Assembly: GCA_016125495.1 (NCBI GenBank)
Contig: WGLQ01000023.1
Span: 49,972-113,971, forward strand
Origin: Hyphomicrobiales bacterium
GTDB lineage: Bacteria; Pseudomonadota; Alphaproteobacteria; Rhizobiales; RI-29
DNA length: 64,000 nt
Reading direction: 5' to 3'
Shown piece after piece: positions 1-64,000 of the stretch. The notes under the pieces were generated by a model. That model worked only from the letters and a program-made list of their open reading frames with translations, was not told the DNA's origin and made no database searches. The position numbers were made by a program, and so were the translations under genes. Numbering within the stretch: position 1 is the stretch's first letter; the number at the start of each line of letters is the position of its first letter.

Positions 1-7
1 ATCACCC

Positions 8-1141
8 TCAGCTACCGCGCCCGGCGCGCTTGGGACGCGGACCGTCCTCGATCGGCGCATCGTCGGGAAGGTGGGCGGCCGGATCGTCGGCCTCGGCCTC
101 GCCCTGCGTGATCGCCTTGACGATGAGCCCCGCGCTCTGGCGCACGTCACGTTCGATCGCCGCCGCGATGGCCGGGTTTTCCTTGAGGAAGGCTTTGGCG
201 TTCTCACGCCCCTGGCCGATCTTCTGACCCTCGTAGGCGAGCCAGGCGCCCGACTTCTCGACGACGCCGGCCTTGACGCCGAGATCGATCAACTCGCCGG
301 TGCGCGAGATCCCTTCGCCGTACATGACGTCGAACTCGACCTGGCGGAACGGCGGGGCGACCTTGTTCTTGACCACCTTGACGCGTGTCTGGTTGCCGAC
401 GGCCTCCTCGCGATCCTTGATCGAGCCGATGCGCCGGATGTCGAGGCGGACCGAGGCATAGAATTTCAGGGCGTTGCCGCCGGTCGTCGTCTCGGGGCTG
501 CCGAACATGACGCCGATCTTCATGCGGATCTGGTTGATGAAGATGACCATCGTGCGCGACTTGGAGATCGAGCCGGTGAGCTTGCGCAGGGCCTGGCTCA
601 TCAGGCGCGCCTGCAGGCCGGGCAGACTGTCGCCCATCTCGCCTTCGAGTTCGGCCTTCGGGGTGAGCGCCGCCACCGAATCCACAACCAGCACATCGAT
701 CGCCCCGGAGCGGACCAGGGTGTCGGTGATCTCGAGCGCCTGCTCACCGGTATCGGGCTGGGAGACCAGAAGCTCGTCGACGTTGACGCCCAGCTTGCGC
801 GCATAGACCGGATCGAGCGCGTGCTCGGCATCGACGAAGGCACAAATCCCGCCGGTCTTTTGAGCTTCCGCGATACAGTGCAGCGCCAGGGTCGTCTTGC
901 CCGACGATTCCGGACCGTAAATCTCGATGATGCGACCGCGCGGCAGCCCGCCGATGCCAAGCGCGATATCGAGACCGAGGGACCCGGTCGGAATCGCCTC
1001 GACATCGATCGAGTGGTTGGCGCCGAGCTTCATGATCGAGCCCTTGCCGAAGTGCTTCTCGATCTGTGAGAGCGCTGCTTCCAGCGCCTTCTGCTTGTCC
1101 ATCTGCTCCCCCTCGACCACTCGAAGCTGTGGCTTGCTCAT
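8..1141 (-). CDS. recA: RecA recombinase
   Basis: RecA is the ATP-dependent strand-exchange protein of homologous recombination and the co-protease that triggers LexA self-cleavage in the SOS response. The 377-residue product is near the usual length (about 350) with a long acidic C-terminal tail. The Walker A motif GPESSGKT lies at about residues 76-83 and the Walker B segment LLVVD at about 150-154. The ATG at 1141 is used; an internal Met at residue 14 begins the most conserved part ([11 protein letters not shown]) and is an alternative start. The gene lies downstream of cckA on the same strand, an order seen in Rhizobiales. A LexA operator overlaps its predicted promoter. Identification is certain from the sequence. 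Confidence 0.99.
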
Positions 1142-1188
1142 CTGTCGATCCCTTATCCCACGCCCTGCCTACCGCAGCAAACGGGGTT

Positions 1189-1217
1189 AATGTACACTTT
1201 TTGTTCGCACTTGGCAA
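1189..1217 (-). promoter_or_regulatory. recA promoter (-35 TTGCCA, 17-bp spacer, -10 TACATT)
   Basis: Read on the minus strand, TTGCCA (1217-1212) is followed after exactly 17 bp by TACATT (1194-1189), a good match to the housekeeping sigma-70 promoter. It ends 47 bp upstream of the recA start codon. The LexA operator at 1192-1206 overlaps the spacer and -10 element, as expected for a repressible SOS promoter. Assignment is by motif and position only. Confidence 0.7.
1192..1206 (-). promoter_or_regulatory. LexA (SOS) operator of recA
   Basis: On the minus strand the sequence is GAAC-AAAAAGT-GTAC. It matches the direct-repeat SOS box described for rhizobial alphaproteobacteria (GAAC-N7-GNAC, related to GTTC-N7-GTTC). 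It overlaps the predicted -10 and spacer of recA, so LexA bound here would block RNA polymerase. Confidence 0.8.
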
Positions 1218-1503
1218 ATCTCCCCTATGCAACGGATATTAAAGCGTTTTCCAGTTCGTGTTCGGGAAGCGTTCACACGATGGGACGGCACTGAAGGGGG
1301 GCGCTTTGCTTCGGCGATTCGCCGTCGGCGGCAGGGACGTGCCAGGTCGAGTTGCAGATTCCGCATGCCTGCTCTGCCGCGCGCCATCACGCTGCCATAT
1401 TGCACCGCAGCGAAAGAACGCGCATCTGCTGCGGCGCGCGGCTGCGCCGGTCATGCGACCGGACGGAATCGAAGGCGCCGCGCGGGTCCGTCTCCGGTGT
1501 AAA

Positions 1504-1692
1504 ATGTCCAGGCAGGTCTATACGATGGCCACCCTCTCGGGTGCCGCCGTCATCCTTTCGCTCGTGGCCATGCTGTCGCTGGCCAAGCCGGTGCGCATCG
1601 TGGCTCCGCAGGATCTCTCCCCGCCAGCCGCTCCGCTGGCGCCAGCTCTCGCGCCGAAGACGCCGCAGGGATTTGCGTCGGTCGTCCAATAA
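1504..1692 (+). CDS. small hydrophobic protein of unknown function
   Basis: This is a 62-residue reading frame between recA and cckA on the opposite strand. An N-terminal hydrophobic segment (about residues 8-27) is followed by a Pro/Ala-rich tail (about residues 36-53), the layout of a small membrane-anchored or exported protein. A second ATG at 1525 is preceded by AGGCAGG and may be the true start. No family is recognised. Its position in a gap between two convincingly coded genes makes it plausible, but composition alone cannot prove it. Confidence 0.35.
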   Translation: MSRQVYTMATLSGAAVILSLVAMLSLAKPVRIVAPQDLSPPAAPLAPALAPKTPQGFASVVQ

Positions 1693-1768
1693 CGCCCCGG
1701 CGCGATCGAGCGGGCCACCGCCAAGAGGCCGGACGTGATCGTGATCTTCCCGATCGCGACGTCCGCGC

Positions 1769-4597
1769 TCACTTCTCGAGCACCTCCTTGACGGTCGTCA
1801 CCAGATCCTTGAGCTGGAACGGTTTCGGCAGGAAGCTGAACTCGTCGCGCTCGTCGAGGCTCTTCAAGGCATCCTCGGCATAGCCGGAGATGAAAATGAA
1901 CTTGAGGTCCGGGTTGGTGCTGCGCAGGCGTTTCAGCAGTGTCGGGCCGTCCATCTCCGGCATCATGATGTCGCTGACGACGAGATCGACCATCCCCTCG
2001 GCATCGTCCATGCGCTGAAGGGCCTCGGCGCCGGTCCCTGCCTCGATGACCTTGTAGCCCTGGCGTGTGAGGGCGCGGGCCGCGAAACGGCGCACCGCCT
2101 CCTCGTCCTCGACAAGCAGCACCGTGCCAGTGCCGGTCAGATCGCGCGGACGGCCACGCTGGCCGGAACGTGCCGGTGCCTCGTCGATCTGCTCGGCACC
2201 GAGATGCCGGGGCAGGTAGATGCGGAACGTCGTGCCCTCTCCGGGCTTGGTGTCGCAGAAGATATAGCCGCCGGTCTGTTTGATGATGCCGTAGACCGTG
2301 GCAAGGCCGAGCCCGGTGCCCTTGCCGATTTCCTTGGTGGAGAAGAACGGCTCGAAAATCTTTTCCTTGATCTCGGCCGACATGCCGCAACCCGTGTCAC
2401 TCACCTCGCAGGCGACGTACTCGCCGGGAACGAAACTGTCGTCGGTCACCTGGCGGGAGGCTTCCTGGGAAAGGTTGTAGGTGCGGATCGTCAGGCAGCC
2501 GCCGTCGGGCATCGCGTCACGCGCATTGACCGCGAGATTCATGATGACCTGCTCGAATTGCGTCTGGTCGGCCTTGACGTACCAGAGGTCGCGGCCATGG
2601 CTGACGCGCAGCTCGATCTTTTCCTCCAGGATGCGGCTCAGCCACATCGACCAGTCGGAGATGATGTCGGTCAGCGAGAGGACGCGCGGGCGCAGCGTCT
2701 GTTGGCGCGAGAAGGCGAGCAACTGGCGCACGATGCCGGCGGCGCGGCTCGCGTTCTGCTTGATCGCCATGATGTCCTTGTGGGCGGGATCGGACGGCGG
2801 GTGGCTCGAGAGAAGGAAATCGCTGGAGAGGATGATGGTGGTCAGCACGTTGTTGAAATCGTGCGCCATGCCGCCGGCGAGTTGGCCGACGGCCTGCATC
2901 TTCTGGCTCTGGGCGAAACGCACCTCGAGCTCGCGCTGCTTGGAGAGATCGATGGCATAGACGATCGCCATCTCGCCCTTGTGGGCCGCGGGATCGCTCA
3001 GCGGGCTGACATAGAGACGGCCGACCTGACGTGTCTCCTCACCGAACGCGATCTCGACGGGGCCGGATGCACCCTCGCCCGAGATCGCCCGCGCGAGCGC
3101 CTGGCGCACCTGCTCTCGGCAGTCGGTCTCGAGCCGATCGAGCAGACTCGAGGGCGAACGCGTCCCATCCGATCCACCGAACATCCGCTCGAAGGCGGCG
3201 TTGCCGCGCGCCACCACGCCGTCCGCTCCGACCTTGGCGATCGCGATCGGTGCGGTCTCCAGGATGTGGTCGTAGGCCGTGCGATCGAGGGCGAGCGGAG
3301 CGCCGGCCGGCTCGGTGACCGCGGCGGGCTCACTGGCGATGCGCCGGCGCGTTTCCGGCGAAGGCATGACGAGAAGGAGACCGGAGGTTGCGGTGGAGCC
3401 CGGCAGGAGAAGCGCCTTGATCTTGGCGGAGGCGGGTTGCTGAGCGGCACCCCGCGTCCCGCTCCGAGCCACATCGCCGCCTGGAACGAGCGGCGCCGAG
3501 GCGGTGTTTCCGCCGGCGACGAGCAGCTCGACGACCGTGCCGCCGGCGATGATCTCGCCGACCGGAATGCCGGCCGTGATACCGGCGCGGATCCGCTCCA
3601 GCCGATCCTTGTTGGAGGCGACCAGAAGCGCGTCGAGCCGGCCGAGCGCCTCGCGCGCCTGTTCCCCGCGCCGCCGGCCCTGGCTACCTGCCTTGCCGCT
3701 GGAAGCTTGAGCGAGCCGCGTCAGCTCGCCGGTGATGATGTCGACCGAGAAAGCCGGCCCCGGCCAGGTCTGGGCAACCTGCTCCGCCTCGCCACCCCCC
3801 GCGTGCGCGAGTGCTTCGATGTCGGCGTGAACCTGCTCGGTCACGTCCTGGATGCGCCACTCGGTGAAGCCCTTGCCGGCACCGCGCCCGCCGGCGACGG
3901 GGTGGGTTGCCGAAAGCCGGAGCCACACGGTGCCGGGCTGGCCGGCGCCGACGACACGACCGTTCACGTCCGGAGCGAAGCACTCGACCTCGTCCTCGAC
4001 GTTGACACCCTGGGCGGCGGCCCGGAACAACTCCATCACCGCCTCGGGATCGATGGCGCGGCCGGTGATCGCGATCTCGAGGTCGCGCTCACTGGTGAAC
4101 GCCACCCCGGGAAAGAGACGGGCCAGCGCGGCGTTCGAGAACCGCGAAAAGCCCTCCTGGTCGAGCAACAGGATGCCGGACGGATTGGCATCGAAGTGGG
4201 CGGCGACCTCGCGCTCCTCGTCACTGGAGAAACGTGCCAGACCGACCGCGAAACTGAATATCGCGAAGACGCCGAATACGGCGAGCAACCCGAGCAGGGC
4301 GAGGACCACAGGCTCGCCGGTGTCGCGAACGAGCACGGAAAGCGCCGCGAGCGCGGTGGCAACGCCGACCGCGATCAGGATTAGAATGCCTGCCCACCCC
4401 TCACGCGAGCCGGCAGGATTCTGTGCCGCCACGACCGAACCACCTGCTTCGACTGAGAAAACCTGGCGGGAGGATAGCTGATTCGAACCGCTAACGGCGG
4501 CCCGGGGGTGGTTCTGGATACGCTCGACGAAAGACACCACGCAACGTCCCTGGAAATCATGATGGTCGGCACATTGACGCCGGTCGACCTTGGGCAC
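1769..4597 (-). CDS. cckA: hybrid sensor histidine kinase CckA
   Basis: CckA is the membrane hybrid kinase that feeds the ChpT-CtrA phosphorelay controlling the alphaproteobacterial cell cycle. The 942-residue product has two membrane segments (about 70-91 and 96-119), a PAS-like sensory region, and a HisKA domain with His579 in the motif GGMAHDFNN. An ATPase domain follows (NLAVNARDA near 688, DTGCGMS near 734, GTGLGL near 760), then a receiver domain with phospho-acceptor Asp876 in [10 protein letters not shown]. The GMAHDFNN H-box and the neighbouring recA support CckA over a generic hybrid kinase. The first 20 residues look unconserved, and a GTG at 4537 preceded by AGGGA is an alternative start. 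Confidence 0.9.
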
Positions 4598-4992
4598 GGG
4601 TCGCCGGGACGCACTGCGCGCCTGGCTTTGGCGCTGCGACGTCCCGTTCGCGATACGCCGATCTACGCGCCATTAGGGTTAAACTTGCGTGAAAGACGGT
4701 ATATATGGGCCGGTACGGGACGCGATTCGTCGAGCCGCCCGCGGTCTCGACAGTCGGTCAGAAGGCCGATCGCAGCGCACGCGCGTGCGCGCGGTCGGTG
4801 GGTCCGCAGGTGCGGGAGCCGATGCGGCGCCCGAGGGGGGCTGCCATCGGGAACCGCGTTTCCACATCGTCACACCCGCGATCGCGTTCGGGTCGGGACG
4901 ATATCCAAGGTGTGATAGTCTGCTTTGATGTCGCCGCATTGCATTGCCAGTGACCGCGGCGCCGACACGCGGCGCAACCGGAGAACGCTCCC
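4598..4992. other. intergenic region between cckA and the FliO-like gene
   Basis: This 395-bp divergent gap must carry promoters for both flanking genes. The only motif seen is the CtrA-like site at 4679-4693. No RNA gene or terminator was recognised, and short open frames here lack ribosome-binding sites. Confidence 0.5.
4679..4693 (+). promoter_or_regulatory. possible CtrA-binding site
   Basis: TTAA-ACTTGCG-TGAA matches the CtrA recognition pattern TTAA-N7-TTAA with one mismatch. It lies 82 bp upstream of the annotated cckA start, in an AT-rich patch of an otherwise GC-rich gap. A feedback site upstream of the kinase that controls CtrA would make biological sense, but this rests on one near-match. 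Confidence 0.3.
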
Positions 4993-5358
4993 ATGCTCGA
5001 GACCATCCTCGTCTTCGTCGTCATCATCGCTCTGGGACTGGTCGCGGCTTGGTTCCTGCGAGGCTACCTGACGGGCAACACGGCCTCGCCCTCGATGTTC
5101 GGTGGAGGCCGCGAGAGGCGGCTCGGCGTCGTGGAGACCGCCAACGTGGACGGGCGCCGCAAGCTCGTGCTGCTTCATCGTGACGGGGTCGAGCACCTGA
5201 TCATGACGGGCGGACCGATCGACGTGATCATCGAGACCGGCATCGGCGGCCGTCGTGGCGCCTATGAACGCCAGCACGGTCCGAATGGCGAGATCGGCGA
5301 GCCGCAAGGCTTCGGTCGGGCACGCGTTGCGGCGAGTTCGCGCCCGATCGAACCTTGA
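4993..5358 (+). CDS. FliO-like flagellar biosynthesis membrane protein
   Basis: The 121-residue product has one N-terminal transmembrane helix (about residues 4-22), a short linker, and a cytoplasmic domain with the FliO-type signature RKLVLLHRDGVEHLI followed by GGPIDVIIETGI (about residues 56-84). FliO proteins support assembly of the FliP-FliQ-FliR flagellar export gate. No other flagellar gene is in the window, so the protein may be an orphan homologue with another role. The start at 4993 is supported by an upstream GGAG. Confidence 0.6.
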   Translation: MLETILVFVVIIALGLVAAWFLRGYLTGNTASPSMFGGGRERRLGVVETANVDGRRKLVLLHRDGVEHLIMTGGPIDVIIETGIGGRRGAYERQHGPNGEIGEPQGFGRARVAASSRPIEP

Positions 5359-5441
5359 GATCGCCCGGTTCGGTCCACTCCAACCTCACACGCCGCGCCC
5401 CGCGGTCGGGCCGGCGGTATCGGTGCGCTCGAGGTGACCGG

Positions 5442-7907
5442 ATGAACCATCTCGTTCGCGCGATCATCGCCCTGGTGGCGGTCGTCCTCACTGTTGCCGC
5501 GGGCGACGGTCCCTTTGCTTGGTCCAGTCCGACCACCGCGCCCGGCCTCGTGCGCCAGGCCGCTGCCGCTGATGTTTCGATGGCCAGCGTCGAAGCGGCC
5601 GAAGCGGCAGTGCAGCGCTGGCAGGGGCTGCTCGAAACCACCTCCAAGACCCTCGATCGCGTCGCCGGTGGCGATGCCCCAATCCCCGAATTCCGTGACG
5701 AGCTGACCGGCGTGCGTTGGGAAGCCAGGGATCTTGCCGCCAGTCTGGCGCCGAGCCTCGTGGAACTGCGGGCGCAGCTCGAACGCCTCGGTCCGGCGCC
5801 GGAGGCGGGCGGCACGCCGGAATCACCGAGCGTCGCCGAATCTCGTGCCGGCCTCGAGCGTGAAGTGAGCCGGATCGATGGCCTCGTGCGTTCGGCCGAA
5901 CTCATCGCCACACGATCGGAAAGTCTCATCTCGCGCCTCGAGAACCTGCGCCGCCAGCGCTTCACCAGGGCCGTGCTCGAGCAGACCGCGAGCCCGCTGC
6001 TGCCCGAACTCTGGCGCGGCGCCTGGCAACAACAGCTCGCGAGCCTCGACAGCCTCGCGACCATCGCGCGAGCCTGGTGGAGGCGCGCCGCACCGCAGTG
6101 GCGACTCGCACTCCTCTTCGTGGCCGCCATCGCCATCGGGCTGCTCCTGCACCGCGGCCTCGCGCGCGTCGAGCAACAGCGCGATCGTATCGCCGCGAGC
6201 GAGCCGGCCTTCATCCGCCGGGCCGACGTCGCCCTGCAGACGGCGTTGGCGCGCGCCATACCATGGCTCGTCCCGCTGCTCGCCATCTACCTCGGCCTCG
6301 CCCACATCGATCTGCTGCCGCAGACGACGGCGCCCGTAATCGCGGCGCTCCTCTGGGGCGTTGCGATCGTCGTTTGCGTGCGCGCCCTGTCGAAGTCGCT
6401 GGTTGCGCCGCGGCGCCCGCAGTGGCGCGTCTTTCCCCTCCCCGATGACGTTGCACCACGTATCCACCGCCGCGTCGTCGCAATGGCGGGCGTCTATGCC
6501 GTCTCGGGAGTGCTGCGCGCGGTGAATGCAGCGACCCTTGCGCCGCTCCAGGTCACGATCGTTCAGGATTTCATTCTCGGCCTGATATTCTCCGCGCTGT
6601 TCGCCGCCCTCCTGATCGAGCCGTGGCGGCGCGCGCGTGACGGCGAGGGGCGCGCCTCGCGGCTCTGGCCGGCCTGGCTCAAGATCGTGGTCTGGCTGCT
6701 GGTCGCGGTCGTCGTCGCCGCCTCGGCGGCGGGCTACGTCGCCCTCGGCCAGTTCCTCATCGGCCAGGTCATCGTGACCGGGTCGGTGCTGCTCGCCGCC
6801 TGGCTCCTTCACCTCGGCATCAGCGAGCTGTCAGCGGACGTCGCCACGAAGGGGCGGCCGGCCTCGCGGCTGCTCGACGAGGTTCTCGAGGCCAGCCCGA
6901 TCCAGTCGCGCTTTGCCGGTCTCGCGATCTCCGGCCTTCTCAATCTGGTCCTCATCGTGCTGGTTGTGCCGCTGGTGCTGCTGCAGTGGGGGTTTTCATT
7001 CGACCGCATCCGGGGCTGGCTCGAGGCGGCCTTCTTCGGCTTCCAGGTCGGGAGCATCAACATCTCGATCGCGCGCATCCTGGTCGCCGTCGCCCTCTTT
7101 GCCGGGGTGCTCGTACTCCTCAACCTGCTGCGGCGCTGGCTGGACGAGAACATCCTCGTTCCGCCACAGGTCGAAGCCGGTCTCGCCAATTCCATCCGCA
7201 CCGGCGTCGGCTATCTCGGATATGCGCTCGCGGCGGCGGCCGGCGTCTCCTACATGGGGCTCGATTTCACCAACCTCGCAATTGTTGCCGGCGCGCTTTC
7301 GGTCGGTATCGGTTTCGGTCTGCAGAGCATCGTCAACAATTTCGTCTCCGGACTCATCCTCCTCGTCGAGCGGCCGATCCAGGTCGGGGACTGGGTGGTG
7401 GCCGGCGATGCGGAGGGTTATGTCAAGCGTATCAGCGTGCGTTCGACGGAGATCGAAACCTTCGATCGCGCGAGCGTCATCGTGCCGAATTCCGAACTCG
7501 TCGCCGGGCGCGTCACCAATTTCACGCACCGCAACAAGATGGGGCGCGTGGTGGTTCGCATCGGTGTCAGCTATGCCGCCGACCCCGAAGAGGTGATGGC
7601 GCTCCTCACCGAAATCGGCAGCGCACATCCACTCGTGCTGGTCTGGCCGAAGCCGACGGCGGCGTTCGAGGACTTCGGTGCCAGCTCGCTCGACTTTTCG
7701 CTGCGCGTCTTCATCGCCGACATCAACAATATCCTTTCGGTGCGCAACGACCTCAGGATCGCCATCCTCAAGGCTCTGCGCGAGCGCAATATCGAGATCC
7801 CGTTCCCACAGCAGGATGTGCACCTGCGCGATCTCGACGACCTCAGGGCAGCACTTGCTCGCGCACGGGAGCGCGTCGCCAGCGAGCGCTCGAGCGACGA
7901 AAAATAA
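5442..7907 (+). CDS. large MscS-family mechanosensitive channel (DUF3772 type)
   Basis: The product is an inner-membrane mechanosensitive channel of about 821 residues. A signal-like hydrophobic N-terminus is followed by a periplasmic, partly coiled domain resembling DUF3772 (about residues 45-210). Many membrane helices follow, and a C-terminal MscS core has a pore-lining helix in ALSVGIGFGLQSIVNNFVSG and a beta domain beginning ERPIQVGDWV (about residues 588-700). Such channels release solutes on hypo-osmotic shock. I chose the ATG at 5442, preceded by GAGGTGA and starting the hydrophobic leader, over the in-frame extension to 5355. Confidence 0.9.
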   Translation: MNHLVRAIIALVAVVLTVAAGDGPFAWSSPTTAPGLVRQAAAADVSMASVEAAEAAVQRWQGLLETTSKTLDRVAGGDAPIPEFRDELTGVRWEARDLAASLAPSLVELRAQLERLGPAPEAGGTPESPSVAESRAGLEREVSRIDGLVRSAELIATRSESLISRLENLRRQRFTRAVLEQTASPLLPELWRGAWQQQLASLDSLATIARAWWRRAAPQWRLALLFVAAIAIGLLLHRGLARVEQQRDRIAASEPAFIRRADVALQTALARAIPWLVPLLAIYLGLAHIDLLPQTTAPVIAALLWGVAIVVCVRALSKSLVAPRRPQWRVFPLPDDVAPRIHRRVVAMAGVYAVSGVLRAVNAATLAPLQVTIVQDFILGLIFSALFAALLIEPWRRARDGEGRASRLWPAWLKIVVWLLVAVVVAASAAGYVALGQFLIGQVIVTGSVLLAAWLLHLGISELSADVATKGRPASRLLDEVLEASPIQSRFAGLAISGLLNLVLIVLVVPLVLLQWGFSFDRIRGWLEAAFFGFQVGSINISIARILVAVALFAGVLVLLNLLRRWLDENILVPPQVEAGLANSIRTGVGYLGYALAAAAGVSYMGLDFTNLAIVAGALSVGIGFGLQSIVNNFVSGLILLVERPIQVGDWVVAGDAEGYVKRISVRSTEIETFDRASVIVPNSELVAGRVTNFTHRNKMGRVVVRIGVSYAADPEEVMALLTEIGSAHPLVLVWPKPTAAFEDFGASSLDFSLRVFIADINNILSVRNDLRIAILKALRERNIEIPFPQQDVHLRDLDDLRAALARARERVASERSSDEK

Positions 7908-7929
7908 AACGGCGCGCGAGCGGTCCCCT

Positions 7930-8271
7930 TCAGTGCGTCGAGCGCACTCCGGCTTCGTGCGGCCCGATGGCACCAACGTCCCAGTCACCGAATGCCTCGG
8001 CCGCGAGTCGCATGGGGTCGAAGCGGGCCACGCTGACCTCGATCTCGCCATCCTGGCCGTCGATGGCGACCGGCGCCACCTGGTCCGCATCGAAAGGAGT
8101 GCGCGCCTCGGCGGTCAGCGTGCAGTGACCGGCGATGAGCGAGCGCGAGTCGAATGTGGCGGTCGTGCCGCCCGTCGAGGCGAGCAGCGCAACCATTGCA
8201 AAGAGGACGATCGCGCCACGTCGCGGCACGCGCTTGCCGGCGAGCCCGGTTGCAGCGGCGGCATTGTTCAT
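7930..8271 (-). CDS. hypothetical secreted protein
   Basis: This is a 113-residue product with a Sec-type N-terminus: basic residues around 12-18, then a hydrophobic stretch AIVLFAMVALLAS. The mature part is small and acidic, including DADQVAPVAIDGQDGEIEV. I place the start at 8271 because GAGG lies about 9 bp upstream; ATG at 8286 is also in frame. No family is recognised. It converges on the MscS gene with a gap of 22 bp. Confidence 0.55.
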   Translation of the reverse strand: MNNAAAATGLAGKRVPRRGAIVLFAMVALLASTGGTTATFDSRSLIAGHCTLTAEARTPFDADQVAPVAIDGQDGEIEVSVARFDPMRLAAEAFGDWDVGAIGPHEAGVRSTH

Positions 8272-8577
8272 TTTCGAGGTCCTCATCGATGCTGCGGGAC
8301 AATGGACCGAACGCCAGCGACCATGTGGCGGGACGGCGGTTCGCCCGAGAGTGCGCATCTCCGGGTTAACGAGGCGATAATGGGCGTGCCATGGTGGCAC
8401 GGACGGGCGATGAGTGATCCGCCGCCGCCCCATTCAGTCCGGTGCGCACGCGGGCCTCGATGCCGCTGCTGACGAAATCGTGTTCCGACGCCGCGCGCCT
8501 TCGCACTTGCGGGCTCGTGCCTGCGCGCCGAATTTCAACCCGACCCTGTGAACACAGACGTTCCGAAAGGTATCGCC
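8272..8577. other. divergent intergenic region
   Basis: This 306-bp gap separates the secreted hypothetical protein (minus strand) from the YHS-domain gene (plus strand) and should hold both promoters. I see no convincing -35/-10 pair, hairpin or RNA gene in it. Confidence 0.4.
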
Positions 8578-9099
8578 ATGCCCCGCTTCCTTGCCGCGCT
8601 GTTGCTCGCGACGGTCCTTGCCGCACCCGCCGCGGCCGGTCCCCAGTATGTCGACGCGAGCACGTTTGCCGCCTCCGGATACGACGTCGTCGCCTATCAC
8701 GATCTCGCGCAGGTCGCGCCCGGCAAGCCACAGCCGGCGGCGGTGCCCGGCTCGGCCGCAATCACCGCCGAAAACAACGGCGCCCTCTGGGCCTTTTCCA
8801 GCGAGGAGAACCGGGCCCGCTTCGTCGCCGACCCGGCGCGCTATGCCCCGGCCTTCGACGGCCACTGCGCATTCGGCGTCAGCAAGGGCTACAAAGTGCC
8901 CGCCAACCCGCACCTTTGGCGCATCGTCGATGGTCGGCTCTATCTCAACTACAGCACGCAGGCGGCGCGGCTCTGGGAGCGAGGCACCGCAAAGCACATC
9001 AAGAACGGTGAGCGGGCGTGGCGGTCGGGGCTGGATGGTGGCCCGGCCAGTCGTGAAGCGGTCCCCGATCTCGACGTCGCGCAGGCCCCGCGCCCTTGA
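8578..9099 (+). CDS. secreted YHS-domain protein
   Basis: The 173-residue product begins with a clear signal peptide (MPRFLAALLLATVLAAPAAA). The mature part fits the YHS-domain family found in alphaproteobacterial exported proteins: SGYDVVAYH near the start, WAFSSEENRARFVADPARY in the middle, and a GHCAFGVSKGYK segment with a lone Cys. YHS domains are small folds often linked to metal handling or cofactor-dependent enzymes; the role of this secreted form is not established. The ATG at 8578 follows AAAGG and starts the signal peptide. Confidence 0.8.
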   Translation: MPRFLAALLLATVLAAPAAAGPQYVDASTFAASGYDVVAYHDLAQVAPGKPQPAAVPGSAAITAENNGALWAFSSEENRARFVADPARYAPAFDGHCAFGVSKGYKVPANPHLWRIVDGRLYLNYSTQAARLWERGTAKHIKNGERAWRSGLDGGPASREAVPDLDVAQAPRP

Positions 9100-9195
9100 A
9101 GCCCGAACTGGCGCCAGCCATGGCGCCCGCCTGGGGTAAAACGGCCTAGTGGGGTTCGACTGGGAGCTGATTGCGAAGCTTGCGAGGGCGCACGA

Positions 9196-9726
9196 TCAAT
9201 CGTCGCGGTAAACGCGCTCGCGACGCTCGTGACGCTCCTGCGCCTCGATGCTCATGGTGGCGATCGGGCGGGCGTCGAGGCGTTTCAATCCGATCGGCTC
9301 GCCCGTTTCCTCGCAATAGCCGTATGAGCCGTCGTCGATTCGCGCGAGCGCGGAATCGATCTTGGCGATCAGCTTGCGCTGGCGGTCGCGGGCTCTGAGT
9401 TCGATGGCCCGGTCGGTCTCGCTGGTCGCCCGGTCGGCGATATCGGCATGCTGGCCTGCATCGGTCGTCAGGCTCGCGATCGTCTGCTGGGCTTCGCGCA
9501 GAATGTCCGCCCGCCAGTCGAGCAGCTTGCGGCGGAAGTAGAGCTTCTGGCGTTCGCTCATGAAGGGCTCGTCCTCGCTCGGACGGTAGTCCTGCGGCAG
9601 GACCTCGATGTCGTTGACGGCCGCGGTCGCGCCAGTGCTCGGCTTGCCCGGCCTCTCGGACGCCCCCTTCGAGGAGCGACGCTTCTGGGATTTTTCAGGC
9701 GTCTCGGCCATCTTCGTCCCAACCAT
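9196..9726 (-). CDS. dksA: DksA-family RNA polymerase-binding factor (single-cysteine form)
   Basis: DksA binds the RNA polymerase secondary channel and, with ppGpp, redirects transcription during starvation. The conserved core holds the coiled-coil with the tip pattern DIADRA, then LRARDRQRKL and the C-terminal segment YGYCEETGEPIGLKRLDARP. The usual zinc-binding four-Cys motif is reduced to one Cys, as in other alphaproteobacterial DksA proteins. The N-terminus is a Ser/Lys-rich extension. GGAG precedes the ATG at 9726 by about 10 bp; ATG at 9711 is an alternative. Confidence 0.92.
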   Translation of the reverse strand: MVGTKMAETPEKSQKRRSSKGASERPGKPSTGATAAVNDIEVLPQDYRPSEDEPFMSERQKLYFRRKLLDWRADILREAQQTIASLTTDAGQHADIADRATSETDRAIELRARDRQRKLIAKIDSALARIDDGSYGYCEETGEPIGLKRLDARPIATMSIEAQERHERRERVYRDD

Positions 9727-10600
9727 TGGCAAGCTTCTCCAGAGTGCCGAAGGGCCTCCGGACCGTCCGCCGTCCGGGGCGCGCAAGCGTCGTCCCGGAT
9801 GCAAACGGCGTGCCCTTTAGTATTTTTGCAGCCTCTCAAGTCAAGTCACGATCTCAGCCTCGAGGGCGCCAACGCGGGTAGTGCGCGGCGACGGCCTTCT
9901 GCGGGGCGATTGTGGCTATTCTCGCATCGTAGATTGAATGCGTTGCAACCGCCCACACAACCCTTGAGTTCATTTCTCTATCGAATGCACGTTTACCGTG
10001 TGTTCAGGGATGTCTGGCAACTTCGATATCGGTTGCGCACGAGACGAGCAAGGAGCCCGACTTGTGAACGGGATGCAAGTGGACCCATCCGGATCACCTT
10101 CCGGACGCAGGGCCCGAGACCGCCGATGCGCATCGGCGGACGCGTATCCCAATCACATGGGTCAACCGAGCCGGTTCGTTCGACAGCCGTCGTTCGATGT
10201 CCGTTCCAGGCGTATCGCGTAATTGCCTGGCAATGGGCATCCAACGGCACGAGTGTGTCATCTCTCAACGCAAGGAGGAGAACGACCACGACCTCGAGGG
10301 TCGCCATCAAGAGCACCCCGAGACCCAGGAAGAGATGAAAGCAGCTCGGGTCCGGTCGCCCCACACGACCGCAAAGAGGTCGACGGGCACCCACCCCACA
10401 CACGTCCGTCCCTCGCACCCCACGATCCCGGGCGAGCTCAATCTCGGATCCGATGCCGATGGGCATCCGGAGGCGTCGCCCCACCCCACGGGCGGCGCCT
10501 CTTGCGTTCCAGGGCCCGTGCGCCCCGCCCTGCGGCAGTTGCGACCGAGGCCTCGAGCGCCTAGGGTCCGCGCGATCCAACGGGCAAGGAGGGGCACGGC
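9727..10600. other. long gene-poor region upstream of dksA
   Basis: This gap of about 870 bp separates dksA (minus strand) from a short-chain dehydrogenase (plus strand). It contains the 20-bp palindrome at 10120-10139 and a smaller one, ATTGCC-T-GGCAAT (10222-10234). Open frames here use codons that are rare in neighbouring genes, such as AGA, CGA and TTG, and resemble no family. I saw no tRNA cloverleaf and no known riboswitch. Confidence 0.5.
10120..10139. repeat. perfect 20-bp palindrome
   Basis: The sequence CCGCCGATGCGCATCGGCGG is its own reverse complement, with no spacer. A loop-free palindrome of this length fits a dimeric regulator's operator better than an RNA terminator, and no T-run follows it. 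It lies in the long gap, 394 bp upstream of dksA and 461 bp upstream of the SDR gene. Confidence 0.6.
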
Positions 10601-11302
10601 ATGGCGACCGCGCTGGTCACGGGTGCGAACCGGGGCATCGGCCTCGGACTGGTCGAGCGACTGGTCCGGCGCGGTGACCGGGTGATCGCGACCGTCCGTT
10701 CCCTCGATGGCGCACGCGAACTGGTGGCTCTCACCGACGATCCGGCGGCTGGCACCCTCGTCGAGATCGTTGCCCTCGATGTGACGGACCCTGGCTCGAT
10801 CGCGGACCTCGCCCGCCATCTCGCAGGCAGACCAATCGACATCCTCATCAACAGCGCCGGCGTTCTCAACAGCTACGGCGGCATCGACGATCCGGCACAC
10901 GACGCCGCGGCCTGGGCCCACGTGCTCGCGACCAATGTCACGGGTCCCTATCTCGTCACCCGCGCACTCCTCGCCAACCTCGCTCTCGCGAAAGCACCCA
11001 AGGTCGCCTTCATTTCGTCGAGCATGGCCTCGAGCACACGGGCACCGGGCAAGGCCTACCCCTACCGCGCCTCGAAGGCGGCGGTCACCAACCTCGCCGT
11101 CAATCTCGCGACCGAACTTTCGCCGCGTGGCATCGCGGTAGCGGCCATCGACCCCGGGTGGGTGCGCACGGCGATGGGCGGCGACGGCGCGGACATCGAT
11201 GTGGCAACGAGCGCGGCCGGGATCGTCGCCCGGCTCGACGCTCTCACGCTCGCAACGAGCGGCACCTTCGAGACCTATGCGGGCGAGCAGGTCGCCTTTT
11301 GA
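10601..11302 (+). CDS. short-chain dehydrogenase/reductase (C-factor-like)
   Basis: The 233-residue NAD(P)-dependent oxidoreductase has the nucleotide-binding motif TGANRGIG at residues 8-15, the NSAG motif after DILI, the catalytic Ser in ISSS and the YRASK active-site pair. The general shape resembles the short SDRs of the C-factor (CsgA) group. The substrate cannot be inferred. The start at 10601 has a strong ribosome-binding site (AAGGAGGGG). It is followed 86 bp later by the MoxR gene on the same strand. Confidence 0.85.
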   Translation: MATALVTGANRGIGLGLVERLVRRGDRVIATVRSLDGARELVALTDDPAAGTLVEIVALDVTDPGSIADLARHLAGRPIDILINSAGVLNSYGGIDDPAHDAAAWAHVLATNVTGPYLVTRALLANLALAKAPKVAFISSSMASSTRAPGKAYPYRASKAAVTNLAVNLATELSPRGIAVAAIDPGWVRTAMGGDGADIDVATSAAGIVARLDALTLATSGTFETYAGEQVAF

Positions 11303-11388
11303 GAACGTCCCGTCAAAACCACCCGCACCGTGCGCACTGCCCCGCGATCCAACCAGCCCCGTGACAACAGCACCGGAACTGCACGCCA

Positions 11389-12234
<846 letters not shown>

Positions 12235-12240
12235 GCCCGG

Positions 12241-12256
12241 CACGCACCACTGCGTG
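12241..12256 (+). terminator. small stem-loop after the MoxR gene
   Basis: CACGCA-CCAC-TGCGTG forms a 6-bp perfect stem with a four-base loop, starting 6 bp after the stop codon. No U-run follows, so it is a weak candidate for a terminator or mRNA-end stabiliser. Confidence 0.3.
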
Positions 12257-12289
12257 GCATGAATTCAACGCGCAAAGGCACCTTGGATT

Positions 12290-12298
12290 TTATCCACA
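12290..12298 (+). promoter_or_regulatory. isolated DnaA-box consensus
   Basis: TTATCCACA is an exact match to the DnaA 9-mer consensus. It stands alone in a short AT-richer gap downstream of the MoxR gene. No second box or AT-rich unwinding element was seen nearby, so it is not evidence for an origin. Confidence 0.25.
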
Positions 12299-12396
12299 GA
12301 TGAATGCCAGATGAACGCTCGTTTCAATCGCGGTTCACGGAAAACGCCCCATGATGCACCCAATCCTGCCAGGGTTGCGTCATCGGGAGGTCTACG

Positions 12397-12918
12397 ATGC
12401 GGCATAGCCGGGACGGCCACGAGCCCTACACACGCTTCGAGTTGGTGCTGCTCGCGATCTCGTTCGCGGCCGCCACGTTCGCCCTAGTCGGGCTGGCCAG
12501 TGCCACGCCCATTCGTGGCGGCGAACCCTCGACCGGCACGGCGATTGAAATCTGGAGTTTTCGGGGCGAGCCCGTGGCTTGGCGGCGCGCCGGCGGCTTT
12601 CGCTCGGAGATCACCCAGGTGGCGCATTCCGATCTCGTCGGGACCGTCAGCGCACCGGCCGTCGGCACCGGCACGATCTTTCGCGGCTGGCAGATCGGCC
12701 GTCGCCTCGTCGGGCGCGCGGAGATGAGCGTGGAGGGGTGCCCGCTCGCCTTCACGTATACCGTGCGCGGGTGGGTCTCACCGGCCGGCGACAGGGCGGT
12801 GCTGACAGGTGCGTCCCCCCGTATCCGCGACTGCCGCATCGTCGGGGAAAACCCATTCGGAGCCGGCTCCACCATTCTTCTCGAGCGCATCGGCATTGCC
12901 AGCGCACCCGCCGACTGA
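12397..12918 (+). CDS. hypothetical exported protein
   Basis: The 173-residue product has an N-terminal hydrophobic segment (about residues 17-36, LVLLAISFAAATFALVGLAS) preceded by a charged stretch, so it is probably exported or membrane-anchored. The mature part contains two Cys residues (in MSVEGCPLAF and IRDCRIVGENPFG) that could form a disulfide. No family is recognised. GGGAGGT upstream supports the start at 12397. It converges on the chorismate-mutase-like gene. Confidence 0.6.
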   Translation: MRHSRDGHEPYTRFELVLLAISFAAATFALVGLASATPIRGGEPSTGTAIEIWSFRGEPVAWRRAGGFRSEITQVAHSDLVGTVSAPAVGTGTIFRGWQIGRRLVGRAEMSVEGCPLAFTYTVRGWVSPAGDRAVLTGASPRIRDCRIVGENPFGAGSTILLERIGIASAPAD

Positions 12919-12937
12919 GCCCAGAGGCGCGCCCGAG

Positions 12938-12951
12938 GCGCGGCGCCGCGC
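12938..12951. terminator. 14-bp palindrome between convergent genes
   Basis: GCGCGGCGCCGCGC is a perfect palindrome in the 42-bp gap between two convergent genes. It could fold as a hairpin in transcripts from either side, but lacks a T-run, so its role as a bidirectional terminator is only suggestive. Confidence 0.3.
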
Positions 12952-12960
12952 TTTGCCGCC

Positions 12961-13284
12961 TCAGTCGTCCTTGGCGCCGGAGCGGGACCGCTCCTCGATC
13001 TTGCGCTCCTCGTACTGGATGAACCATCCGATCATCTGACGCCAAAGCGCCTCGACGAGATCGGGCGGCAGCCCCTCGGCCTCGGCGCGCGCGCGCACTT
13101 TGTCGATCACCTGCTGGCTGCGCCAGGGAACGTTCGCCGGAATGCCACCCGCGATCTTGATCTCCCAGGCACGCTCGACGTAGCCGAAGCGCTCGGCGAT
13201 CATGGCAACGAGGGCCTGGTCGATCCGGTCGATCTCGACACGGACATCGTCCATGTCTGCGCATTCGCCAGGGGCTTTGGCCAT
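12961..13284 (-). CDS. chorismate mutase type II (AroQ-like) family protein
   Basis: The all-helical AroQ fold is recognised from MDDVRVEIDRIDQALVAMI followed by RFGYVERAWEIK and a C-terminal helix containing WFIQYEERKI. The protein is about 107 residues, typical for monofunctional AroQ (chorismate to prephenate). The related isochorismate pyruvate-lyases (PchB) share this fold and cannot be excluded. I used the ATG at 13284 (GAGG just upstream); ATG at 13341 gives a longer form. The neighbour gatA is not functionally related. Confidence 0.8.
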   Translation of the reverse strand: MAKAPGECADMDDVRVEIDRIDQALVAMIAERFGYVERAWEIKIAGGIPANVPWRSQQVIDKVRARAEAEGLPPDLVEALWRQMIGWFIQYEERKIEERSRSGAKDD

Positions 13285-13401
13285 CACCTCGTTCCTTTCC
13301 CTCGTGGCCGGAGCGCAGAGCCGCGCTTCCGCCGTGGTCATCCCCGTTCGGTGTTCGGTCGCGCTGCGGTCACGATCGGGTTCCCGCGCCCCCGACCGAT
13401 C

Positions 13402-14895
13402 CTAGAGCCACCAGTGGGTGGCGGGCTCGAAACGCCCGGCAGCCTCTTCGATCACATGGCCGACCTGAAAGAGCTTATCCTCCTCGAACGGGCGTCCGAT
13501 GAGCTGCAGCCCGAGCGGCAAACCGGTCGTGGAGAGCCCGGCGGGGACCGAAATCCCCGGCAGGCCCGCCATGTTGACCGTGACGGTAAAAATATCGTTG
13601 AGGTACATCTGCAGCGGATCGGCGGACATGTCGCCGAGCGGGAAGGCCGCGTTCGGCGTCGTCGGCGTCAGCAGCACATCGACCTCCTCGAAGGCCTCGT
13701 CGAAGTCGCGCGCGATGAGCGTGCGCAGCTTCTGAGCCTTGGTGTAATAGGCGTCGTAATAGCCGGCCGAGAGCACGTAGGTGCCGATCAGGATGCGCCG
13801 TTTGACCTCCTTGCCGAAGCCTGCCGCGCGCGTCGCCTCGTACATCGAGACGATATCGTCTCCCTCGACGCGCAGGCCATAGCGCACGCCATCGTAGCGC
13901 GCGAGATTCGAGGAGGCCTCGGCGGGCGCGACGATGTAGTAGGCCGGCAGCGCATAGCGCGTATGGGGGAGGCTGACCTCCCTGATCTCGGCGCCAGCCT
14001 CGCGCAGCCATGCGACGCCCTGCTCCCAGAGTGCGTCGATCTCGTCCGGCATGCCGTCGACCCGGTACTCGCGCGGCACGCCGATCTTGAGGCCCTTGAT
14101 CGACTTGCCGATCGCCGCCTCGTAATCGGGCACGGACACATCCACCGAGGTCGCGTCGCGCGGATCGTGGCCGGCCATGTGTCGCAGCAGAATCGCGGTA
14201 TCGCGCACGTCGCGACCGAAAGGTCCTGCCTGGTCGAGCGAGGAGGCGAAAGCCACGATGCCCCAGCGCGAGCAGCGCCCGTAGGTCGGTTTGATGCCGA
14301 CGATGCCGGTGAGCGCGGCGGGCTGTCGGATCGAGCCGCCAGTGTCGGTGCCGGTCGCCCCGGCGCAGAGGTGCGCCGCGAGGGCCGCCGCCGAGCCGCC
14401 CGACGAGCCGCCCGGCACGAGGTCGCGATCATCTCCCTTGGCGCGCCAGGGATTGACCACGCCGCCGTAGTAGCTCGTCTCGTTCGACGAGCCCATTGCG
14501 AACTCGTCCATGTTGAACTTGCCGAGCATGACGGCGCCGGCTTCCCAGAGATTGCGGGTGACGGTCGATTCGTAGTGGGGTTTGAAACCGTCGAGGATGT
14601 GACTGGCGGCCTGCGTGTGCACGCCCCTGGTCGCAAAGAGGTCCTTGATGCCGAGCGGAATGCCTTCGAGCGGGCGCGCGCCCTTGCCGGCCTTTTTCAG
14701 CCGCTCATCGCTCTTGCCCGCCATCGACAGGGCGAGGTCCGCCGTCACCTCGATGAAGGCGTTGAGCTTGGGGTTGGCGACCTCGATCGCGCCGAGGTAG
14801 GCCTCGGTCAACTCGCGCGCGGAGATCGACCGCGCCTTCAGCCGGTCGCGCGCCTCGGCGAGCGTCAGTCCGGTCAACTCCGTCGCTTTGCTCAA
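13402..14895 (-). CDS. gatA: Asp/Glu-tRNA amidotransferase subunit A
   Basis: GatA is the amidase subunit of GatCAB, which converts mischarged Glu-tRNA(Gln) or Asp-tRNA(Asn) to the amidated form. The amidase signature is complete: Lys in PLGIKDLF (about residue 84), cis-Ser in [11 protein letters not shown] (about 164) and nucleophilic Ser in [10 protein letters not shown] (about 188). The last two are 24 residues apart as in known GatA. I prefer a TTG start at 14895, preceded by GGGGAGAGG; a GTG at 14913 is also possible. gatC lies upstream, separated by a secreted protein gene. gatB is not in the window. Confidence 0.96.
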
Positions 14896-14997
14896 CTCGA
14901 CCTCTCCCCGCACCCGCCCGGTGCGCCTTCAATCGATCGGCGCGTGCCAGCCATCCCGGCACGCGCCAGCCGCGTGTTCGAGTGCCACGATCCGGCG

Positions 14998-15474
14998 TCA
15001 GTTGTCCGCCAGCAGGCGCTTGCATTCGTAGATGATCTCGCCCGACGCTTCCGGCTCGTCCGGCACGTCGATGCGCATCTGGAACTCGTCGATCAGCGTG
15101 AACTCGAGATCGGTCCCCGGTTCCGGATCGTCACCACCCGACTGGCAGACGGAGCTGACGCGCCAGCTTTCGCCCTTCGTCACCTCGACGACGTTCGTGA
15201 ACGTGCAGGAGGCTTCCCAGCCGTACCAGCCGTGCGCATCGTAGAAGTCGGGGGCCGTATAGAGGTTCCAGCGTTCGCGCGGGAGCAGTTCGTGCACCAC
15301 ACAGTCCTTTGCCGTTGCCCACGCGCTCTTGAAGAACGTGGCGGGCCCTTCGGCAGCCGCGGCAGTCGCCACGCCCGCTCCCACCGAGAGGGCGCCGACC
15401 AGCGCGAGCACACCGCTCTTTCGTGCATATACCAAGGGGCGCATGACCGCCGGAAATCTCAACTTCTCGACCAT
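14998..15474 (-). CDS. hypothetical secreted protein between gatC and gatA
   Basis: The product (about 158 residues) begins with a signal peptide: basic n-region, then VLALVGALSVGAGVATAAAA. The mature part is rich in aromatic and acidic residues, with Cys residues in AKDCVVHELL, EASCTFTNV, SSVCQSGGDD and IIYECKRLL, compatible with two periplasmic disulfides. A GTG at 15534 would overlap the gatC stop (GTGA) and would couple translation; the ATG at 15474 gives the more sensible leader. No family is recognised. Its placement inside the gatCA operon is unusual. Confidence 0.65.
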   Translation of the reverse strand: MVEKLRFPAVMRPLVYARKSGVLALVGALSVGAGVATAAAAEGPATFFKSAWATAKDCVVHELLPRERWNLYTAPDFYDAHGWYGWEASCTFTNVVEVTKGESWRVSSVCQSGGDDPEPGTDLEFTLIDEFQMRIDVPDEPEASGEIIYECKRLLADN

Positions 15475-15530
15475 CCCTATCGGATCTCCAAAAGAGCCAA
15501 TGTCCAACCACGTCGGATCCGGACGCCGGA

Positions 15531-15818
15531 TCACTCCACCACTTTCGGTACTGCGAAGAAATGACCTTCCTTGAGCGGCGCATTGGCGACGACATCGTCC
15601 GGATAGCCGCCATCGTCCACGACATCCTCGCGGCGGCGCATCGCTCGCTGCCCCACGCGCGTCATCGGCTCGACGCCGGTGGTGTCGACCTCGCCGAGTT
15701 GTTCGACCCAGCTCAGGATGCCCGAAAGCTCGCCGACCAGCGCGTCCGCCTCCTCGTCGCTGACACGCAGGCGAGCGAGTCTCGCGATATGGTGCACCGT
15801 GTCACGGTCGATCTTCAT
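15531..15818 (-). CDS. gatC: Asp/Glu-tRNA amidotransferase subunit C
   Basis: GatC is the small belt subunit that stabilises the GatA-GatB complex. The 95-residue product has the family pattern [20 protein letters not shown] at the N-terminus, [11 protein letters not shown] in the middle and the C-terminal [14 protein letters not shown]. The start at 15818 is supported by GAGGAG upstream. It is the first gene of a minus-strand group leading to gatA, divergent from the YbaK-type gene. Confidence 0.95.
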
Positions 15819-15955
15819 GACCCACTCCTCGGGCTCCCCGAACGGCGGGGCATCGTAAGGCACGCCGGTTCCGTTGCCCGGTCGCTCCAGGTTCTGATAC
15901 CGGTAGCCGGGGCGCCGCGCAACGGTCGGCGCCGGGCCATGACGGGAGGCGGACG

Positions 15956-16432
15956 ATGGCGGAATTGAAGGCTGCGAATCAGCGCTTTGCAGAACGCGCG
16001 CGGGCAGCCGGCCTCGGCGTCGACGTGATCTGCTTCGAGGTTTCGAGCCGGACGGCGCAGGAAGCGGCGGCGGCCTGCGGGTGCGATGTCGGACAGATCG
16101 TGAAGTCGCTCGTCTTTCGCGGTGCGCGCTCGGGGGATGCGCTGCTGCTGCTGGTTTCGGGTGCGAACCGGGTCGACCAGGACGGCGTGGCGGCGGCGAT
16201 CGGCGAAGCGCTCGAGCGGCCCGACGCCGATTTCGTTCGAGCGGTGACGGGATATGCCATCGGCGGCATCCCGCCGCTCGGCCACGATCAGGCGATCCGG
16301 ACCTATGTCGATCGCGACCTCGTCGCCTTCGATCGGGTCTGGGCGGCGGCCGGCACGCCGAATGCGGTCTTCGAGGTCGCCCCGGCCGCGCTCATCGAAG
16401 CGGCCGGCGCAAGCGTCATCACCGTCACCTGA
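15956..16432 (+). CDS. YbaK/EbsC-type aminoacyl-tRNA deacylase
   Basis: The 158-residue protein belongs to the YbaK/ProX editing family, which hydrolyses mischarged Cys- or Ala-tRNA(Pro). Family marks are the conserved Lys in [10 protein letters not shown], the GANRVD loop, [12 protein letters not shown] and [22 protein letters not shown]. The exact specificity (YbaK-like or ProXp-like) cannot be assigned. GGGAGGCGG precedes the start at 15956. It is divergent from gatC. Confidence 0.88.
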
Positions 16433-16470
16433 TCGCACCCGCCAGAGCGGCGCGTCCGATCCACCGAAGG

Positions 16471-18783
16471 CTAGCGCTTTGCCAGTAGCGCGCCGAGGAT
16501 GTCGGAGTGGTCGTCCGTCCAGGCTGCCTCGGGCGAACCGGGTGGGAGTGCCTCGGCACCGTCGAGCGCCTCGAGACGGGCAATCGTTGCCGGATCACGT
16601 GCTGCCATCACCACCACCGAGGTCACGGCGTCCATGCTGCCAGCCGGCATACGCCCCTCGAAAAGCACGCCTTCGACGCCCTGTCCCGCATAGTGTGCAA
16701 GCACTGAGGCCAGGACCGGGCGCAGATTGAGATGCCGGTTCGAAATGTGCAGCGCGAGCACACCCGTGGGCGCCAGCTTGGCGAGGTAGAGCTCGAACGC
16801 CTCGACGGTCAGAAGGTGCACCGGGATCGAGTCCGACGAGAAGGCATCGACCACCAGAAGGTCGAGACCAGCATCCGCCTCGCCGGCAACCGTCAAGCGG
16901 GCATCGCCGAGCACGATGTCGGCATCGGGCCGGCAGTGCGACAGGAACCGGAAGCGTGCAGGATCGCGCGCGATCGCTGCCACCACGGGGTCTATCTCGT
17001 AGAACCGCCAGGCCTCCTCGCGCCGCGCATAACAGGCCAGCGAACCGGCACCGAGGCCGATCACCGCGAATTCGCCCGACCGGCCGGCGCCGGACGCGAT
17101 CTCACGCGCCGCGCCGATCGCCGCGGCCATCGGCCCCGCGGCATGGTAGTAGGTCGCCGGAACCGGCACGGCGGTCGGCTTGCCGGCTTCGTCCAGGATC
17201 CGCTCGGCCCCGTGCACCGTCGTGCCGTGGAACAGCAGGCGCAGCTTGCCGTCCTCGGATAGCATCACGCGGTGCACTCCGAAGAACGAGCGCTCGACCT
17301 CGCCGCGCGTCGTGTTCGACGGCAGGAAGGCTATCGCGACCGCCATCAGCACGCCTGCCGCGAGCTGGCGCGACGGATGGCGCCAGAGCGCGATCATCGC
17401 GAGGCCCAGCGTCAAGCCGGCGGCAAAGCGCAGGCCGAGGAGCTTTTTCGCGCCGGTTGCCTCCGCGATGAGCCCCAGAGCGAGGAGCGCGAGGGCCGCC
17501 AACGCCACGAGCAGCACGAGGCGCCTCGCCTCGCCGCCCGGCGCGAGTGCCGTCCGCAGTCCAGCGAGCGAGCCGACGATGCCAGGACGGCAGGCAAGGC
17601 CGAGCACCAGGAGCAACGGGTATTCGAAGACGGTGTCGAAAACCTGCGGGGCAACGAGCGCGGCAAAGACCCCACCGAGGACGCCACCGAACGACATCCA
17701 GAGATAGAAATCGGTCAATTGGCCGACGGCCGGTCGCCGCTCGTAGAGAACGCGGTGGGCAACGAGTGTCGTGACGAGGAATGCGGCAAGCCCGACGCTG
17801 GCACCGAGCACCCAACCGCCCGTCCGACCACCGGAAAGGGCAAAGAGTTCGATCGCCACCAGCACCGGCTGCGCGAGAACGAGCCAGCGCATCGGCACGA
17901 GGGGCGTCTCGCGAAAGACGATGACGAAGGTCGCCAGGAAAAGCGCCAGCGGGATCACCCAGAGGAACGGCGCCGAGGCGATATCGGTGGTGAGGTGGGT
18001 GGTGAAGGCGACCAGCAGCCCCGAGGGAACGAAGGCGAGCGCGATCCAGGCCACGATCCGGGACGGCGCGACGGCTGGCGCGACCTCGAAACGCGAGCGC
18101 AGCGCCGCCGCCCGCGGGCCGGGTGCGGCCTGCCCGCCGGCCGCCAGAACGACGCTGAGGTAAATCAGCGCGCCGAGCGCGACGAAACCAAAGGTCCAGG
18201 CGAGGCTCTGGGCGGAGAGCCCGATGACAGGCTCGACGAGGAAAGGATAGGCGAGCAGGGAGGCCATGCTGCCGAGATTGCTCGCGCCATAGAGGAAATA
18301 GGGGTCGGCGGCGTCGGGGTGCCCGGAGCGCGCGAACCAGGATTGGAGCAGCGGCGCGTTGGCGGAAACCGCAAAGAACGGCAGGCCGACGGCGGTGGCA
18401 AAGAGCCCGATCACCCAGAAATAGGCGTTTCCGGCAGGCGGTGCGGCGAAAGCGGCCGGGATCGCGATCGGCAGCGCGAGGAAGGCAAAGGCCATCACCG
18501 AGAGATGCACGAGGGCGGCATGGCGGGGCTCGAAATGGCGATTGAGGGCGTGCGCATAGAGGTAGCCGGCGAGCAGCATCGCCTGGAAGAAGCACATCGC
18601 GATGGCCCAGACCGAGGGCGAGCCGCCAAGCTTGGGCAGGACCATCTTGGCGAACATCGGCTGCACGGAAAAGAGCAGGCTCGCCGAGAGGAAAAGGGTG
18701 AATGCGAAGGTTGCAAGGAGTGCCCGCTCCCGACCCACGCCGGAGAGCTCACGCCCCGCACCGAGCACCGCCGTCAGTCGCAT
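16471..18783 (-). CDS. membrane-fused spermidine-synthase-like protein
   Basis: The 770-residue protein joins about a dozen hydrophobic helices (residues about 15-520) to a C-terminal spermidine-synthase-like Rossmann domain (about 570-770). That domain has the AdoMet-type motif VIGLGAGSLACYA, an acidic FYEIDP turn, and LVVDAFSSDSIPVHLL. Proteins of this architecture are usually annotated as fused MFS/spermidine synthase. Whether they make polyamines is not settled, and transfer or sensing roles are possible. The start at 18783 has GGAGGG five bases upstream. It converges on the YbaK-type gene. Confidence 0.82.
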   Translation of the reverse strand: MRLTAVLGAGRELSGVGRERALLATFAFTLFLSASLLFSVQPMFAKMVLPKLGGSPSVWAIAMCFFQAMLLAGYLYAHALNRHFEPRHAALVHLSVMAFAFLALPIAIPAAFAAPPAGNAYFWVIGLFATAVGLPFFAVSANAPLLQSWFARSGHPDAADPYFLYGASNLGSMASLLAYPFLVEPVIGLSAQSLAWTFGFVALGALIYLSVVLAAGGQAAPGPRAAALRSRFEVAPAVAPSRIVAWIALAFVPSGLLVAFTTHLTTDIASAPFLWVIPLALFLATFVIVFRETPLVPMRWLVLAQPVLVAIELFALSGGRTGGWVLGASVGLAAFLVTTLVAHRVLYERRPAVGQLTDFYLWMSFGGVLGGVFAALVAPQVFDTVFEYPLLLVLGLACRPGIVGSLAGLRTALAPGGEARRLVLLVALAALALLALGLIAEATGAKKLLGLRFAAGLTLGLAMIALWRHPSRQLAAGVLMAVAIAFLPSNTTRGEVERSFFGVHRVMLSEDGKLRLLFHGTTVHGAERILDEAGKPTAVPVPATYYHAAGPMAAAIGAAREIASGAGRSGEFAVIGLGAGSLACYARREEAWRFYEIDPVVAAIARDPARFRFLSHCRPDADIVLGDARLTVAGEADAGLDLLVVDAFSSDSIPVHLLTVEAFELYLAKLAPTGVLALHISNRHLNLRPVLASVLAHYAGQGVEGVLFEGRMPAGSMDAVTSVVVMAARDPATIARLEALDGAEALPPGSPEAAWTDDHSDILGALLAKR

Positions 18784-18880
18784 CACACCCTCCGAACCAC
18801 GCCGAACCGGCCGGAACCCTAGGGGCAAGTGCTTGAATTATCGTGAATGATTTGTGGATGAAGCGGACGGAGCCGGCCGC

Positions 18881-19660
18881 TCAGAGAGCGGCCCCCATGC
18901 CACCGTCGATGGCAATGCCGGTGCCGGTGACGAAGCGGGCGGCGTCGGATGCAAGGAAGGCCACGGCATCGGCGACATCGTCCGGCGTCCCGAAGCGGCG
19001 CAGCGGCGTCTGGCGCAGGAGCGCATCGGCGAGCAGCGGGTTCTTCAGGAAGCGCTCGGTCAGCCGCGTTTCGATGAAGCCTGGAGCGACGTAGTTCACC
19101 CGGATGCCGAAGGCGGCATATTCGACGGCGAGCGCACGGGTGAGCGCGGAGACCGCCCCCTTGGTCGCGGCATAACCCGCGAGTTGGCGCGTCGCACGCG
19201 AGGCCATGATCGAGGAGAGATTGACGATCGCGGCATTGCCTCCCCCGGCGGCCGCCTTGCGCAGGAGGGGAAAGGCGTCGCGCGAGAGGCGCACGAGCCC
19301 GTCGAGGTTGGTCGCGCGGATGCGTTCCCAATCGGCGTCCGCCATGTGGCGGAAGTCGCCGCGTACGTTGAGACCCGCGTTGTTGACGAGGATGTCGAGG
19401 CGGCCGTGGCCGGCTTCGATAGCGGCAAGGAGGGAGGCCAAATCCCCGGCCCGGGTGACGTCGGCGGCATGCGGCTCGGCCTCTCCGCCCGATGCCGATA
19501 TCCCGGCCGCCGTGCGCTCGCCCGCCCCGGCGTCGACATCGCTGACGACGATGCGGGCGCCGAGGTCGGCGAGCCGGCGGGCGATGGCGGCACCGATACC
19601 CGCGCCCGCGCCCGTGACCAGCGCCACGCGCCCCGCCAGACTGCCTGCAGCAAACGTCAT
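18881..19660 (-). CDS. short-chain dehydrogenase/reductase
   Basis: This 259-residue classical SDR has the coenzyme motif TGAGAGIG near residues 16-23, a DVDAG acidic turn suggesting NAD(H), VNNAG at the end of strand 4, catalytic Ser in NLSSIM, and YAATK. The C-terminal IDGGMGAAL ending is typical of FabG/glucose-dehydrogenase-like SDRs. The substrate is unknown. GGGAGGG upstream supports the ATG at 19660. The gene starts just downstream of gor on the same strand (19-bp gap), so they are probably cotranscribed. Confidence 0.88.
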   Translation of the reverse strand: MTFAAGSLAGRVALVTGAGAGIGAAIARRLADLGARIVVSDVDAGAGERTAAGISASGGEAEPHAADVTRAGDLASLLAAIEAGHGRLDILVNNAGLNVRGDFRHMADADWERIRATNLDGLVRLSRDAFPLLRKAAAGGGNAAIVNLSSIMASRATRQLAGYAATKGAVSALTRALAVEYAAFGIRVNYVAPGFIETRLTERFLKNPLLADALLRQTPLRRFGTPDDVADAVAFLASDAARFVTGTGIAIDGGMGAAL

Positions 19661-19679
19661 CGCGCCATTCCCTCCCGCG

Positions 19680-21059
19680 TCAACTGGCCGGCGGCTGCCA
19701 GCGGGTGCGCATGGTGACGAGTTCCTCGGCGGCGGTCGGATGCACCGCCATGGTGGCATCGAATTCGGCCTTGGTCGCGCCCATTCGAACCGCGATGCCG
19801 ACGAGTTGCGCCATCTCTCCGGCGTCCGGGCCCAGGATGTGACAGCCGAGCACGCGGTCGCTCACGGGATCGACGATCAGTTTCATCAGCATTTTTTCAT
19901 TGCGACCGGAGAGCGTGTGCTTCATCGGCCGGAAGCTCGACTTGTAGATGTGTACGTCGCCGTGGCGGCGGCGGGCCTCGGCCTCGGTGAGCCCGACGGT
20001 GCCGAGTTCGGGATGGGAGAAGACGGCGGTCGGGATGCAATCGTAGTCGACCTTCACGTCCTTGCCGCCGAATTGGGTGTCCGCGAAGGCGTGACCCTCG
20101 CGGATCGCCACGGGCGTCAGGTTGACGCGATCGGTGACGTCGCCGACGGCGAAGATGCTCGGCACGCTGGTGCGTGAATATTCATCGACCTTGATCGCGC
20201 CGCCGGGGCCGCGCTCGACCCCGACCAACTCGAGGCCGAGGCCCTCGCTCGCCGGTCGCCGGCCGATCGCCATCATCACCCGCCCCGCCGTGAGCTGTTC
20301 GCCGTTCGAGAGCGTGCACTCGAGGTCCCGGCCCCGGCGCTCGATGGCCTCGAAGACCGTGCCGCAGAGGACGCGAATGCCCTTCTTCTCGTACTCCTCG
20401 TGCAGCGCGCGGCGCAGGTCGTCGTCGAAGCCACGCAGGATCTCCTCGCCCCGATAGAGCAGCGTCGTGCGGGCGCCGAGGCCGTGGAAGATGCCGGCGA
20501 ACTCGACCGCGATATAGCCTCCACCCGCAACGATCACGCTCTCGGGAAAGGTCTCCATGTGGAAGACCTCGTTGGAAGTGATGGTGTGCTCGACGCCGGG
20601 CAGGCCCTGGTGGACATTGGGCAATCCTCCGGTCGCGATGAGGATGCGGCCGGCCGTGACCGTCGCGTCCCGCGCCAGGAGGCGGACGGAGTTCGGGCTC
20701 TCGACGATCGCCCGGCTCTCGAAGAGTTCAACGCCGACCGCCTCGAGGTTGCGGCGGTAAATGTGCTCGAGGCGCGCGATCTCACGGTCCTTGTTGTCCC
20801 GAAGTCGCGCCCAGTCGAAGCGCCGCTCGCCCACGTCCCAGCCGAAACCGGCAGCGTCCTCGAAGGCCTCCGAGAACTGGCTCGCGTAGACGAAGAGCTT
20901 CTTGGGCACGCAGCCGCGGATGACACAGGTCCCACCGAAGCGATATTCCTCCGCGATGCCGACGCGCGCGCCGTAGCCTGCGGCGATGCGCGCGGCCCTG
21001 ACCCCGCCGGAGCCGCCGCCGATGACGAAGAGATCGTAGTCGTGCTCGCTCCTGGCCAT
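19680..21059 (-). CDS. gor: glutathione-disulfide reductase
   Basis: Gor reduces oxidised glutathione with NADPH in the cytoplasm. The 459-residue flavoprotein has the FAD motif GGGSGG at residues 14-19, redox-active cysteines 45 and 50 in GGTCVIRGCVPKKL, an NADPH-domain GGGYIAVEFAG with downstream Arg in LLYRGEEILRGFD, the second FAD contact FAVGDVTDRVNLTPVAI, and the C-terminal catalytic His in AVHPTAAEE. This CVIRGC form is typical of alphaproteobacterial Gor rather than lipoamide dehydrogenase. The start at 21059 follows GGAGAGG. It is flanked by rpiA upstream and an SDR downstream on the same strand. Confidence 0.93.
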   Translation of the reverse strand: MARSEHDYDLFVIGGGSGGVRAARIAAGYGARVGIAEEYRFGGTCVIRGCVPKKLFVYASQFSEAFEDAAGFGWDVGERRFDWARLRDNKDREIARLEHIYRRNLEAVGVELFESRAIVESPNSVRLLARDATVTAGRILIATGGLPNVHQGLPGVEHTITSNEVFHMETFPESVIVAGGGYIAVEFAGIFHGLGARTTLLYRGEEILRGFDDDLRRALHEEYEKKGIRVLCGTVFEAIERRGRDLECTLSNGEQLTAGRVMMAIGRRPASEGLGLELVGVERGPGGAIKVDEYSRTSVPSIFAVGDVTDRVNLTPVAIREGHAFADTQFGGKDVKVDYDCIPTAVFSHPELGTVGLTEAEARRRHGDVHIYKSSFRPMKHTLSGRNEKMLMKLIVDPVSDRVLGCHILGPDAGEMAQLVGIAVRMGATKAEFDATMAVHPTAAEELVTMRTRWQPPAS

Positions 21060-21135
21060 GACAATCCTCTCCATGATCGAAATGCGGCGGGACCGGTCCC
21101 GGGCGCGGCGCTATCGCGCGGCCGATTGGCGCGGC

Positions 21136-21855
21136 TCAGGCCGGATCGTCGAAGGGCGGCGCGGTCAGGACCTCGATGCCGTTCGGGCCGGCAATGACGG
21201 CGTTGTCGGCAAGGCCTAGGAAAAGGCCGTGCTCGATCACGCCCGGGATCATGCGCAGGGCATCGTCGAGCGCCTCGGGCTCGGGGATTCGCTTGAAGTG
21301 GCAGTCGAGAATGAGGTTACCCTGATCGGTGATGTAGAGCTCGCCGGTCGGCGTGCGCCGGTAGACCACCTCGCCGTGACAATCGGCGTCGGCGGCGAGC
21401 CCCTCCACCATGGCCCGCGTCGCACCGCAGGCAAAGCGCACGATCTCGACGGGGAGGGGAAAGCGGCCGAGCGTGGCGACGCGCTTCGACCAGTCGGCGA
21501 TGACGATCATGCGCTGCGAGGCGACCGCGACGATCTTTTCCCGCAGCAGCGCGCCACCGCCGCCCTTGATGAGGCGCAACTCGCCATCGATCTCGTCGGT
21601 GCCGTCGATGGTGAGGTCGAGGAAGGTATCCTCGTCGAGCGTGGTCAACGGGATCGACAGCTCGCGGGCGCGCCGCTCCGTGCGCTCGGAGGTCGGCACC
21701 CCGACGATATCGAGACCGGCCCGCACCCGCTCGCCGAGCGCCACCAGAAGGTGCTCGACGGTGGAGCCCGTGCCGAGGCCGATGCGCATGCCGGATTCGA
21801 CGTAGTCCAGCGAGCGTTCCGCCGCCGCCTTCTTCCAGGCCTCGAGATCCGCCAC
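21136..21855 (-). CDS. rpiA: ribose-5-phosphate isomerase A
   Basis: RpiA interconverts ribose 5-phosphate and ribulose 5-phosphate in the pentose phosphate pathway. The product (about 239 residues) has phosphate-binding GLGTGST at residues 27-33, the acidic motif [10 protein letters not shown] and [12 protein letters not shown] containing the catalytic Lys region. I use the GTG at 21855, which has GGAGGAAA upstream, rather than the longer frame to 21921. It lies between gabD and gor, all on the minus strand. Confidence 0.95.
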
Positions 21856-21942
21856 GGCGATTTCCTCCGTCGTTCGGGGGTGACCGGTATCGCCGGGCGG
21901 CGGAGCCGGTCGCACCGGCAATGCCGCCGCCCGGCGCGAACC

Positions 21943-23391
21943 TCAGGCGCCGATGCCGCCCATGAGCATGTACTTGATCTCCACGAACTCCTCGATGCCG
22001 TGGTGCGAACCCTCGCGGCCGAGGCCGGACTCCTTGACGCCGCCGAACGGCACCGCCTCGCTCGAGATGATGCCCTCGTTGATACCGATTATTCCGTACT
22101 CGAGCGCCTCGGCGACACGCCAGACGCGGCCGATATCGCGGGAGTAGAAATACGCGGCGAGGCCGAATTCGGTATCGTTGGCCATGCGGATCACATCGGC
22201 CTCGCTCTCGAAGCGAAACAGCGGGGCGACCGGCCCGAACGTCTCCTCGCGCGCGACCTTCATCTCACTGGTGACGCCCGTCAGCACCGTCGGCTGGAAG
22301 AACGAGCCTCCGAGCGCGTGGCGCTTGCCGCCGGTCAGCACCTTCGCACCCTTGCCGAGAGCGTCGGAAATATGTTCCTCGACCTTGTCGACGGCAGCGG
22401 TGTTGATGAGCGGCCCGGTGGTGACGCCCGCTTCGCTGCCCGGGCCGACCTTCAGCTTCTCGACGGCGGCGGCGAGCTTCTTTGCAAAGGCGTCGTAGAC
22501 ACCGGCCTGGACGTAGAGCCGGTTGGCGCAAACGCAGGTCTGGCCGGCGTTGCGGTACTTGGAAGCCATCGCCCCCTCGACCGCCTTGTCGAGGTCGGCA
22601 TCGTCGAAGACGATGAACGGGGCGTTGCCGCCGAGTTCCATGCCGACCTTCTTGACGGTCTTGGCGCACTGCTCGATCAGCACCTTGCCGATCTCGGTGG
22701 AGCCGGTGAACGTCAACATGCGCACGACCGGGTTTTCGGTCAGTTCCTTGCCGATGACGCTCGCGCGGCCGGTGACGATGTTGAGCACGCCTTTCGGGAT
22801 ACCGGCCTTCTCGGCGAGGGCGGCGAGGGCGAGCGCGGTCAACGGTGTCTCGGAGGCCGGCTTGCAGACCATGGTGCAGCCGACCGCCAGCGCGGGGCCC
22901 GCCTTCCTGGTGATCATCGCGGCTGGGAAGTTCCACGGCGTGATCGCGGCGACGACGCCGACCGGCTGCTTGATGCAGACGACGCGCGTGCCCTGCTTGA
23001 ACTGCGGGATCGTCTCGCCGTAGACGCGCTTGGCCTCCTCGGCGAAGAACTCGATGAAGGAGGCCGCATAGATCACCTCGCCGCGCGCTTCGGCGAGCGG
23101 TTTGCCCTGCTCGGCGGTCATGATCGCGGCGAGTTCGTCGGCGTGCTCGATCTGCAGTTCGTACCAGCGCCTCAGCAGCGCAGCACGCTCCTTGGCGAGC
23201 AGACCCGACCAGGCGGGAAGGGCGCGCTCGGCCGCCGCGACGGCGGCGCGCGTCTCCTCCGTGCCGAGCACCGGAACGCGGGCGACGACGCTGCCATCGG
23301 CCGGGTTGGTCACGGCCAGACTCGGCTCGCCGACCCAGGCCCCGTCGATATAGCACTGCTCGCGAACGAGGCTCTTTACGCGCTGGTCCAT
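21943..23391 (-). CDS. gabD: succinate-semialdehyde dehydrogenase (GabD type)
   Basis: This 482-residue aldehyde dehydrogenase carries VAAITPWNFPAAMITRK, the catalytic Glu in MELGGNAPFIVFDDAD and the catalytic Cys in NAGQTCVCANRLYVQ. The NRLYVQ and CVCAN context is typical of NAD(P)-dependent succinate-semialdehyde dehydrogenase, the last step of GABA degradation to succinate. Glutarate-semialdehyde activity is a close alternative. AGGAGGTCGCC precedes the ATG at 23391. No GABA transaminase gene is adjacent. Confidence 0.88.
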   Translation of the reverse strand: MDQRVKSLVREQCYIDGAWVGEPSLAVTNPADGSVVARVPVLGTEETRAAVAAAERALPAWSGLLAKERAALLRRWYELQIEHADELAAIMTAEQGKPLAEARGEVIYAASFIEFFAEEAKRVYGETIPQFKQGTRVVCIKQPVGVVAAITPWNFPAAMITRKAGPALAVGCTMVCKPASETPLTALALAALAEKAGIPKGVLNIVTGRASVIGKELTENPVVRMLTFTGSTEIGKVLIEQCAKTVKKVGMELGGNAPFIVFDDADLDKAVEGAMASKYRNAGQTCVCANRLYVQAGVYDAFAKKLAAAVEKLKVGPGSEAGVTTGPLINTAAVDKVEEHISDALGKGAKVLTGGKRHALGGSFFQPTVLTGVTSEMKVAREETFGPVAPLFRFESEADVIRMANDTEFGLAAYFYSRDIGRVWRVAEALEYGIIGINEGIISSEAVPFGGVKESGLGREGSHHGIEEFVEIKYMLMGGIGA

Positions 23392-23690
23392 GGCGACCTC
23401 CTGTCGAAGCTGTTGCGGCCCGTCGATGGCGTGGCCGGGTGGCATTGAAACGGATTGCTGGCGCCGGCGGCGCCACGTGACGTCTCTCTAGGCGGACGGA
23501 CCGCCGCTGACAAGGAAGCCAGACCGCTACACTTGGCGATCGGTCGGGCGCCGGGTGGCAGCCATGGAGTGGTCCCGCCCGGCCACGGCCGCGACGGCGC
23601 GAGCGCCGAAATGGGCGAGAGCGGATGACAGCGGCGCGCAAACGCCTTAGACCTTGTCGGGCTCGCTGGGCGGTTGGGGGTGACGGCAAG

Positions 23691-24365
23691 ATGCGGCATC
23701 TCACCTTCGCATTCGATCTCGACGGCACGCTGGTGGACACCGCGCCGGACCTCGCGCGCGCGACCAACCATGCGCTCGAGCAGGCCGGCCTTTCGCCGGT
23801 GGAACTCGAAGTGATCCTGCCGTCGGTGAGCCTGGGGGCGGCCGCAATGATCGAGACGGCGATGCGGCATCTGGGGCGCGAGCCCAAACCGGAGGAAGCC
23901 GGCGCGCTGCTCGATGCGTTCCTGCGATATTACGAGGCCAACATCGCGGTGGACAGCCGGCCCTACCCCGGCGCCGCGATCGTGCTGGAAAGGCTCGTCG
24001 ATCTCGGGGCCCGGGTAACCATCTGCACGAACAAGCGCGAGCACCTCTCGCGCAAGCTGCTGCATGCGCTCGACCTCGCGCGGCACTGCCACGCCATCGT
24101 CGGACGGGACACCCTGCCCATCTGCAAACCGGACCCGGGCCACCTCATCGGCGCGATCATCCTGGCGGACGGAAACCCGAACCGGGCGATCATGATCGGC
24201 GACAGCGACGTCGACGTGCGCACCGCCCAGAAGGCGGGCATTCCCGTAATCGGCGTCAGCTTCGGCTACAGCCCGGAGCCGATCGCGAGCTACGGACCCG
24301 ACGCGGTGATCGCCGGCTATGGCGAACTGGAGGGCGCGGTACAGACTCTCGCCGCCCGACTTTAG
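23691..24365 (+). CDS. gph: phosphoglycolate phosphatase (HAD family)
   Basis: The 224-residue HAD phosphatase has the nucleophile motif DLDGTLVDTAPDL (Asp9 and Asp11), the Thr motif ICTNKRE, Lys in ICKPDPGHL, and the metal-binding MIGDSDVDVRTA. The TAPDL context is typical of Gph, which removes 2-phosphoglycolate arising from DNA repair or oxygenation. The start at 23691 begins the conserved domain; the frame upstream of it is not family-like. It is divergent from gabD. Confidence 0.88.
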   Translation: MRHLTFAFDLDGTLVDTAPDLARATNHALEQAGLSPVELEVILPSVSLGAAAMIETAMRHLGREPKPEEAGALLDAFLRYYEANIAVDSRPYPGAAIVLERLVDLGARVTICTNKREHLSRKLLHALDLARHCHAIVGRDTLPICKPDPGHLIGAIILADGNPNRAIMIGDSDVDVRTAQKAGIPVIGVSFGYSPEPIASYGPDAVIAGYGELEGAVQTLAARL

Positions 24366-24381
24366 CGCCCGGGGATCGCGT

Positions 24382-24417
24382 CGGAGCGGTGGCGAGGTCG
24401 GCGCCACTGCCACTCCG
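24382..24417 (+). terminator. imperfect hairpin after gph
   Basis: Starting about 16 bp after the stop codon, CGGAGCGGTGG can pair with CCACTGCCACTCCG, with one mismatch and wobble pairs. It has no U-run, so it may be an mRNA-end structure rather than an intrinsic terminator. Confidence 0.25.
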
Positions 24418-24548
24418 GCGGCGGGCCAAGCAACCGCATATTCGTCACAATTTCGCGACCATGGCGTCGGATAAGCCGGCGAGACAGGCGAATCGCGGAT
24501 GCGACCCCGGCCCCCGGGGCGCGCACGCCGAGTGAAGGAGAGATCGTC

Positions 24549-24809
24549 ATGAAGACTGTTCTGGCCACGGCCCTTTTCGGGTTCCTCGTCTCGGGCGGGC
24601 TGGCGACGGCCGCCGAACTGCCGACGAGCACCGGCGAGTGCGCCACGCTGGTTTCGACCATCGAAGTGGCGCTCGAGGGCAAGACCCTCTCGGAGGCCGA
24701 TGCGACGAAGGCCGAGGAGCTGATGCTGGCGCTCGACAAGGCCTGCGCGGACAGTGATTTCGCAAAGGCACAGGAAACGGCCAACCAGCTGGAGCAGATG
24801 GGAAGCTGA
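24549..24809 (+). CDS. small periplasmic protein of unknown function
   Basis: This 86-residue product has a signal peptide (MKTVLATALFGFLVSGGLATAA) and a short acidic helical mature part with two Cys residues (in TGECATLV and DKACADSD), probably joined by a disulfide. AAGGAGAG upstream supports the start. The helical two-Cys pattern suggests a helical hairpin. It precedes tusA and the DUF1007/NicO pair on the same strand, but cotranscription is uncertain (gap about 170 bp). Confidence 0.7.
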   Translation: MKTVLATALFGFLVSGGLATAAELPTSTGECATLVSTIEVALEGKTLSEADATKAEELMLALDKACADSDFAKAQETANQLEQMGS

Positions 24810-24978
24810 TCGCCTCGCGCGGTCGATGCCCTCTCGGCACGGGGCCGGAGGATGGCGGGCGGCGGGCCATTGCGGACGCCGCCCGAAGCGCACTACATGA
24901 GGCAGGGAGCGCCGTGGGTCGGCGCCGGCGCGCGAGACGCGCAGTCCACCTGAAGCAATGGCGGAGGCTCGCCCAGGC

Positions 24979-25206
24979 ATGGTCGACAAACAGCTCGACG
25001 CAACCGGCCTCATCTGCCCGCTACCGATCCTCAAGGCGAAGAAGGCGATGGCGGACGTACCGATCGAGGGATTGCTCGAGGTTCTGGCAACCGACCCGGG
25101 CGCGACCGACGATTTCGATGCCTTTTGCCGCGCGACGGGGCATCGTATGGTCGAACAGGGCCTCGACGATGGAGTCTACCGCTTCGTGATCCAGCGCACG
25201 CGTTGA
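24979..25206 (+). CDS. tusA: TusA-family sulfurtransferase
   Basis: TusA carries sulfur as a protein persulfide, for example from IscS toward tRNA thiolation and cofactor synthesis. The 75-residue product has the defining CPxP motif in DATGLICPLPILKAKKAM with active-site Cys13. The later part (LEVLATDPGATDDFDAFC and VEQGLDDGVYRFVIQR) fits the two-layer TusA fold. The start at 24979 begins at the conserved domain; an upstream in-frame ATG at 24958 is possible. Confidence 0.9.
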   Translation: MVDKQLDATGLICPLPILKAKKAMADVPIEGLLEVLATDPGATDDFDAFCRATGHRMVEQGLDDGVYRFVIQRTR

Positions 25207-25296
25207 CCGGCGGATGGCGCGGGAACGAAGGCGGCTCGCGCGAGCGCGGGTTCGAACCGGCCGCTCACCTAGAACGAGCGAAAGCAGGAGGGGGAC

Positions 25297-26013
25297 ATGG
25301 GCACGCCAGCGTCGAGCGACCGGCTTTCGAGCCACGGCTGCCACACGAGGCGCACCGCAGGCCGTGCTTCGGGCATGTTGGCGGCCGCGATCCTGGCGAC
25401 AGGTTGCCTCACGGGACAGGCGCTGGCGCATCCGCACGTCTGGGTCACCGTCCAGAGCGAAGTCATGCGCGATGATGCCGGCACGTTCACAGGGCTCCGC
25501 CATCGCTGGTCGTTCGATGAACTCTATACCTCGTTCGCGATCGCCGGCCTCGATGCGGACGGCGACGGCACCTATACCCGCGAGGAGCTGCACGAACTCT
25601 CGAAGATCAACGTCGATGCGCTGCTCGGCTTCAACTACTTCACGTTCGCACGAGCCGGCACGCTCGACCTCGAACTGACGACACCGACCGAATACCATTC
25701 GGAGTTGCAGGGCGAACGACTGGTGCTGATCTTCGATCTGCCGTTCAAGGCGCCGGTCGAGGTTGCCCCGGAAGCCTTCGCTTATCAGGTCTACGATCCA
25801 ACCTATTACATCTCCTTCGAGCTGGCCGAGGCGAGCGGCGTGTTGATGAGTGCGGCCGATCCGGGCAAGTGCGCCCCAACCGTCGCCGAACCGGCGGACG
25901 ATACGGAGACGACGCTGTCGAGCCTGGGCGAGAGCGACTATGCCGAGTTGTCGAGTTCAGGCGGGTTCGGATCGCGTTACGTTCCGACGGTGCACGTGCG
26001 CTGTGGCAGCTGA
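25297..26013 (+). CDS. DUF1007 periplasmic protein of a nickel/cobalt export system
   Basis: The 238-residue product is exported: a hydrophobic leader at about residues 27-44 ends in ALA, and the mature protein begins HPHVWV, a likely metal-binding end. DUF1007 proteins are encoded beside NicO/RcnA-type nickel-cobalt permeases, as here. A perfect 12-residue EF-hand-like loop, DADGDGTYTREE, occupies residues 86-97, suggesting calcium or another divalent metal. AGGAGGGGGAC precedes the ATG at 25297. The permease gene starts 22 bp after the stop. Confidence 0.85.
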   Translation: MGTPASSDRLSSHGCHTRRTAGRASGMLAAAILATGCLTGQALAHPHVWVTVQSEVMRDDAGTFTGLRHRWSFDELYTSFAIAGLDADGDGTYTREELHELSKINVDALLGFNYFTFARAGTLDLELTTPTEYHSELQGERLVLIFDLPFKAPVEVAPEAFAYQVYDPTYYISFELAEASGVLMSAADPGKCAPTVAEPADDTETTLSSLGESDYAELSSSGGFGSRYVPTVHVRCGS

Positions 26014-26035
26014 TCGAGGCGCGGGGAGAGGAACC

Positions 26036-27196
26036 TTGGTCGCACGGTTCATTTGTGTCATCTCCCTGCTCGCCACGGTCTGGCTGTCCTTTTGGACCGT
26101 GCCGGCTGACGCCGCGAGCATCGGGGCTCCTGGCGTCGCGGTCGCGCAGAACCAGACGACCGATCCCGCGGCCACGACACCCCCCGGCGGCCAATCCCGC
26201 CCGCCGAGCGCATTCGCTCCGCGCCAGGCAATAACGGCCGGCCGTGAACCGCCGGGCGCCGCCAGCGGCGGCTTCACTGGAATGTTCGACGGGCTCTGGC
26301 GCGATGTCCGGCAGTTGCAGGCGCGGCTGCACCGCGATCTCGCCGGCGCCGTGCGACGGCTGAAAACGGACAACCTCTTCGTCGCGGTGTTCGGCCTCGT
26401 TTCGCTGAGTTTCGTCTACGGCGTCGTGCATGCGCTCGGGCCCGGCCACGGCAAGATGATCATCACCTCCTATGCCGTCGCCAACGAGCGAACGGCGCGG
26501 CGGGGCGCGCTCGTCGCGGTGCTCGCAGGGCTCTTTCAGGCACTCAGCGCCATCCTGCTCGTCACCGTCATGTTGCTGGTGCTGCGATGCGCGGGGCTGG
26601 ATATGCGCGAGACCGCCGGTTGGCTGGAGACGGCGAGCTACGCGCTGGTCGCCGTGCTCGGGCTCTGGCTCCTCTGGAGCGCGCTCGCGCGTATCGCGCG
26701 GCGGCCGGCCGTGGCGCCGCACGGCGCGCACGGTCATGGGCACGACCACGCGCACCACCATCACGCCCACGGCAACGACCACCATCACCACGACCACGAC
26801 GCGAGCGGGGCCTGCTGCGGCCACCAGCACCTGCCGGGGCCGGCGATGGTCGAGGAAGCCTGGTCCTGGCGGCGGGCCCTGGCCCTGGCGCTCAGCGTCG
26901 GCATTCGGCCGTGCAGCGGCGCAATCATCGTGCTGGTGTTCGCGATCGCACAGGGGCTCTTTTGGGCGGGCGTCGCCGCTACTTTCGCCATGTCGGTCGG
27001 CACGGCCCTCACGGTCGCCATCCTCACCGTCCTCGCCGTCGGCGGTCGCGATCTCACGGCACGCATTGCCGGGGGGCGCTCGAGCCGGGGCGCCCGGCTG
27101 GTCGGCGATGTGGCGGCGGTACTCGGCTCGCTGGCGATCGTGGTGCTCGGGGGGCTGCTGTTCGCCGGTTCGCTGGCGGGGCCCACACCGTTCTGA
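26036..27196 (+). CDS. NicO/RcnA-type nickel-cobalt exporter
   Basis: This inner-membrane permease of about 386 residues has a signal-like N-terminus, a central membrane block with GVVHALGPGHGKMIITSYA (the HxxxxGPGHGK signature of the NicO family), a His-rich loop at about residues 232-267 with runs such as HAHHHHAHG and HHHHDHD, then a second block starting LALSVGIRPCSGAIIVLVF. The family exports or transports Ni and Co. The best start is TTG at 26036, preceded by GGGGAGAGG. Its leader lies right behind the DUF1007 gene, forming a two-gene unit. Confidence 0.88.
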   Translation: MVARFICVISLLATVWLSFWTVPADAASIGAPGVAVAQNQTTDPAATTPPGGQSRPPSAFAPRQAITAGREPPGAASGGFTGMFDGLWRDVRQLQARLHRDLAGAVRRLKTDNLFVAVFGLVSLSFVYGVVHALGPGHGKMIITSYAVANERTARRGALVAVLAGLFQALSAILLVTVMLLVLRCAGLDMRETAGWLETASYALVAVLGLWLLWSALARIARRPAVAPHGAHGHGHDHAHHHHAHGNDHHHHDHDASGACCGHQHLPGPAMVEEAWSWRRALALALSVGIRPCSGAIIVLVFAIAQGLFWAGVAATFAMSVGTALTVAILTVLAVGGRDLTARIAGGRSSRGARLVGDVAAVLGSLAIVVLGGLLFAGSLAGPTPF

Positions 27197-27332
27197 GCGG
27201 CGCCCCGACGCGGATCGCCCTTGCGCGCGGACAGGCGATTGGCGATAGGGAGACTTGCGGTCGTACGAGCCACGGACCGGCATCTGCGAGCCCGCGAGGA
27301 CCGTCCCCCTTCCTCCTCAACCGGATCCGATC

Positions 27333-28337
27333 ATGAATCTCGAGCGCCCCTACCTGCTCTTTCTCGGCGACATCCAGGACCACCTTTCGGCCAAGACGGC
27401 TGCGGGCATCCTGCAATGGCGGCCCGATCAATGCGTCGGCCAGATGCGTCTCGAGGGCTGCAAAATCGACCTCGGCATCAAGGACATGACGGCGCGGGAG
27501 GCGGCCGCGAGCGGTGCGCGCACTCTGGTGATCGGGGTGGCGAACGCGGGCGGCAGGCTGCCGGACGCCTGGGCGGCGGCGATCGTTTCGGCCCTCGAGG
27601 CGGGGCTGGACGTCGCCAACGCGCTGCATCGCCGGCTCGCCAGCGTGCCGGGGCTCGCGGAGGCGGCGGCGCGCCACGGGCGGCGCCTCGTCGAGGTGCG
27701 CGAGCCCGACGCGAACCTGCCGATCGGCAACGGCAAGAAGCGCAGCGGCAAGCGCGTGCTGGCGGTCGGCACGGACTGCTCGGTCGGCAAGATGTACACG
27801 ACCCTCGCGATCGAAAAGGAGATGCGGGCACGCGGCATGGCGGCGGACTTCCGCGCCACGGGTCAGACCGGCATCCTCATCGTCGGCTCCGGCGTGCCAC
27901 TCGATGCCGTCGTCGCCGATTTCATCCCCGGCGCGATCGAGGCCATCACGCCGGACGCGGCCGCCGATCATTGGGACGTGATCGAGGGCCAGGGCTCACT
28001 TTTCCATCCCTCGTTCGCGGGCGTCACGATCGGCCTCATCCACGGCTCGCAGCCCGACGCCCTCGTGATGTGCCACGAGCCGACCCGGCCGCACATGCGC
28101 GGCCTGCCGCACTATCAGTTGCCCGACCTCGCTACCTGCATCCAGCGCAACGAGGAGGCGGCGCGACTGACCAACCCCGGCGTTCGCACCGTCGGGCTCT
28201 CGATCAACACCAGCCACATTGAGAAGGCGGCGGCCCGCGACTACCTCGCCCGCCTCGAGGACAGCTTCCAGTTGCCGGCGGTCGACCCGATCGCGACCGG
28301 TGTCGGACCGCTCGTCGATCGGCTGGCCGCGATCTGA
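27333..28337 (+). CDS. DUF1611 (DgcN-type) D-glutamate N-acetyltransferase family protein
   Basis: The 334-residue protein has an N-terminal Rossmann-like domain and a P-loop-like motif, [12 protein letters not shown], at about residues 145-156, then [18 protein letters not shown] and [21 protein letters not shown]. These are marks of DUF1611. Members named DgcN acetylate D-glutamate during D-amino-acid catabolism with the enolase-family partner DgcA. No DgcA homologue lies in the window, so the function is inferred from family only. The ATG at 27333 starts the conserved domain. Confidence 0.75.
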
Positions 28338-28443
28338 GGCCGTCGACATCATCGGTTGCCTAGGGCGCCGGCTAGGGCACGGTTGGCGGGGCGTCGGGGG
28401 CGGTGTAACAACGGGTCACGTGCCCGATCGAGGAGGCCCAGGC

Positions 28444-29310
28444 ATGAGCATCGAGCCGAGCGTTCGCCGCATCACCGCGCCGGAGATCGCGGCCCGCAAG
28501 GGTGGCGAGCCGATCGTCTCGCTCACGGCCTATCACGCGCATACGGCACGCCTTGCCGATAAATACTGTGATTTCCTATTGGTCGGCGACAGCCTCGGCA
28601 TGGTGATGCACGGCTATGAAACGACCGTTCCCGTGCCGCTCGAGCTGATGATCATGCACGGGAGGGCGGTGGTGCGCGGCGCGCGTCGGGCGCTCGTCGT
28701 CGTCGACATGCCATTCGGCACCTACGAGGAGAGTCCCCCCGTCGCCTTTCGCAACGCCGCCCGCGTCATGAAGGAAACCGACTGCGGCGCCGTCAAGCTG
28801 GAGGGTGGCCAGCGCATGGCCGAGACGATCCGCTACCTCGTCGACCGCGGCATCCCGGTGATGGCGCACATCGGGCTGACGCCGCAGTCGATCAACGTGA
28901 TCGGCGGCTTCAAGACACAAGGGCGCACCCGCGACCAGTGGCAGGCGATCGAGGAGGACGCCAAGGCGGTTTCCGAGGCCGGCGCCTTCGCGGTGGTGCT
29001 CGAGGCGATGGCCGAGCCGCTCGCGGCGCGCATCACCGAGGCCATCCCCATTCCAACCATCGGGATCGGTGCCTCGGCGGCCTGTGACGGCCAGATCCTG
29101 GTGATGGAGGACATGCTCGGGTTGAGCCCGCGGGTGCCGAAATTCGTCAAGATGTTCGGTGCGATCGGTACGGCGATCGAAGGGGCGATCGCCGAGTATG
29201 CCGGGGAGGTGAGAGCCAGATCGTTTCCCGCCGTCGATCATACGTACGCGGTGATCGAACCGGCGAACGAGGGGGCTTCCAAGGGCAAGCGTGGCAAACC
29301 GCGTAGTTGA
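28444..29310 (+). CDS. panB: 3-methyl-2-oxobutanoate hydroxymethyltransferase
   Basis: PanB makes ketopantoate from 2-oxoisovalerate and methylene-tetrahydrofolate, the first committed step of pantothenate and CoA synthesis. The 288-residue product shows the TIM-barrel landmarks [27 protein letters not shown] (metal site), [27 protein letters not shown] and [20 protein letters not shown]. Length matches the family. The start at 28444 follows GGAGGCCCAGGC. panC is not adjacent. It follows the DgcN-type gene with a 106-bp gap. Confidence 0.97.
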
Positions 29311-29498
29311 GCCGTGGCGTCGGCTGGTTCGCCGAGCGCTCTGGTGACGAGCCGCCCGCAAGGCTCTATAGAGCGGGGTCGAGAGGAATGGCGGGCGGCG
29401 ATTCGGCCGCGAGCCGCCGTGTTCGTCGTGGCCTGAGCAAAGCCGGGCTTACGGCGCGGATAGATGGAGCTGCCGCTGGCGCGGCAGGATGGAACGAG

Positions 29499-30227
29499 AT
29501 GGTCGAAGGCGACGTTTTCCGCGAGGTCGAAGAGGATCTGCGGCGCGAGCGAATCAAGGCGCTCTGGGACCGCTACGGCGGGTATGTGCTGATCGGCGCG
29601 CTCGCCATCATCCTCCTGGTCGGCGGTAAGCAGGCGTACGACTACTGGACGCGCGAGCAGGCGCGGGCGGCGGGCCTCGCCTATGCCGAGGCCGGCCAGC
29701 TGATCGACGAGGGCAAGGCGGAGGAGGGCACGGCCGCACTCGAGCGCATCGCCGCCGGTTCGGGTGGGTATGCGGCCCTCGCCAAGCTGAGACTCGCCGC
29801 ACTCAAGGCCAAGGAGGGCGCCGGCGCCGAGGCGATCGCCCTCTACGACGAAATCACGAAGGCAGGGGCGGGAGATCAGGCCATCCGCACGATGGCGCGG
29901 TTCAGGGCCGCGATGCTCAGCCTCGAGGCGAACGACTTTACGGGGGTCAAGAATCGGCTCACCCCTCTGTTGGATGCATCGAACCCGTGGCGGCACAGCG
30001 CTCGCGAGCTGGTGGCGATGGCCGAGTACAAGGCCGGCGATCGGGAAACCGCCGAAGGTCACTTTCAGGAGATTCTCGGCGACGTCGAGACCCCTGATGG
30101 CTTGCGGCGAAGGGCCCAGACGATGCTCGAGCTGATCGTCAGGCTCGACGCGAAGTCGCCCGAAAGTGGCGCTACGGGATCGAGTGGCTCGGCCGGAGCG
30201 ACGGCACCGGCCAGCCAGGGGAACTGA
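29499..30227 (+). CDS. TPR-containing membrane protein (YfgM-like)
   Basis: The 242-residue protein has a cytoplasmic N-terminus with the family pattern FREVEEDLRRERIKALWDRY, one membrane helix (about residues 28-43, GYVLIGALAIILLVGG) and a periplasmic helical-repeat domain. It resembles the UPF0070/YfgM ancillary chaperones that sit next to bamB in many proteobacteria. The C-terminus is a Ser/Gly/Ala-rich tail. The start at 29499 gives the canonical N-terminus. bamB follows on the same strand, supporting a role in envelope protein maturation. Confidence 0.82.
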   Translation: MVEGDVFREVEEDLRRERIKALWDRYGGYVLIGALAIILLVGGKQAYDYWTREQARAAGLAYAEAGQLIDEGKAEEGTAALERIAAGSGGYAALAKLRLAALKAKEGAGAEAIALYDEITKAGAGDQAIRTMARFRAAMLSLEANDFTGVKNRLTPLLDASNPWRHSARELVAMAEYKAGDRETAEGHFQEILGDVETPDGLRRRAQTMLELIVRLDAKSPESGATGSSGSAGATAPASQGN

Positions 30228-30336
30228 ACGGGCGCTGGTTTGCGGCGGCAGCGTCCTCGAAGCAACGCCCGTGACCATGCCGGAGGCACGTCGGTTCGTG
30301 CCTCCCGGGGCGCGAACCGGGGGAATTCGAAGAGCC

Positions 30337-31671
30337 ATGCGCGCGCGATCGATCCTCTATCCGCTGGCAGCGACCTTGGCGGCGCTGGTGTTGTCCGGCT
30401 GCTCCGGCGGCGGCCTCGCTCTGCCGAGCCTCGGCGACCTCAACCCATTCGCCGAAACGGAAGAGCGGTTGCCAGGTGAGCGCATCGCCGTGCTGGGCCG
30501 CCAGGAGGGACTGCCCGGTGAGCTGGCGGTGGCTGCCGGTCCAGTTTCACTTCCGCCGGAGACAAGCAATGCGGAATGGAGCCAACCGGGCGGTGTACCG
30601 AGCAATGCGCCCGGTCATCTCGCACTGGCATCGGCCCTGCAAACCGCCTGGACGGCCGATGCCGGATCGGGCTCCTCCAAGGATGGCCGGCTGACGGTCA
30701 GCCCGATCATCTTCGGTGGCCGCATTTTCACCATGGATACCGAAGCCCAGGTCTCGGCCTTCTCGGCGAGCGGCGGCTCGCGGCAATGGCGCGTCTCGCT
30801 GGTGCCCGAGCACGAGGACGAAGAGAGTGGCTATGGCGGGGGCCTCGCGGCGACCGACGGCCGGCTGGTCGCGGCGACCGGTTTCGGCGTCTTCGTCGGT
30901 CTCGACCCATCCAACGGCGCCAAACTCTGGGAGACGCCGGTCGGCGTGCCGATCCGATCCTCGCCAACGGCCGCCAACGGTCGCGTCTTCGCGGTGGCGA
31001 TCGACGGGCGGTTCTTCTGCATCGACGCGGCGACCGGTGCGATCGTCTGGCGCTCGCGTGGGCTTCCGCAGGACGGCAGCATGCTGTCCAATGTCAGTCC
31101 GGCCGTCGATGGTGATCTCGTGGTCGCCCCCTTCCCGTCCGGGGAGGTCGTGGCGGTGCGCTCCGATACCGGCGAGCCCATTTGGAGCGACAGCCTCGCA
31201 CGGGCGCGCTCCCACTCCTCGCTCGCGGCGCTGAGCGATCCGGCGCGCCCGGTGGTCGACGGCGGCACGGTGTTCGCGGTCGGTCATGCGGGCCGCATGA
31301 TCGCAACGGAGGCGCGCTCCGGCGCCCGTCTGTGGTCGCAGAACGTGCGCGGAACTCAGACGCCCTGGGTGGCCGGTGACGCCGTCTACGTCGTCGATGT
31401 CACGGGCAAGCTGCTGTCGTTGTCGCGCAAGGATGGCACCCTCAGGTGGGCCACGGCACTGCCCGAGGGCGGCACGTGGACCGGGCCCGTGCTCGCGGGC
31501 GGACGGCTCTGGCTCGCCTCCTCCAGCGGCAATCTTGCGAGCGTCGATGCCACGACCGGCAAGGTCACGGCCACCCGAAATCTCGACCATCCCGTGTTCA
31601 TCGCGCCCATCGTCGCGCAGGGCCAGCTCTACGTGCTGACCGACAAGGCACGCCTCATCGCGCTGCGCTGA
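30337..31671 (+). CDS. bamB: outer-membrane assembly lipoprotein BamB
   Basis: BamB is a beta-propeller lipoprotein that assists the BAM complex in inserting outer-membrane proteins. The 444-residue product has a lipoprotein signal with lipobox LSGC at about residue 23, then PQQ-like propeller repeats recognisable as ASGGSRQWRVSL, PSNGAKLWETPV, AATGAIVWRSRG, SDTGEPIWSDSL, ARSGARLWSQNV and RKDGTLRWATAL. It follows the YfgM-like gene, a common order; der (engA), often next, is replaced by an RND efflux adaptor. Confidence 0.9.
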   Translation: MRARSILYPLAATLAALVLSGCSGGGLALPSLGDLNPFAETEERLPGERIAVLGRQEGLPGELAVAAGPVSLPPETSNAEWSQPGGVPSNAPGHLALASALQTAWTADAGSGSSKDGRLTVSPIIFGGRIFTMDTEAQVSAFSASGGSRQWRVSLVPEHEDEESGYGGGLAATDGRLVAATGFGVFVGLDPSNGAKLWETPVGVPIRSSPTAANGRVFAVAIDGRFFCIDAATGAIVWRSRGLPQDGSMLSNVSPAVDGDLVVAPFPSGEVVAVRSDTGEPIWSDSLARARSHSSLAALSDPARPVVDGGTVFAVGHAGRMIATEARSGARLWSQNVRGTQTPWVAGDAVYVVDVTGKLLSLSRKDGTLRWATALPEGGTWTGPVLAGGRLWLASSSGNLASVDATTGKVTATRNLDHPVFIAPIVAQGQLYVLTDKARLIALR

Positions 31672-31803
31672 TGGCGCCGCGGCCGCAGGCCAGGGTAGTC
31701 ACGATGATGAAAACTGGATCAAATTCCAGGCGTTGAATTTCACGCCAGGCACGGCATTGTCGTGTATGATGCGGAAAATCCAGCAATCATCGGGGTCCAA
31801 CGC

Positions 31804-33105
31804 GTGACAGTCTTGTGTTGTGGGGGGCGTTCGGCAAGGGCGGGAACCAGAGGCTCCGGCCCGGGCATCCTCGGTGACTGGTCGGCGGTTGTCGCCATCG
31901 TGGCGCTCGCGGCGTTTTCCCATGCGTTCCTTGCAAGCTCGTCAGCCCTGGCGCAGGGCCGGGCCTCGGCGGTCGTCGTGGAGCGGGCCGAGCCGCGCCA
32001 GGTGGTGGACACGCGGTCGGTGATCGGCCAACTCGTCGCGCCGACCGAGGCGGCCGTCGCGGTGCGTGCGCCCGGCATCGTCAAGCAGGTGCTGTTCGAA
32101 ATCGGCGACCAGGTGACGCAGGGCCAGGAACTCGTTCGGCTCGACGACGCCCTCATCCGGCTGGAGCGCGATCAGGCGGCCGCCGCCCTCGTCGTCGCCA
32201 AGGCGGGTGTCGCCGTGGCCGAAGCCAAACTGCGCTTGTCGCGCCAATCGTTCGAGCGTCAGGCGCGGCTCAAGGGCTCGACCGCCTTCTCGAAGGGGCG
32301 TTTCGAAGACCTCGAGCAGGAGGCGGCGCAGGCCGCGAGTGAACTCGCCGAGGCTCAGGCGCGTGTGACGAGCGCCAGCGCGGCACTCGCGCGGGCCGAT
32401 TATCTCGTCGAGCACGCCAGCATCCGCGCGCCGTTCGCCGGCGTGGTGGTCGCGCGTCAGGCGCAGCCCGGGGCCTATGTGACGGTCGGCAGCGCGGTCG
32501 CGACGCTCATGGATCTCGAGCACATGGAGATCGCAGCGGATGTACCGGCCGCTCTGGTGGCGGGCCTCTCGCCGGGCCAGCAGGTGACCGCGCGCCTCGA
32601 GGCAGGGCTCGATGTCGCGGCCCGCGTGCGCGCGATCGTGCCGGTGCAGAACGCGGCCACGCAGACCATCGCGGTGCGTTTCGTGGCCGACCTCTCCAAG
32701 CTCGATCCGACCCGGATCATCTCCGGGCGCTCGATCACGCTCGCTGTGCCGGCGAGCGAGGAGCGCATCGCGCTGACCGTTCCAAAGGACGCTCTCGTGC
32801 AGGGGCGGAACGGCTGGACGGTTTTCGCCGTCATCGACGGAAAAGCCATGGCACGCCCGGTCTCGCTCGGCGACGCGGTCGGCGAACGCATCGAGGTGCG
32901 TGATGGTGTGGCGGCCGGAGATCTGCTGGTCGTGCGGGGCAACGAGCGGTTGCGGGACGGCCAGGCGGTGACCGCCGAGACGACGCCCGAGCCGGCAGCG
33001 GGTAGCAGCGAGGGCGGCCAACCGCTCGCAGGGCAAGCGCCGGCGGGCGGCGCGGCGGTGTCGGCCGTTCCACCACCGCCAACGGCCAAGCGCGAAGGAT
33101 CGTAA
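31804..33105 (+). CDS. RND efflux periplasmic adaptor subunit
   Basis: This membrane-fusion protein links an RND pump to an outer-membrane channel. After a leader (VVAIVALAAFSHAFLASSSALAQ), the lipoyl half-motifs VRAPGIVKQVLFEIGDQVTQG and IRAPFAGVVVARQAQPGAYV flank a helical hairpin, followed by beta-barrel and membrane-proximal domains. A Pro/Ala-rich tail ends the protein. I prefer the GTG at 31804; another GTG at 31762 is in frame. The pump gene starts 4 bp after the stop, so the two are translationally close. No regulator or TolC-type gene is adjacent. Confidence 0.9.
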   Translation: MTVLCCGGRSARAGTRGSGPGILGDWSAVVAIVALAAFSHAFLASSSALAQGRASAVVVERAEPRQVVDTRSVIGQLVAPTEAAVAVRAPGIVKQVLFEIGDQVTQGQELVRLDDALIRLERDQAAAALVVAKAGVAVAEAKLRLSRQSFERQARLKGSTAFSKGRFEDLEQEAAQAASELAEAQARVTSASAALARADYLVEHASIRAPFAGVVVARQAQPGAYVTVGSAVATLMDLEHMEIAADVPAALVAGLSPGQQVTARLEAGLDVAARVRAIVPVQNAATQTIAVRFVADLSKLDPTRIISGRSITLAVPASEERIALTVPKDALVQGRNGWTVFAVIDGKAMARPVSLGDAVGERIEVRDGVAAGDLLVVRGNERLRDGQAVTAETTPEPAAGSSEGGQPLAGQAPAGGAAVSAVPPPPTAKREGS

Positions 33106-33109
33106 AGGC

Positions 33110-36100
33110 GTGGATCTGATCCGGGCATCGATCGAGCGCCCCGTCGCGGTGCTCTCCGTGGTGCTGATGGCGGTCCTTTTCGGGCTGCTGGCGCTGACGC
33201 GCATCCCGATCCAGCTCACACCGGACGTTCGCAAGCCGGTCATCGAGGTAACGACGCTGTGGGGTGGGGCGGCCCCGGCCGAGGTCGAGCGCGAACTGAT
33301 CAACAAGCAGGAGGATGAGCTGCGGGGCCTCGAGGGCCTCGAGGAGATGTCCTCGCGGGCCCAGACGGGTCGCGGCCAGGTGACGCTCGAGTTCGCGATC
33401 GGCACCAACATGGACCGGGCGCTGCTGCTCGTGGCCAACCAGCTCAACCGGGTGAGTTCCTATCCCGAAGAGGCGGACCGGCCAACCTTCAAGACCTCGG
33501 GCGCGGAAGACAATCCGATCGCCTGGATGGTGCTCAAGCGCCAGCCGGGCAACACCACGCCGATCGGTGAATTCGGCGATTTCGTCAACGACACCGTCAA
33601 GGAGCGGTTCGAGCGTGTCGAGGGGATCGCGCTGGTCCACGTCTACGGCGGCGTGGAACGCGAGTTGCAGATCGTCGTCGATCCCGAACGCCTCGCCCGC
33701 TACCGCCTCACGATTCCCGATCTGCTGGGTCGCCTGAGGAGGGAGAACATCTCGCTCTCGGCCGGCGACATCAACGAGGGAAAGCGCCGCTACGTTGTGC
33801 GCGCGGAGGGCGAGCTCAACACGGTCGATGCGGTCTCGGCGATCGTGGTGCGCAGCGGCGCCGATGAAGTCGAGAACGGCGGCGGGGGGACGGGAACAGG
33901 CGGGCGCATCGGACGCGTCTACCTCAAGGACGTCGCAACGGTCGCATTCGGGTACAAGGAGGCGAGCGCGCATATCCGCTACCGCGGCGAGCCGGCGATC
34001 GTCGTGAGCGCGGTGCGCGACACGGGAGCGAACGTCATCGAGACGATGGCGGGCCTGCGCGAAGCGATCGCGGAATTGCGCGATGGGGCCTTGAAGCGAC
34101 GGGGTCTCTCCATCGATCAAGTCTACGACGAGACGATCTACATCGACAGCGCCATCGATCTCGTGCTGCAGAACATCTGGATCGGGGGCGCGCTGGCGGC
34201 CATGGTTCTGCTCCTCTTCCTGCGCTCGCCACGCGCGACGCTGGTCGTCTCGCTCGCCATTCCGGTTTCGATCGTCGCCACGTTCGTTGCCATGGCGGCG
34301 CTCGGGCGAACGCTCAACGTCATCTCGCTGGCCGGCATCGCATTCGCGGTCGGCATGGTGGTTGATGCGGCGATCGTCGTCCTCGAGAACATCTTCCGGC
34401 TGCGCGAACAGGGCCTTTCGCCGGCCCGGGCCGCCTACGAGGGTGCCCGCCAGGTGTGGGGAGCGATCCTCGTCTCGGCGCTCACCACCGTCATGGTTTT
34501 CATCCCCATTCTCGTCATGGAACTGGAGGCGGGTCAGCTCTTTCGCGATATCGCGGTGGCCATCTCCGTTTCCGTCATGCTGTCACTGGTGGTTGCGATC
34601 ACGGTCGTTCCGGCGCTCTCGAGCCGCCTCCTCACGCGCTCGGTGACGGACGGCAGCGGCAGGCGGCTGCCAGGTATCGACGCGGCCGGAAGCGGTTTTT
34701 CGGCTCTGGTGCGCAAGTACGCGCGCTCGTCGGTGCGCAATCGCGTACTCGGAGCGGCGAGCGTCCTGGCCATCACGGGGATCGCGATCCTCGGATCCTG
34801 GCTGTTCCTGCCGAAATTGGAATACCTGCCGGATGGAAACCGCAACCTCGTTTTCGGGGTGATCATTCCGCCGCCGGGCTACAATCTCGAGACGACGCGC
34901 CAGATCGCCGAGCGGGTGGAGGCGGTGGCACGGCCACTCTGGGAGCGCGAGGAGACGGGCAATCCCGAAGACCCTCCGGCTATGGAAAATTTCTTCTTCG
35001 TGGCGTCGCGCGGAAATACCTTCCTCGGCGGATCGGCCAAGGACCCCGCCCGGGTGCGCGATCTCATCCCCGTCCTTTCGGCCCCGGTGTTCACGGAGCC
35101 CGGCACGTTCGGCTTCATCAGCCAGCGCTCGCTCTTCGGGCGAGGCATCGGGGGCGGTCGGGCTGTCGAGATAAACATCTCCGGCAACGAACTCGAGGAC
35201 ATCCTCGACGTCGCCCAGCGCGCGGCCGCCATCATCGGGGAGGTGCTGCCGCGCGAGCAGGGCCACCAGCTGCGACCGCGACCAGGGCTCGAACTCGGGG
35301 CTCCCGAACTCAGGGTGCAGCCGGACCGCGTCCGCCTCGCCGATGCCGGGGTCGATGCAGCAACCCTGGCGCTGACGCTCGATGCCTACAACGACGGCGT
35401 GCGGGTGGCTGAGGTGACGGTCGGCGCGGAGCGGATCGACCTGACGCTGATGGGCGCCGAAACGCTCGGGTCGCAATTGCGCACGCAGGACATCGGCGCC
35501 TTTCCCGTGGTCACGCCCGGCGGGCGCATCGTGCCGCTCGCGGCACTCGCCGACATCTCGCTCACGGCGGGTCCCGTCGAAATCCGCCACCGCGAGCGGC
35601 TGCGCACGATCACGCTCGAGGTGCGACCGTCGCAGAGCCTGCCGCTCGAGACGGCACTCGCCATCATCGAACGGGACGTGGTCGACCGGCTCGAGGCGGA
35701 AGGCATGCCGACAGGCGTCCGGCTCGGCCTTTCGGGTGCCGCCGATCGGCTCAACGAAACGTGGGATGCAATCCAGATCAACCTGCTGCTCGCCCTCGTC
35801 ATCGTCTATCTGGTCATGGCGGTGCTGTTCGAGAGTTTCGTGCTGCCGCTCGTCATCATGATATCAGTGCCGGTTGCGGGCGCCGGTGGTGTGGCGGGCC
35901 TGGCGCTGGTCAATGTTTTCCATCCCCAGTCGCTCGACATGCTGACCCTGCTCGGCTTCGTCATCCTCATCGGCATCGTCGTCAACAACGCCATCCTGCT
36001 GGTGCACCAGTCGCTTTACCACATCGGTTCCGACGGCATGGCGGTCAACGACGCGATCCTCGAGGCGACGCGCAACCGCATCCGGCCGATCTTCATGAGC

Positions 36101-36298
36101 ACGCTCACCAGCGTCTTCGGCATGCTGCCGCTGGTGGTCTTTCCGGGCGCCGGATCGGAACTCTATCGCGGGCTCGGGTCCGTGGTGGTCGGCGGGCTCT
36201 CGCTCTCGGCGATACTGACGCTGCTGCTGGTGCCGCCGCTGCTGCGCCTGACGCTCAGCGTCACGGCCGTTGACGCGGCGGCGCGCCCTGCCGAATAA
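33110..36298 (+). CDS. RND-family efflux pump inner-membrane subunit
   Basis: The 1062-residue permease has the RND layout: helix 1 near the N-terminus (about residues 9-27), a periplasmic porter loop, a helix bundle with the proton-relay segment AFAVGMVVDAAIVVLENI in TM4, a second periplasmic loop and a C-terminal bundle containing TLLGFVILIGIVVNNAILLVHQS. Length is in the HAE-1/MdtBC range. The substrate cannot be told from sequence. It starts with GTG at 33110, just after the adaptor gene. Confidence 0.93.
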   Translation: MDLIRASIERPVAVLSVVLMAVLFGLLALTRIPIQLTPDVRKPVIEVTTLWGGAAPAEVERELINKQEDELRGLEGLEEMSSRAQTGRGQVTLEFAIGTNMDRALLLVANQLNRVSSYPEEADRPTFKTSGAEDNPIAWMVLKRQPGNTTPIGEFGDFVNDTVKERFERVEGIALVHVYGGVERELQIVVDPERLARYRLTIPDLLGRLRRENISLSAGDINEGKRRYVVRAEGELNTVDAVSAIVVRSGADEVENGGGGTGTGGRIGRVYLKDVATVAFGYKEASAHIRYRGEPAIVVSAVRDTGANVIETMAGLREAIAELRDGALKRRGLSIDQVYDETIYIDSAIDLVLQNIWIGGALAAMVLLLFLRSPRATLVVSLAIPVSIVATFVAMAALGRTLNVISLAGIAFAVGMVVDAAIVVLENIFRLREQGLSPARAAYEGARQVWGAILVSALTTVMVFIPILVMELEAGQLFRDIAVAISVSVMLSLVVAITVVPALSSRLLTRSVTDGSGRRLPGIDAAGSGFSALVRKYARSSVRNRVLGAASVLAITGIAILGSWLFLPKLEYLPDGNRNLVFGVIIPPPGYNLETTRQIAERVEAVARPLWEREETGNPEDPPAMENFFFVASRGNTFLGGSAKDPARVRDLIPVLSAPVFTEPGTFGFISQRSLFGRGIGGGRAVEINISGNELEDILDVAQRAAAIIGEVLPREQGHQLRPRPGLELGAPELRVQPDRVRLADAGVDAATLALTLDAYNDGVRVAEVTVGAERIDLTLMGAETLGSQLRTQDIGAFPVVTPGGRIVPLAALADISLTAGPVEIRHRERLRTITLEVRPSQSLPLETALAIIERDVVDRLEAEGMPTGVRLGLSGAADRLNETWDAIQINLLLALVIVYLVMAVLFESFVLPLVIMISVPVAGAGGVAGLALVNVFHPQSLDMLTLLGFVILIGIVVNNAILLVHQSLYHIGSDGMAVNDAILEATRNRIRPIFMSTLTSVFGMLPLVVFPGAGSELYRGLGSVVVGGLSLSAILTLLLVPPLLRLTLSVTAVDAAARPAE

Positions 36299-36316
36299 GG
36301 AGCACGCATCCAGTGT

Positions 36317-36350
36317 GCATTGGCAGCCGGCCGGGGCGGGCCGCCAATGC
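36317..36350 (+). terminator. hairpin between the RND pump and aminotransferase genes
   Basis: GCATTGGC (36317-36324) pairs perfectly with GCCAATGC (36343-36350), with additional GGCC/GGCC pairing inside the loop. It begins 19 bp after the pump stop codon and ends 21 bp before the aminotransferase start. No T-run follows, so it may attenuate read-through or protect the upstream mRNA end. Confidence 0.45.
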
Positions 36351-36370
36351 CTCGAACCGGGAACCCCTGC

Positions 36371-37486
36371 ATGACCCAGTACCCCACGACGCCACTCGTT
36401 GCGGGCTTGCCGGCGACCGTTCCGTTCGTCGGCCCAGAAACCCAGGAGCGCCAGCGAGGCCGCCCGTTCCGAGCCCGGATCGGTGCCAACGAGAGCGTTT
36501 TCGGTCCCTCGCCGAAGGCCATCCAGGCCATGGCCGAGGCGGCCAGGAACGTCTGGATGTACGGCGATCCCGAAGTGCACGAACTGCGCGAGGCGATCGC
36601 CCGCCACCACGGCGTCGGGCAAGCCAACATCATGGTGGGCGAGGGCATCGACGGGCTGTTCGGCTACACTGTGCGCATGCTGGTCGAGCCAGGCGTCAAG
36701 GTGGCGACCTCGCTCGGGGCCTATCCGACCTTCAACTTCCATGTCGCCGGCTTCGGCGGGCAGCTGGTGACCACGCCCTACGTCGGCGATCGCGAAGACC
36801 CGGGGGCACTGCTCGATCTCACCCGCCGTGAAGGAGCACGTGTCCTCTTTCTCGCGAACCCCGACAATCCGATGGGGACGTGGTCGACCGCGGCAACGGT
36901 CGGCGAGCTGATCGCGGGCGTGCCCGAGGGGAGCATCCTCTGCCTCGATGAAGCCTACGGCGAGTTCGCACCCGAAGGCACGCTGCCGAAGATCGACGTC
37001 GACAACCCGCGTGTGCTGCGCTTTCGCACGTTTTCCAAGGCGCACGGGCTCGCCGGCCTCAGAGTCGGCTACGTCATCGGCGAGGCGGGACTGATCAACC
37101 AGTACAATAAAATCCGCAACCACTTCGGAGTTGGGCGCATCGCCCAGGCGGGCGCGATGGCGGCGCTCGCCGACCAAGCCCACCTCGGGCGCGTCGTCGC
37201 GGACGTGGCGAAGGCCCGCCGGCGGATCGCCGAGATCGCGGCGGCCAACGGGCTCGCCAGTCTGCCCTCGGCAACAAACTTCGTCGCCGTGGACTGCGGG
37301 CGGAACGGGGATTTCGCCCGCGCCGTGCTGAAGGGGCTGATCACGCGCGATGTGTTCGTGCGCATGCCGGGGGTGGCGCCGCTCGACCGCTGCATCAGGG
37401 TGAGCGCGGGAACACCCGCCCAACTCGAGCTCCTCGCGGAGGCCCTGCCGCAGGCGCTCGCCGAGGCAACGCGCAGCGTCGCCTGA
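36371..37486 (+). CDS. PLP-dependent aminotransferase (HisC-like)
   Basis: This 371-residue class I/II aminotransferase resembles histidinol-phosphate aminotransferase. It shows GANESVFGPSPKAI, an aromatic turn at SLGAYPTFNF, PLP-contact Asn in LANPDNPMGT, Asp in CLDEAYGEF and the Schiff-base Lys223 in RFRTFSKAHGLAGLRVGY. HisC-like paralogues often act on other amino acids, and no histidine gene is adjacent, so the substrate is open. It follows the RND pump with a hairpin in the 72-bp gap. The ATG at 36371 starts the conserved part. Confidence 0.87.
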   Translation: MTQYPTTPLVAGLPATVPFVGPETQERQRGRPFRARIGANESVFGPSPKAIQAMAEAARNVWMYGDPEVHELREAIARHHGVGQANIMVGEGIDGLFGYTVRMLVEPGVKVATSLGAYPTFNFHVAGFGGQLVTTPYVGDREDPGALLDLTRREGARVLFLANPDNPMGTWSTAATVGELIAGVPEGSILCLDEAYGEFAPEGTLPKIDVDNPRVLRFRTFSKAHGLAGLRVGYVIGEAGLINQYNKIRNHFGVGRIAQAGAMAALADQAHLGRVVADVAKARRRIAEIAAANGLASLPSATNFVAVDCGRNGDFARAVLKGLITRDVFVRMPGVAPLDRCIRVSAGTPAQLELLAEALPQALAEATRSVA

Positions 37487-37503
37487 GCAAGACGGCCTAC
37501 GGG

Positions 37504-38547
37504 TCAGGCACCCGGTCGGCGACCCGCCGCAAAGCCTTCCAGTCGTTCGATCAGCTCGAGTGGTACGGCAACGCCATGGGTCGCCGCACACGCGCGGTGG
37601 GCTAGGCGGCTCGCCCCAGGCAAGCGGGAGCCGGGTTCGGCCGTCATTTCAGCGAGCTGGCCGGTGACGCGTTCGGCAAAGCTCGCGCCGAGACGCGTTG
37701 CGGGCGCAAAGCGTTCCGGATCGATGGCGAGGATGAACTGGCCAACGCCGGGGGGCGGGCCCTCGTTCGTCGTGAAGCCGGAGGCCTGATACGAAAAATG
37801 CGGGCCTGCGATGCCGCCGGCGAGCAGATCGACAAGCAGCGCCAGCATCGCACCCTTGGCGCCGCCCGCCGGTGCCATGCTGCCACCATCGACGACGGCG
37901 TGCGGATCGGTCGTCGGCTGGCCCTCGGCGTCCAGTCCCCAGCCGATCGGGATCGGCTTTCCGCCTGCCGCCGCCTCGCGCACGCGCACGAAGGCGACCT
38001 GGCTCGTCGCCTGGTCGACGACGAGCGGCGGGCCATCCGAACGTGGCGCGGCAAATGCGATCGGATTGGTGCCGAAAAAGCGGCGCTTACCGCCGTGGGC
38101 GGCCATCAGGGGCGAAGAATTGGCGAACGCGAGGGCCACGAGGCCGGCTTCGGCAAGCGGCTCGACGAACCAGGCAACGACGCCGGCCGACGTGCTGTCG
38201 ACGATCGAAAGTCCTGCGATGCCGGTCGTGCGCGTCATGGCGATGAAGCGCGGCAGGGCATGTTCGAAAGCGGCGTGGGAAAAACCGTTGCCCGCGTCCA
38301 CCTGCAGCGAGGCGGGGGCGAGTTCCTCGAGCCGGGGTCGGGCCGTACCGTCGAGCTTGCCGCAGACGAGATGCTCGCAATAGATCGGGAGATAGCCGAG
38401 CCCGACGTTGCGGATGCCATCGGCTTCGGCATCGCGGATGGAGCGGGCGCCGGGGTCGGCCTGATGGGGTTCGGCGCCGGCTCCGGACAAGGCGCGATAA
38501 GAAAGGTCGTAGACCTCGTCGAGGGTCAGGGTGCGATCCTCGTTCAT
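37504..38547 (-). CDS. Ldh-family NAD(P)-dependent oxidoreductase
   Basis: The 347-residue product belongs to the malate/L-lactate/ureidoglycolate/sulfolactate dehydrogenase family, a fold distinct from classical Rossmann dehydrogenases. Marks include SIVDSTSAGVVAWFVEPLAEAG, FANSSPLMAAHGGKRRFFGT and GTNPIAFAAPRSDGPPLVVD, with EGQPTTDPHAVVDGGSM later. The 2-hydroxyacid substrate cannot be assigned; delta-1-piperideine-2-carboxylate or pyrroline-2-carboxylate reductase is also possible. It converges on the aminotransferase gene with a 17-bp gap. Confidence 0.85.
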   Translation of the reverse strand: MNEDRTLTLDEVYDLSYRALSGAGAEPHQADPGARSIRDAEADGIRNVGLGYLPIYCEHLVCGKLDGTARPRLEELAPASLQVDAGNGFSHAAFEHALPRFIAMTRTTGIAGLSIVDSTSAGVVAWFVEPLAEAGLVALAFANSSPLMAAHGGKRRFFGTNPIAFAAPRSDGPPLVVDQATSQVAFVRVREAAAGGKPIPIGWGLDAEGQPTTDPHAVVDGGSMAPAGGAKGAMLALLVDLLAGGIAGPHFSYQASGFTTNEGPPPGVGQFILAIDPERFAPATRLGASFAERVTGQLAEMTAEPGSRLPGASRLAHRACAATHGVAVPLELIERLEGFAAGRRPGA

Positions 38548-38705
38548 CCGGCTCCTCCTCGCCTTCGGCGCCGCCCCGCATGATCCGAGCCGTTCGCGCC
38601 CCACGTCCGATGAGCCGTTCTAGGCCCGCTCCTGGACCGGATGCAATCGGTCTGGAACTGCGTGGCGACCGACCGTCGCACTTGACCGCACTGTTTCCCG
38701 CCGTC

Positions 38706-39164
38706 TCACCGCCGCGCCGCGGAGACGCCTTCGTCGACGATGTCCGAGACGAGGCGGTGGAGGGGCGAGGTCCAGTCGGCGACTTGCGCACGAGCGGCCG
38801 GTTCGAGTTGCGGGCAAATGACCTGGTCGATGAAGGCCGCCCGCACCGCGTGCCAGGGATTGTTGTGCAGGTCGCCGATGTATTCGCTCGCCGGGTCGCG
38901 CGCCAAACGCCGGGCGTGCTGCGAGGTGATGGCCTTTGCCTTGGCGAGGCTGGCGGCAAAGCGGCGCCGGTAGCGCATGCGCGCGGTGACGGCGGGGATG
39001 GAGCGGATCGCCGGCACGACCGCGAGGGCGAGGATGATCACGACGATTGCGAGCACGGAGCCGGCGACGATGATGGCGGTCGTCGAGAGGACCTCCCACG
39101 GCCGCTTCCAGGCAGCTGCCGCCAGCAGCCCGAGGAAAACGGCGATCGCGATCCGGTCCTTCAT
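38706..39164 (-). CDS. membrane protein of unknown function
   Basis: The 152-residue product has two hydrophobic segments (about residues 4-17 and 26-51, the second TAIIVAGSVLAIVVIILALA) and a C-terminal soluble region rich in Arg and Ala with RFAASLAKAKAITSQHARRL. No family is recognised. The ATG at 39164 is preceded by GAGG and begins at a natural membrane-protein N-terminus; the longer frame to 39251 is less likely. Its neighbours are functionally unrelated. Confidence 0.55.
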   Translation of the reverse strand: MKDRIAIAVFLGLLAAAAWKRPWEVLSTTAIIVAGSVLAIVVIILALAVVPAIRSIPAVTARMRYRRRFAASLAKAKAITSQHARRLARDPASEYIGDLHNNPWHAVRAAFIDQVICPQLEPAARAQVADWTSPLHRLVSDIVDEGVSAARR

Positions 39165-39318
39165 CCTGGTGCCTCGCCCGAGCTGTCCGCCGTGATCGAC
39201 GATGGGTGCCTCCCCTGATCCGGCGGCCGAGTGTCCACCATGCCGAGGCAAATTGACAACTGGGCAGGCAAATGCCTTCGATGCGCGGGCGTGAGGCGAA
39301 GGGCGTCAAGGAGGCGAC

Positions 39319-40413
39319 ATGCGCGAGGACTTGATCTCGATCGCGGGCGATACGCCCGGCGTGACCTGGAGCCTCAGGGTGCTGCGCTTTTCGGGGCGCG
39401 AACCCGACGCCGTGCCGCGTGTCTACCTTCAAGGGGCACTCCATGCCGACGAATTGCCGGGCACTGTCGCGCTCCATGCGCTCGCCCCACTCTTGCGCCG
39501 GGCCGAGGCCGAGGGACGGCTCGTCGGCGACGTCGTGATGGTGCCCGCGGCGAACCCGATCGGCACGGCGCAGTGGCTGCACACCCGCAACGAGGGGCGC
39601 TTCGAAGCCGGCTCCATGCGCAATTTCAATCGCGGGCACCTACTGATCGATGCGGCCGGATCGCGTGCGAGCGCACTCGCCATGGAGCGCGCCGAGGATG
39701 GATCGAGGCCGGCGGTCGAGCGGCTGAAGGCGCGGTTGCTCGCGGAAGCGCTCGCGGCCGACATCGTGCTCGATCTGCACTGCGACTCCGAAGGGCTCCC
39801 TTACGTCTATCTGCACGCCTCGCTCTGGCCGGGCGCGCGCGATCTCGCGGTGGCGATCGGCGCGCGGGCGGTGTTGCTCTGGTCCGACGACAGCGATGCC
39901 GCCTTCGAGGAGGCGGCGCTGCATCCGCACCTCTATGCCCAGGCGGCCGGGCTCGAGGTCAGCGGCCGGCACCCCGTCCTCAGCTCGACGGTGGAGTACC
40001 GGGGCCAGGGCGATGTTTCGCCGGAACTCGCGCAGAGCGACGCCGCGGGTCTCATGGCGTTCCTCGAGGCACGCGGCGTCGTCGTGCCCGACCGATCGAA
40101 GGGCGCGGCGCGGGCGCTGGAATTCGATGGTCCCGTGGTGCCACTCGCGAACGTCGAGATGATGCCGGCCCCGGTCGGCGGGGCCATCCTCTATCACGTG
40201 GAACCCGGCGACCGGGTCCTTGCTGGCGACGCGCTCGCCACGATAATCACGGCGCCGGGCACGGAGAAGGGCGAGCACGTGGTGCGCGCGCCGCAGGACG
40301 GCTTCATCCTCACCCGACGCATGCACCGCCACACGCGGCGGGGCGACGACCTCCTCAAGCTGCTCGCTTCCGGCAAGAGCGCCACGAGCCGGCCGGGCGC
40401 GCTCGAAGTCTGA
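39319..40413 (+). CDS. succinylglutamate desuccinylase/aspartoacylase-family deacylase
   Basis: This 364-residue zinc hydrolase has the metal ligands His42 and Glu45 in LQGALHADELPG and His154 in DIVLDLHCDSEG, the NxxNxxR-type substrate segment RNFNRGH, and a catalytic Glu likely in STVEYRGQ. A C-terminal barrel-like region (PVGGAILYHVEPGDRV, later VRAPQDGFIL) resembles a biotinyl-lipoyl fold, as in DoeB-like members. It probably removes an N-acyl group from an amino acid. GGAGG precedes the start at 39319. The ABC transporter genes that follow suggest coupled uptake and deacylation. Confidence 0.85.
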   Translation: MREDLISIAGDTPGVTWSLRVLRFSGREPDAVPRVYLQGALHADELPGTVALHALAPLLRRAEAEGRLVGDVVMVPAANPIGTAQWLHTRNEGRFEAGSMRNFNRGHLLIDAAGSRASALAMERAEDGSRPAVERLKARLLAEALAADIVLDLHCDSEGLPYVYLHASLWPGARDLAVAIGARAVLLWSDDSDAAFEEAALHPHLYAQAAGLEVSGRHPVLSSTVEYRGQGDVSPELAQSDAAGLMAFLEARGVVVPDRSKGAARALEFDGPVVPLANVEMMPAPVGGAILYHVEPGDRVLAGDALATIITAPGTEKGEHVVRAPQDGFILTRRMHRHTRRGDDLLKLLASGKSATSRPGALEV

Positions 40414-40559
40414 TATCGCGGTGGCGAGGCACTCGTGCCCTGTGGCCGCAGTTGACGGCGCTCAGGGAATGGACAAGGTTGGAAGCGCAGTTGGAAATGG
40501 GGCACCATCAAGAGCAAGAACACGGGCCGATCCGGCTTGTCGTTTAAAGGGAGATCAGA

Positions 40560-41333
40560 ATGAAGTTGACGTTCGCCAAGGCGGCGCTGGCTGCGGTCGC
40601 CGGCCTTTCCATGAGCGCCGCGGCGCTGGCAGCAGACCTCAAGATCTGTGTCGAGGGTGCCTATCCGCCCTTCTCGGAAACCACCGCCGACGGCAGCATG
40701 GTGGGCTTCGACATCGACATCACGAACGCACTCTGCAGCCAGATGGGCAAGAGCTGCGAGCTATTGAAGACGGACTGGGATGGCATCATCGCCGCGCTCG
40801 TCGAGAAGAAGTGCGACGCAATCATCGCCTCGATGTCGATCACCGAGGAGCGCCGTCAGCGCATCGACTTCACGAAGAAATACTACAACACGCCGGCCCG
40901 CTTCATCGGCAAGGCCGACGCAGGCCTCACGGACACCGCCGATGGCCTCAAGGGCAAGGTCGTCGGCGTGCAGCGCGGCACCATTCACCAGGACTTCATG
41001 GAGGGCGAGTTCCCGAACGTCGAGCTGAAGCTCTACGGTACACAGGACGAGGTCTATCTCGACCTGCAGGCGGGCCGCATCGACGCCGCCATGGCCGATA
41101 GCGTCGCCATGGACACCGGCTTCCTGCAGACCGACAATGGCAAGGGCTTCGCCTTCTTCGGCGGCAGCTACTCCATTGCCAAGTACCACGGCGAAGGCGC
41201 TGGCATCGGCGTTCGCAAGGAGGACACGGCGCTGCGGGACGCGCTGAATGCCGCCATCGAGGCGATCCGCGCCTCCGGCCAATACGACCAGCTGCAGAAG
41301 AAATACTTCGCCTACGACATCTACGGCGGCTGA
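40560..41333 (+). CDS. polar amino-acid ABC transporter substrate-binding protein
   Basis: The 257-residue periplasmic protein has a signal peptide ending ALAA near residue 24 and a mature domain beginning DLKICVEGAYPPFSE. The family segments VGFDIDITNALCSQMG, CDAIIASMSITEERRQRIDFT and VGVQRGTIHQDFMEGEFPNVELK identify the Lys/Arg/Orn/His-type solute-binding proteins. GGGAG precedes the start. It begins an operon with two permeases; a strong hairpin follows the stop codon. Confidence 0.93.
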   Translation: MKLTFAKAALAAVAGLSMSAAALAADLKICVEGAYPPFSETTADGSMVGFDIDITNALCSQMGKSCELLKTDWDGIIAALVEKKCDAIIASMSITEERRQRIDFTKKYYNTPARFIGKADAGLTDTADGLKGKVVGVQRGTIHQDFMEGEFPNVELKLYGTQDEVYLDLQAGRIDAAMADSVAMDTGFLQTDNGKGFAFFGGSYSIAKYHGEGAGIGVRKEDTALRDALNAAIEAIRASGQYDQLQKKYFAYDIYGG

Positions 41334-41341
41334 ACGCCCAG

Positions 41342-41366
41342 GGGCTCGCGGCACCGCCGCGGGCCC
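41342..41366 (+). promoter_or_regulatory. stem-loop between binding-protein and permease genes
   Basis: GGGCTCGCGGC pairs with GCCGCGGGCCC around a 3-base loop (ACC): an 11-bp stem with one G-U pair, starting 8 bp after the binding-protein stop codon. Such hairpins commonly protect the upstream message and lower permease expression relative to the binding protein. There is no U-run, so full termination is less likely. Confidence 0.65.
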
Positions 41367-41433
41367 AGCACCCGAGTCGTCGTGGCCTCGTGCCGCGCGC
41401 TGCTCAACCGCGGGCGGGAGGTGACACGCCAGG

Positions 41434-42174
41434 ATGGAAAAGCTGATCGCCTATACGCCGTTCCTCCTCAAGGGCGCGCTGATCACGTTCCTGCTGGCCC
41501 TGGCGTCACTCGCACTCGCCACATTCCTCGGAGCCATCGGTGCCTGGGGCAAGCTCAGCCGCTCGATGATCGCCAATGCCATCGCCTGGGCCTACACCAC
41601 GCTGGTGCGTGGTATCCCCGACCTCGTGCTCATGCTGCTCATCTACTACGGGGGCCAGCGCATGCTGAATCAGGCCGCGCTGGCCGCCGGCTACGACGGA
41701 CTGAGCATCAGCCCGTTCCTTGCCGGAACCGTCACCATCGGGTTCATTTTCGGAGCCTACCTCACCGAGACGTTCCGCGGCGCCTACATGTCCGTTCCCA
41801 AGGGCCAGAGCGAAGCCGCGCAAAGCCTCGGGTTGCACCGGTACCAGACACTGATCCTCGTTACGCTGCCGCAGCTGCTGCGCCACGCATTGCCGGGCTA
41901 CGGCAACGTCTGGCTGGTGCTGGTCAAGTCCACGGCGATCGTCTCGGTCATCGGGCTCGAGGATGTCGTCGGGATCGCGGACAAAGCGGCCAAATCGACA
42001 CGCGAACCTTTCCTTTTCTTCCTCGCGGTGATTGCGGTTTTCCTCGCGATCACGGCGGCGTCGTCGGCACTGCTGCGCTATCTCGAGCGGCGCTACAGCC
42101 CGGAGACCAGTGCCATCGCGCGCACCGCTAATGCCGATCCGACAACGACGGGCGCACTGGTGGCGAGCAGATGA
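41434..42174 (+). CDS. polar amino-acid ABC transporter permease (HisQ-like)
   Basis: The 246-residue inner-membrane permease shows the HisQ/HisM architecture of about five helices. Its N-terminal segment is LLKGALITFLLALASLALATF, with VRGIPDLVLMLLIYYGGQ and the ATPase-contact EAA region EAAQSLGLHRYQTLILVTLPQLLRHALPGYGN. It follows the binding protein by 100 bp and precedes the second permease by 13 bp. The start at 41434 begins the first helix. Confidence 0.92.
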   Translation: MEKLIAYTPFLLKGALITFLLALASLALATFLGAIGAWGKLSRSMIANAIAWAYTTLVRGIPDLVLMLLIYYGGQRMLNQAALAAGYDGLSISPFLAGTVTIGFIFGAYLTETFRGAYMSVPKGQSEAAQSLGLHRYQTLILVTLPQLLRHALPGYGNVWLVLVKSTAIVSVIGLEDVVGIADKAAKSTREPFLFFLAVIAVFLAITAASSALLRYLERRYSPETSAIARTANADPTTTGALVASR

Positions 42175-42187
42175 GGGGGACCGTGCA

Positions 42188-42973
42188 ATGAGCCTGGTTT
42201 GCGGACGGCCGCCGCGTTCGGCCCCTGATCCGTTCTTTGCCGACTGGCCCGACGGCGGCATCGCGCTCGCGTTCAAGCACTGGAGCATATTCGCGCATGG
42301 CGTCTGCACCACGGCCGAGCTGACATTCTTTTCCCTCGCGCTCGGAATCTGCATCGCCGTGCCGTGCGCGCTCGTACTGGCGCGCCGCACGCCAGTCGTC
42401 TTCCGCTTCGTGTCGGCCTACGTCTATATTTTCCGCGGCTCGCCGCTGCTGGTGCAGGCCTATCTCATCTACTACGGCCTCAGCCAATTCGTTTTCGTGC
42501 GCGAGAGCTTCCTTTGGCCGTTCCTTCGCGAAGCCTACTGGTGCGCGCTGCTCGCCTTCACGCTCAACACCGGCGCCTACACGAGCGAGCTCTTGCGCGG
42601 TGCGCTCGCGGCCGCGCCCAAGGGCGAGGGCGAGGCCGCCAAGGCGCTTGGCCTTTCGAGGCGCCAGATCACATGGCTCGTCGAATTACCCTCCGCGTTC
42701 CGCCGCGCCCTGCCGCAATACGGCAACGAGATCATTTTCATGCTGCACGGCTCGGTGGTGGCGAGCGTGATCACGATCCAGGACATCCTCGGCGTCGGGC
42801 GCACGGTCAATGCCAAGTATTACGTCGCCTACGAAGGCTTCCTGACGGCCGCCGTGCTCTACATGGCGCTGACGTTCCTCATCGTGCTCATCTTTCGCGG
42901 GATCGAGGGGCGGCTGCTGCGGCACATCTTCGTGCGCCAGAGCATGGACAAGCAGAAGGCCCGGCCGGCCTGA
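42188..42973 (+). CDS. polar amino-acid ABC transporter permease (HisM-like)
   Basis: The 261-residue second permease has GVCTTAELTFFSLALGICIAVPCALVLA, YIFRGSPLLVQAYLIYYGLSQ and the EAA loop EAAKALGLSRRQITWLVELPSAFRRALPQYGNE. It pairs with the HisQ-like subunit to form the transmembrane channel. The start is ATG at 42188. No ATPase gene follows: the next gene is a HAD phosphatase on the opposite strand, so the ATP-binding subunit must be elsewhere. Confidence 0.92.
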   Translation: MSLVCGRPPRSAPDPFFADWPDGGIALAFKHWSIFAHGVCTTAELTFFSLALGICIAVPCALVLARRTPVVFRFVSAYVYIFRGSPLLVQAYLIYYGLSQFVFVRESFLWPFLREAYWCALLAFTLNTGAYTSELLRGALAAAPKGEGEAAKALGLSRRQITWLVELPSAFRRALPQYGNEIIFMLHGSVVASVITIQDILGVGRTVNAKYYVAYEGFLTAAVLYMALTFLIVLIFRGIEGRLLRHIFVRQSMDKQKARPA

Positions 42974-43019
42974 GGCCTGCGGCGTCTTCCGAGCGCGCCG
43001 GATCGTTCGCCCCGCTGGC

Positions 43020-43742
43020 TCAGAACCCGAGAAGGGCGGGCAAGTCGACGATGCCATCGATGATCGCGTCGGCGTCCCGGGCGAGCGTCTCGCGCGTGCC
43101 TGTTCCGGTCAGCACGCCAACGGTGAGAGCGACCCCGGCGGCCCGCCCCATCAAGAGGTCGTGCCGGTTGTCGCCGACCACCGCGATCCGCCGGGGCGAT
43201 ACGCCGATCTCCTTGCAGAAGGCATGCACCATGCCCGGGCCGGGCTTGACGCCGAAGCCGCTGTCATAGCCGCAGCCGAACGCGATGTGGTGCGAGATAC
43301 CAAGGAGGGTGGCGGTGTCGCGCACGCCGCGCGCGTTGTCGTTGGAGGCGATGCCGAGTACGAGGCCGGCCCGCGAAAGGTGTTCGAGCGTCGCCGAGAG
43401 CTGCTCGACGGGAACCGACTGCGCCACCGAAGCCGAAAAGAGCGCATCGATCGCCGTGACCAGCGCCGACTCGCGCACGGGGCTGCCCGCCGCAACGAAG
43501 GCAGCGGCAATCTCGGCGGTGTTGCCGGCGGCGAGCAGGCTGTCGGGCCGCGCCCGGCCGCTTTCGGGATCGACACCGCCGGCCTCGAGAAGCCGCATGG
43601 CGAGAGCCTCGTTGCCCTCGGCCGCAAGACGGGCGGCACGGGCGTTCACCGGTCCCCAGGTGAGATGGTAGTCGACGAGCGTTCCGTCCTTGTCGAAGAG
43701 GATGGCATCGAGGTCCGGCAGGCCCACTGGCAACGACGTCAT
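43020..43742 (-). CDS. HAD-family phosphatase
   Basis: This 240-residue hydrolase has the nucleophile motif DKDGTLVDYHLTW (Asp17 and Asp19), IASNDNARGV for motif II, Lys in FGVKPGPGMVHAF and the acidic motif VVGDNRHDLLMGRAAG. It resembles phosphoglycolate phosphatase and other small-substrate HAD enzymes, but specificity cannot be assigned. AGGGAG upstream supports the start at 43742. It converges on the ABC transporter operon. Confidence 0.85.
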   Translation of the reverse strand: MTSLPVGLPDLDAILFDKDGTLVDYHLTWGPVNARAARLAAEGNEALAMRLLEAGGVDPESGRARPDSLLAAGNTAEIAAAFVAAGSPVRESALVTAIDALFSASVAQSVPVEQLSATLEHLSRAGLVLGIASNDNARGVRDTATLLGISHHIAFGCGYDSGFGVKPGPGMVHAFCKEIGVSPRRIAVVGDNRHDLLMGRAAGVALTVGVLTGTGTRETLARDADAIIDGIVDLPALLGF

Positions 43743-43852
43743 GAGGCACTCCCTGCTGTCGCGGCCCGGTCATTCACTGGTCGATTGCCTGCCGGCACAC
43801 TCGAAGCCGGCGGCGCCCATCGCAGGCGTGGCGTGAGACACCGACCGCCAGT

Positions 43853-44230
43853 CTAGTGATAGCGCGCGCGCCAGCCGATGTGGCTCAGTTGCAGGCGGTC
43901 GAGGCGGCGCACCTGGATGCGCACGAAGCGGCGCAGTTCGCGGCCAGGACACCCCCCAACGCGCTTGGAGCGGTGCCGGCGATGCTGGAGCATGCTCGAA
44001 CGCTGGCGGCGTACTTCGACCCGGTGGCGGCGCGCCGCTCTCGTCGCAAGCCGCACGACCTCAGTGCGGCGTGTTGAATGGACAGCTTGCCGGCTCGACT
44101 TACGACGGGCGCGATGCGCCGCGGCACGATGTCGAACCTGACGCTTTGCGACCGGGGCGCGGCGCGTGGCGAGGTTGCTGGCACCGGTTGCAGGTTCCGG
44201 GCTTGCGTGCGCGTGGCGCGGCAGGCGGCG
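43853..44230 (-). other. Arg/His-rich C-terminal tail of the 774-residue protein
   Basis: This segment encodes the final 125 residues, in which about three in ten are Arg or Lys. Runs such as VRHRAAAHRARRKSSRQ and LQHRRHRSKR suggest binding to nucleic acid or to anionic polymers. Third-position G/C bias persists through most of it, consistent with real coding rather than a frameshifted remnant. Confidence 0.5.
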
Positions 44231-46177
44231 CACCGGCATGGGAGTGACGGCTGCGGCACTGTCGTCGCCGGCAATGGCACCTGATGTCGAGGCGCTGCCA
44301 GGAGCCGTTGCGGCGCTCCCTTCATTGGTTTGCAGCGCGGCCAAGCGACGTTGCGCCAGCGCATCGCGGCCGCCAGCCGGCAGGCGCTCGGGCAGGGTCG
44401 GGGCGAAGGCCACCGACCGCGAGCGCTGCTCGGCGATGGCCAGCCCAGCGTCGGTGTGCCTCACCTCTATGGCATGACCACCGAGCCCGAGGGGTCGGTC
44501 GAGGGCGCGTTCGAGACGCCAATTGCCGGCATCCGAGGCGACAGTGCTTGCGACTTGCGCGCCGTTGACGAACACGTCGAGGCGTGCCCCGGGCACCGCC
44601 CGGCCGCTCGCCGAGACGTTGGCGCGGCCGTCCGCTCCCGCCTCGATCCGCGCGTCAGCGATGGAAAGCGCGTTGGCCGACGGGTGCGCTGCGTCGCGCG
44701 CAGCGTTGGACCGGGGCAGCGCTCCATCGCCCTCGGGCGCACGCGTCGAGGTGCCCTGCTGCGCCGCCTCGATGGCTGCCAGTCGCTCACGCTCGACCTG
44801 GCGCTCGATCTCGCGGAGCGTCTCGTTGGCGAATTCGGCGGCATCCCTGGCGGCGTCCTCACCGAGGCGCGGGGTGGTCCCGGTTGTATCGACGGTCGCG
44901 CCGGCGTCGTCCGGGGTCCGCTCGCGGCCAGCGGTCGCCGACTCGACCGTCGATGCCGTCCCAGAGCCGGCCGTTTCGGTCCGATCCGGCGCGGATCGAC
45001 CGAGGTCGAGCACCGCGGTCTCCGTCGTGGACGGCATGGCCGTTCCCGCGTCGGACGGGACCGCCTCTGATCCGGTCGCAAGAGTGCCCGCGGATTTGGA
45101 CGTGTCGTCTCCTTCCTGATCGAAGCGGCGCCACAAGTCGGCGACGCGCCGGCCGGTCTCGGAAGCGAGGTCGGCGGCCCGGCTCAGAATGCCGGTCGGA
45201 TCCTGACGCGTGTCCTCGCCGCCCGGAAATTCTATCCGCTGCGGGGCGGCGTCATCGGCCCCAGCAGGGCCAGCCGTGCCAACGCCGGTGGCGCTCCCGC
45301 CGACCAGCCCTTCCGCTTCGGCGAGTCGCGCGCCGGGGACCGTGGCGAGCGTACCTTCGGCGGCACCGGCCTGCGAAGGCGCACCGTCCGCGACCTCGAC
45401 CCCGGTCGTCCCGCCGGCCGGCACCTCGTCCGCGCCTGGAGCGGCGACAGCGCCTTCGGATCCGGTTTTCGGGCTGGCGCCCGTTTCGAACTGCTGGAGG
45501 ACCTCGGTGAAGCGTCGGTTCGCCTCGCGGGCGATTTCCTCTGCGCGTTCGAAGGATCTGGGCGTCGGCTGAGGCAATCCGGCGTCCACGGCGCCCGTCG
45601 ACGTCGGCTCTTGCGGCAAGGGGGCCGCCACCACCGTCCCGTCCGAACCGACCGTGGGGCCGGTGACCGATGGCAACGCACCTTCGGTCGCATCGGCCGC
45701 CGTTCCTTCGGCATTGGTCGCCGTTTCGAGCGAACCGGGCGCGCGAACCGACTGCGACGCGGCATCCGCCCCCTCGGGGACCGGACTTGCAATCGGGCCC
45801 GGCGAAGGCCACCTCGTTGGAGCCTCCGAAAGGGGGGCGACCGGTTCGCTGCGAGCAAGCCGCTCGATCGTCTCCAGCGGACGGGGTGGCGTCGAGGGGG
45901 CACCGTGCCCAGCCCCATCGACCATCTCACCAGCCGGGGCGGACGCGACCGGTGTGCGGAACGACAATACGGGCGGCAAACCGGTGACGTCGGTCGCGGT
46001 GCGCGCCCCGTCTGCCGAAGCGCCACCGGCAAGACCCGAGTCGAGCCCGGCAAGGGAAGTCGCCGGCCGCTCGCCCTGCGAGGTCGGGGCCGACTGCCAG
46101 GAATGCATCGCGTAGGCGCCGCCCAGCAGCGCCAATAGCATCGAGGCCAGAACTGTGAGAAACCGCGACCCGCTCAT
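43853..46177 (-). CDS. large low-complexity envelope protein with Ig-like domain and Arg/His-rich tail
   Basis: The 774-residue product starts with a signal-anchor (about residues 6-24, LTVLASMLLALLGGAYAMH). A long Ala/Gly/Thr/Glu-rich low-complexity region follows. An Ig-like module lies roughly at residues 520-600 (NVSASGRAVPGARLDVFVNG and DAGNWRLERAL). The last 125 residues (650-774) are strikingly basic: 35 Arg, 3 Lys and 10 His. Similar alphaproteobacterial proteins next to LOG-family genes, as here, usually end in a LysM domain; none is seen in any minus-strand frame I translated. GGAAGGGAC precedes the ATG at 46177. The function is unknown; envelope or peptidoglycan association is inferred. 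Confidence 0.7.
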   Translation of the reverse strand: MSGSRFLTVLASMLLALLGGAYAMHSWQSAPTSQGERPATSLAGLDSGLAGGASADGARTATDVTGLPPVLSFRTPVASAPAGEMVDGAGHGAPSTPPRPLETIERLARSEPVAPLSEAPTRWPSPGPIASPVPEGADAASQSVRAPGSLETATNAEGTAADATEGALPSVTGPTVGSDGTVVAAPLPQEPTSTGAVDAGLPQPTPRSFERAEEIAREANRRFTEVLQQFETGASPKTGSEGAVAAPGADEVPAGGTTGVEVADGAPSQAGAAEGTLATVPGARLAEAEGLVGGSATGVGTAGPAGADDAAPQRIEFPGGEDTRQDPTGILSRAADLASETGRRVADLWRRFDQEGDDTSKSAGTLATGSEAVPSDAGTAMPSTTETAVLDLGRSAPDRTETAGSGTASTVESATAGRERTPDDAGATVDTTGTTPRLGEDAARDAAEFANETLREIERQVERERLAAIEAAQQGTSTRAPEGDGALPRSNAARDAAHPSANALSIADARIEAGADGRANVSASGRAVPGARLDVFVNGAQVASTVASDAGNWRLERALDRPLGLGGHAIEVRHTDAGLAIAEQRSRSVAFAPTLPERLPAGGRDALAQRRLAALQTNEGSAATAPGSASTSGAIAGDDSAAAVTPMPVRRLPRHAHASPEPATGASNLATRRAPVAKRQVRHRAAAHRARRKSSRQAVHSTRRTEVVRLATRAARRHRVEVRRQRSSMLQHRRHRSKRVGGCPGRELRRFVRIQVRRLDRLQLSHIGWRARYH

Positions 46178-46369
46178 TGTCCCTTCCGATGGTCAAGGTG
46201 CGAACACGAAGCCAGCCTGATAACAGCTCACCGAGCCGAGGCATAGCGCACAGACAAGCACACCCCCGGCTAATTCCGAGACTTAGGGCGAGGTGCCGAG
46301 GCCCGCTGCTGGCGACGGCGGCCCGGCACTCCGCCCGAGGATAACCACAAAGGTGCGGAACGCTCCTCT
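46178..46369. promoter_or_regulatory. divergent promoter region
   Basis: This 192-bp gap separates the large envelope-protein gene from the LOG-family gene, transcribed away from each other, so both promoters should lie here. I could not single out convincing -35/-10 pairs. Confidence 0.35.
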
Positions 46370-46960
46370 ATGATCAAGATTTGTGTTTACTGCGGCTCGG
46401 GGCTCGGAAGAGCGCCGACCTATCGCAAGGCCGCCATCCAGCTCGGACGCGCCCTCGCCGAAAACGGCATCGGGCTCGTCTACGGTGGCGGAAGCCTCGG
46501 CCTGATGGGCGAGGTGGCGCGCAGCGTGCTCGAGCACGGCGGGCACGTCACTGGCATCATTCCAGGATTCCTCACCGAGCACGAGAAGATGCTCAAGGAT
46601 GTCCAGGAGTTGATCGTCACCGAGGACATGCACGAGCGCAAGAAGCTGATGTTCGAGCGTTCGGACGCCTTCGTGGCCCTGCCCGGTGGCATCGGCACGC
46701 TGGAGGAACTCGTCGAGCAACTGACGTGGGGTCAGCTCGGACGCCACAGCAAGCCGGTTGTCCTGGCCAACATCGGGGGATTCTGGAATCCGCTCATCGA
46801 GCTTTTCCAGCACATGCGCGCGGAGAACTTCATACGCCCGGAGATGGAGATCAGATATTTTCTCGTTTCTCGCATAACGGAAGTCGTACCGGTGGCGATG
46901 CGCGAGATCGCCAAGACGCCGGCGCTCCCGGCGGACGAGGAGGTGAGCGAGCGCATGTAG
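46370..46960 (+). CDS. LOG-family nucleoside 5'-monophosphate phosphoribohydrolase (TIGR00730)
   Basis: The 196-residue Rossmann-fold protein has the LOG signature: YGGGSLGLMGEVA near the N-terminal third and PGGIGTLEEL (the PGGxGTxxE motif) in the middle, with a conserved Arg/Lys in HERKKLMFERSDAF. LOG enzymes release cytokinin bases or ribose 5-phosphate from nucleotide monophosphates; in bacteria the physiological substrate is often unclear. Its divergent partner encodes the Ig-like envelope protein. Confidence 0.92.
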   Translation: MIKICVYCGSGLGRAPTYRKAAIQLGRALAENGIGLVYGGGSLGLMGEVARSVLEHGGHVTGIIPGFLTEHEKMLKDVQELIVTEDMHERKKLMFERSDAFVALPGGIGTLEELVEQLTWGQLGRHSKPVVLANIGGFWNPLIELFQHMRAENFIRPEMEIRYFLVSRITEVVPVAMREIAKTPALPADEEVSERM

Positions 46961-47244
46961 TCGCGTGCGGCACAACCGAGCCTCGGTGCCGACGCGCGAC
47001 CCGGATCACTTCCTGCCGTCTGGCACCGATTTTGAAATCCAATCATGGACTTATGGGTGCCTCCACCAACTCCGGCATTTTGCTCTCGATCGCGCCGCGA
47101 CGGAATGCAAATGCCAGAACCGGACCACAAGCCGCCAATCGCGTTGCCAGCGCGCGCGCCATCTCCTATTTCAATGGGATGCGACCGTTCGGGCACTCGG
47201 CCGGCGGAACGCGGATGCAACGGGGATGAGCAGGAACGCGGCCG
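46961..47244. other. intergenic region before the HtpX-like gene
   Basis: This 284-bp stretch shows no clear coding frame, RNA gene or hairpin. It probably holds the promoter of the HtpX-like gene, but no strong motif was identified. Confidence 0.4.
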
Positions 47245-48219
47245 ATGGACATGCACCTGGACCCTGAGCGCCAGCGCGCCCACCGCAAGCGCAACTTCAT
47301 ACACACGATCGTCATCATCGCCGCCATGAGCCTGCTGGTCGGCCTCTCTGCATTTCTCCTGTTCGGCTGGCAGGGTGTCGTCGTCGCGCTCCTCGCCGTT
47401 CCGGTCGTGCTGATGCTGGCACCGCGCCTGCCGTCGCAAGTGATCATGCAGCTCTATGGCGCCCGCCCGATCTCGGGGCCGACGGGCGAGCAACTGCGCG
47501 CGATCCTGACGGAACTCGCCCAGCGCGCGGAGCTGACGGCAGTGCCCCGCCTCTATGCGGTGCCGAGCGCGACGCTCAATGCATTCGCCACGGGGCCGCG
47601 CAACGCTCCCGCCATCGCGCTCACCGAGGGACTGCTGCGCAAGCTCTCGATGCGCGAGATCGTCGGCGTGCTCGCGCACGAGATGAGCCACATCAGAAAC
47701 AACGATCTGCTGCTCATGGGGCTCGCCGACATCATGAGCCGGATCACGCAGATGATGTCGTTCGCGGCCGTCGCGCTCCTCGTCTGGCACCTGCCGACGA
47801 TCCTGTTCAGTGACGAGCGGGTGCCTTGGCTCGCGATCCTCCTGCTCTATTTCGCTCCGACCATCGCCAGCCTGCTGCAGCTCGCTCTGTCACGGGCGCG
47901 CGAGTACGACGCCGACCTCGAGGCGGCGCTTCTCACGGGCGATCCGGTCGGGTTGGCGAGTGCGCTCGAGCGGCTGGAGCGCTATCAGGGTCACTTCTGG
48001 GAGGACCTGGTGCCGACCGGCCGGCGCATTCCACAGCCGTCGCTGCTGCGCTCGCATCCGGCGACGGCCGACCGGGTCAACCGGTTGCGCCAGCTCGCCG
48101 GGATGCCGTCCGCGCCGCCGATCGTCGTGCGCGACGAGCCGATGATAACGATGGTCGGCTTCGGTCCCGGTCAGATGCGACCACGCTACCGGCTGATGGG
48201 ACTCGGGCTCTGGTATTGA
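47245..48219 (+). CDS. HtpX-like zinc metalloprotease (M48)
   Basis: This membrane M48 protease has two N-terminal helices (about residues 20-58), the zinc motif HEMSH at residues 145-149 and the third ligand Glu220 in SRAREYDADLEAAL, followed by ATADRVNRL. HtpX proteases degrade misfolded inner-membrane proteins together with FtsH. At 324 residues it is slightly longer than typical HtpX. The start is ATG at 47245; a second ATG two codons on is equally possible. It converges on the glutamine-synthetase-family gene. Confidence 0.9.
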   Translation: MDMHLDPERQRAHRKRNFIHTIVIIAAMSLLVGLSAFLLFGWQGVVVALLAVPVVLMLAPRLPSQVIMQLYGARPISGPTGEQLRAILTELAQRAELTAVPRLYAVPSATLNAFATGPRNAPAIALTEGLLRKLSMREIVGVLAHEMSHIRNNDLLLMGLADIMSRITQMMSFAAVALLVWHLPTILFSDERVPWLAILLLYFAPTIASLLQLALSRAREYDADLEAALLTGDPVGLASALERLERYQGHFWEDLVPTGRRIPQPSLLRSHPATADRVNRLRQLAGMPSAPPIVVRDEPMITMVGFGPGQMRPRYRLMGLGLWY

Positions 48220-48242
48220 GGCGCGCGCCGCTGGACTTTCCT

Positions 48243-48263
48243 GCCCGATCCGCCGGATCGGGC
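48243..48263. terminator. perfect 9-bp stem-loop between convergent genes
   Basis: GCCCGATCC-GCC-GGATCGGGC lies in the 66-bp gap between the convergent HtpX-like and glutamine-synthetase-family genes. The symmetric stem could end or protect transcripts from both sides, though no U-run follows in either direction. Confidence 0.45.
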
Positions 48264-48285
48264 CGTGCCCGGCGACGCGGCAAGC

Positions 48286-49656
48286 TCAGAGATACCACTG
48301 CCATTCGCGCGGATGGATATCGGCCATGAACGAAGCGAATTCTGCCCGCTTCACCGTCGCGTAGGCCTCGATGTAGCGGGATCCGAGGTACTCGGCGAGG
48401 ACGACCGACCGCTCGAAGGCATCCAGCGCGCTCCAGAGCGTCAAGGGCAGTGTCGGGTCAGCGACGGCCCCGGCATTGCCGGTCGCCTGCGGTGTCGGCT
48501 CGAGGTTGTTCGCTAGGCCGTGGTGAACGCCTGCGAGCACAGCGGCCATGACGAGATAGGGATTGGCGTCGGCGCCGCCCGCGCGGTGCTCGATCCGCCG
48601 GTTCGCTCCGTCGGACGTCGGGATACGGAACGCCATCGAACGGTTGTTCTCGCCCCAGTCGCGCGTCACGGGGGTGAACTGGTTCGGTGCGAAGCGCCGG
48701 AAGGCGTTGAGGTTCGGGGCGAAGATCGCCATGCCCTCGGCCAGCGTCGCCTGCATGCCGGCAATGGCGCTGGCAAGGCGGCGGTTCCCATCCGGTCGCG
48801 AGGGATCGAAAATGTTGCGCCCGTCCGCATCGATGACGCTGAGGTGAATTTGCAGACCGCTGCCGGACTGGTCGAGGAAGGGCTTCGACATGAAGGTCGC
48901 ATCGAACCCCGTCGCGCGCGCCGCCTCCGTCACGGCACGGCGCAACAGCGCGGCGTGGTCGCAGGCGCCGAGCGGATCGGCGACATGGGCAAGGTTGATC
49001 TCGAACTGACCGGCGCCGTACTCGCTGATCATCGAGGTCACCGGAATGGCCTGGGCACGCGCCGCAGCCTCGATGGCCGCGAGCGGGGCAGCGAACTCGT
49101 CCAGCACGTCGATGCCATAGACCGAGCCGGTCGAGACGCGCTGGCCGGTGCGAGGAGAAACGGGAAGCAGTGGGGCTCCGGCCTCGTCACGGCGCGGATC
49201 GATCAGGAAGAATTCCAATTCGACAGCGACCACCGGCTGCAGACCGAGTTCGTCGAAGCGGGCCACGACGCGCTCCAGAATGTGCTGGGGCTCGAACCAG
49301 ACGGGGCGACGCGTGCCGGGCTCGGTGAGGCGCATCATGCACTGGGCGCGCGCTGGTCCCGCCCACGGCACCGGGCGGAGCGTGCCGGCGACAGGCCAGG
49401 CGTCGGCATCGGGATCACCATCGGAAAAGCCATGGCCGAGCGGGTCGGCGGTATTGCCGCGCACGTCGAGCAGGTATGTCGCGGCACAAAGCGCCGAGCC
49501 CTTCTCGAAAAAGCCGACGAGGTCCGCGCGTGGCATGCGCTTGCCGATCGCGCGCCCGCACAATTCGATGATGAAGGTGTCGATGTGCGTCACCTCTGGG
49601 TGCGCCGCAAGGAAGGCCCGCGCCTCGGCGCCGGGCTGCTCGCTCTGGTGTTCCAT
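48286..49656 (-). CDS. glutamine-synthetase-family ligase (gamma-glutamylamine synthetase type)
   Basis: The 456-residue ATP-dependent ligase shares the glutamine synthetase fold: VVAVELEFFLID with metal-binding Glu, YGAGQFEINLAH, FMSKPFLDQSGSGLQIHLSV, and NRRIEHRAGGADANPYLVMAAVLAG. The overall pattern fits the GlnA3/PuuA branch that ligates glutamate to amines (such as putrescine) better than housekeeping GlnA, which also has a distinct adenylylation-site C-terminus. The substrate is not assignable. GGAGCGGAG precedes the ATG at 49656. Confidence 0.85.
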   Translation of the reverse strand: MEHQSEQPGAEARAFLAAHPEVTHIDTFIIELCGRAIGKRMPRADLVGFFEKGSALCAATYLLDVRGNTADPLGHGFSDGDPDADAWPVAGTLRPVPWAGPARAQCMMRLTEPGTRRPVWFEPQHILERVVARFDELGLQPVVAVELEFFLIDPRRDEAGAPLLPVSPRTGQRVSTGSVYGIDVLDEFAAPLAAIEAAARAQAIPVTSMISEYGAGQFEINLAHVADPLGACDHAALLRRAVTEAARATGFDATFMSKPFLDQSGSGLQIHLSVIDADGRNIFDPSRPDGNRRLASAIAGMQATLAEGMAIFAPNLNAFRRFAPNQFTPVTRDWGENNRSMAFRIPTSDGANRRIEHRAGGADANPYLVMAAVLAGVHHGLANNLEPTPQATGNAGAVADPTLPLTLWSALDAFERSVVLAEYLGSRYIEAYATVKRAEFASFMADIHPREWQWYL

Positions 49657-49824
49657 CTCCGCTCCGCGCGTTGGAATGATGCCTGCCGCACGATAGCGGG
49701 CGCAACGGTGTGGGCAAGCCCGCAGCCGATCACGACACGTGCCAGAGGTCGATGACGGTTGACGCTTGGCGTGCGCTCATGGGATGGCGCACCCCATGCA
49801 CGCCCGGCCCGGAGGTTGTCCTTC

Positions 49825-52464
49825 ATGAAAACCAACACGCCCCGAACCATCCGCCTCAAGGACTACGCCCCATCGCCCTTCCTGATCGAGACGGTGGATC
49901 TGGAGATCGACCTCCATCCGACCGAGACGCGGGTGCGCTCACGGCTCAAGGTCAAGCGCAACCGCAAGGCCGAGCCGGCCGAATGGCTCCATCTCGATGG
50001 CGAGGAGTTGGCACTCGAGGCGATCTCGATCAACGGCCGGCCGCTCGGCGAGGGCGGATGGCGCAGCACTCCCGAAGGGCTCAGCATAAAATGTCCCCCC
50101 AAGGGAAGCTTCGAGCTGGCGATCACCTCCACGTGCTCACCCGAGACGAACAAGGCGCTCTCGGGTCTCTATCGCTCACGCGGCATCTTCTGCACGCAGT
50201 GCGAGGCCGAGGGCTTCCGGCGCATCACCTACTTCATCGACCGGCCGGACGTGCTCTCGGTCTACACGACGCGGATCTCGGCGGACATCGAGCTGGCGCC
50301 GGTGCTGCTCGGCAACGGCAATCTGGTGGAGAGCGGCAAGTCCGACGGCGGGCGGCGTCACTATGCGGTCTGGCACGATCCGCATCCCAAGCCCTCCTAT
50401 CTCTTCGCCATGGTGGGCGGAGACCTTCGCCCGACGACTTCCACCTTCACGACGGCATCGGGCCGCGAGGTGGAGCTGCGCATCTACGTCGAACCCGGCA
50501 AGGAGGACCGGTGCGCCTGGGCGATGGACTCACTCAAGCGTTCGATGGCCTGGGACGAACGGCGGTTCGGGAGGGAATACGACCTCGACATCTTCATGAT
50601 CGTCGCCGTCTCGGACTTCAACATGGGCGCGATGGAGAACAAAGGCCTCAACATCTTCAACGACCAGCTCATCCTGGCCTCGCCCGACACCGCGACGGAC
50701 ATAAACTACGAGCGCATCGAGAGCGTCATCGCGCACGAATACTTCCACAACTGGACGGGCAACCGTATCACCTGCCGCGACTGGTTCCAGCTCTGCCTCA
50801 AGGAGGGGCTTACGGTCTACCGCGACCAGGAGTTCTCCGCCGACGAGCGCTCGCGCACGGTTCAGCGCGTGGCGGACGTCAAACACCTCAGGGCACACCA
50901 GTTCCCGGAGGACGCCGGCCCCCTCGCACATCCCGTCCGCCCGAGCAAATACATCGAGATCAACAACTTTTATACCGCGACCGTCTACGACAAGGGAGCC
51001 GAGGTCTGCCGTATGCTGGAGACCATGGTCGGGCGCGAGGGCTTTCGCAAGGCGATGGACCTTTATTTCCAGCGTCATGACGGGGAGGCCGCGACCGTCG
51101 AGCAGTTCATCGCCTGCTTCGAGAGCGCATGCGAAGTCGACCTCGGCCAGTTCATGCTCTGGTACGAACAGGCCGGGACCCCTCAACTCATCGTCAAGAC
51201 ACGGCACGACGCGGCCAAGGCCACCCTCACGCTCGATCTGGAACAGGCGATCGCACCGACGCCCGGCCAGGCGCGCAAGAAGCCCATGCACATCCCGGTT
51301 CGTCTCGGCCTCGTCGGAACGGATGGCGCCGACCTGGCGCTGAAGCCGGCGGCGGGCACGGTGATCGCCGGAGACGTCCTGGAGTTCACCCAGCGCCGCC
51401 AGAGCTTCACATTCGAGGGACTCGAACTGCGCCCCACGGTTTCGATCCTGCGCGGATTTTCCGCCCCGGTGAACGTGACCCACGATGCGAGCGACGACGA
51501 TCTCGCCTTCCTGATCGGCCACGACCAGGATCTCTTCAACCGCTGGCAATCAATGCAGACGCTGGCGATGCGCCTCCTCACCGGCCTCATCACGGGCAGC
51601 GGCGCGCGCCCGGCCGGAATCGCGCCGCTCTCGGCGGCCGTGCGCAAGACCTTGATGGATGAAAATCTCGAGCCCGCCTACCGCGCCATGTTCGCCGGCC
51701 TGCCGAGCGAGGAGGACATCGCCAACCACATCGCGCGCAATGTCGATCCGGGGGTGATCCACGACGTGCGCTCGAAGATGTCGAAGGCGCTCGCCCGCAG
51801 CATGGAGAGCGATCTCGCCAAACTGATGAAGCGTCATGCGGTGAAAGGGCCCTACAGCCCGGATGCAGAGAGCGCCGGGCGCCGCGCGCTCGCCAATGGC
51901 GCCTTCGGCCTCCTGACCCGGCTCGACGGCGCGGCGGCGAGCGAACTGGCCGCCGGCCACTATGCCAAGGCGCGCAACATGACCGACCGGATGGCGGCGC
52001 TCGCGGCGCTGACCCACATGCGCACGCCGGCGCGAAAGGAAGCGCTCGAGGACGCCTACAAGCGCTGGAAGGACGATCACCTGACGATCGACAAATGGTT
52101 CGCGCTGCAAGCCGCCTCGAACCTGCCGGGCACGCTCGCGCAGGTCGAGAAGCTGCTGCGCCATCCGCTCTTCAGCATCGAGGCGCCGAACAAGGTGCGC
52201 GCCCTGATCGGTACCTTCGCGATGGGCAATCCGGTGAATTTCCATCGACCGGACGGCAAGGGATACGCCTTCCTCGCCGATCAGGTGCTGCGGCTCGACA
52301 GTTTCAATCCGCAGATGGCCTCGCGCATGCTCGGGACATTCCGCAGCTGGCGAACGCTCGAGGAAAACCGCGCCAACCTCGCGCAGCGCGAACTGGAGCG
52401 CATCCGCGCCCACGACAAGCTTTCGAGCGACGTCTTCGAAATCGTCGGCAAGATACTCGATTGA
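49825..52464 (+). CDS. pepN: aminopeptidase N
   Basis: PepN is the broad-specificity M1 zinc aminopeptidase of cytoplasmic protein turnover. The 879-residue product has the exopeptidase motif GAMEN at residues 268-272 and the zinc motif HEYFH at 304-308, with the downstream Glu in LKEGLT. The C-terminal half carries the PepN-type helical domains (YKRWKDDHLTIDKWFALQA, LIGTFAMGNPVNFH, LDSFNPQMASRM). The ATG at 49825, preceded by CGGAGG, begins the family N-terminus. It is an independent plus-strand gene between minus-strand units. Confidence 0.96.
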   Translation: MKTNTPRTIRLKDYAPSPFLIETVDLEIDLHPTETRVRSRLKVKRNRKAEPAEWLHLDGEELALEAISINGRPLGEGGWRSTPEGLSIKCPPKGSFELAITSTCSPETNKALSGLYRSRGIFCTQCEAEGFRRITYFIDRPDVLSVYTTRISADIELAPVLLGNGNLVESGKSDGGRRHYAVWHDPHPKPSYLFAMVGGDLRPTTSTFTTASGREVELRIYVEPGKEDRCAWAMDSLKRSMAWDERRFGREYDLDIFMIVAVSDFNMGAMENKGLNIFNDQLILASPDTATDINYERIESVIAHEYFHNWTGNRITCRDWFQLCLKEGLTVYRDQEFSADERSRTVQRVADVKHLRAHQFPEDAGPLAHPVRPSKYIEINNFYTATVYDKGAEVCRMLETMVGREGFRKAMDLYFQRHDGEAATVEQFIACFESACEVDLGQFMLWYEQAGTPQLIVKTRHDAAKATLTLDLEQAIAPTPGQARKKPMHIPVRLGLVGTDGADLALKPAAGTVIAGDVLEFTQRRQSFTFEGLELRPTVSILRGFSAPVNVTHDASDDDLAFLIGHDQDLFNRWQSMQTLAMRLLTGLITGSGARPAGIAPLSAAVRKTLMDENLEPAYRAMFAGLPSEEDIANHIARNVDPGVIHDVRSKMSKALARSMESDLAKLMKRHAVKGPYSPDAESAGRRALANGAFGLLTRLDGAAASELAAGHYAKARNMTDRMAALAALTHMRTPARKEALEDAYKRWKDDHLTIDKWFALQAASNLPGTLAQVEKLLRHPLFSIEAPNKVRALIGTFAMGNPVNFHRPDGKGYAFLADQVLRLDSFNPQMASRMLGTFRSWRTLEENRANLAQRELERIRAHDKLSSDVFEIVGKILD

Positions 52465-52507
52465 GCAGGCGACACCGGGACAGGAGTGCGCGACGAGCCG
52501 GAGCGGC

Positions 52508-53044
52508 TCAGTCGCCGTCACCCCGCCAGCTGCCACGGCCCCAGCCGCCATGGCGGCGGCGGTGCTCGCCGCGTCCCATCCATCCCGCGAGCATGCGGGC
52601 AACGAGGCGCTTTTCCTGCGGCTGCAATTGCCCGGCGACGCGCACGACGACGGGCAGCATCCGCTCGCGGGCCGCGAGTTCCTTGGCCGTGGCGTCCGCG
52701 ACGGCGGCACGGATGGCCGCTTCGTCTACGTTCGCAGCCTCGAGGCGGGTGATCGCACCGCGCCAGGCCTCGCGGATCTCGTCACGCATCGGGCGCAGTT
52801 CCTGACGGGCCGCGCGGAAGGTCTCGCGCAGCGCGTCGCGGCGCTCACGCGGGATATCGCGAAGCTCGCGCATCGCGGACCAGCCGCCGGGACCGCCGTG
52901 GCCACGTACGAAATGACCGGCGACGGCGCCAACGATCAACAAGTTGATCGCCAGCGAGACGATCGCCACCACCCAGAGCCAGCGTCGGCGCGGCGGGGAG
53001 GCGGGCGAAGGGGTGCCAGCAGGGCCGTTGTTCTGGTCGCTCAT
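52508..53044 (-). CDS. periplasmic heavy-metal sensor-like protein
   Basis: The 178-residue protein has one membrane helix (about residues 22-44) and a periplasmic helical domain of the CnrR/Spy-related metal-resistance family: WSAMRELRDIPRERRDALRETF, RDEIREAWRGAITRLEAANVDE, and a C-terminal LQPQEKRLVARMLAGW resembling the LTxxQ repeat. The tail has HRRRHGGWGRG, possibly metal-binding. Its ATG overlaps the stop of the upstream putative anti-sigma gene (ATGA), so translation is coupled. It is the last gene of the ECF sigma cluster. Confidence 0.8.
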   Translation of the reverse strand: MSDQNNGPAGTPSPASPPRRRWLWVVAIVSLAINLLIVGAVAGHFVRGHGGPGGWSAMRELRDIPRERRDALRETFRAARQELRPMRDEIREAWRGAITRLEAANVDEAAIRAAVADATAKELAARERMLPVVVRVAGQLQPQEKRLVARMLAGWMGRGEHRRRHGGWGRGSWRGDGD

Positions 53045-53607
53045 ATCAGGTCCTCGCTCTGGCCGACCTCACCGAAGAGGCCGAAGAAATCATCCTCCAT
53101 GTCGACCACGCTGCCCGCGACCACCACGCCGATCGGCTCGAGGGCGCGTTCGGTGAGGCCGGTCGCGCCGACCGCGAAGCCAGCAACCAGCGAGGCCGCC
53201 AGCAGTGCCGCCGCCTGCCACGTTCGCCGCGTGCTCGGGAACTCCCGGCGTTCGCGACCGGGTCGGCGAACATCCTGGCCGGCGCCGACGGGCCGGTCGC
53301 GCTGGAGACGGCGCATGGAGAGATCGACGACAGTGCCGCCGATGGCGGCCTCGTTGCCGTCGGCCCGGATGCGCGCGAGCGCACCGGCGACGACCCGGCT
53401 GGCGACAGCCTCGTCCGGCTCCGTCGCTTCGCCGGTCGCCAGAAGGTCATCGAACGCGCGGGCCTCGGCCAACAGCCGCTGGGCCTCGGGATCATCCGAC
53501 AGGAGCGCTTCGAGCGCTTTCGCCTCGCCGGCCGGCCAACGCCCCGCGTCGGCCCCGTAGACGTCGAGCACCCTGACCAGCCGGTCAATTCCATCTCGCC
53601 GTGACAT
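53041..53607 (-). CDS. putative membrane anti-sigma factor
   Basis: The 188-residue protein has an acidic and helical N-terminal cytoplasmic region, a single membrane helix at about residues 131-152 (WQAAALLAASLVAGFAVGATGL) and a short periplasmic tail. It lacks the HxxxCxxC zinc motif of the common ZAS anti-sigma domain. The role is inferred from its place directly downstream of the ECF sigma gene and its N-in topology. The start at 53607 follows GGAG. It overlaps the metal-sensor gene by 4 bp. Confidence 0.6.
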   Translation of the reverse strand: MSRRDGIDRLVRVLDVYGADAGRWPAGEAKALEALLSDDPEAQRLLAEARAFDDLLATGEATEPDEAVASRVVAGALARIRADGNEAAIGGTVVDLSMRRLQRDRPVGAGQDVRRPGRERREFPSTRRTWQAAALLAASLVAGFAVGATGLTERALEPIGVVVAGSVVDMEDDFFGLFGEVGQSEDLI

Positions 53608-53671
53608 CGTCGTGCTCTCCATCGCTCTCACCGGTTCCCTCGAAGGGACCGCAAGGCGTCACTCCCGCTCG

Positions 53672-54343
53672 TCAAATCAGATCCCGCCAGGCATGCGACA
53701 AGCGCTGCTTCAGGGACCGGCGGGCCCTCGAGAGGAGGGATTCGACAGCCTCCTCGGAAATCTCCATCGTCGCCGCCGTCTCGCGCAGGCTCAGCTCCTC
53801 GAAGTGGAAGAGCTGCAGCGCGGTGCGCTGACGCTCGGGCAGTTCAGCGAGCGCCGCCGCAACGGCACTGCGACGCTCGGTACCCGCCATCGCGACACCT
53901 TGACCCGGCTCGACGGTGAGCTGATCGAGCGCCGCATCGTCGACGGGCCGGCGCCGCCGGATCGCGTCGAGTGCGAGGTTGGCGGTGACCCGGTTGAGCC
54001 AGGGCGCCAGACCCAACGGCCCGATCTCGATCGAGCCGGCGCTGCGCCAAAGGCGGATCAACGCCTCCTGGGCGATGTCCTCGGCCTCGGCCGGCTCGCC
54101 GACGATCCGCGTCGCAATGCGCAGCAGCCGGCGCACATGGTGAGCGGCGAGGACCTCGAAGTCGCGCTCGCTGCCGCTGGCAACGGCGGCGACAAGCTCA
54201 CGATCGTTGCCCCCCGTCGGCGCCATCACCGCTCCGTCCAACCCGATTGCGCTCTGCGCGCACCCTTCGGCGCGTGCGGCATCCGTCGTGCGGATAGCAT
54301 CTTCCGGCAGGTTGCGTCTGGCCTGCAATGCCGACATCGACAT
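53672..54343 (-). CDS. ECF-type RNA polymerase sigma factor
   Basis: This is a sigma-70 factor of the extracytoplasmic-function group with region 2 (RDFEVLAAHHVRRLLRIATR, EAEDIAQEALIRLWR) and region 4 (LAELPERQRTALQLFHFEEL, ISEEAVESLLSRARRSLKQRL). It lacks regions 1 and 3, as expected. An ATG at 54226, preceded by GGAG, would give a 184-residue protein starting at the conserved part and may be the true start. The genes around it (EF-hand protein upstream; putative anti-sigma and metal sensor downstream) imply an envelope-stress or metal regulon. Confidence 0.92.
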   Translation of the reverse strand: MSMSALQARRNLPEDAIRTTDAARAEGCAQSAIGLDGAVMAPTGGNDRELVAAVASGSERDFEVLAAHHVRRLLRIATRIVGEPAEAEDIAQEALIRLWRSAGSIEIGPLGLAPWLNRVTANLALDAIRRRRPVDDAALDQLTVEPGQGVAMAGTERRSAVAAALAELPERQRTALQLFHFEELSLRETAATMEISEEAVESLLSRARRSLKQRLSHAWRDLI

Positions 54344-54425
54344 GCCCCTTCTGCCCCGTTCGCCGATCCGCGTGGCGGGTTCACCCCGCCACGCGGCCGT
54401 CCATCAACCCTGAAGGATGATCGAC

Positions 54426-55124
54426 TTACTGGTTGGTCGTGGTCTCGCCGTCGTCCAGCTTCTCGGTCTCGGGCTCACCGACTTCACCGTCCTGCTGACC
54501 GCCACGGCGCTCCATGAAGCGGCGCATCCGGGGCGGCAGTTCGTCGCCCGAGATTTCGCCATCGTCGTTGAGGTCGTTCCAGCTGAAGCGCTCCTGGGCG
54601 AGGCGGTTGAACTCATCCATCGTCACTTTGCCGTCACGATCCGCATCGAAGCGCCGGAACATGCGCTCGATGCGCCTGTTCATGCGTTCCTCCATGCGGG
54701 CGCGCATCGAGGCCTCGACCTCGCTCCGTTCGACGATGCCGTCGCTGTTGGTGTCGAAGCGCTGGAAGTGGGGCAGGCGCCGTTCGTTCACCTCGTCGAA
54801 GGTGATCTTGCCATCGCGATTGGCATCGAGCCGGGCGAAGCCGCCACCGTGGCGACCGCCATGTCGGCCGCCGTGGCGGCCCTCTCCGCGGCGCCCACCA
54901 CGCGAGCCGCGCGCGTCACCATCCTCGTCGTCCCACTCGCCCATACCCATGCCCATGCCGCCACCGTCGTGGCTGCCGCGGCCGTGCCAGCCCATGCCCT
55001 GGCCGCCATGATGGCGACCCCAGCCACCGCGGTCGCGATCGGCGACGGCGTAGGTGGCTGCAAAGCCGGTTGCGAGGATCGTGGTTCCAGCCAGCGCTGC
55101 CAAAGCGACCTTTTTCCAAGACAT
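54426..55124 (-). CDS. secreted EF-hand calcium-binding protein
   Basis: The 232-residue exported protein has a signal peptide (about residues 1-28), then a Gly/His-rich segment (about 33-95), then four complete 12-residue EF-hand loops: DANRDGKITFDE (100-111), DTNSDGIVERSE (124-135), DADRDGKVTMDE (160-171) and DLNDDGEISGDE (184-195). Each has acidic residues at the expected positions 1, 3, 5 and 12. It should bind calcium in the periplasm; the Gly/His region could bind transition metals. AAGGAG supports the start. It precedes the ECF sigma gene on the same strand. Confidence 0.93.
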   Translation of the reverse strand: MSWKKVALAALAGTTILATGFAATYAVADRDRGGWGRHHGGQGMGWHGRGSHDGGGMGMGMGEWDDEDGDARGSRGGRRGEGRHGGRHGGRHGGGFARLDANRDGKITFDEVNERRLPHFQRFDTNSDGIVERSEVEASMRARMEERMNRRIERMFRRFDADRDGKVTMDEFNRLAQERFSWNDLNDDGEISGDELPPRMRRFMERRGGQQDGEVGEPETEKLDDGETTTNQ

Positions 55125-55300
55125 TTTGGTTTTCTCCTTGTTCGGGCCCGCTGTCCCGGCGGGGGACCGGGTTGGGGGGGTGTCGGGCCGTCTATGCCGA
55201 GAAAACGCGCCAGCTCGGGAAATCCGTCGCGGAAAAATTCAGCCCGCCGGCAAGGAGCGGACCGGCCCCGGACAGGCGCCGACGGAGCTGGGGCGCCCGC

Positions 55301-58231
55301 TCAGACGACGACGCGCTCGAAGAGATCGCAGACCGCCGACTGCATGGCCTCCAGACGCTCGGCGAGGGCGCCGAAATCGTCGCTCTCGCTGGTCTTGGCG
55401 AGCAGCGACTTGAGATCACTCGGCGCATCGGCCGGCACGAACGGACCGGAGATGCAGAGAGCCAGGATCTCCGAGACCGCAGCATAGAGCCGGGCCGCGT
55501 CGGCGCAGATGGCGGTGGCTCCGGCATCGAGCGCGCCGACTTCGCCGAGCCGCGCGATCGCCTTGGGCAGATTCGTGTGGAGCACGTCCGGATGGCGGGC
55601 GGCGGCCTCGAGCAGGGCGAACTGGACGATGAATTCGAGATCGACCTGGCCGCCGCGCACGGTCTTGATGTCCCAGATGCTGGTGCCACCCTTGTGGACC
55701 GCGATGCGCTCGCGCATCGCGCGCACGTCCTCGACCAGTTTGACGCGGTCGCGGGGGCGAAGCAGGGCCGCGCGAATGGCAGCCTCGACGGCGGAACGCA
55801 AGACCTCGCCGCCGCTCAGGACACGGGCACGCGTCAGTGCCATGTGCTCCCAGGTCCAGGCTTCGTCTCGCTGATAGGATTGAAAACTCGCGAGACGGGT
55901 GGCGATCGGACCGGAATTTCCGGACGGACGCAGGCGCATGTCGACTTCATAGAGCCTGCCTTCCGCGGTCGGTGACGTGACGGCACTGACGAGGCGCTGC
56001 GTGAAGCGCGCAAAATACTGGCCGCCAGGCAATGGCCTCGGTCCGTCCGAGGCGGCAGTCTCGCCCTCGTAGTCGTAGATGAGGATGAGATCGAGGTCGG
56101 AGGCCGCGGTCATTTCGTAGCCGCCCAGTTTTCCCATTCCGACCAGCGCGGCATCGCCACCCGGCAGAACGCCGTGCTGGCGCTCGAAATCCGCTCGCAC
56201 CGCCGACTGGAGCCGGTGCAGCAGGCGCGAGGCAAGTCGCGCATAGGCCAAGCCCGCCTCGATCGGGCTGACGACCCCGGAAAGCAGGCGCACGCCGATC
56301 AGGAAGGTCTGCTCGCTGGCGATGACGCGCGCCCGGTCGAGGGCATCCTGCAGGTCGCTCGACGCCGAAAAGCCGGCCTCGACGACGCGCTTGACCTCGT
56401 CGTCCGAGGGCAGCTGGCCGAAGAAGCCGGGATCGAGTACGGCCTCGAGAACGCGGCGGCGGCGGCTGAGGAGGGCCTGCAGGCGCGGGGCCGTTCCCAT
56501 GATCATCGCCAAGAGAGACAGAAGGGAGGGATTCGAGCGCAGGAGGCCGAAAAGCTGGATGCCGGCGGGCAATTCGGAGAGGAAGCGATCGAAGGCGGCG
56601 AGTGCTGCATCCGGCGCGGCGGTCTGACCCAAGGTCTCGATGAGCCGCGGCTGGAGCTCGGTCAGGCGTTCGCGGGCGCGGGCGCTGCGCATCGCCGGAT
56701 AACGCCCGAAATGCCAGCTCCGAACGGTCTGCCAGACGCCTTCCGGCTGGGTGAAGCCCATGCCGGTCAGGGTCTCGAGGGTCGCCGGGTCGGCGCTGTC
56801 GCCGACGAAGACGAGATTGCCCTTGCCGGTGGTCAACTCCGGGACGTCCTCGAAGAGGGCGGCATAGTGGTTCTGCACCGTCTCGAGATGGCGGCGCAAC
56901 GTGCTCGCGAATTCCTCCACGCTCGCAAAGCCGGAGAAGGCGGCCAGCCGGCGGAGGCGATCGGCATCGCTCGGAAGCACATGCGTCTGCTCGTCGGCAA
57001 CCATCTGGATGCGGTTCTCGACGTGACGCAGGAACCAATAAGTCTCCGTCAGCTCGCGACATGCCTCGGGCGTGATCCAGCCGCGCGCGGCAAGGCCCGA
57101 CAACGCCTCCACGGTGCGGCGCAGGCGCAGTTCCGGCTGGCGGCCGCCGGCGATGAGCTGCTGCGTCTGGGCGAAGAATTCGATCTCCCGGATGCCGCCT
57201 CGGCCGAGCTTGATGTTGTGGCCGGCAACGCGAATCTCGCTGAAGCCCTTGTTGGCGTGGATCTGGCGCTTCATGGCGTGGATGTCGGCGATGGCCGCAT
57301 AGTCGAGGTACTTGCGCCAGATGAAGGGCGCGAGCTGGGAGAGGAATGCCTCGCCCGCCTGCCGGTCGCCGGCAACGACGCGAGCCTTGATGAATGCCGC
57401 CCGCTCCCAGTTCTGGCCCTGGCCCTCGTAGTAGTTGAAGGCGGCGTCGGTGGTCATGACGACCTGGGTGGAGCCGGGGTCCGGGCGAAGCCTGAGGTCG
57501 GTGCGGAATACATAGCCGTCCGCCGTCTGGTCCTGCATGAGCTTGACGAGGAGGCGAACGAGGCGGACCAGGAAGACCTGCGGCTCGAGCCCGGGGCGAA
57601 GCGAGAGGCGGCCCGGCTCGTGGAAGATGACGAGGTCGATGTCGCTCGAATAGTTGAGCTCGCGGGCGCCGAGCTTGCCCATTCCGAGGATGAAAAACCC
57701 GCCGTGCGTATCGGCCGGCCCGGTGCTGTCCAGTACCTCGCCACGCTCGCGCGCCTGGCGAAAGAGGAAGGCGAGCGCGGCACCGAGAGAGCGCTCGGCG
57801 ACGTCTGAAAGCCGAGCCACGGTGAGGTCGGTGGAGTCGATGCCAGCGGCGTCGGCGAGCGCGATGGAAAACGCCATGGCCGACTTGTATTGGCGCAGCG
57901 CGCGCATCGCCTCGTTGATCGTGTTGGCCGCCGCCAGGGCGCTGACGACTTCCGCCGACCTCAGCTCGAAATATTCCCCCGGTGAGGTCGAAAGGAGGCG
58001 GGCGATCTCGGCGCCGGACCGGCGCGCGATGCCCGCGAGATAGGGCGACGCAGAGAGCACGCTCGCAAGCAGATCGCCAACCGGCGAAGCGGCGAGCGCT
58101 TCGCCAAATGCACCGTCCTGATGCTCAGCGGCAATGCGCATGACGAGATCGGCGAGATGGGCGCGGCCGGTCGCGCTGTCGTAAGCGGGCGGGGCGCTCG
58201 CCTCGAGCCACTGCGGGTGGATGGTCGCCAT
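55301..58231 (-). CDS. glnE: glutamine synthetase adenylyltransferase/deadenylase
   Basis: GlnE adds and removes AMP on glutamine synthetase in response to PII, setting its activity to nitrogen status. The 976-residue product is of normal length and has two nucleotidyltransferase domains. The N-terminal one has GMGKLGARELNYSSDIDL (about residues 183-200) and the C-terminal one has GMGKLGGYEMTAASDLDLIL (about residues 690-710), each with the paired acidic residues. GAGGCGAGC precedes the ATG at 58231. It is the last gene of the degP-regulator-kinase-glnE block. Confidence 0.96.
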   Translation of the reverse strand: MATIHPQWLEASAPPAYDSATGRAHLADLVMRIAAEHQDGAFGEALAASPVGDLLASVLSASPYLAGIARRSGAEIARLLSTSPGEYFELRSAEVVSALAAANTINEAMRALRQYKSAMAFSIALADAAGIDSTDLTVARLSDVAERSLGAALAFLFRQARERGEVLDSTGPADTHGGFFILGMGKLGARELNYSSDIDLVIFHEPGRLSLRPGLEPQVFLVRLVRLLVKLMQDQTADGYVFRTDLRLRPDPGSTQVVMTTDAAFNYYEGQGQNWERAAFIKARVVAGDRQAGEAFLSQLAPFIWRKYLDYAAIADIHAMKRQIHANKGFSEIRVAGHNIKLGRGGIREIEFFAQTQQLIAGGRQPELRLRRTVEALSGLAARGWITPEACRELTETYWFLRHVENRIQMVADEQTHVLPSDADRLRRLAAFSGFASVEEFASTLRRHLETVQNHYAALFEDVPELTTGKGNLVFVGDSADPATLETLTGMGFTQPEGVWQTVRSWHFGRYPAMRSARARERLTELQPRLIETLGQTAAPDAALAAFDRFLSELPAGIQLFGLLRSNPSLLSLLAMIMGTAPRLQALLSRRRRVLEAVLDPGFFGQLPSDDEVKRVVEAGFSASSDLQDALDRARVIASEQTFLIGVRLLSGVVSPIEAGLAYARLASRLLHRLQSAVRADFERQHGVLPGGDAALVGMGKLGGYEMTAASDLDLILIYDYEGETAASDGPRPLPGGQYFARFTQRLVSAVTSPTAEGRLYEVDMRLRPSGNSGPIATRLASFQSYQRDEAWTWEHMALTRARVLSGGEVLRSAVEAAIRAALLRPRDRVKLVEDVRAMRERIAVHKGGTSIWDIKTVRGGQVDLEFIVQFALLEAAARHPDVLHTNLPKAIARLGEVGALDAGATAICADAARLYAAVSEILALCISGPFVPADAPSDLKSLLAKTSESDDFGALAERLEAMQSAVCDLFERVVV

Positions 58232-58261
58232 GCTCGCCTCTCGCTCCGCCCCGTTGCCCCG

Positions 58262-59827
58262 TCATCCGACCTCGCCGAGAAGCTTCGGGCGAGCCTCTGG
58301 CGCCGTCGACGGACCCGGCGCGCTCACGGACGGCAGTGAAAGAACCGCGCGCAGTCCCGGCCGGTTGTCCTCGAGTGTTATGCATCCCCCATGCATTCGC
58401 GCAACCGCCGCGACCAGCGAGAGACCGAGCCCGGTGCCGGGACGCGTGCGACTCGCCTCGAGGCGCACGAACCGTTTCAGCGCCCGCTCGCGGTCGGCGG
58501 CCGCAATACCGGGGCCGTTGTCGCTCACGACGATTTCGGCGTGCTCTCCGCGACGCCGCACCGAGAGGTCGACCTGGATCGGGGCCTGCTCATGATGGGG
58601 GGCATCGTTTTCGGCAAGGGCGGCATACTTGATGGCGTTGTCGAGGAGATTGGCGATCGCCTGGCTGACGAGCTGGCGGTCGGCCGCGACCTCGACGCCC
58701 GTATCCGCATCGACGCCGAGTGCGATCCGTGCCTCCTCGAAGGCCGGCTCGTAGAGTTCGGCGACCTCCCGCGCCACCTGGGCGACGTCGATCGGCTGGC
58801 GGCGATCGTCGCTCGCTGCGGCCTCGATCCGGGCAATGCTGAGAAGCGCATTGAAGGTGCGGATGAGTTCGTCCGCCTCACCGAGGGTGTCTTCGAGGGC
58901 GGCGCGGTAGGCGGCCGAGCCACGATCCTCGCGGAGTGCCTCCTCGACGGCGTTGCGGATGCGGGTCAAGGGGGTGCGCAGGTCGTGGGCGATGTTGTCC
59001 GAGACCTCCTGCATGGCCTGCAAGAGCTGCTCGATGCGCTCGAGCATCACATTGAGGCTTTCCGCCAAGCGGTCGAGTTCGTCGCCGGTGCCCTGCAATG
59101 GCAGGCGATCGGACAGCCGGCCCGCCATGATGCGCCTGCCGGTGAGAGCCATGGCATCGATGCGCCCGAGGATGTGGCGGGCGATCAAATAGGCGGCGGC
59201 CATGCCGACCAGCATGATGGTCGCAAAGCCGGCCAGCAACAGGAGACGGAGGCGGTCGATCAGGAGCCGCTGCTCCTCGATATCGCGGGCGACGACGAGG
59301 ACCAGACCCGAGGGCACCTCGAGGGCAACGCCGAAGGCGAGGCGGCGGGCCGCGTCGGCTTCACGCCGATAGGTGAATGTCGCGCCGCCACCGCCAATTT
59401 CGAGGCCATCGGGCGGCGCGGTCAGATTGCCCGCAATGACGGCGCCCGTGGCGTCGAGCAGCAGGTAGCGCCCATCGCCCTGCGGGACGCTGCGCCCGGA
59501 GATCACGTCGGCAAGCAGCGTGACGCCGCCGACCCGGTATTGTTCGCGCAGGCCGCGCACCTCGCTGGCGACGGTCTGACGCAATTGCGCGGTGAGGAGA
59601 TCGCCGAGCTGCCAGAAGAGCGCCGCAACGACGACCGAGGCGACCAGCAGGAGTGCCAGCAGATAACCGAGCGCGAGGCGGAACGAGGTGGCGCCGAGCA
59701 GCCCGGAGCCGCCGCGTGAACCGACGGTGGCCATGGCGACCGGACCGAGGGTGCCCGGCGACCGGCCAGGGTCTGGCGGCTCACCGGCCGCGAGGCGAGA
59801 CGCCCCTCTTTGTGCAGCTTGTTTCAT
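58262..59827 (-). CDS. two-component sensor histidine kinase
   Basis: The 521-residue kinase has two membrane helices (about residues 48-70 and 191-213), a periplasmic sensing region, a HAMP domain after the second helix, a HisKA domain with phospho-acceptor His281 in SDNIAHDLRTPLTRI, and an ATPase domain with N-box ANLLDNAIKYA and G-boxes VSDNGPGIA and GTGLGLSLV. It lies 59 bp downstream of a cognate OmpR-type regulator. Similar pairs sit between degP and glnE in other Hyphomicrobiales; the stimulus is unknown. Confidence 0.93.
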   Translation of the reverse strand: MKQAAQRGASRLAAGEPPDPGRSPGTLGPVAMATVGSRGGSGLLGATSFRLALGYLLALLLVASVVVAALFWQLGDLLTAQLRQTVASEVRGLREQYRVGGVTLLADVISGRSVPQGDGRYLLLDATGAVIAGNLTAPPDGLEIGGGGATFTYRREADAARRLAFGVALEVPSGLVLVVARDIEEQRLLIDRLRLLLLAGFATIMLVGMAAAYLIARHILGRIDAMALTGRRIMAGRLSDRLPLQGTGDELDRLAESLNVMLERIEQLLQAMQEVSDNIAHDLRTPLTRIRNAVEEALREDRGSAAYRAALEDTLGEADELIRTFNALLSIARIEAAASDDRRQPIDVAQVAREVAELYEPAFEEARIALGVDADTGVEVAADRQLVSQAIANLLDNAIKYAALAENDAPHHEQAPIQVDLSVRRRGEHAEIVVSDNGPGIAAADRERALKRFVRLEASRTRPGTGLGLSLVAAVARMHGGCITLEDNRPGLRAVLSLPSVSAPGPSTAPEARPKLLGEVG

Positions 59828-59886
59828 CGTTCTCGTGGCGCCCGCGGCAGAACCGCCCGGAGCGCGACCGCGCCGGTCGACGGCAC

Positions 59887-60564
59887 CTAGCCGCCGTCGC
59901 CGACCATATAGCCGACGCCGCGCACGGTGTGCAGCAACGGACGCGAGAAAGACCGGTCGATCTTGGAGCGCAGGCGCGAAATATGGACGTCGATGACATT
60001 GGTCTGAGGATCGAAATGATAGTCCCAGACGTGCTCGAGCAGCATGGTTCGCGTCACCACCTGACCGGCGTGCTTCATCAGATACTCGAGCAGCCGATAC
60101 TCGCGCGGCAGAAGCGCGATAGGCTCGCCGGCCCGCGTCACCTTGTGGGCGAGGCGATCGAGGACGAGATCGCCGACGGTCAGAGTCGTGCTCGCCTCCT
60201 CGGGCTGCGCGCGCCGGGTCAGCGCCTCGACCCGGGCGAGCAGTTCGCTGAAGGCGTAGGGCTTGGCGAGATAGTCGTCGCCGCCGGCACGCAACCCTTT
60301 GACGCGGTCGTCCACGTCACCGAGCGCGCTCAATATGAGAACCGGCGTGCGGATCGACTGCTCGCGGAGCCGGCGCACGATAGCCAGTCCATCGAGACGA
60401 GGCAGCATGCGGTCGACGATGAGGACGTCGAAGCCCGCCTCCTGGGCCAGCAGCAGGCCGGTTTCCCCGTCGTTGGCGACCTCGGCGACATGGCCGGCCT
60501 CGCGCAGCGCCTTGTGAAGGTACTGGGCCGCTTCCCGGTCGTCCTCGATGACCAGTATCCGCAT
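59887..60564 (-). CDS. OmpR-family response regulator
   Basis: The 225-residue regulator has a receiver domain with acidic pocket IEDD and phospho-acceptor Asp51 in LIVDRMLPRLDG, Thr/Ser and Lys switch residues (ILSALGDVDD, LAKPYAFSE), and a winged-helix effector (LLPREYRLLEYLMKHAGQVV and VIDVHISRLRSKID). The ATG at 60564 begins the domain. It sits between the DegP-type gene and its sensor kinase, all on the minus strand. Confidence 0.95.
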   Translation of the reverse strand: MRILVIEDDREAAQYLHKALREAGHVAEVANDGETGLLLAQEAGFDVLIVDRMLPRLDGLAIVRRLREQSIRTPVLILSALGDVDDRVKGLRAGGDDYLAKPYAFSELLARVEALTRRAQPEEASTTLTVGDLVLDRLAHKVTRAGEPIALLPREYRLLEYLMKHAGQVVTRTMLLEHVWDYHFDPQTNVIDVHISRLRSKIDRSFSRPLLHTVRGVGYMVGDGG

Positions 60565-60775
60565 TTTCAACCTTCGAACAGACCACGCGTTGGGGCGGCG
60601 GGCCGAATGTCGGGCCCGGGGTGCCCGGCACAGGGAAAGTGGGCCGGCCGGCGCGAGGCGACAAGTGCCCGGAGCGAATCCCGCATCAACTCGGATCGGG
60701 CAGACGCGGCGAGGGGCGGATCGTGCCACGACGCTCCGCCCCTCGCATTGGGTGCTTCAGTTCAGTTCGGCATAC

Positions 60776-62341
60776 TCACGACTTGCCGAGCGGCAGTGCG
60801 ACGAAGCGCTCGCGGTTGCCGGACTTGATCCGAAGCAGAACCGCCCGACGCCCGCGCTTGCCGGCTTCCTGGACGCCTTCGACCACGTCCGCGGGTTCGG
60901 CAACGGCCGTGCCGGCCACCTCGAGGATGATGTCGCCAACCTGCAGGCCCTTTTCAGCGGCCGTCGAGTCCGGGCTGACCTTGGAGACCAGGACACCGGG
61001 TTCGCCATCGCTACCCTCGGGCAGTCGGGCGAGCGCAAGGCCCAGATCCTCGATCTCGCGGGTCGCGCCGGCCGTGGGGCCGGCCGAGCCATCGTCCTCC
61101 TCGAGGCTCGCCAGTTCCTGGTTGCCCGGGAACGTGCCGAGTTCGATGGCGACCTTCTCCTCGCGGCCGTCGCGATAGACGGTGACGTCGACGACGGTGC
61201 CGGGACGCATTTCGGCGACCTTGCGTGCGAGATCGCGCGAGTCGGCGATCGGGTCGCCGTTGACCGCGACGATCGCATCACCGATGCGGATGTCCGACTT
61301 GGAGGCTGGGCCATTGCGGGTGATCTTGGACACAAGAGCGCCCTTGGGCTCGTCCATGCCGAGGCTGGCGGCGAGATCCTCGTTGAGCGACTGGATGTGA
61401 ACACCGAGCCAACCGCGACGGATGGAGCCGTTGTCCTTGAGTTCCTGGATGACCTGGGCGGCCAGGCTGGCGGGAACCGCGAAAGCGATGCCGACATTGC
61501 CGCCCGAGGGGCTGTAGATCGCCGTGTTCACGCCGATCACGCGACCGGTCATGTCGAAGGTCGGACCGCCCGAGTTGCCACGGTTCACGGCCGCGTCCAC
61601 CTGGATGTAGTCGTAGGGGCCGGAACCGATGTCGCGGCTCTTGGCCGAAACGATGCCGGCGGTCACCGTACCACCGAGACCGAACGGATTGCCGACGGCG
61701 ATCACCCAGTCCCCCACCCGCACGTCCTGGGTGGAGAATTCGACGAAGTTGAAGGTGCGCTCGGCGTCGATCTTGAGAAGCGCGAGATCGGTGCGTGGAT
61801 CGGCGCCGATCAGGCGCGCGTCGTACTGCTGGCGCGCGTCGATGCTCACCTTGATCTTGTCGGCGCCGTCGATCACGTGGTTGTTCGTGACCACGTAGCC
61901 GTCGGCCGAGATGATGAAGCCGGAACCCTGCGAGGCCGTGCGACGCGGCGGGAACGGGCCATCGGGCTGGTTGCCCTCACCGAATCGCTTGAAGAACTCG
62001 TTGAAGGGGTGATCCTCGGGCAGGCCCGGAATGCTCGGCGCGCCGCGCCCGCCACCGCGTTCGGATTGCTTCGGCGTCTTGCCGCCGCTCGTGACGTCGA
62101 CGCTGACGACGGCACCCTGCACCTGCTCGACGAGGTCGGCAAAGCTCGCGGGTGCGCCGACAAACGGCGTGATTCGCCCCGAATCCTGCGCCAGAGCCGG
62201 GCGAATTGGCTCGAAAGTTGCGATGGTGCCGGCACCGACGATCCCGGCCACGATCGCGGCGGCGGCAGTTCCACGGACCAAGATCCGGCGCAATTTCATG
62301 GTCGGGCTCAATGTCTGCGAAAGATTACTTGATGGCGTCAT
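60776..62341 (-). CDS. DegP/HtrA-type periplasmic serine protease
   Basis: This is an envelope quality-control protease/chaperone. A Sec leader (about residues 15-51, ending ALA) precedes an S1 protease domain with the triad His155 in VVTNNHVIDG, Asp185 in RTDLALLK and Ser257 in VNRGNSGGPTF, then two PDZ domains (RRGWLGVHIQSL onward, and a second starting near LGLALARLPEGSDGEPGVL). A Gly/Arg/Pro-rich linker sits before the protease core. The start at 62341 is chosen over an upstream ATG at 62371. The gene heads the regulator-kinase-glnE group. Confidence 0.94.
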   Translation of the reverse strand: MTPSSNLSQTLSPTMKLRRILVRGTAAAAIVAGIVGAGTIATFEPIRPALAQDSGRITPFVGAPASFADLVEQVQGAVVSVDVTSGGKTPKQSERGGGRGAPSIPGLPEDHPFNEFFKRFGEGNQPDGPFPPRRTASQGSGFIISADGYVVTNNHVIDGADKIKVSIDARQQYDARLIGADPRTDLALLKIDAERTFNFVEFSTQDVRVGDWVIAVGNPFGLGGTVTAGIVSAKSRDIGSGPYDYIQVDAAVNRGNSGGPTFDMTGRVIGVNTAIYSPSGGNVGIAFAVPASLAAQVIQELKDNGSIRRGWLGVHIQSLNEDLAASLGMDEPKGALVSKITRNGPASKSDIRIGDAIVAVNGDPIADSRDLARKVAEMRPGTVVDVTVYRDGREEKVAIELGTFPGNQELASLEEDDGSAGPTAGATREIEDLGLALARLPEGSDGEPGVLVSKVSPDSTAAEKGLQVGDIILEVAGTAVAEPADVVEGVQEAGKRGRRAVLLRIKSGNRERFVALPLGKS

Positions 62342-62479
62342 GCCTTGGACCTTTCCGTTCATAAGGGTCATCCACGAGCGTGACGGTGGGTATAGGAACA
62401 GGCGCCTTACAGCGCTCTTTCCGGACGATTAAAATTTGGTAAGGTGTACTAACGGGGATATGGGGCGAGGGCTCGAACG

Positions 62480-63805
62480 TTGCAGCGTGGGATCACTTCG
62501 ATCATTGCCGGTTCGGCTGCCTTGAGCGCGATCGCGCGGGTGAGCCGGATGTATGTGCCAGTGGCGCTCCTTGCAGCGGGCGCTCTCGTCGGCACCATGA
62601 CCGGCACGGCCAACGCTTTCTCGCCGCTGAAGAATCCGGCACATCCCTCCAGAATGAGCGCGGCCCCCGTGCCCGTGGCCATTTTCGGGCGGGACGATCG
62701 CACCCCGGTACCCGAGCGCTACCGCAAGCTGGCCCGGGGAATCGGCCTTCTCTACAACAGCTCGGCGCGCACGCTCTGCACAGCTTTCTGCGTGGCGCCG
62801 GACGTGGTGGCGAGCGCCGCCCACTGCCTCTTTCGCACGAACGACGGCACGCGCCAGCCGCTGAGCGAGTTCTGGTTCGAACTGCGGGGGCCGGATGGCG
62901 AACCGGAACATCAGACCCGAATCAAGGGCGCGTCCTCGTCGTCGGGGCTGCAAAGCATCATCGCCGGAACCGTCAATTTGCGCGTACGCCCGCCGATCGA
63001 TGCGGCGAACGATTGGGCGCTCGTCAAGACCGCCGAGCCGATCTGCAAAGGTCGCGCGCTCGAGTGGCGCAGGATGTCGCCGCGCCAACTCGAGACGGCC
63101 GGTGACGAGGGGCGTGCCTTCCAGATCGCGTATCACCGCGATTACGAGCATTGGCGGCTCGCCTACTCGCGACCCTGCGCGATGCGCCGCGAGTTCCCGG
63201 AGCTGTCCTCCAAGCAGATTCGGCAGGAGTTCACGAACGCCGAGAACCTGGTGCTCCACCAGTGCGACACAGCCGGGGCCTCGTCCGGCTCACCATTGCT
63301 GGTCGATACCGACGACGGGCCGGTGGCCGTCGCCATCAACGTCGGAACTTACGTCCAGTCGCGCAATCCCGTGCGCACCAGCCAGATCTCTCAGAGCACC
63401 GATGCGCGCACCATCGCCAACACGGGCGTCAACATCGGTGTCCTCGCCCAGCACATCGAAATGATGACGGCAGCCGCAATCGCCTACGACCGCCAGGCGG
63501 TCAGCCTCATCCAGCAGGGGCTCAAAGCGCGCAACTACTACGGCGGCCCGATCGACGGCATCTATGGGCTCATGACGCGTCAGGCGATCCTGAGCTTCGA
63601 ACGCGATGCCGGGCATGTCGAGCGCGGCGTGCCGCTCGCCAGCTACGTGAAGGAGCTGGCGGTCGCCCCGCCGATGCCGGATCGCAAGCCGGACATTGCC
63701 CGAAGTGCCGGTCGGGGCTCTCCGGCGGCGGGCGTGCAGAACGTCGGCGACCTCATCAAACGGTTCGGGCACTGGGGCCGCCGCTGGGGTCTGACAACGG
63801 ATTGA
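62480..63805 (+). CDS. secreted trypsin-like protease with peptidoglycan-binding domain
   Basis: The 441-residue product has a leader (about residues 24-46), a chymotrypsin-like protease domain with His115 in ASAAHCLF, Asp178 in AANDWALVK and Ser269 in GASSGSP (a V8-like GxSGxP pattern), and a C-terminal peptidoglycan-binding type 1 domain (about residues 348-390, IQQGLKARNYYGGPIDGIYG). It probably works in the periplasm or at the cell wall, with the C-terminal domain targeting it. The start is TTG at 62480. The target is unknown. It is divergent from the DegP-type gene. Confidence 0.85.
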   Translation: MQRGITSIIAGSAALSAIARVSRMYVPVALLAAGALVGTMTGTANAFSPLKNPAHPSRMSAAPVPVAIFGRDDRTPVPERYRKLARGIGLLYNSSARTLCTAFCVAPDVVASAAHCLFRTNDGTRQPLSEFWFELRGPDGEPEHQTRIKGASSSSGLQSIIAGTVNLRVRPPIDAANDWALVKTAEPICKGRALEWRRMSPRQLETAGDEGRAFQIAYHRDYEHWRLAYSRPCAMRREFPELSSKQIRQEFTNAENLVLHQCDTAGASSGSPLLVDTDDGPVAVAINVGTYVQSRNPVRTSQISQSTDARTIANTGVNIGVLAQHIEMMTAAAIAYDRQAVSLIQQGLKARNYYGGPIDGIYGLMTRQAILSFERDAGHVERGVPLASYVKELAVAPPMPDRKPDIARSAGRGSPAAGVQNVGDLIKRFGHWGRRWGLTTD

Positions 63806-63865
63806 CGATCCGGAACGACCTGACGATCCAGCAAGGCCTGACGTCGCGGCGGAACCTTCCTGAAC

Positions 63866-63910
63866 GACCGGGCACATCCCTGACAATTTGGACCGACAGC
63901 ATCCCTGACA
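63866..63910 (-). repeat. 25-bp-period direct repeat resembling an IS481-type terminus
   Basis: On the minus strand, TGTCAGGGATG-CTGT-CGGTC (63910-63891) and TGTCAGGGATG-TGCC-CGGTC (63885-63866) match at 16 of 20 positions, with starts 25 bp apart. Repeated TGTCAGGGATG blocks of this kind occur at the ends of IS481-family elements, from recollection of the family rather than a search. The repeats lie just beyond the stop codon of the truncated minus-strand frame at the window edge. Confidence 0.5.
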
Positions 63911-63913
63911 CTG

Positions 63914-64000
63914 CTAGGCGTCTTCCTTAGCCGGTTCCGGCGCCGAGCGCAGCCGCGCACGCGGCGGAGCGAAGCGGTGGAACCGGCCAACGCGATCGAC
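63914..64000 (-). CDS. C-terminal fragment of a gene cut by the window edge (possible transposase)
   Basis: A minus-strand frame is open from the window edge to a TAG stop at 63914-63916, giving 28 residues ending RLRSAPEPAKEDA. The C-terminus is hydrophilic and Pro/Arg-rich. The repeats at 63866-63910, just downstream, suggest a mobile element whose transposase ends here. The fragment alone is too short to recognise the family. Confidence 0.35.
   Translation of the reverse strand, partial: VDRVGRFHRFAPPRARLRSAPEPAKEDA

Follow-up and report, generated by a model that had tools for sequence, protein, structure and literature searches.

Which genes control an ECF sigma factor that lies between an EF-hand gene and two genes for putative membrane proteins, and does the EF-hand protein act as sensor or as output? 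This question arises from a locus on the minus strand (52508-55124) of the 64,000-nucleotide stretch analysed here (the window). The first-pass annotation had proposed that two membrane proteins control the sigma factor in response to divalent metal in the periplasm. Our analysis suggests that the locus probably encodes a membrane-gated ECF sigma switch for envelope or cation stress, with the EF-hand-led operon and envelope genes as its regulon. The relevant features are the following.

55204..55230, minus strand: ECF-type promoter GCGACGGATTTCCCGAGCTGGCGCGTT, 79 nt before the EF-hand ATG (EM motif, shuffled controls)
54426..55124, minus strand: EF-hand protein, secreted-type, four loops, first gene of the block (Pfam EF-hand_5, 6e-19; AAGGAG upstream)
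53672..54343, minus strand: ECF sigma factor (Pfam Sigma70_r2 and r4_2; ORF opens at 54343, likely start 54226)
53041..53631, minus strand: predicted single-pass anti-sigma factor (alignments, AF2 model, fold search, charges)
52508..53044, minus strand: PF13801 membrane-anchored periplasmic protein, predicted CnrX/Spy-like helical fold (Pfam, AF2 model, fold search)
55301..58231, minus strand: glnE, conserved upstream neighbour, outside the switch (NCBIfam; synteny)
58262..59827, minus strand: histidine kinase (NCBIfam; conserved neighbour in part of the relatives)
59887..60729, minus strand: OmpR-type response regulator (named by eye; conserved neighbour in part of the relatives)
60776..62371: DegP-like protease (named by eye; upstream of glnE and the sigma block)

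Conservation of the four-gene block

The analysis recovers the four ORFs on the minus strand, in the order first described (EF-hand protein, ECF sigma factor, single-pass protein, PF13801 protein), including the ATGA stop/start overlap of the last two genes at 53041-53044. The promoter falls just upstream of the span originally noted, and pepN converges on the block from the side opposite glnE. Upstream of glnE and the sigma block, the region 58262-62371 includes a kinase that resembles heavy-metal sensor kinases with a score below the cut-off.

A lack of co-occurrence of the four genes in relatives would have refuted the proposal, but they do occur together. Public genomes were scanned with the sigma factor as query, and of the 439 loci obtained the best 80 were retained; 108 sigma loci were tabulated in all, with anti-sigma and sensor genes called by profiles built from these same loci. 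An EF-hand ORF (two or more EF-hand loops, by loop pattern on six-frame ORFs) ends within 500 nt of the sigma gene at 44 of the 55 loci, the window's own included, that have both partners and at least 600 nt upstream; 5 both-partner loci with shorter upstream sequence were set aside. Such an ORF was found at 3 of the 36 public loci with neither partner (where the sequence ends 193, 531 and 1327 nt after sigma) and at 4 of the remaining 12, which have one partner only. The genes for the anti-sigma and the sensor overlap by ATGA in 37 of 60 pairs, and the single-pass protein, used as query, is present in 46 of 150 genomes (own included), hereafter the module genomes.

The set extends through the class. 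With the Phenylobacterium copy of the single-pass protein as query, 67 of 385 genomes in a class-wide sample gave a match, and the 30 loci fetched (own included) hold the sigma gene in 30, PF13801 in 29 and an EF-hand gene in 19 cases. One genus was examined in the family that holds the closest sigma relatives of the Phenylobacterium locus among the sample. A sigma match was present in 26 of its 41 genomes; all four genes are present at 25 of the 26 best sigma loci, which also have GACGGA-N-CGT close to the start of the EF-hand gene, and the remaining locus is on a short contig. This indicates that the four-gene set is real, conserved across alphaproteobacteria and more than chance. In four genomes of this Caulobacter-like genus (L255-L258), we also noted a second related sigma gene, with a weaker match and a short anti-sigma-like ORF, and no PF13801 or EF-hand gene. 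Finally, at 8 of 35 public both-partner loci the upstream genes include the response regulator, the kinase and glnE, several others being too short to tell; such surroundings suggest a long-standing position in the chromosome and speak against a mobile island.

The sigma factor and its two predicted membrane partners

The ECF sigma factor matches Sigma70_r2 (1.2e-15) and r4_2 (1.5e-14) in Pfam. The starts of the sigma and anti-sigma genes were judged from alignments and upstream sequence. Since most of the listed relatives align from about residue 43-50, the true sigma start is likely the ATG at 54226. The start of the single-pass protein is likely 53607 or 53622.

The single-pass protein (196 aa) belongs to no Pfam family above cut-off. 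Its N-terminus is modelled by AF2 as a confident helical bundle, in which a YGAD..RWP motif is found; a TM helix at about 129-148 (numbering from 53607) and an acidic periplasmic tail follow. The nearest folds of this N-terminus were MucA, RsiW and RslA, at low Z; CnrY is not among the fold matches listed, which excludes nothing, and the anti-sigma profile gave no credible match when compared with solved structures. Zinc-binding class-I anti-sigma factors (ZAS) carry the motif HxxxCxxC, and the single-pass protein contains neither His nor Cys. We accordingly rejected the ZAS class, and the zinc-less character noted at first sight holds; zinc-less class-I anti-sigma factors, such as MucA, are already known. 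A phage origin of both membrane proteins was also considered and set aside, as neither has a PHROGs match.

The product of the last gene (178 aa) scores 70.4 bits against PF13801 (Metal_resist; curated cut-off 29.2), and the AF2 model and fold search predict a CnrX/ZraP/CpxP/Spy fold; a search of its single sequence against solved structures was unproductive. CnrX metal ligands include His residues. Neither His nor Cys occurs in residues 50-160 of the window protein, and the 38 aligned sensor sequences share no conserved His column. A CnrX-type metal site in the window sensor was therefore rejected, and because of this lack of His and Cys, Ni/Co sensing in the manner of CnrX appears unlikely. 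Residue equivalence was read from alignment ranges, and by this means the stretch equivalent to CnrX Met123, which CnrX needs (PMC7689651), is VVRVAG. At least 6 of the 38 aligned sensors have a His near the position of the CnrX C-terminal site, so that the sensors of some relatives may bind metal. Of the initial description as a CnrX/Spy-like metal sensor, the predicted fold is retained, whereas transition-metal sensing of the CnrX type is not.

The anti-sigma tail is negatively charged in 50 of 50 cases, and in 40 of 50 the sensor domain carries a positive charge. That two membrane proteins control the sigma factor, as suggested from the outset, is favoured by the conserved gene pairing, the predicted anti-sigma-like fold and the predicted CnrX/Spy-like sensor fold.

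A shared promoter and the genes behind it

A two-block EM procedure that used no preset consensus was run on the sequences preceding the EF-hand genes of the window and of 41 other loci; 6 further loci with less than 200 nt were excluded. The resulting motif, CGACGGA-N14/15-NCGT, scores at least 10 in 31 of 42 upstream regions, with a log-likelihood of 178 against 62-77 in four shuffled sets. The window contains one match (55204-55230) where 0.13 are expected, and a looser pattern gives 10 matches in the own genome compared with 3 for the reversed control. The strict pattern yields 75 matches (control 35) in the 46 module genomes and 48 (control 80) in the 104 genomes without the single-pass protein. 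At least one strict site is present in 32 of the 46 module genomes versus 34 of the 104 others. The association of motif and module has a Fisher p of 2.6e-6 over the 150 genomes, and of 0.015 when every module genome with a match is counted with one site fewer, kinship being ignored in both tests.

From a total of 123 strict sites, we inspected 55 distinct sites of module genomes (17 chosen genomes, of which 16 had a match, plus five others with returned loci; the EF-hand site of the window excluded) and compared them with 14 sites from genomes without the module. An ORF was counted as lying behind a site when it had at least 100 codons and started within 260 nt. Such an ORF follows 52 of the 55 sites, and these ORFs include 9 HlyD-type adaptors from five genera, 8 EF-hand proteins, 5 sigma factors (4 ECF and, by eye, 1 RpoH-like) and 2 LTXXQ proteins, the latter in two genomes. 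Five of the EF-hand sites and the 4 ECF sites are the module's own promoters, some of which were used in motif discovery. For the genomes without the module, 10 of 14 sites have an ORF, none of them an adaptor, EF-hand, sigma or LTXXQ gene.

Strict sites of the own genome stand before the EF-hand gene, an RND adaptor-permease operon and a DUF2852 gene, and the other two strict sites look like chance. The RND permease matches multidrug models better than CusA/CzcA models, with neither score reaching the cut-off. Among the 30 best adaptor orthologues, a strict site is present in 3 of 11 module genomes (own included) versus 0 of 19 others (p 0.04), and the loosest pattern gave no difference between module and non-module genomes in these 30. 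The RND targets thus look weaker when judged on orthologues.

Other sites deserve mention in their own right. The DUF2852 gene starts 158 nt after its motif (L123, G000:C25:33821-33847) and is a possible further target. In a relative, a response regulator gene (Response_reg and Trans_reg_C) has the motif 20 nt upstream (L160, G032:C705), which hints that the sigma switch and a two-component system may be connected. A distance of 168 nt separates the motif from the start of similar ABC-transporter ATPase genes both in the own genome (L116, looser pattern) and in G018 (L156); by eye these genes look like orthologues.

The EF-hand protein (232 aa) has canonical loops at residues 100, 124, 160 and 184 and, by eye, a signal-type N-terminus and a Gly/His/Arg-rich stretch at about 31-95. 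Lanmodulin has Pro at loop position 2 and a spacing of 12-13 residues. The identity of the window protein as a lanmodulin was rejected, since its family score is 41 bits for a cut-off of 135, its loops lack Pro and their starts lie 24, 36 and 24 residues apart. In three draft genomes of relatives (G018, G002 and G032), EF-hand genes on other contigs carry the module's promoter motif (L128, L154, L158). In G032, the sigma gene has no EF-hand neighbour and itself carries a site (L085, L159), and the EF-hand gene on another contig lies behind the same promoter site, as expected if the EF-hand protein is an output. The first-pass annotation had left its role between output and co-sensor; with its gene leading the block behind the shared promoter, and with the same promoter before the other-contig genes of the three relatives, it is best read as output. 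It would buffer or use periplasmic Ca2+ and may feed back on the system, rather than being its primary sensor.

A putative membrane-gated switch and its relatives

The switch that we consider probable builds on the observed gene order, conservation, shared motif and module association, and on predicted folds. The single-pass protein is predicted to bind and hold the sigma factor, and the Spy/CnrX-fold protein would inform it of envelope or cation stress in the periplasm, its basic periplasmic domain pairing with the acidic periplasmic tail of the anti-sigma. Stress would break this hold, and the freed sigma factor would act at CGACGGA-N14/15-NCGT promoters, turning on its own operon, headed by the EF-hand gene, and a few envelope genes.

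Three other explanations have to be weighed against this switch. The EF-hand protein could be the primary sensor, its Ca2+-loaded or Ca2+-free form docking on the PF13801/anti-sigma pair to gate the sigma factor. Its conserved position next to the sigma gene would fit, as would the Caulobacter system, where both cabp and sigV react to limiting calcium and CaBP influences the expression of sigV (PMC13171946). However, the EF-hand neighbour is absent at 11 of the 55 loci, in G032 the module lacks an EF-hand neighbour and an EF-hand gene on another contig lies behind the same promoter, and the motif also precedes LTXXQ genes in two genomes, which makes this explanation unlikely. A true CnrYXH homologue, whose PF13801 protein would bind Ni, Co, Cu or Zn and whose sigma factor would drive metal efflux, is rather improbable as well, given the missing His and Cys and His column, the VVRVAG stretch in place of the required Met123, and an RND permease closer to multidrug than to CusA/CzcA models. 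Finally, the EF-hand gene and the sigma operon might be neighbours by ancestral order only and be regulated separately. The old surroundings with regulator, kinase and glnE are compatible with this, but the promoter of the EF-hand gene bears the motif of the module itself, as do those of the other-contig EF-hand genes in three relatives, so that we regard mere co-location as very improbable.

The membrane-gated switch resembles several described systems. In Caulobacter vibrioides, the periplasmic EF-hand protein CaBP and the ECF sigma factor SigV are induced by calcium limitation and acid; the cabp promoter, GGAAA-13 nt-CGTTCA, was mapped by 5'RACE, and SigV modulates cabp (PMC13171946). There, as in the window, the EF-hand gene lies directly upstream of the ECF sigma gene behind a promoter of the same shape; this shape recurs as GCGACGGAAA-N13-CGTTCA before an EF-hand gene of the examined genus (L246). 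The published sigV promoter pattern, GGAAGCTTCG-N-GCTTCA, has matches in 14 of 249 genomes of one family, a lead that brought nothing further. Gene order and promoter shape are thus shared, while dependence on sigma is reported for the Caulobacter system (PMC13171946). Unlike in that study, which reports the membrane component as unknown and names no anti-sigma or sensor, candidates for both lie here directly downstream of the sigma gene and recur with it; C. vibrioides also has a PF13801 match. CaBP-SigV appears to be a relative of the window module, and the last two genes are likely the missing membrane link of its circuit.

With CnrYXH of Cupriavidus metallidurans, the module shares the ECF sigma factor, a single-pass anti-sigma (predicted here), a membrane-anchored CnrX-fold periplasmic protein and an RND pump among the likely targets. 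However, the folds nearest to the predicted N-terminus of the window anti-sigma are, at low Z, class-I domains, CnrX-like metal ligands are lacking, and the block is led by an EF-hand gene in an old chromosomal neighbourhood. Because the metal-ligand feature fails, the module is CnrYXH-like in layout yet not a member. MucA/RseA-type proteins are zinc-less class-I anti-sigma factors, and the single TM helix and the absence of a zinc motif are features in common with them, to which the predicted N-terminal helical bundle may be added; in contrast, the window protein has a very short, acidic tail and no credible sequence match to solved structures. In Azospirillum, the RpoE8 operon comprises the sigma factor, a hypothetical protein and a periplasmic heavy metal sensor (PMC12826043), a likeness by description in a paper where the term 'EF-hand' does not occur. 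Among the papers listed from an open-licence library, we found no account of the four-gene set.

How periplasmic Ca2+ is conveyed to gene expression in bacteria is poorly understood, and in the 2026 Caulobacter study an EF-hand protein and an ECF sigma factor were connected with no membrane component between them. The present work contributes two candidate membrane genes directly downstream of sigma, a promoter consensus, a predicted regulon with RND efflux in part of the genomes, and the spread of this design across alphaproteobacteria. It also advises caution with the label 'periplasmic heavy metal sensor', which CnrX-type ligands do not back in these proteins. It is conceivable, though we hold it doubtful, that the switch is tuned by Ca2+ throughout the class: a periplasmic divalent cation, chiefly Ca2+, would set the grip between sensor hairpin and acidic tail, and a fall in Ca2+ or cationic stress would free the sigma factor, whereupon EF-hand proteins would restore the Ca2+ pool, with RND efflux and Spy-like chaperones. 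If this were true, the module would be the missing signalling core of CaBP-SigV and a conserved bacterial calcium homeostat.
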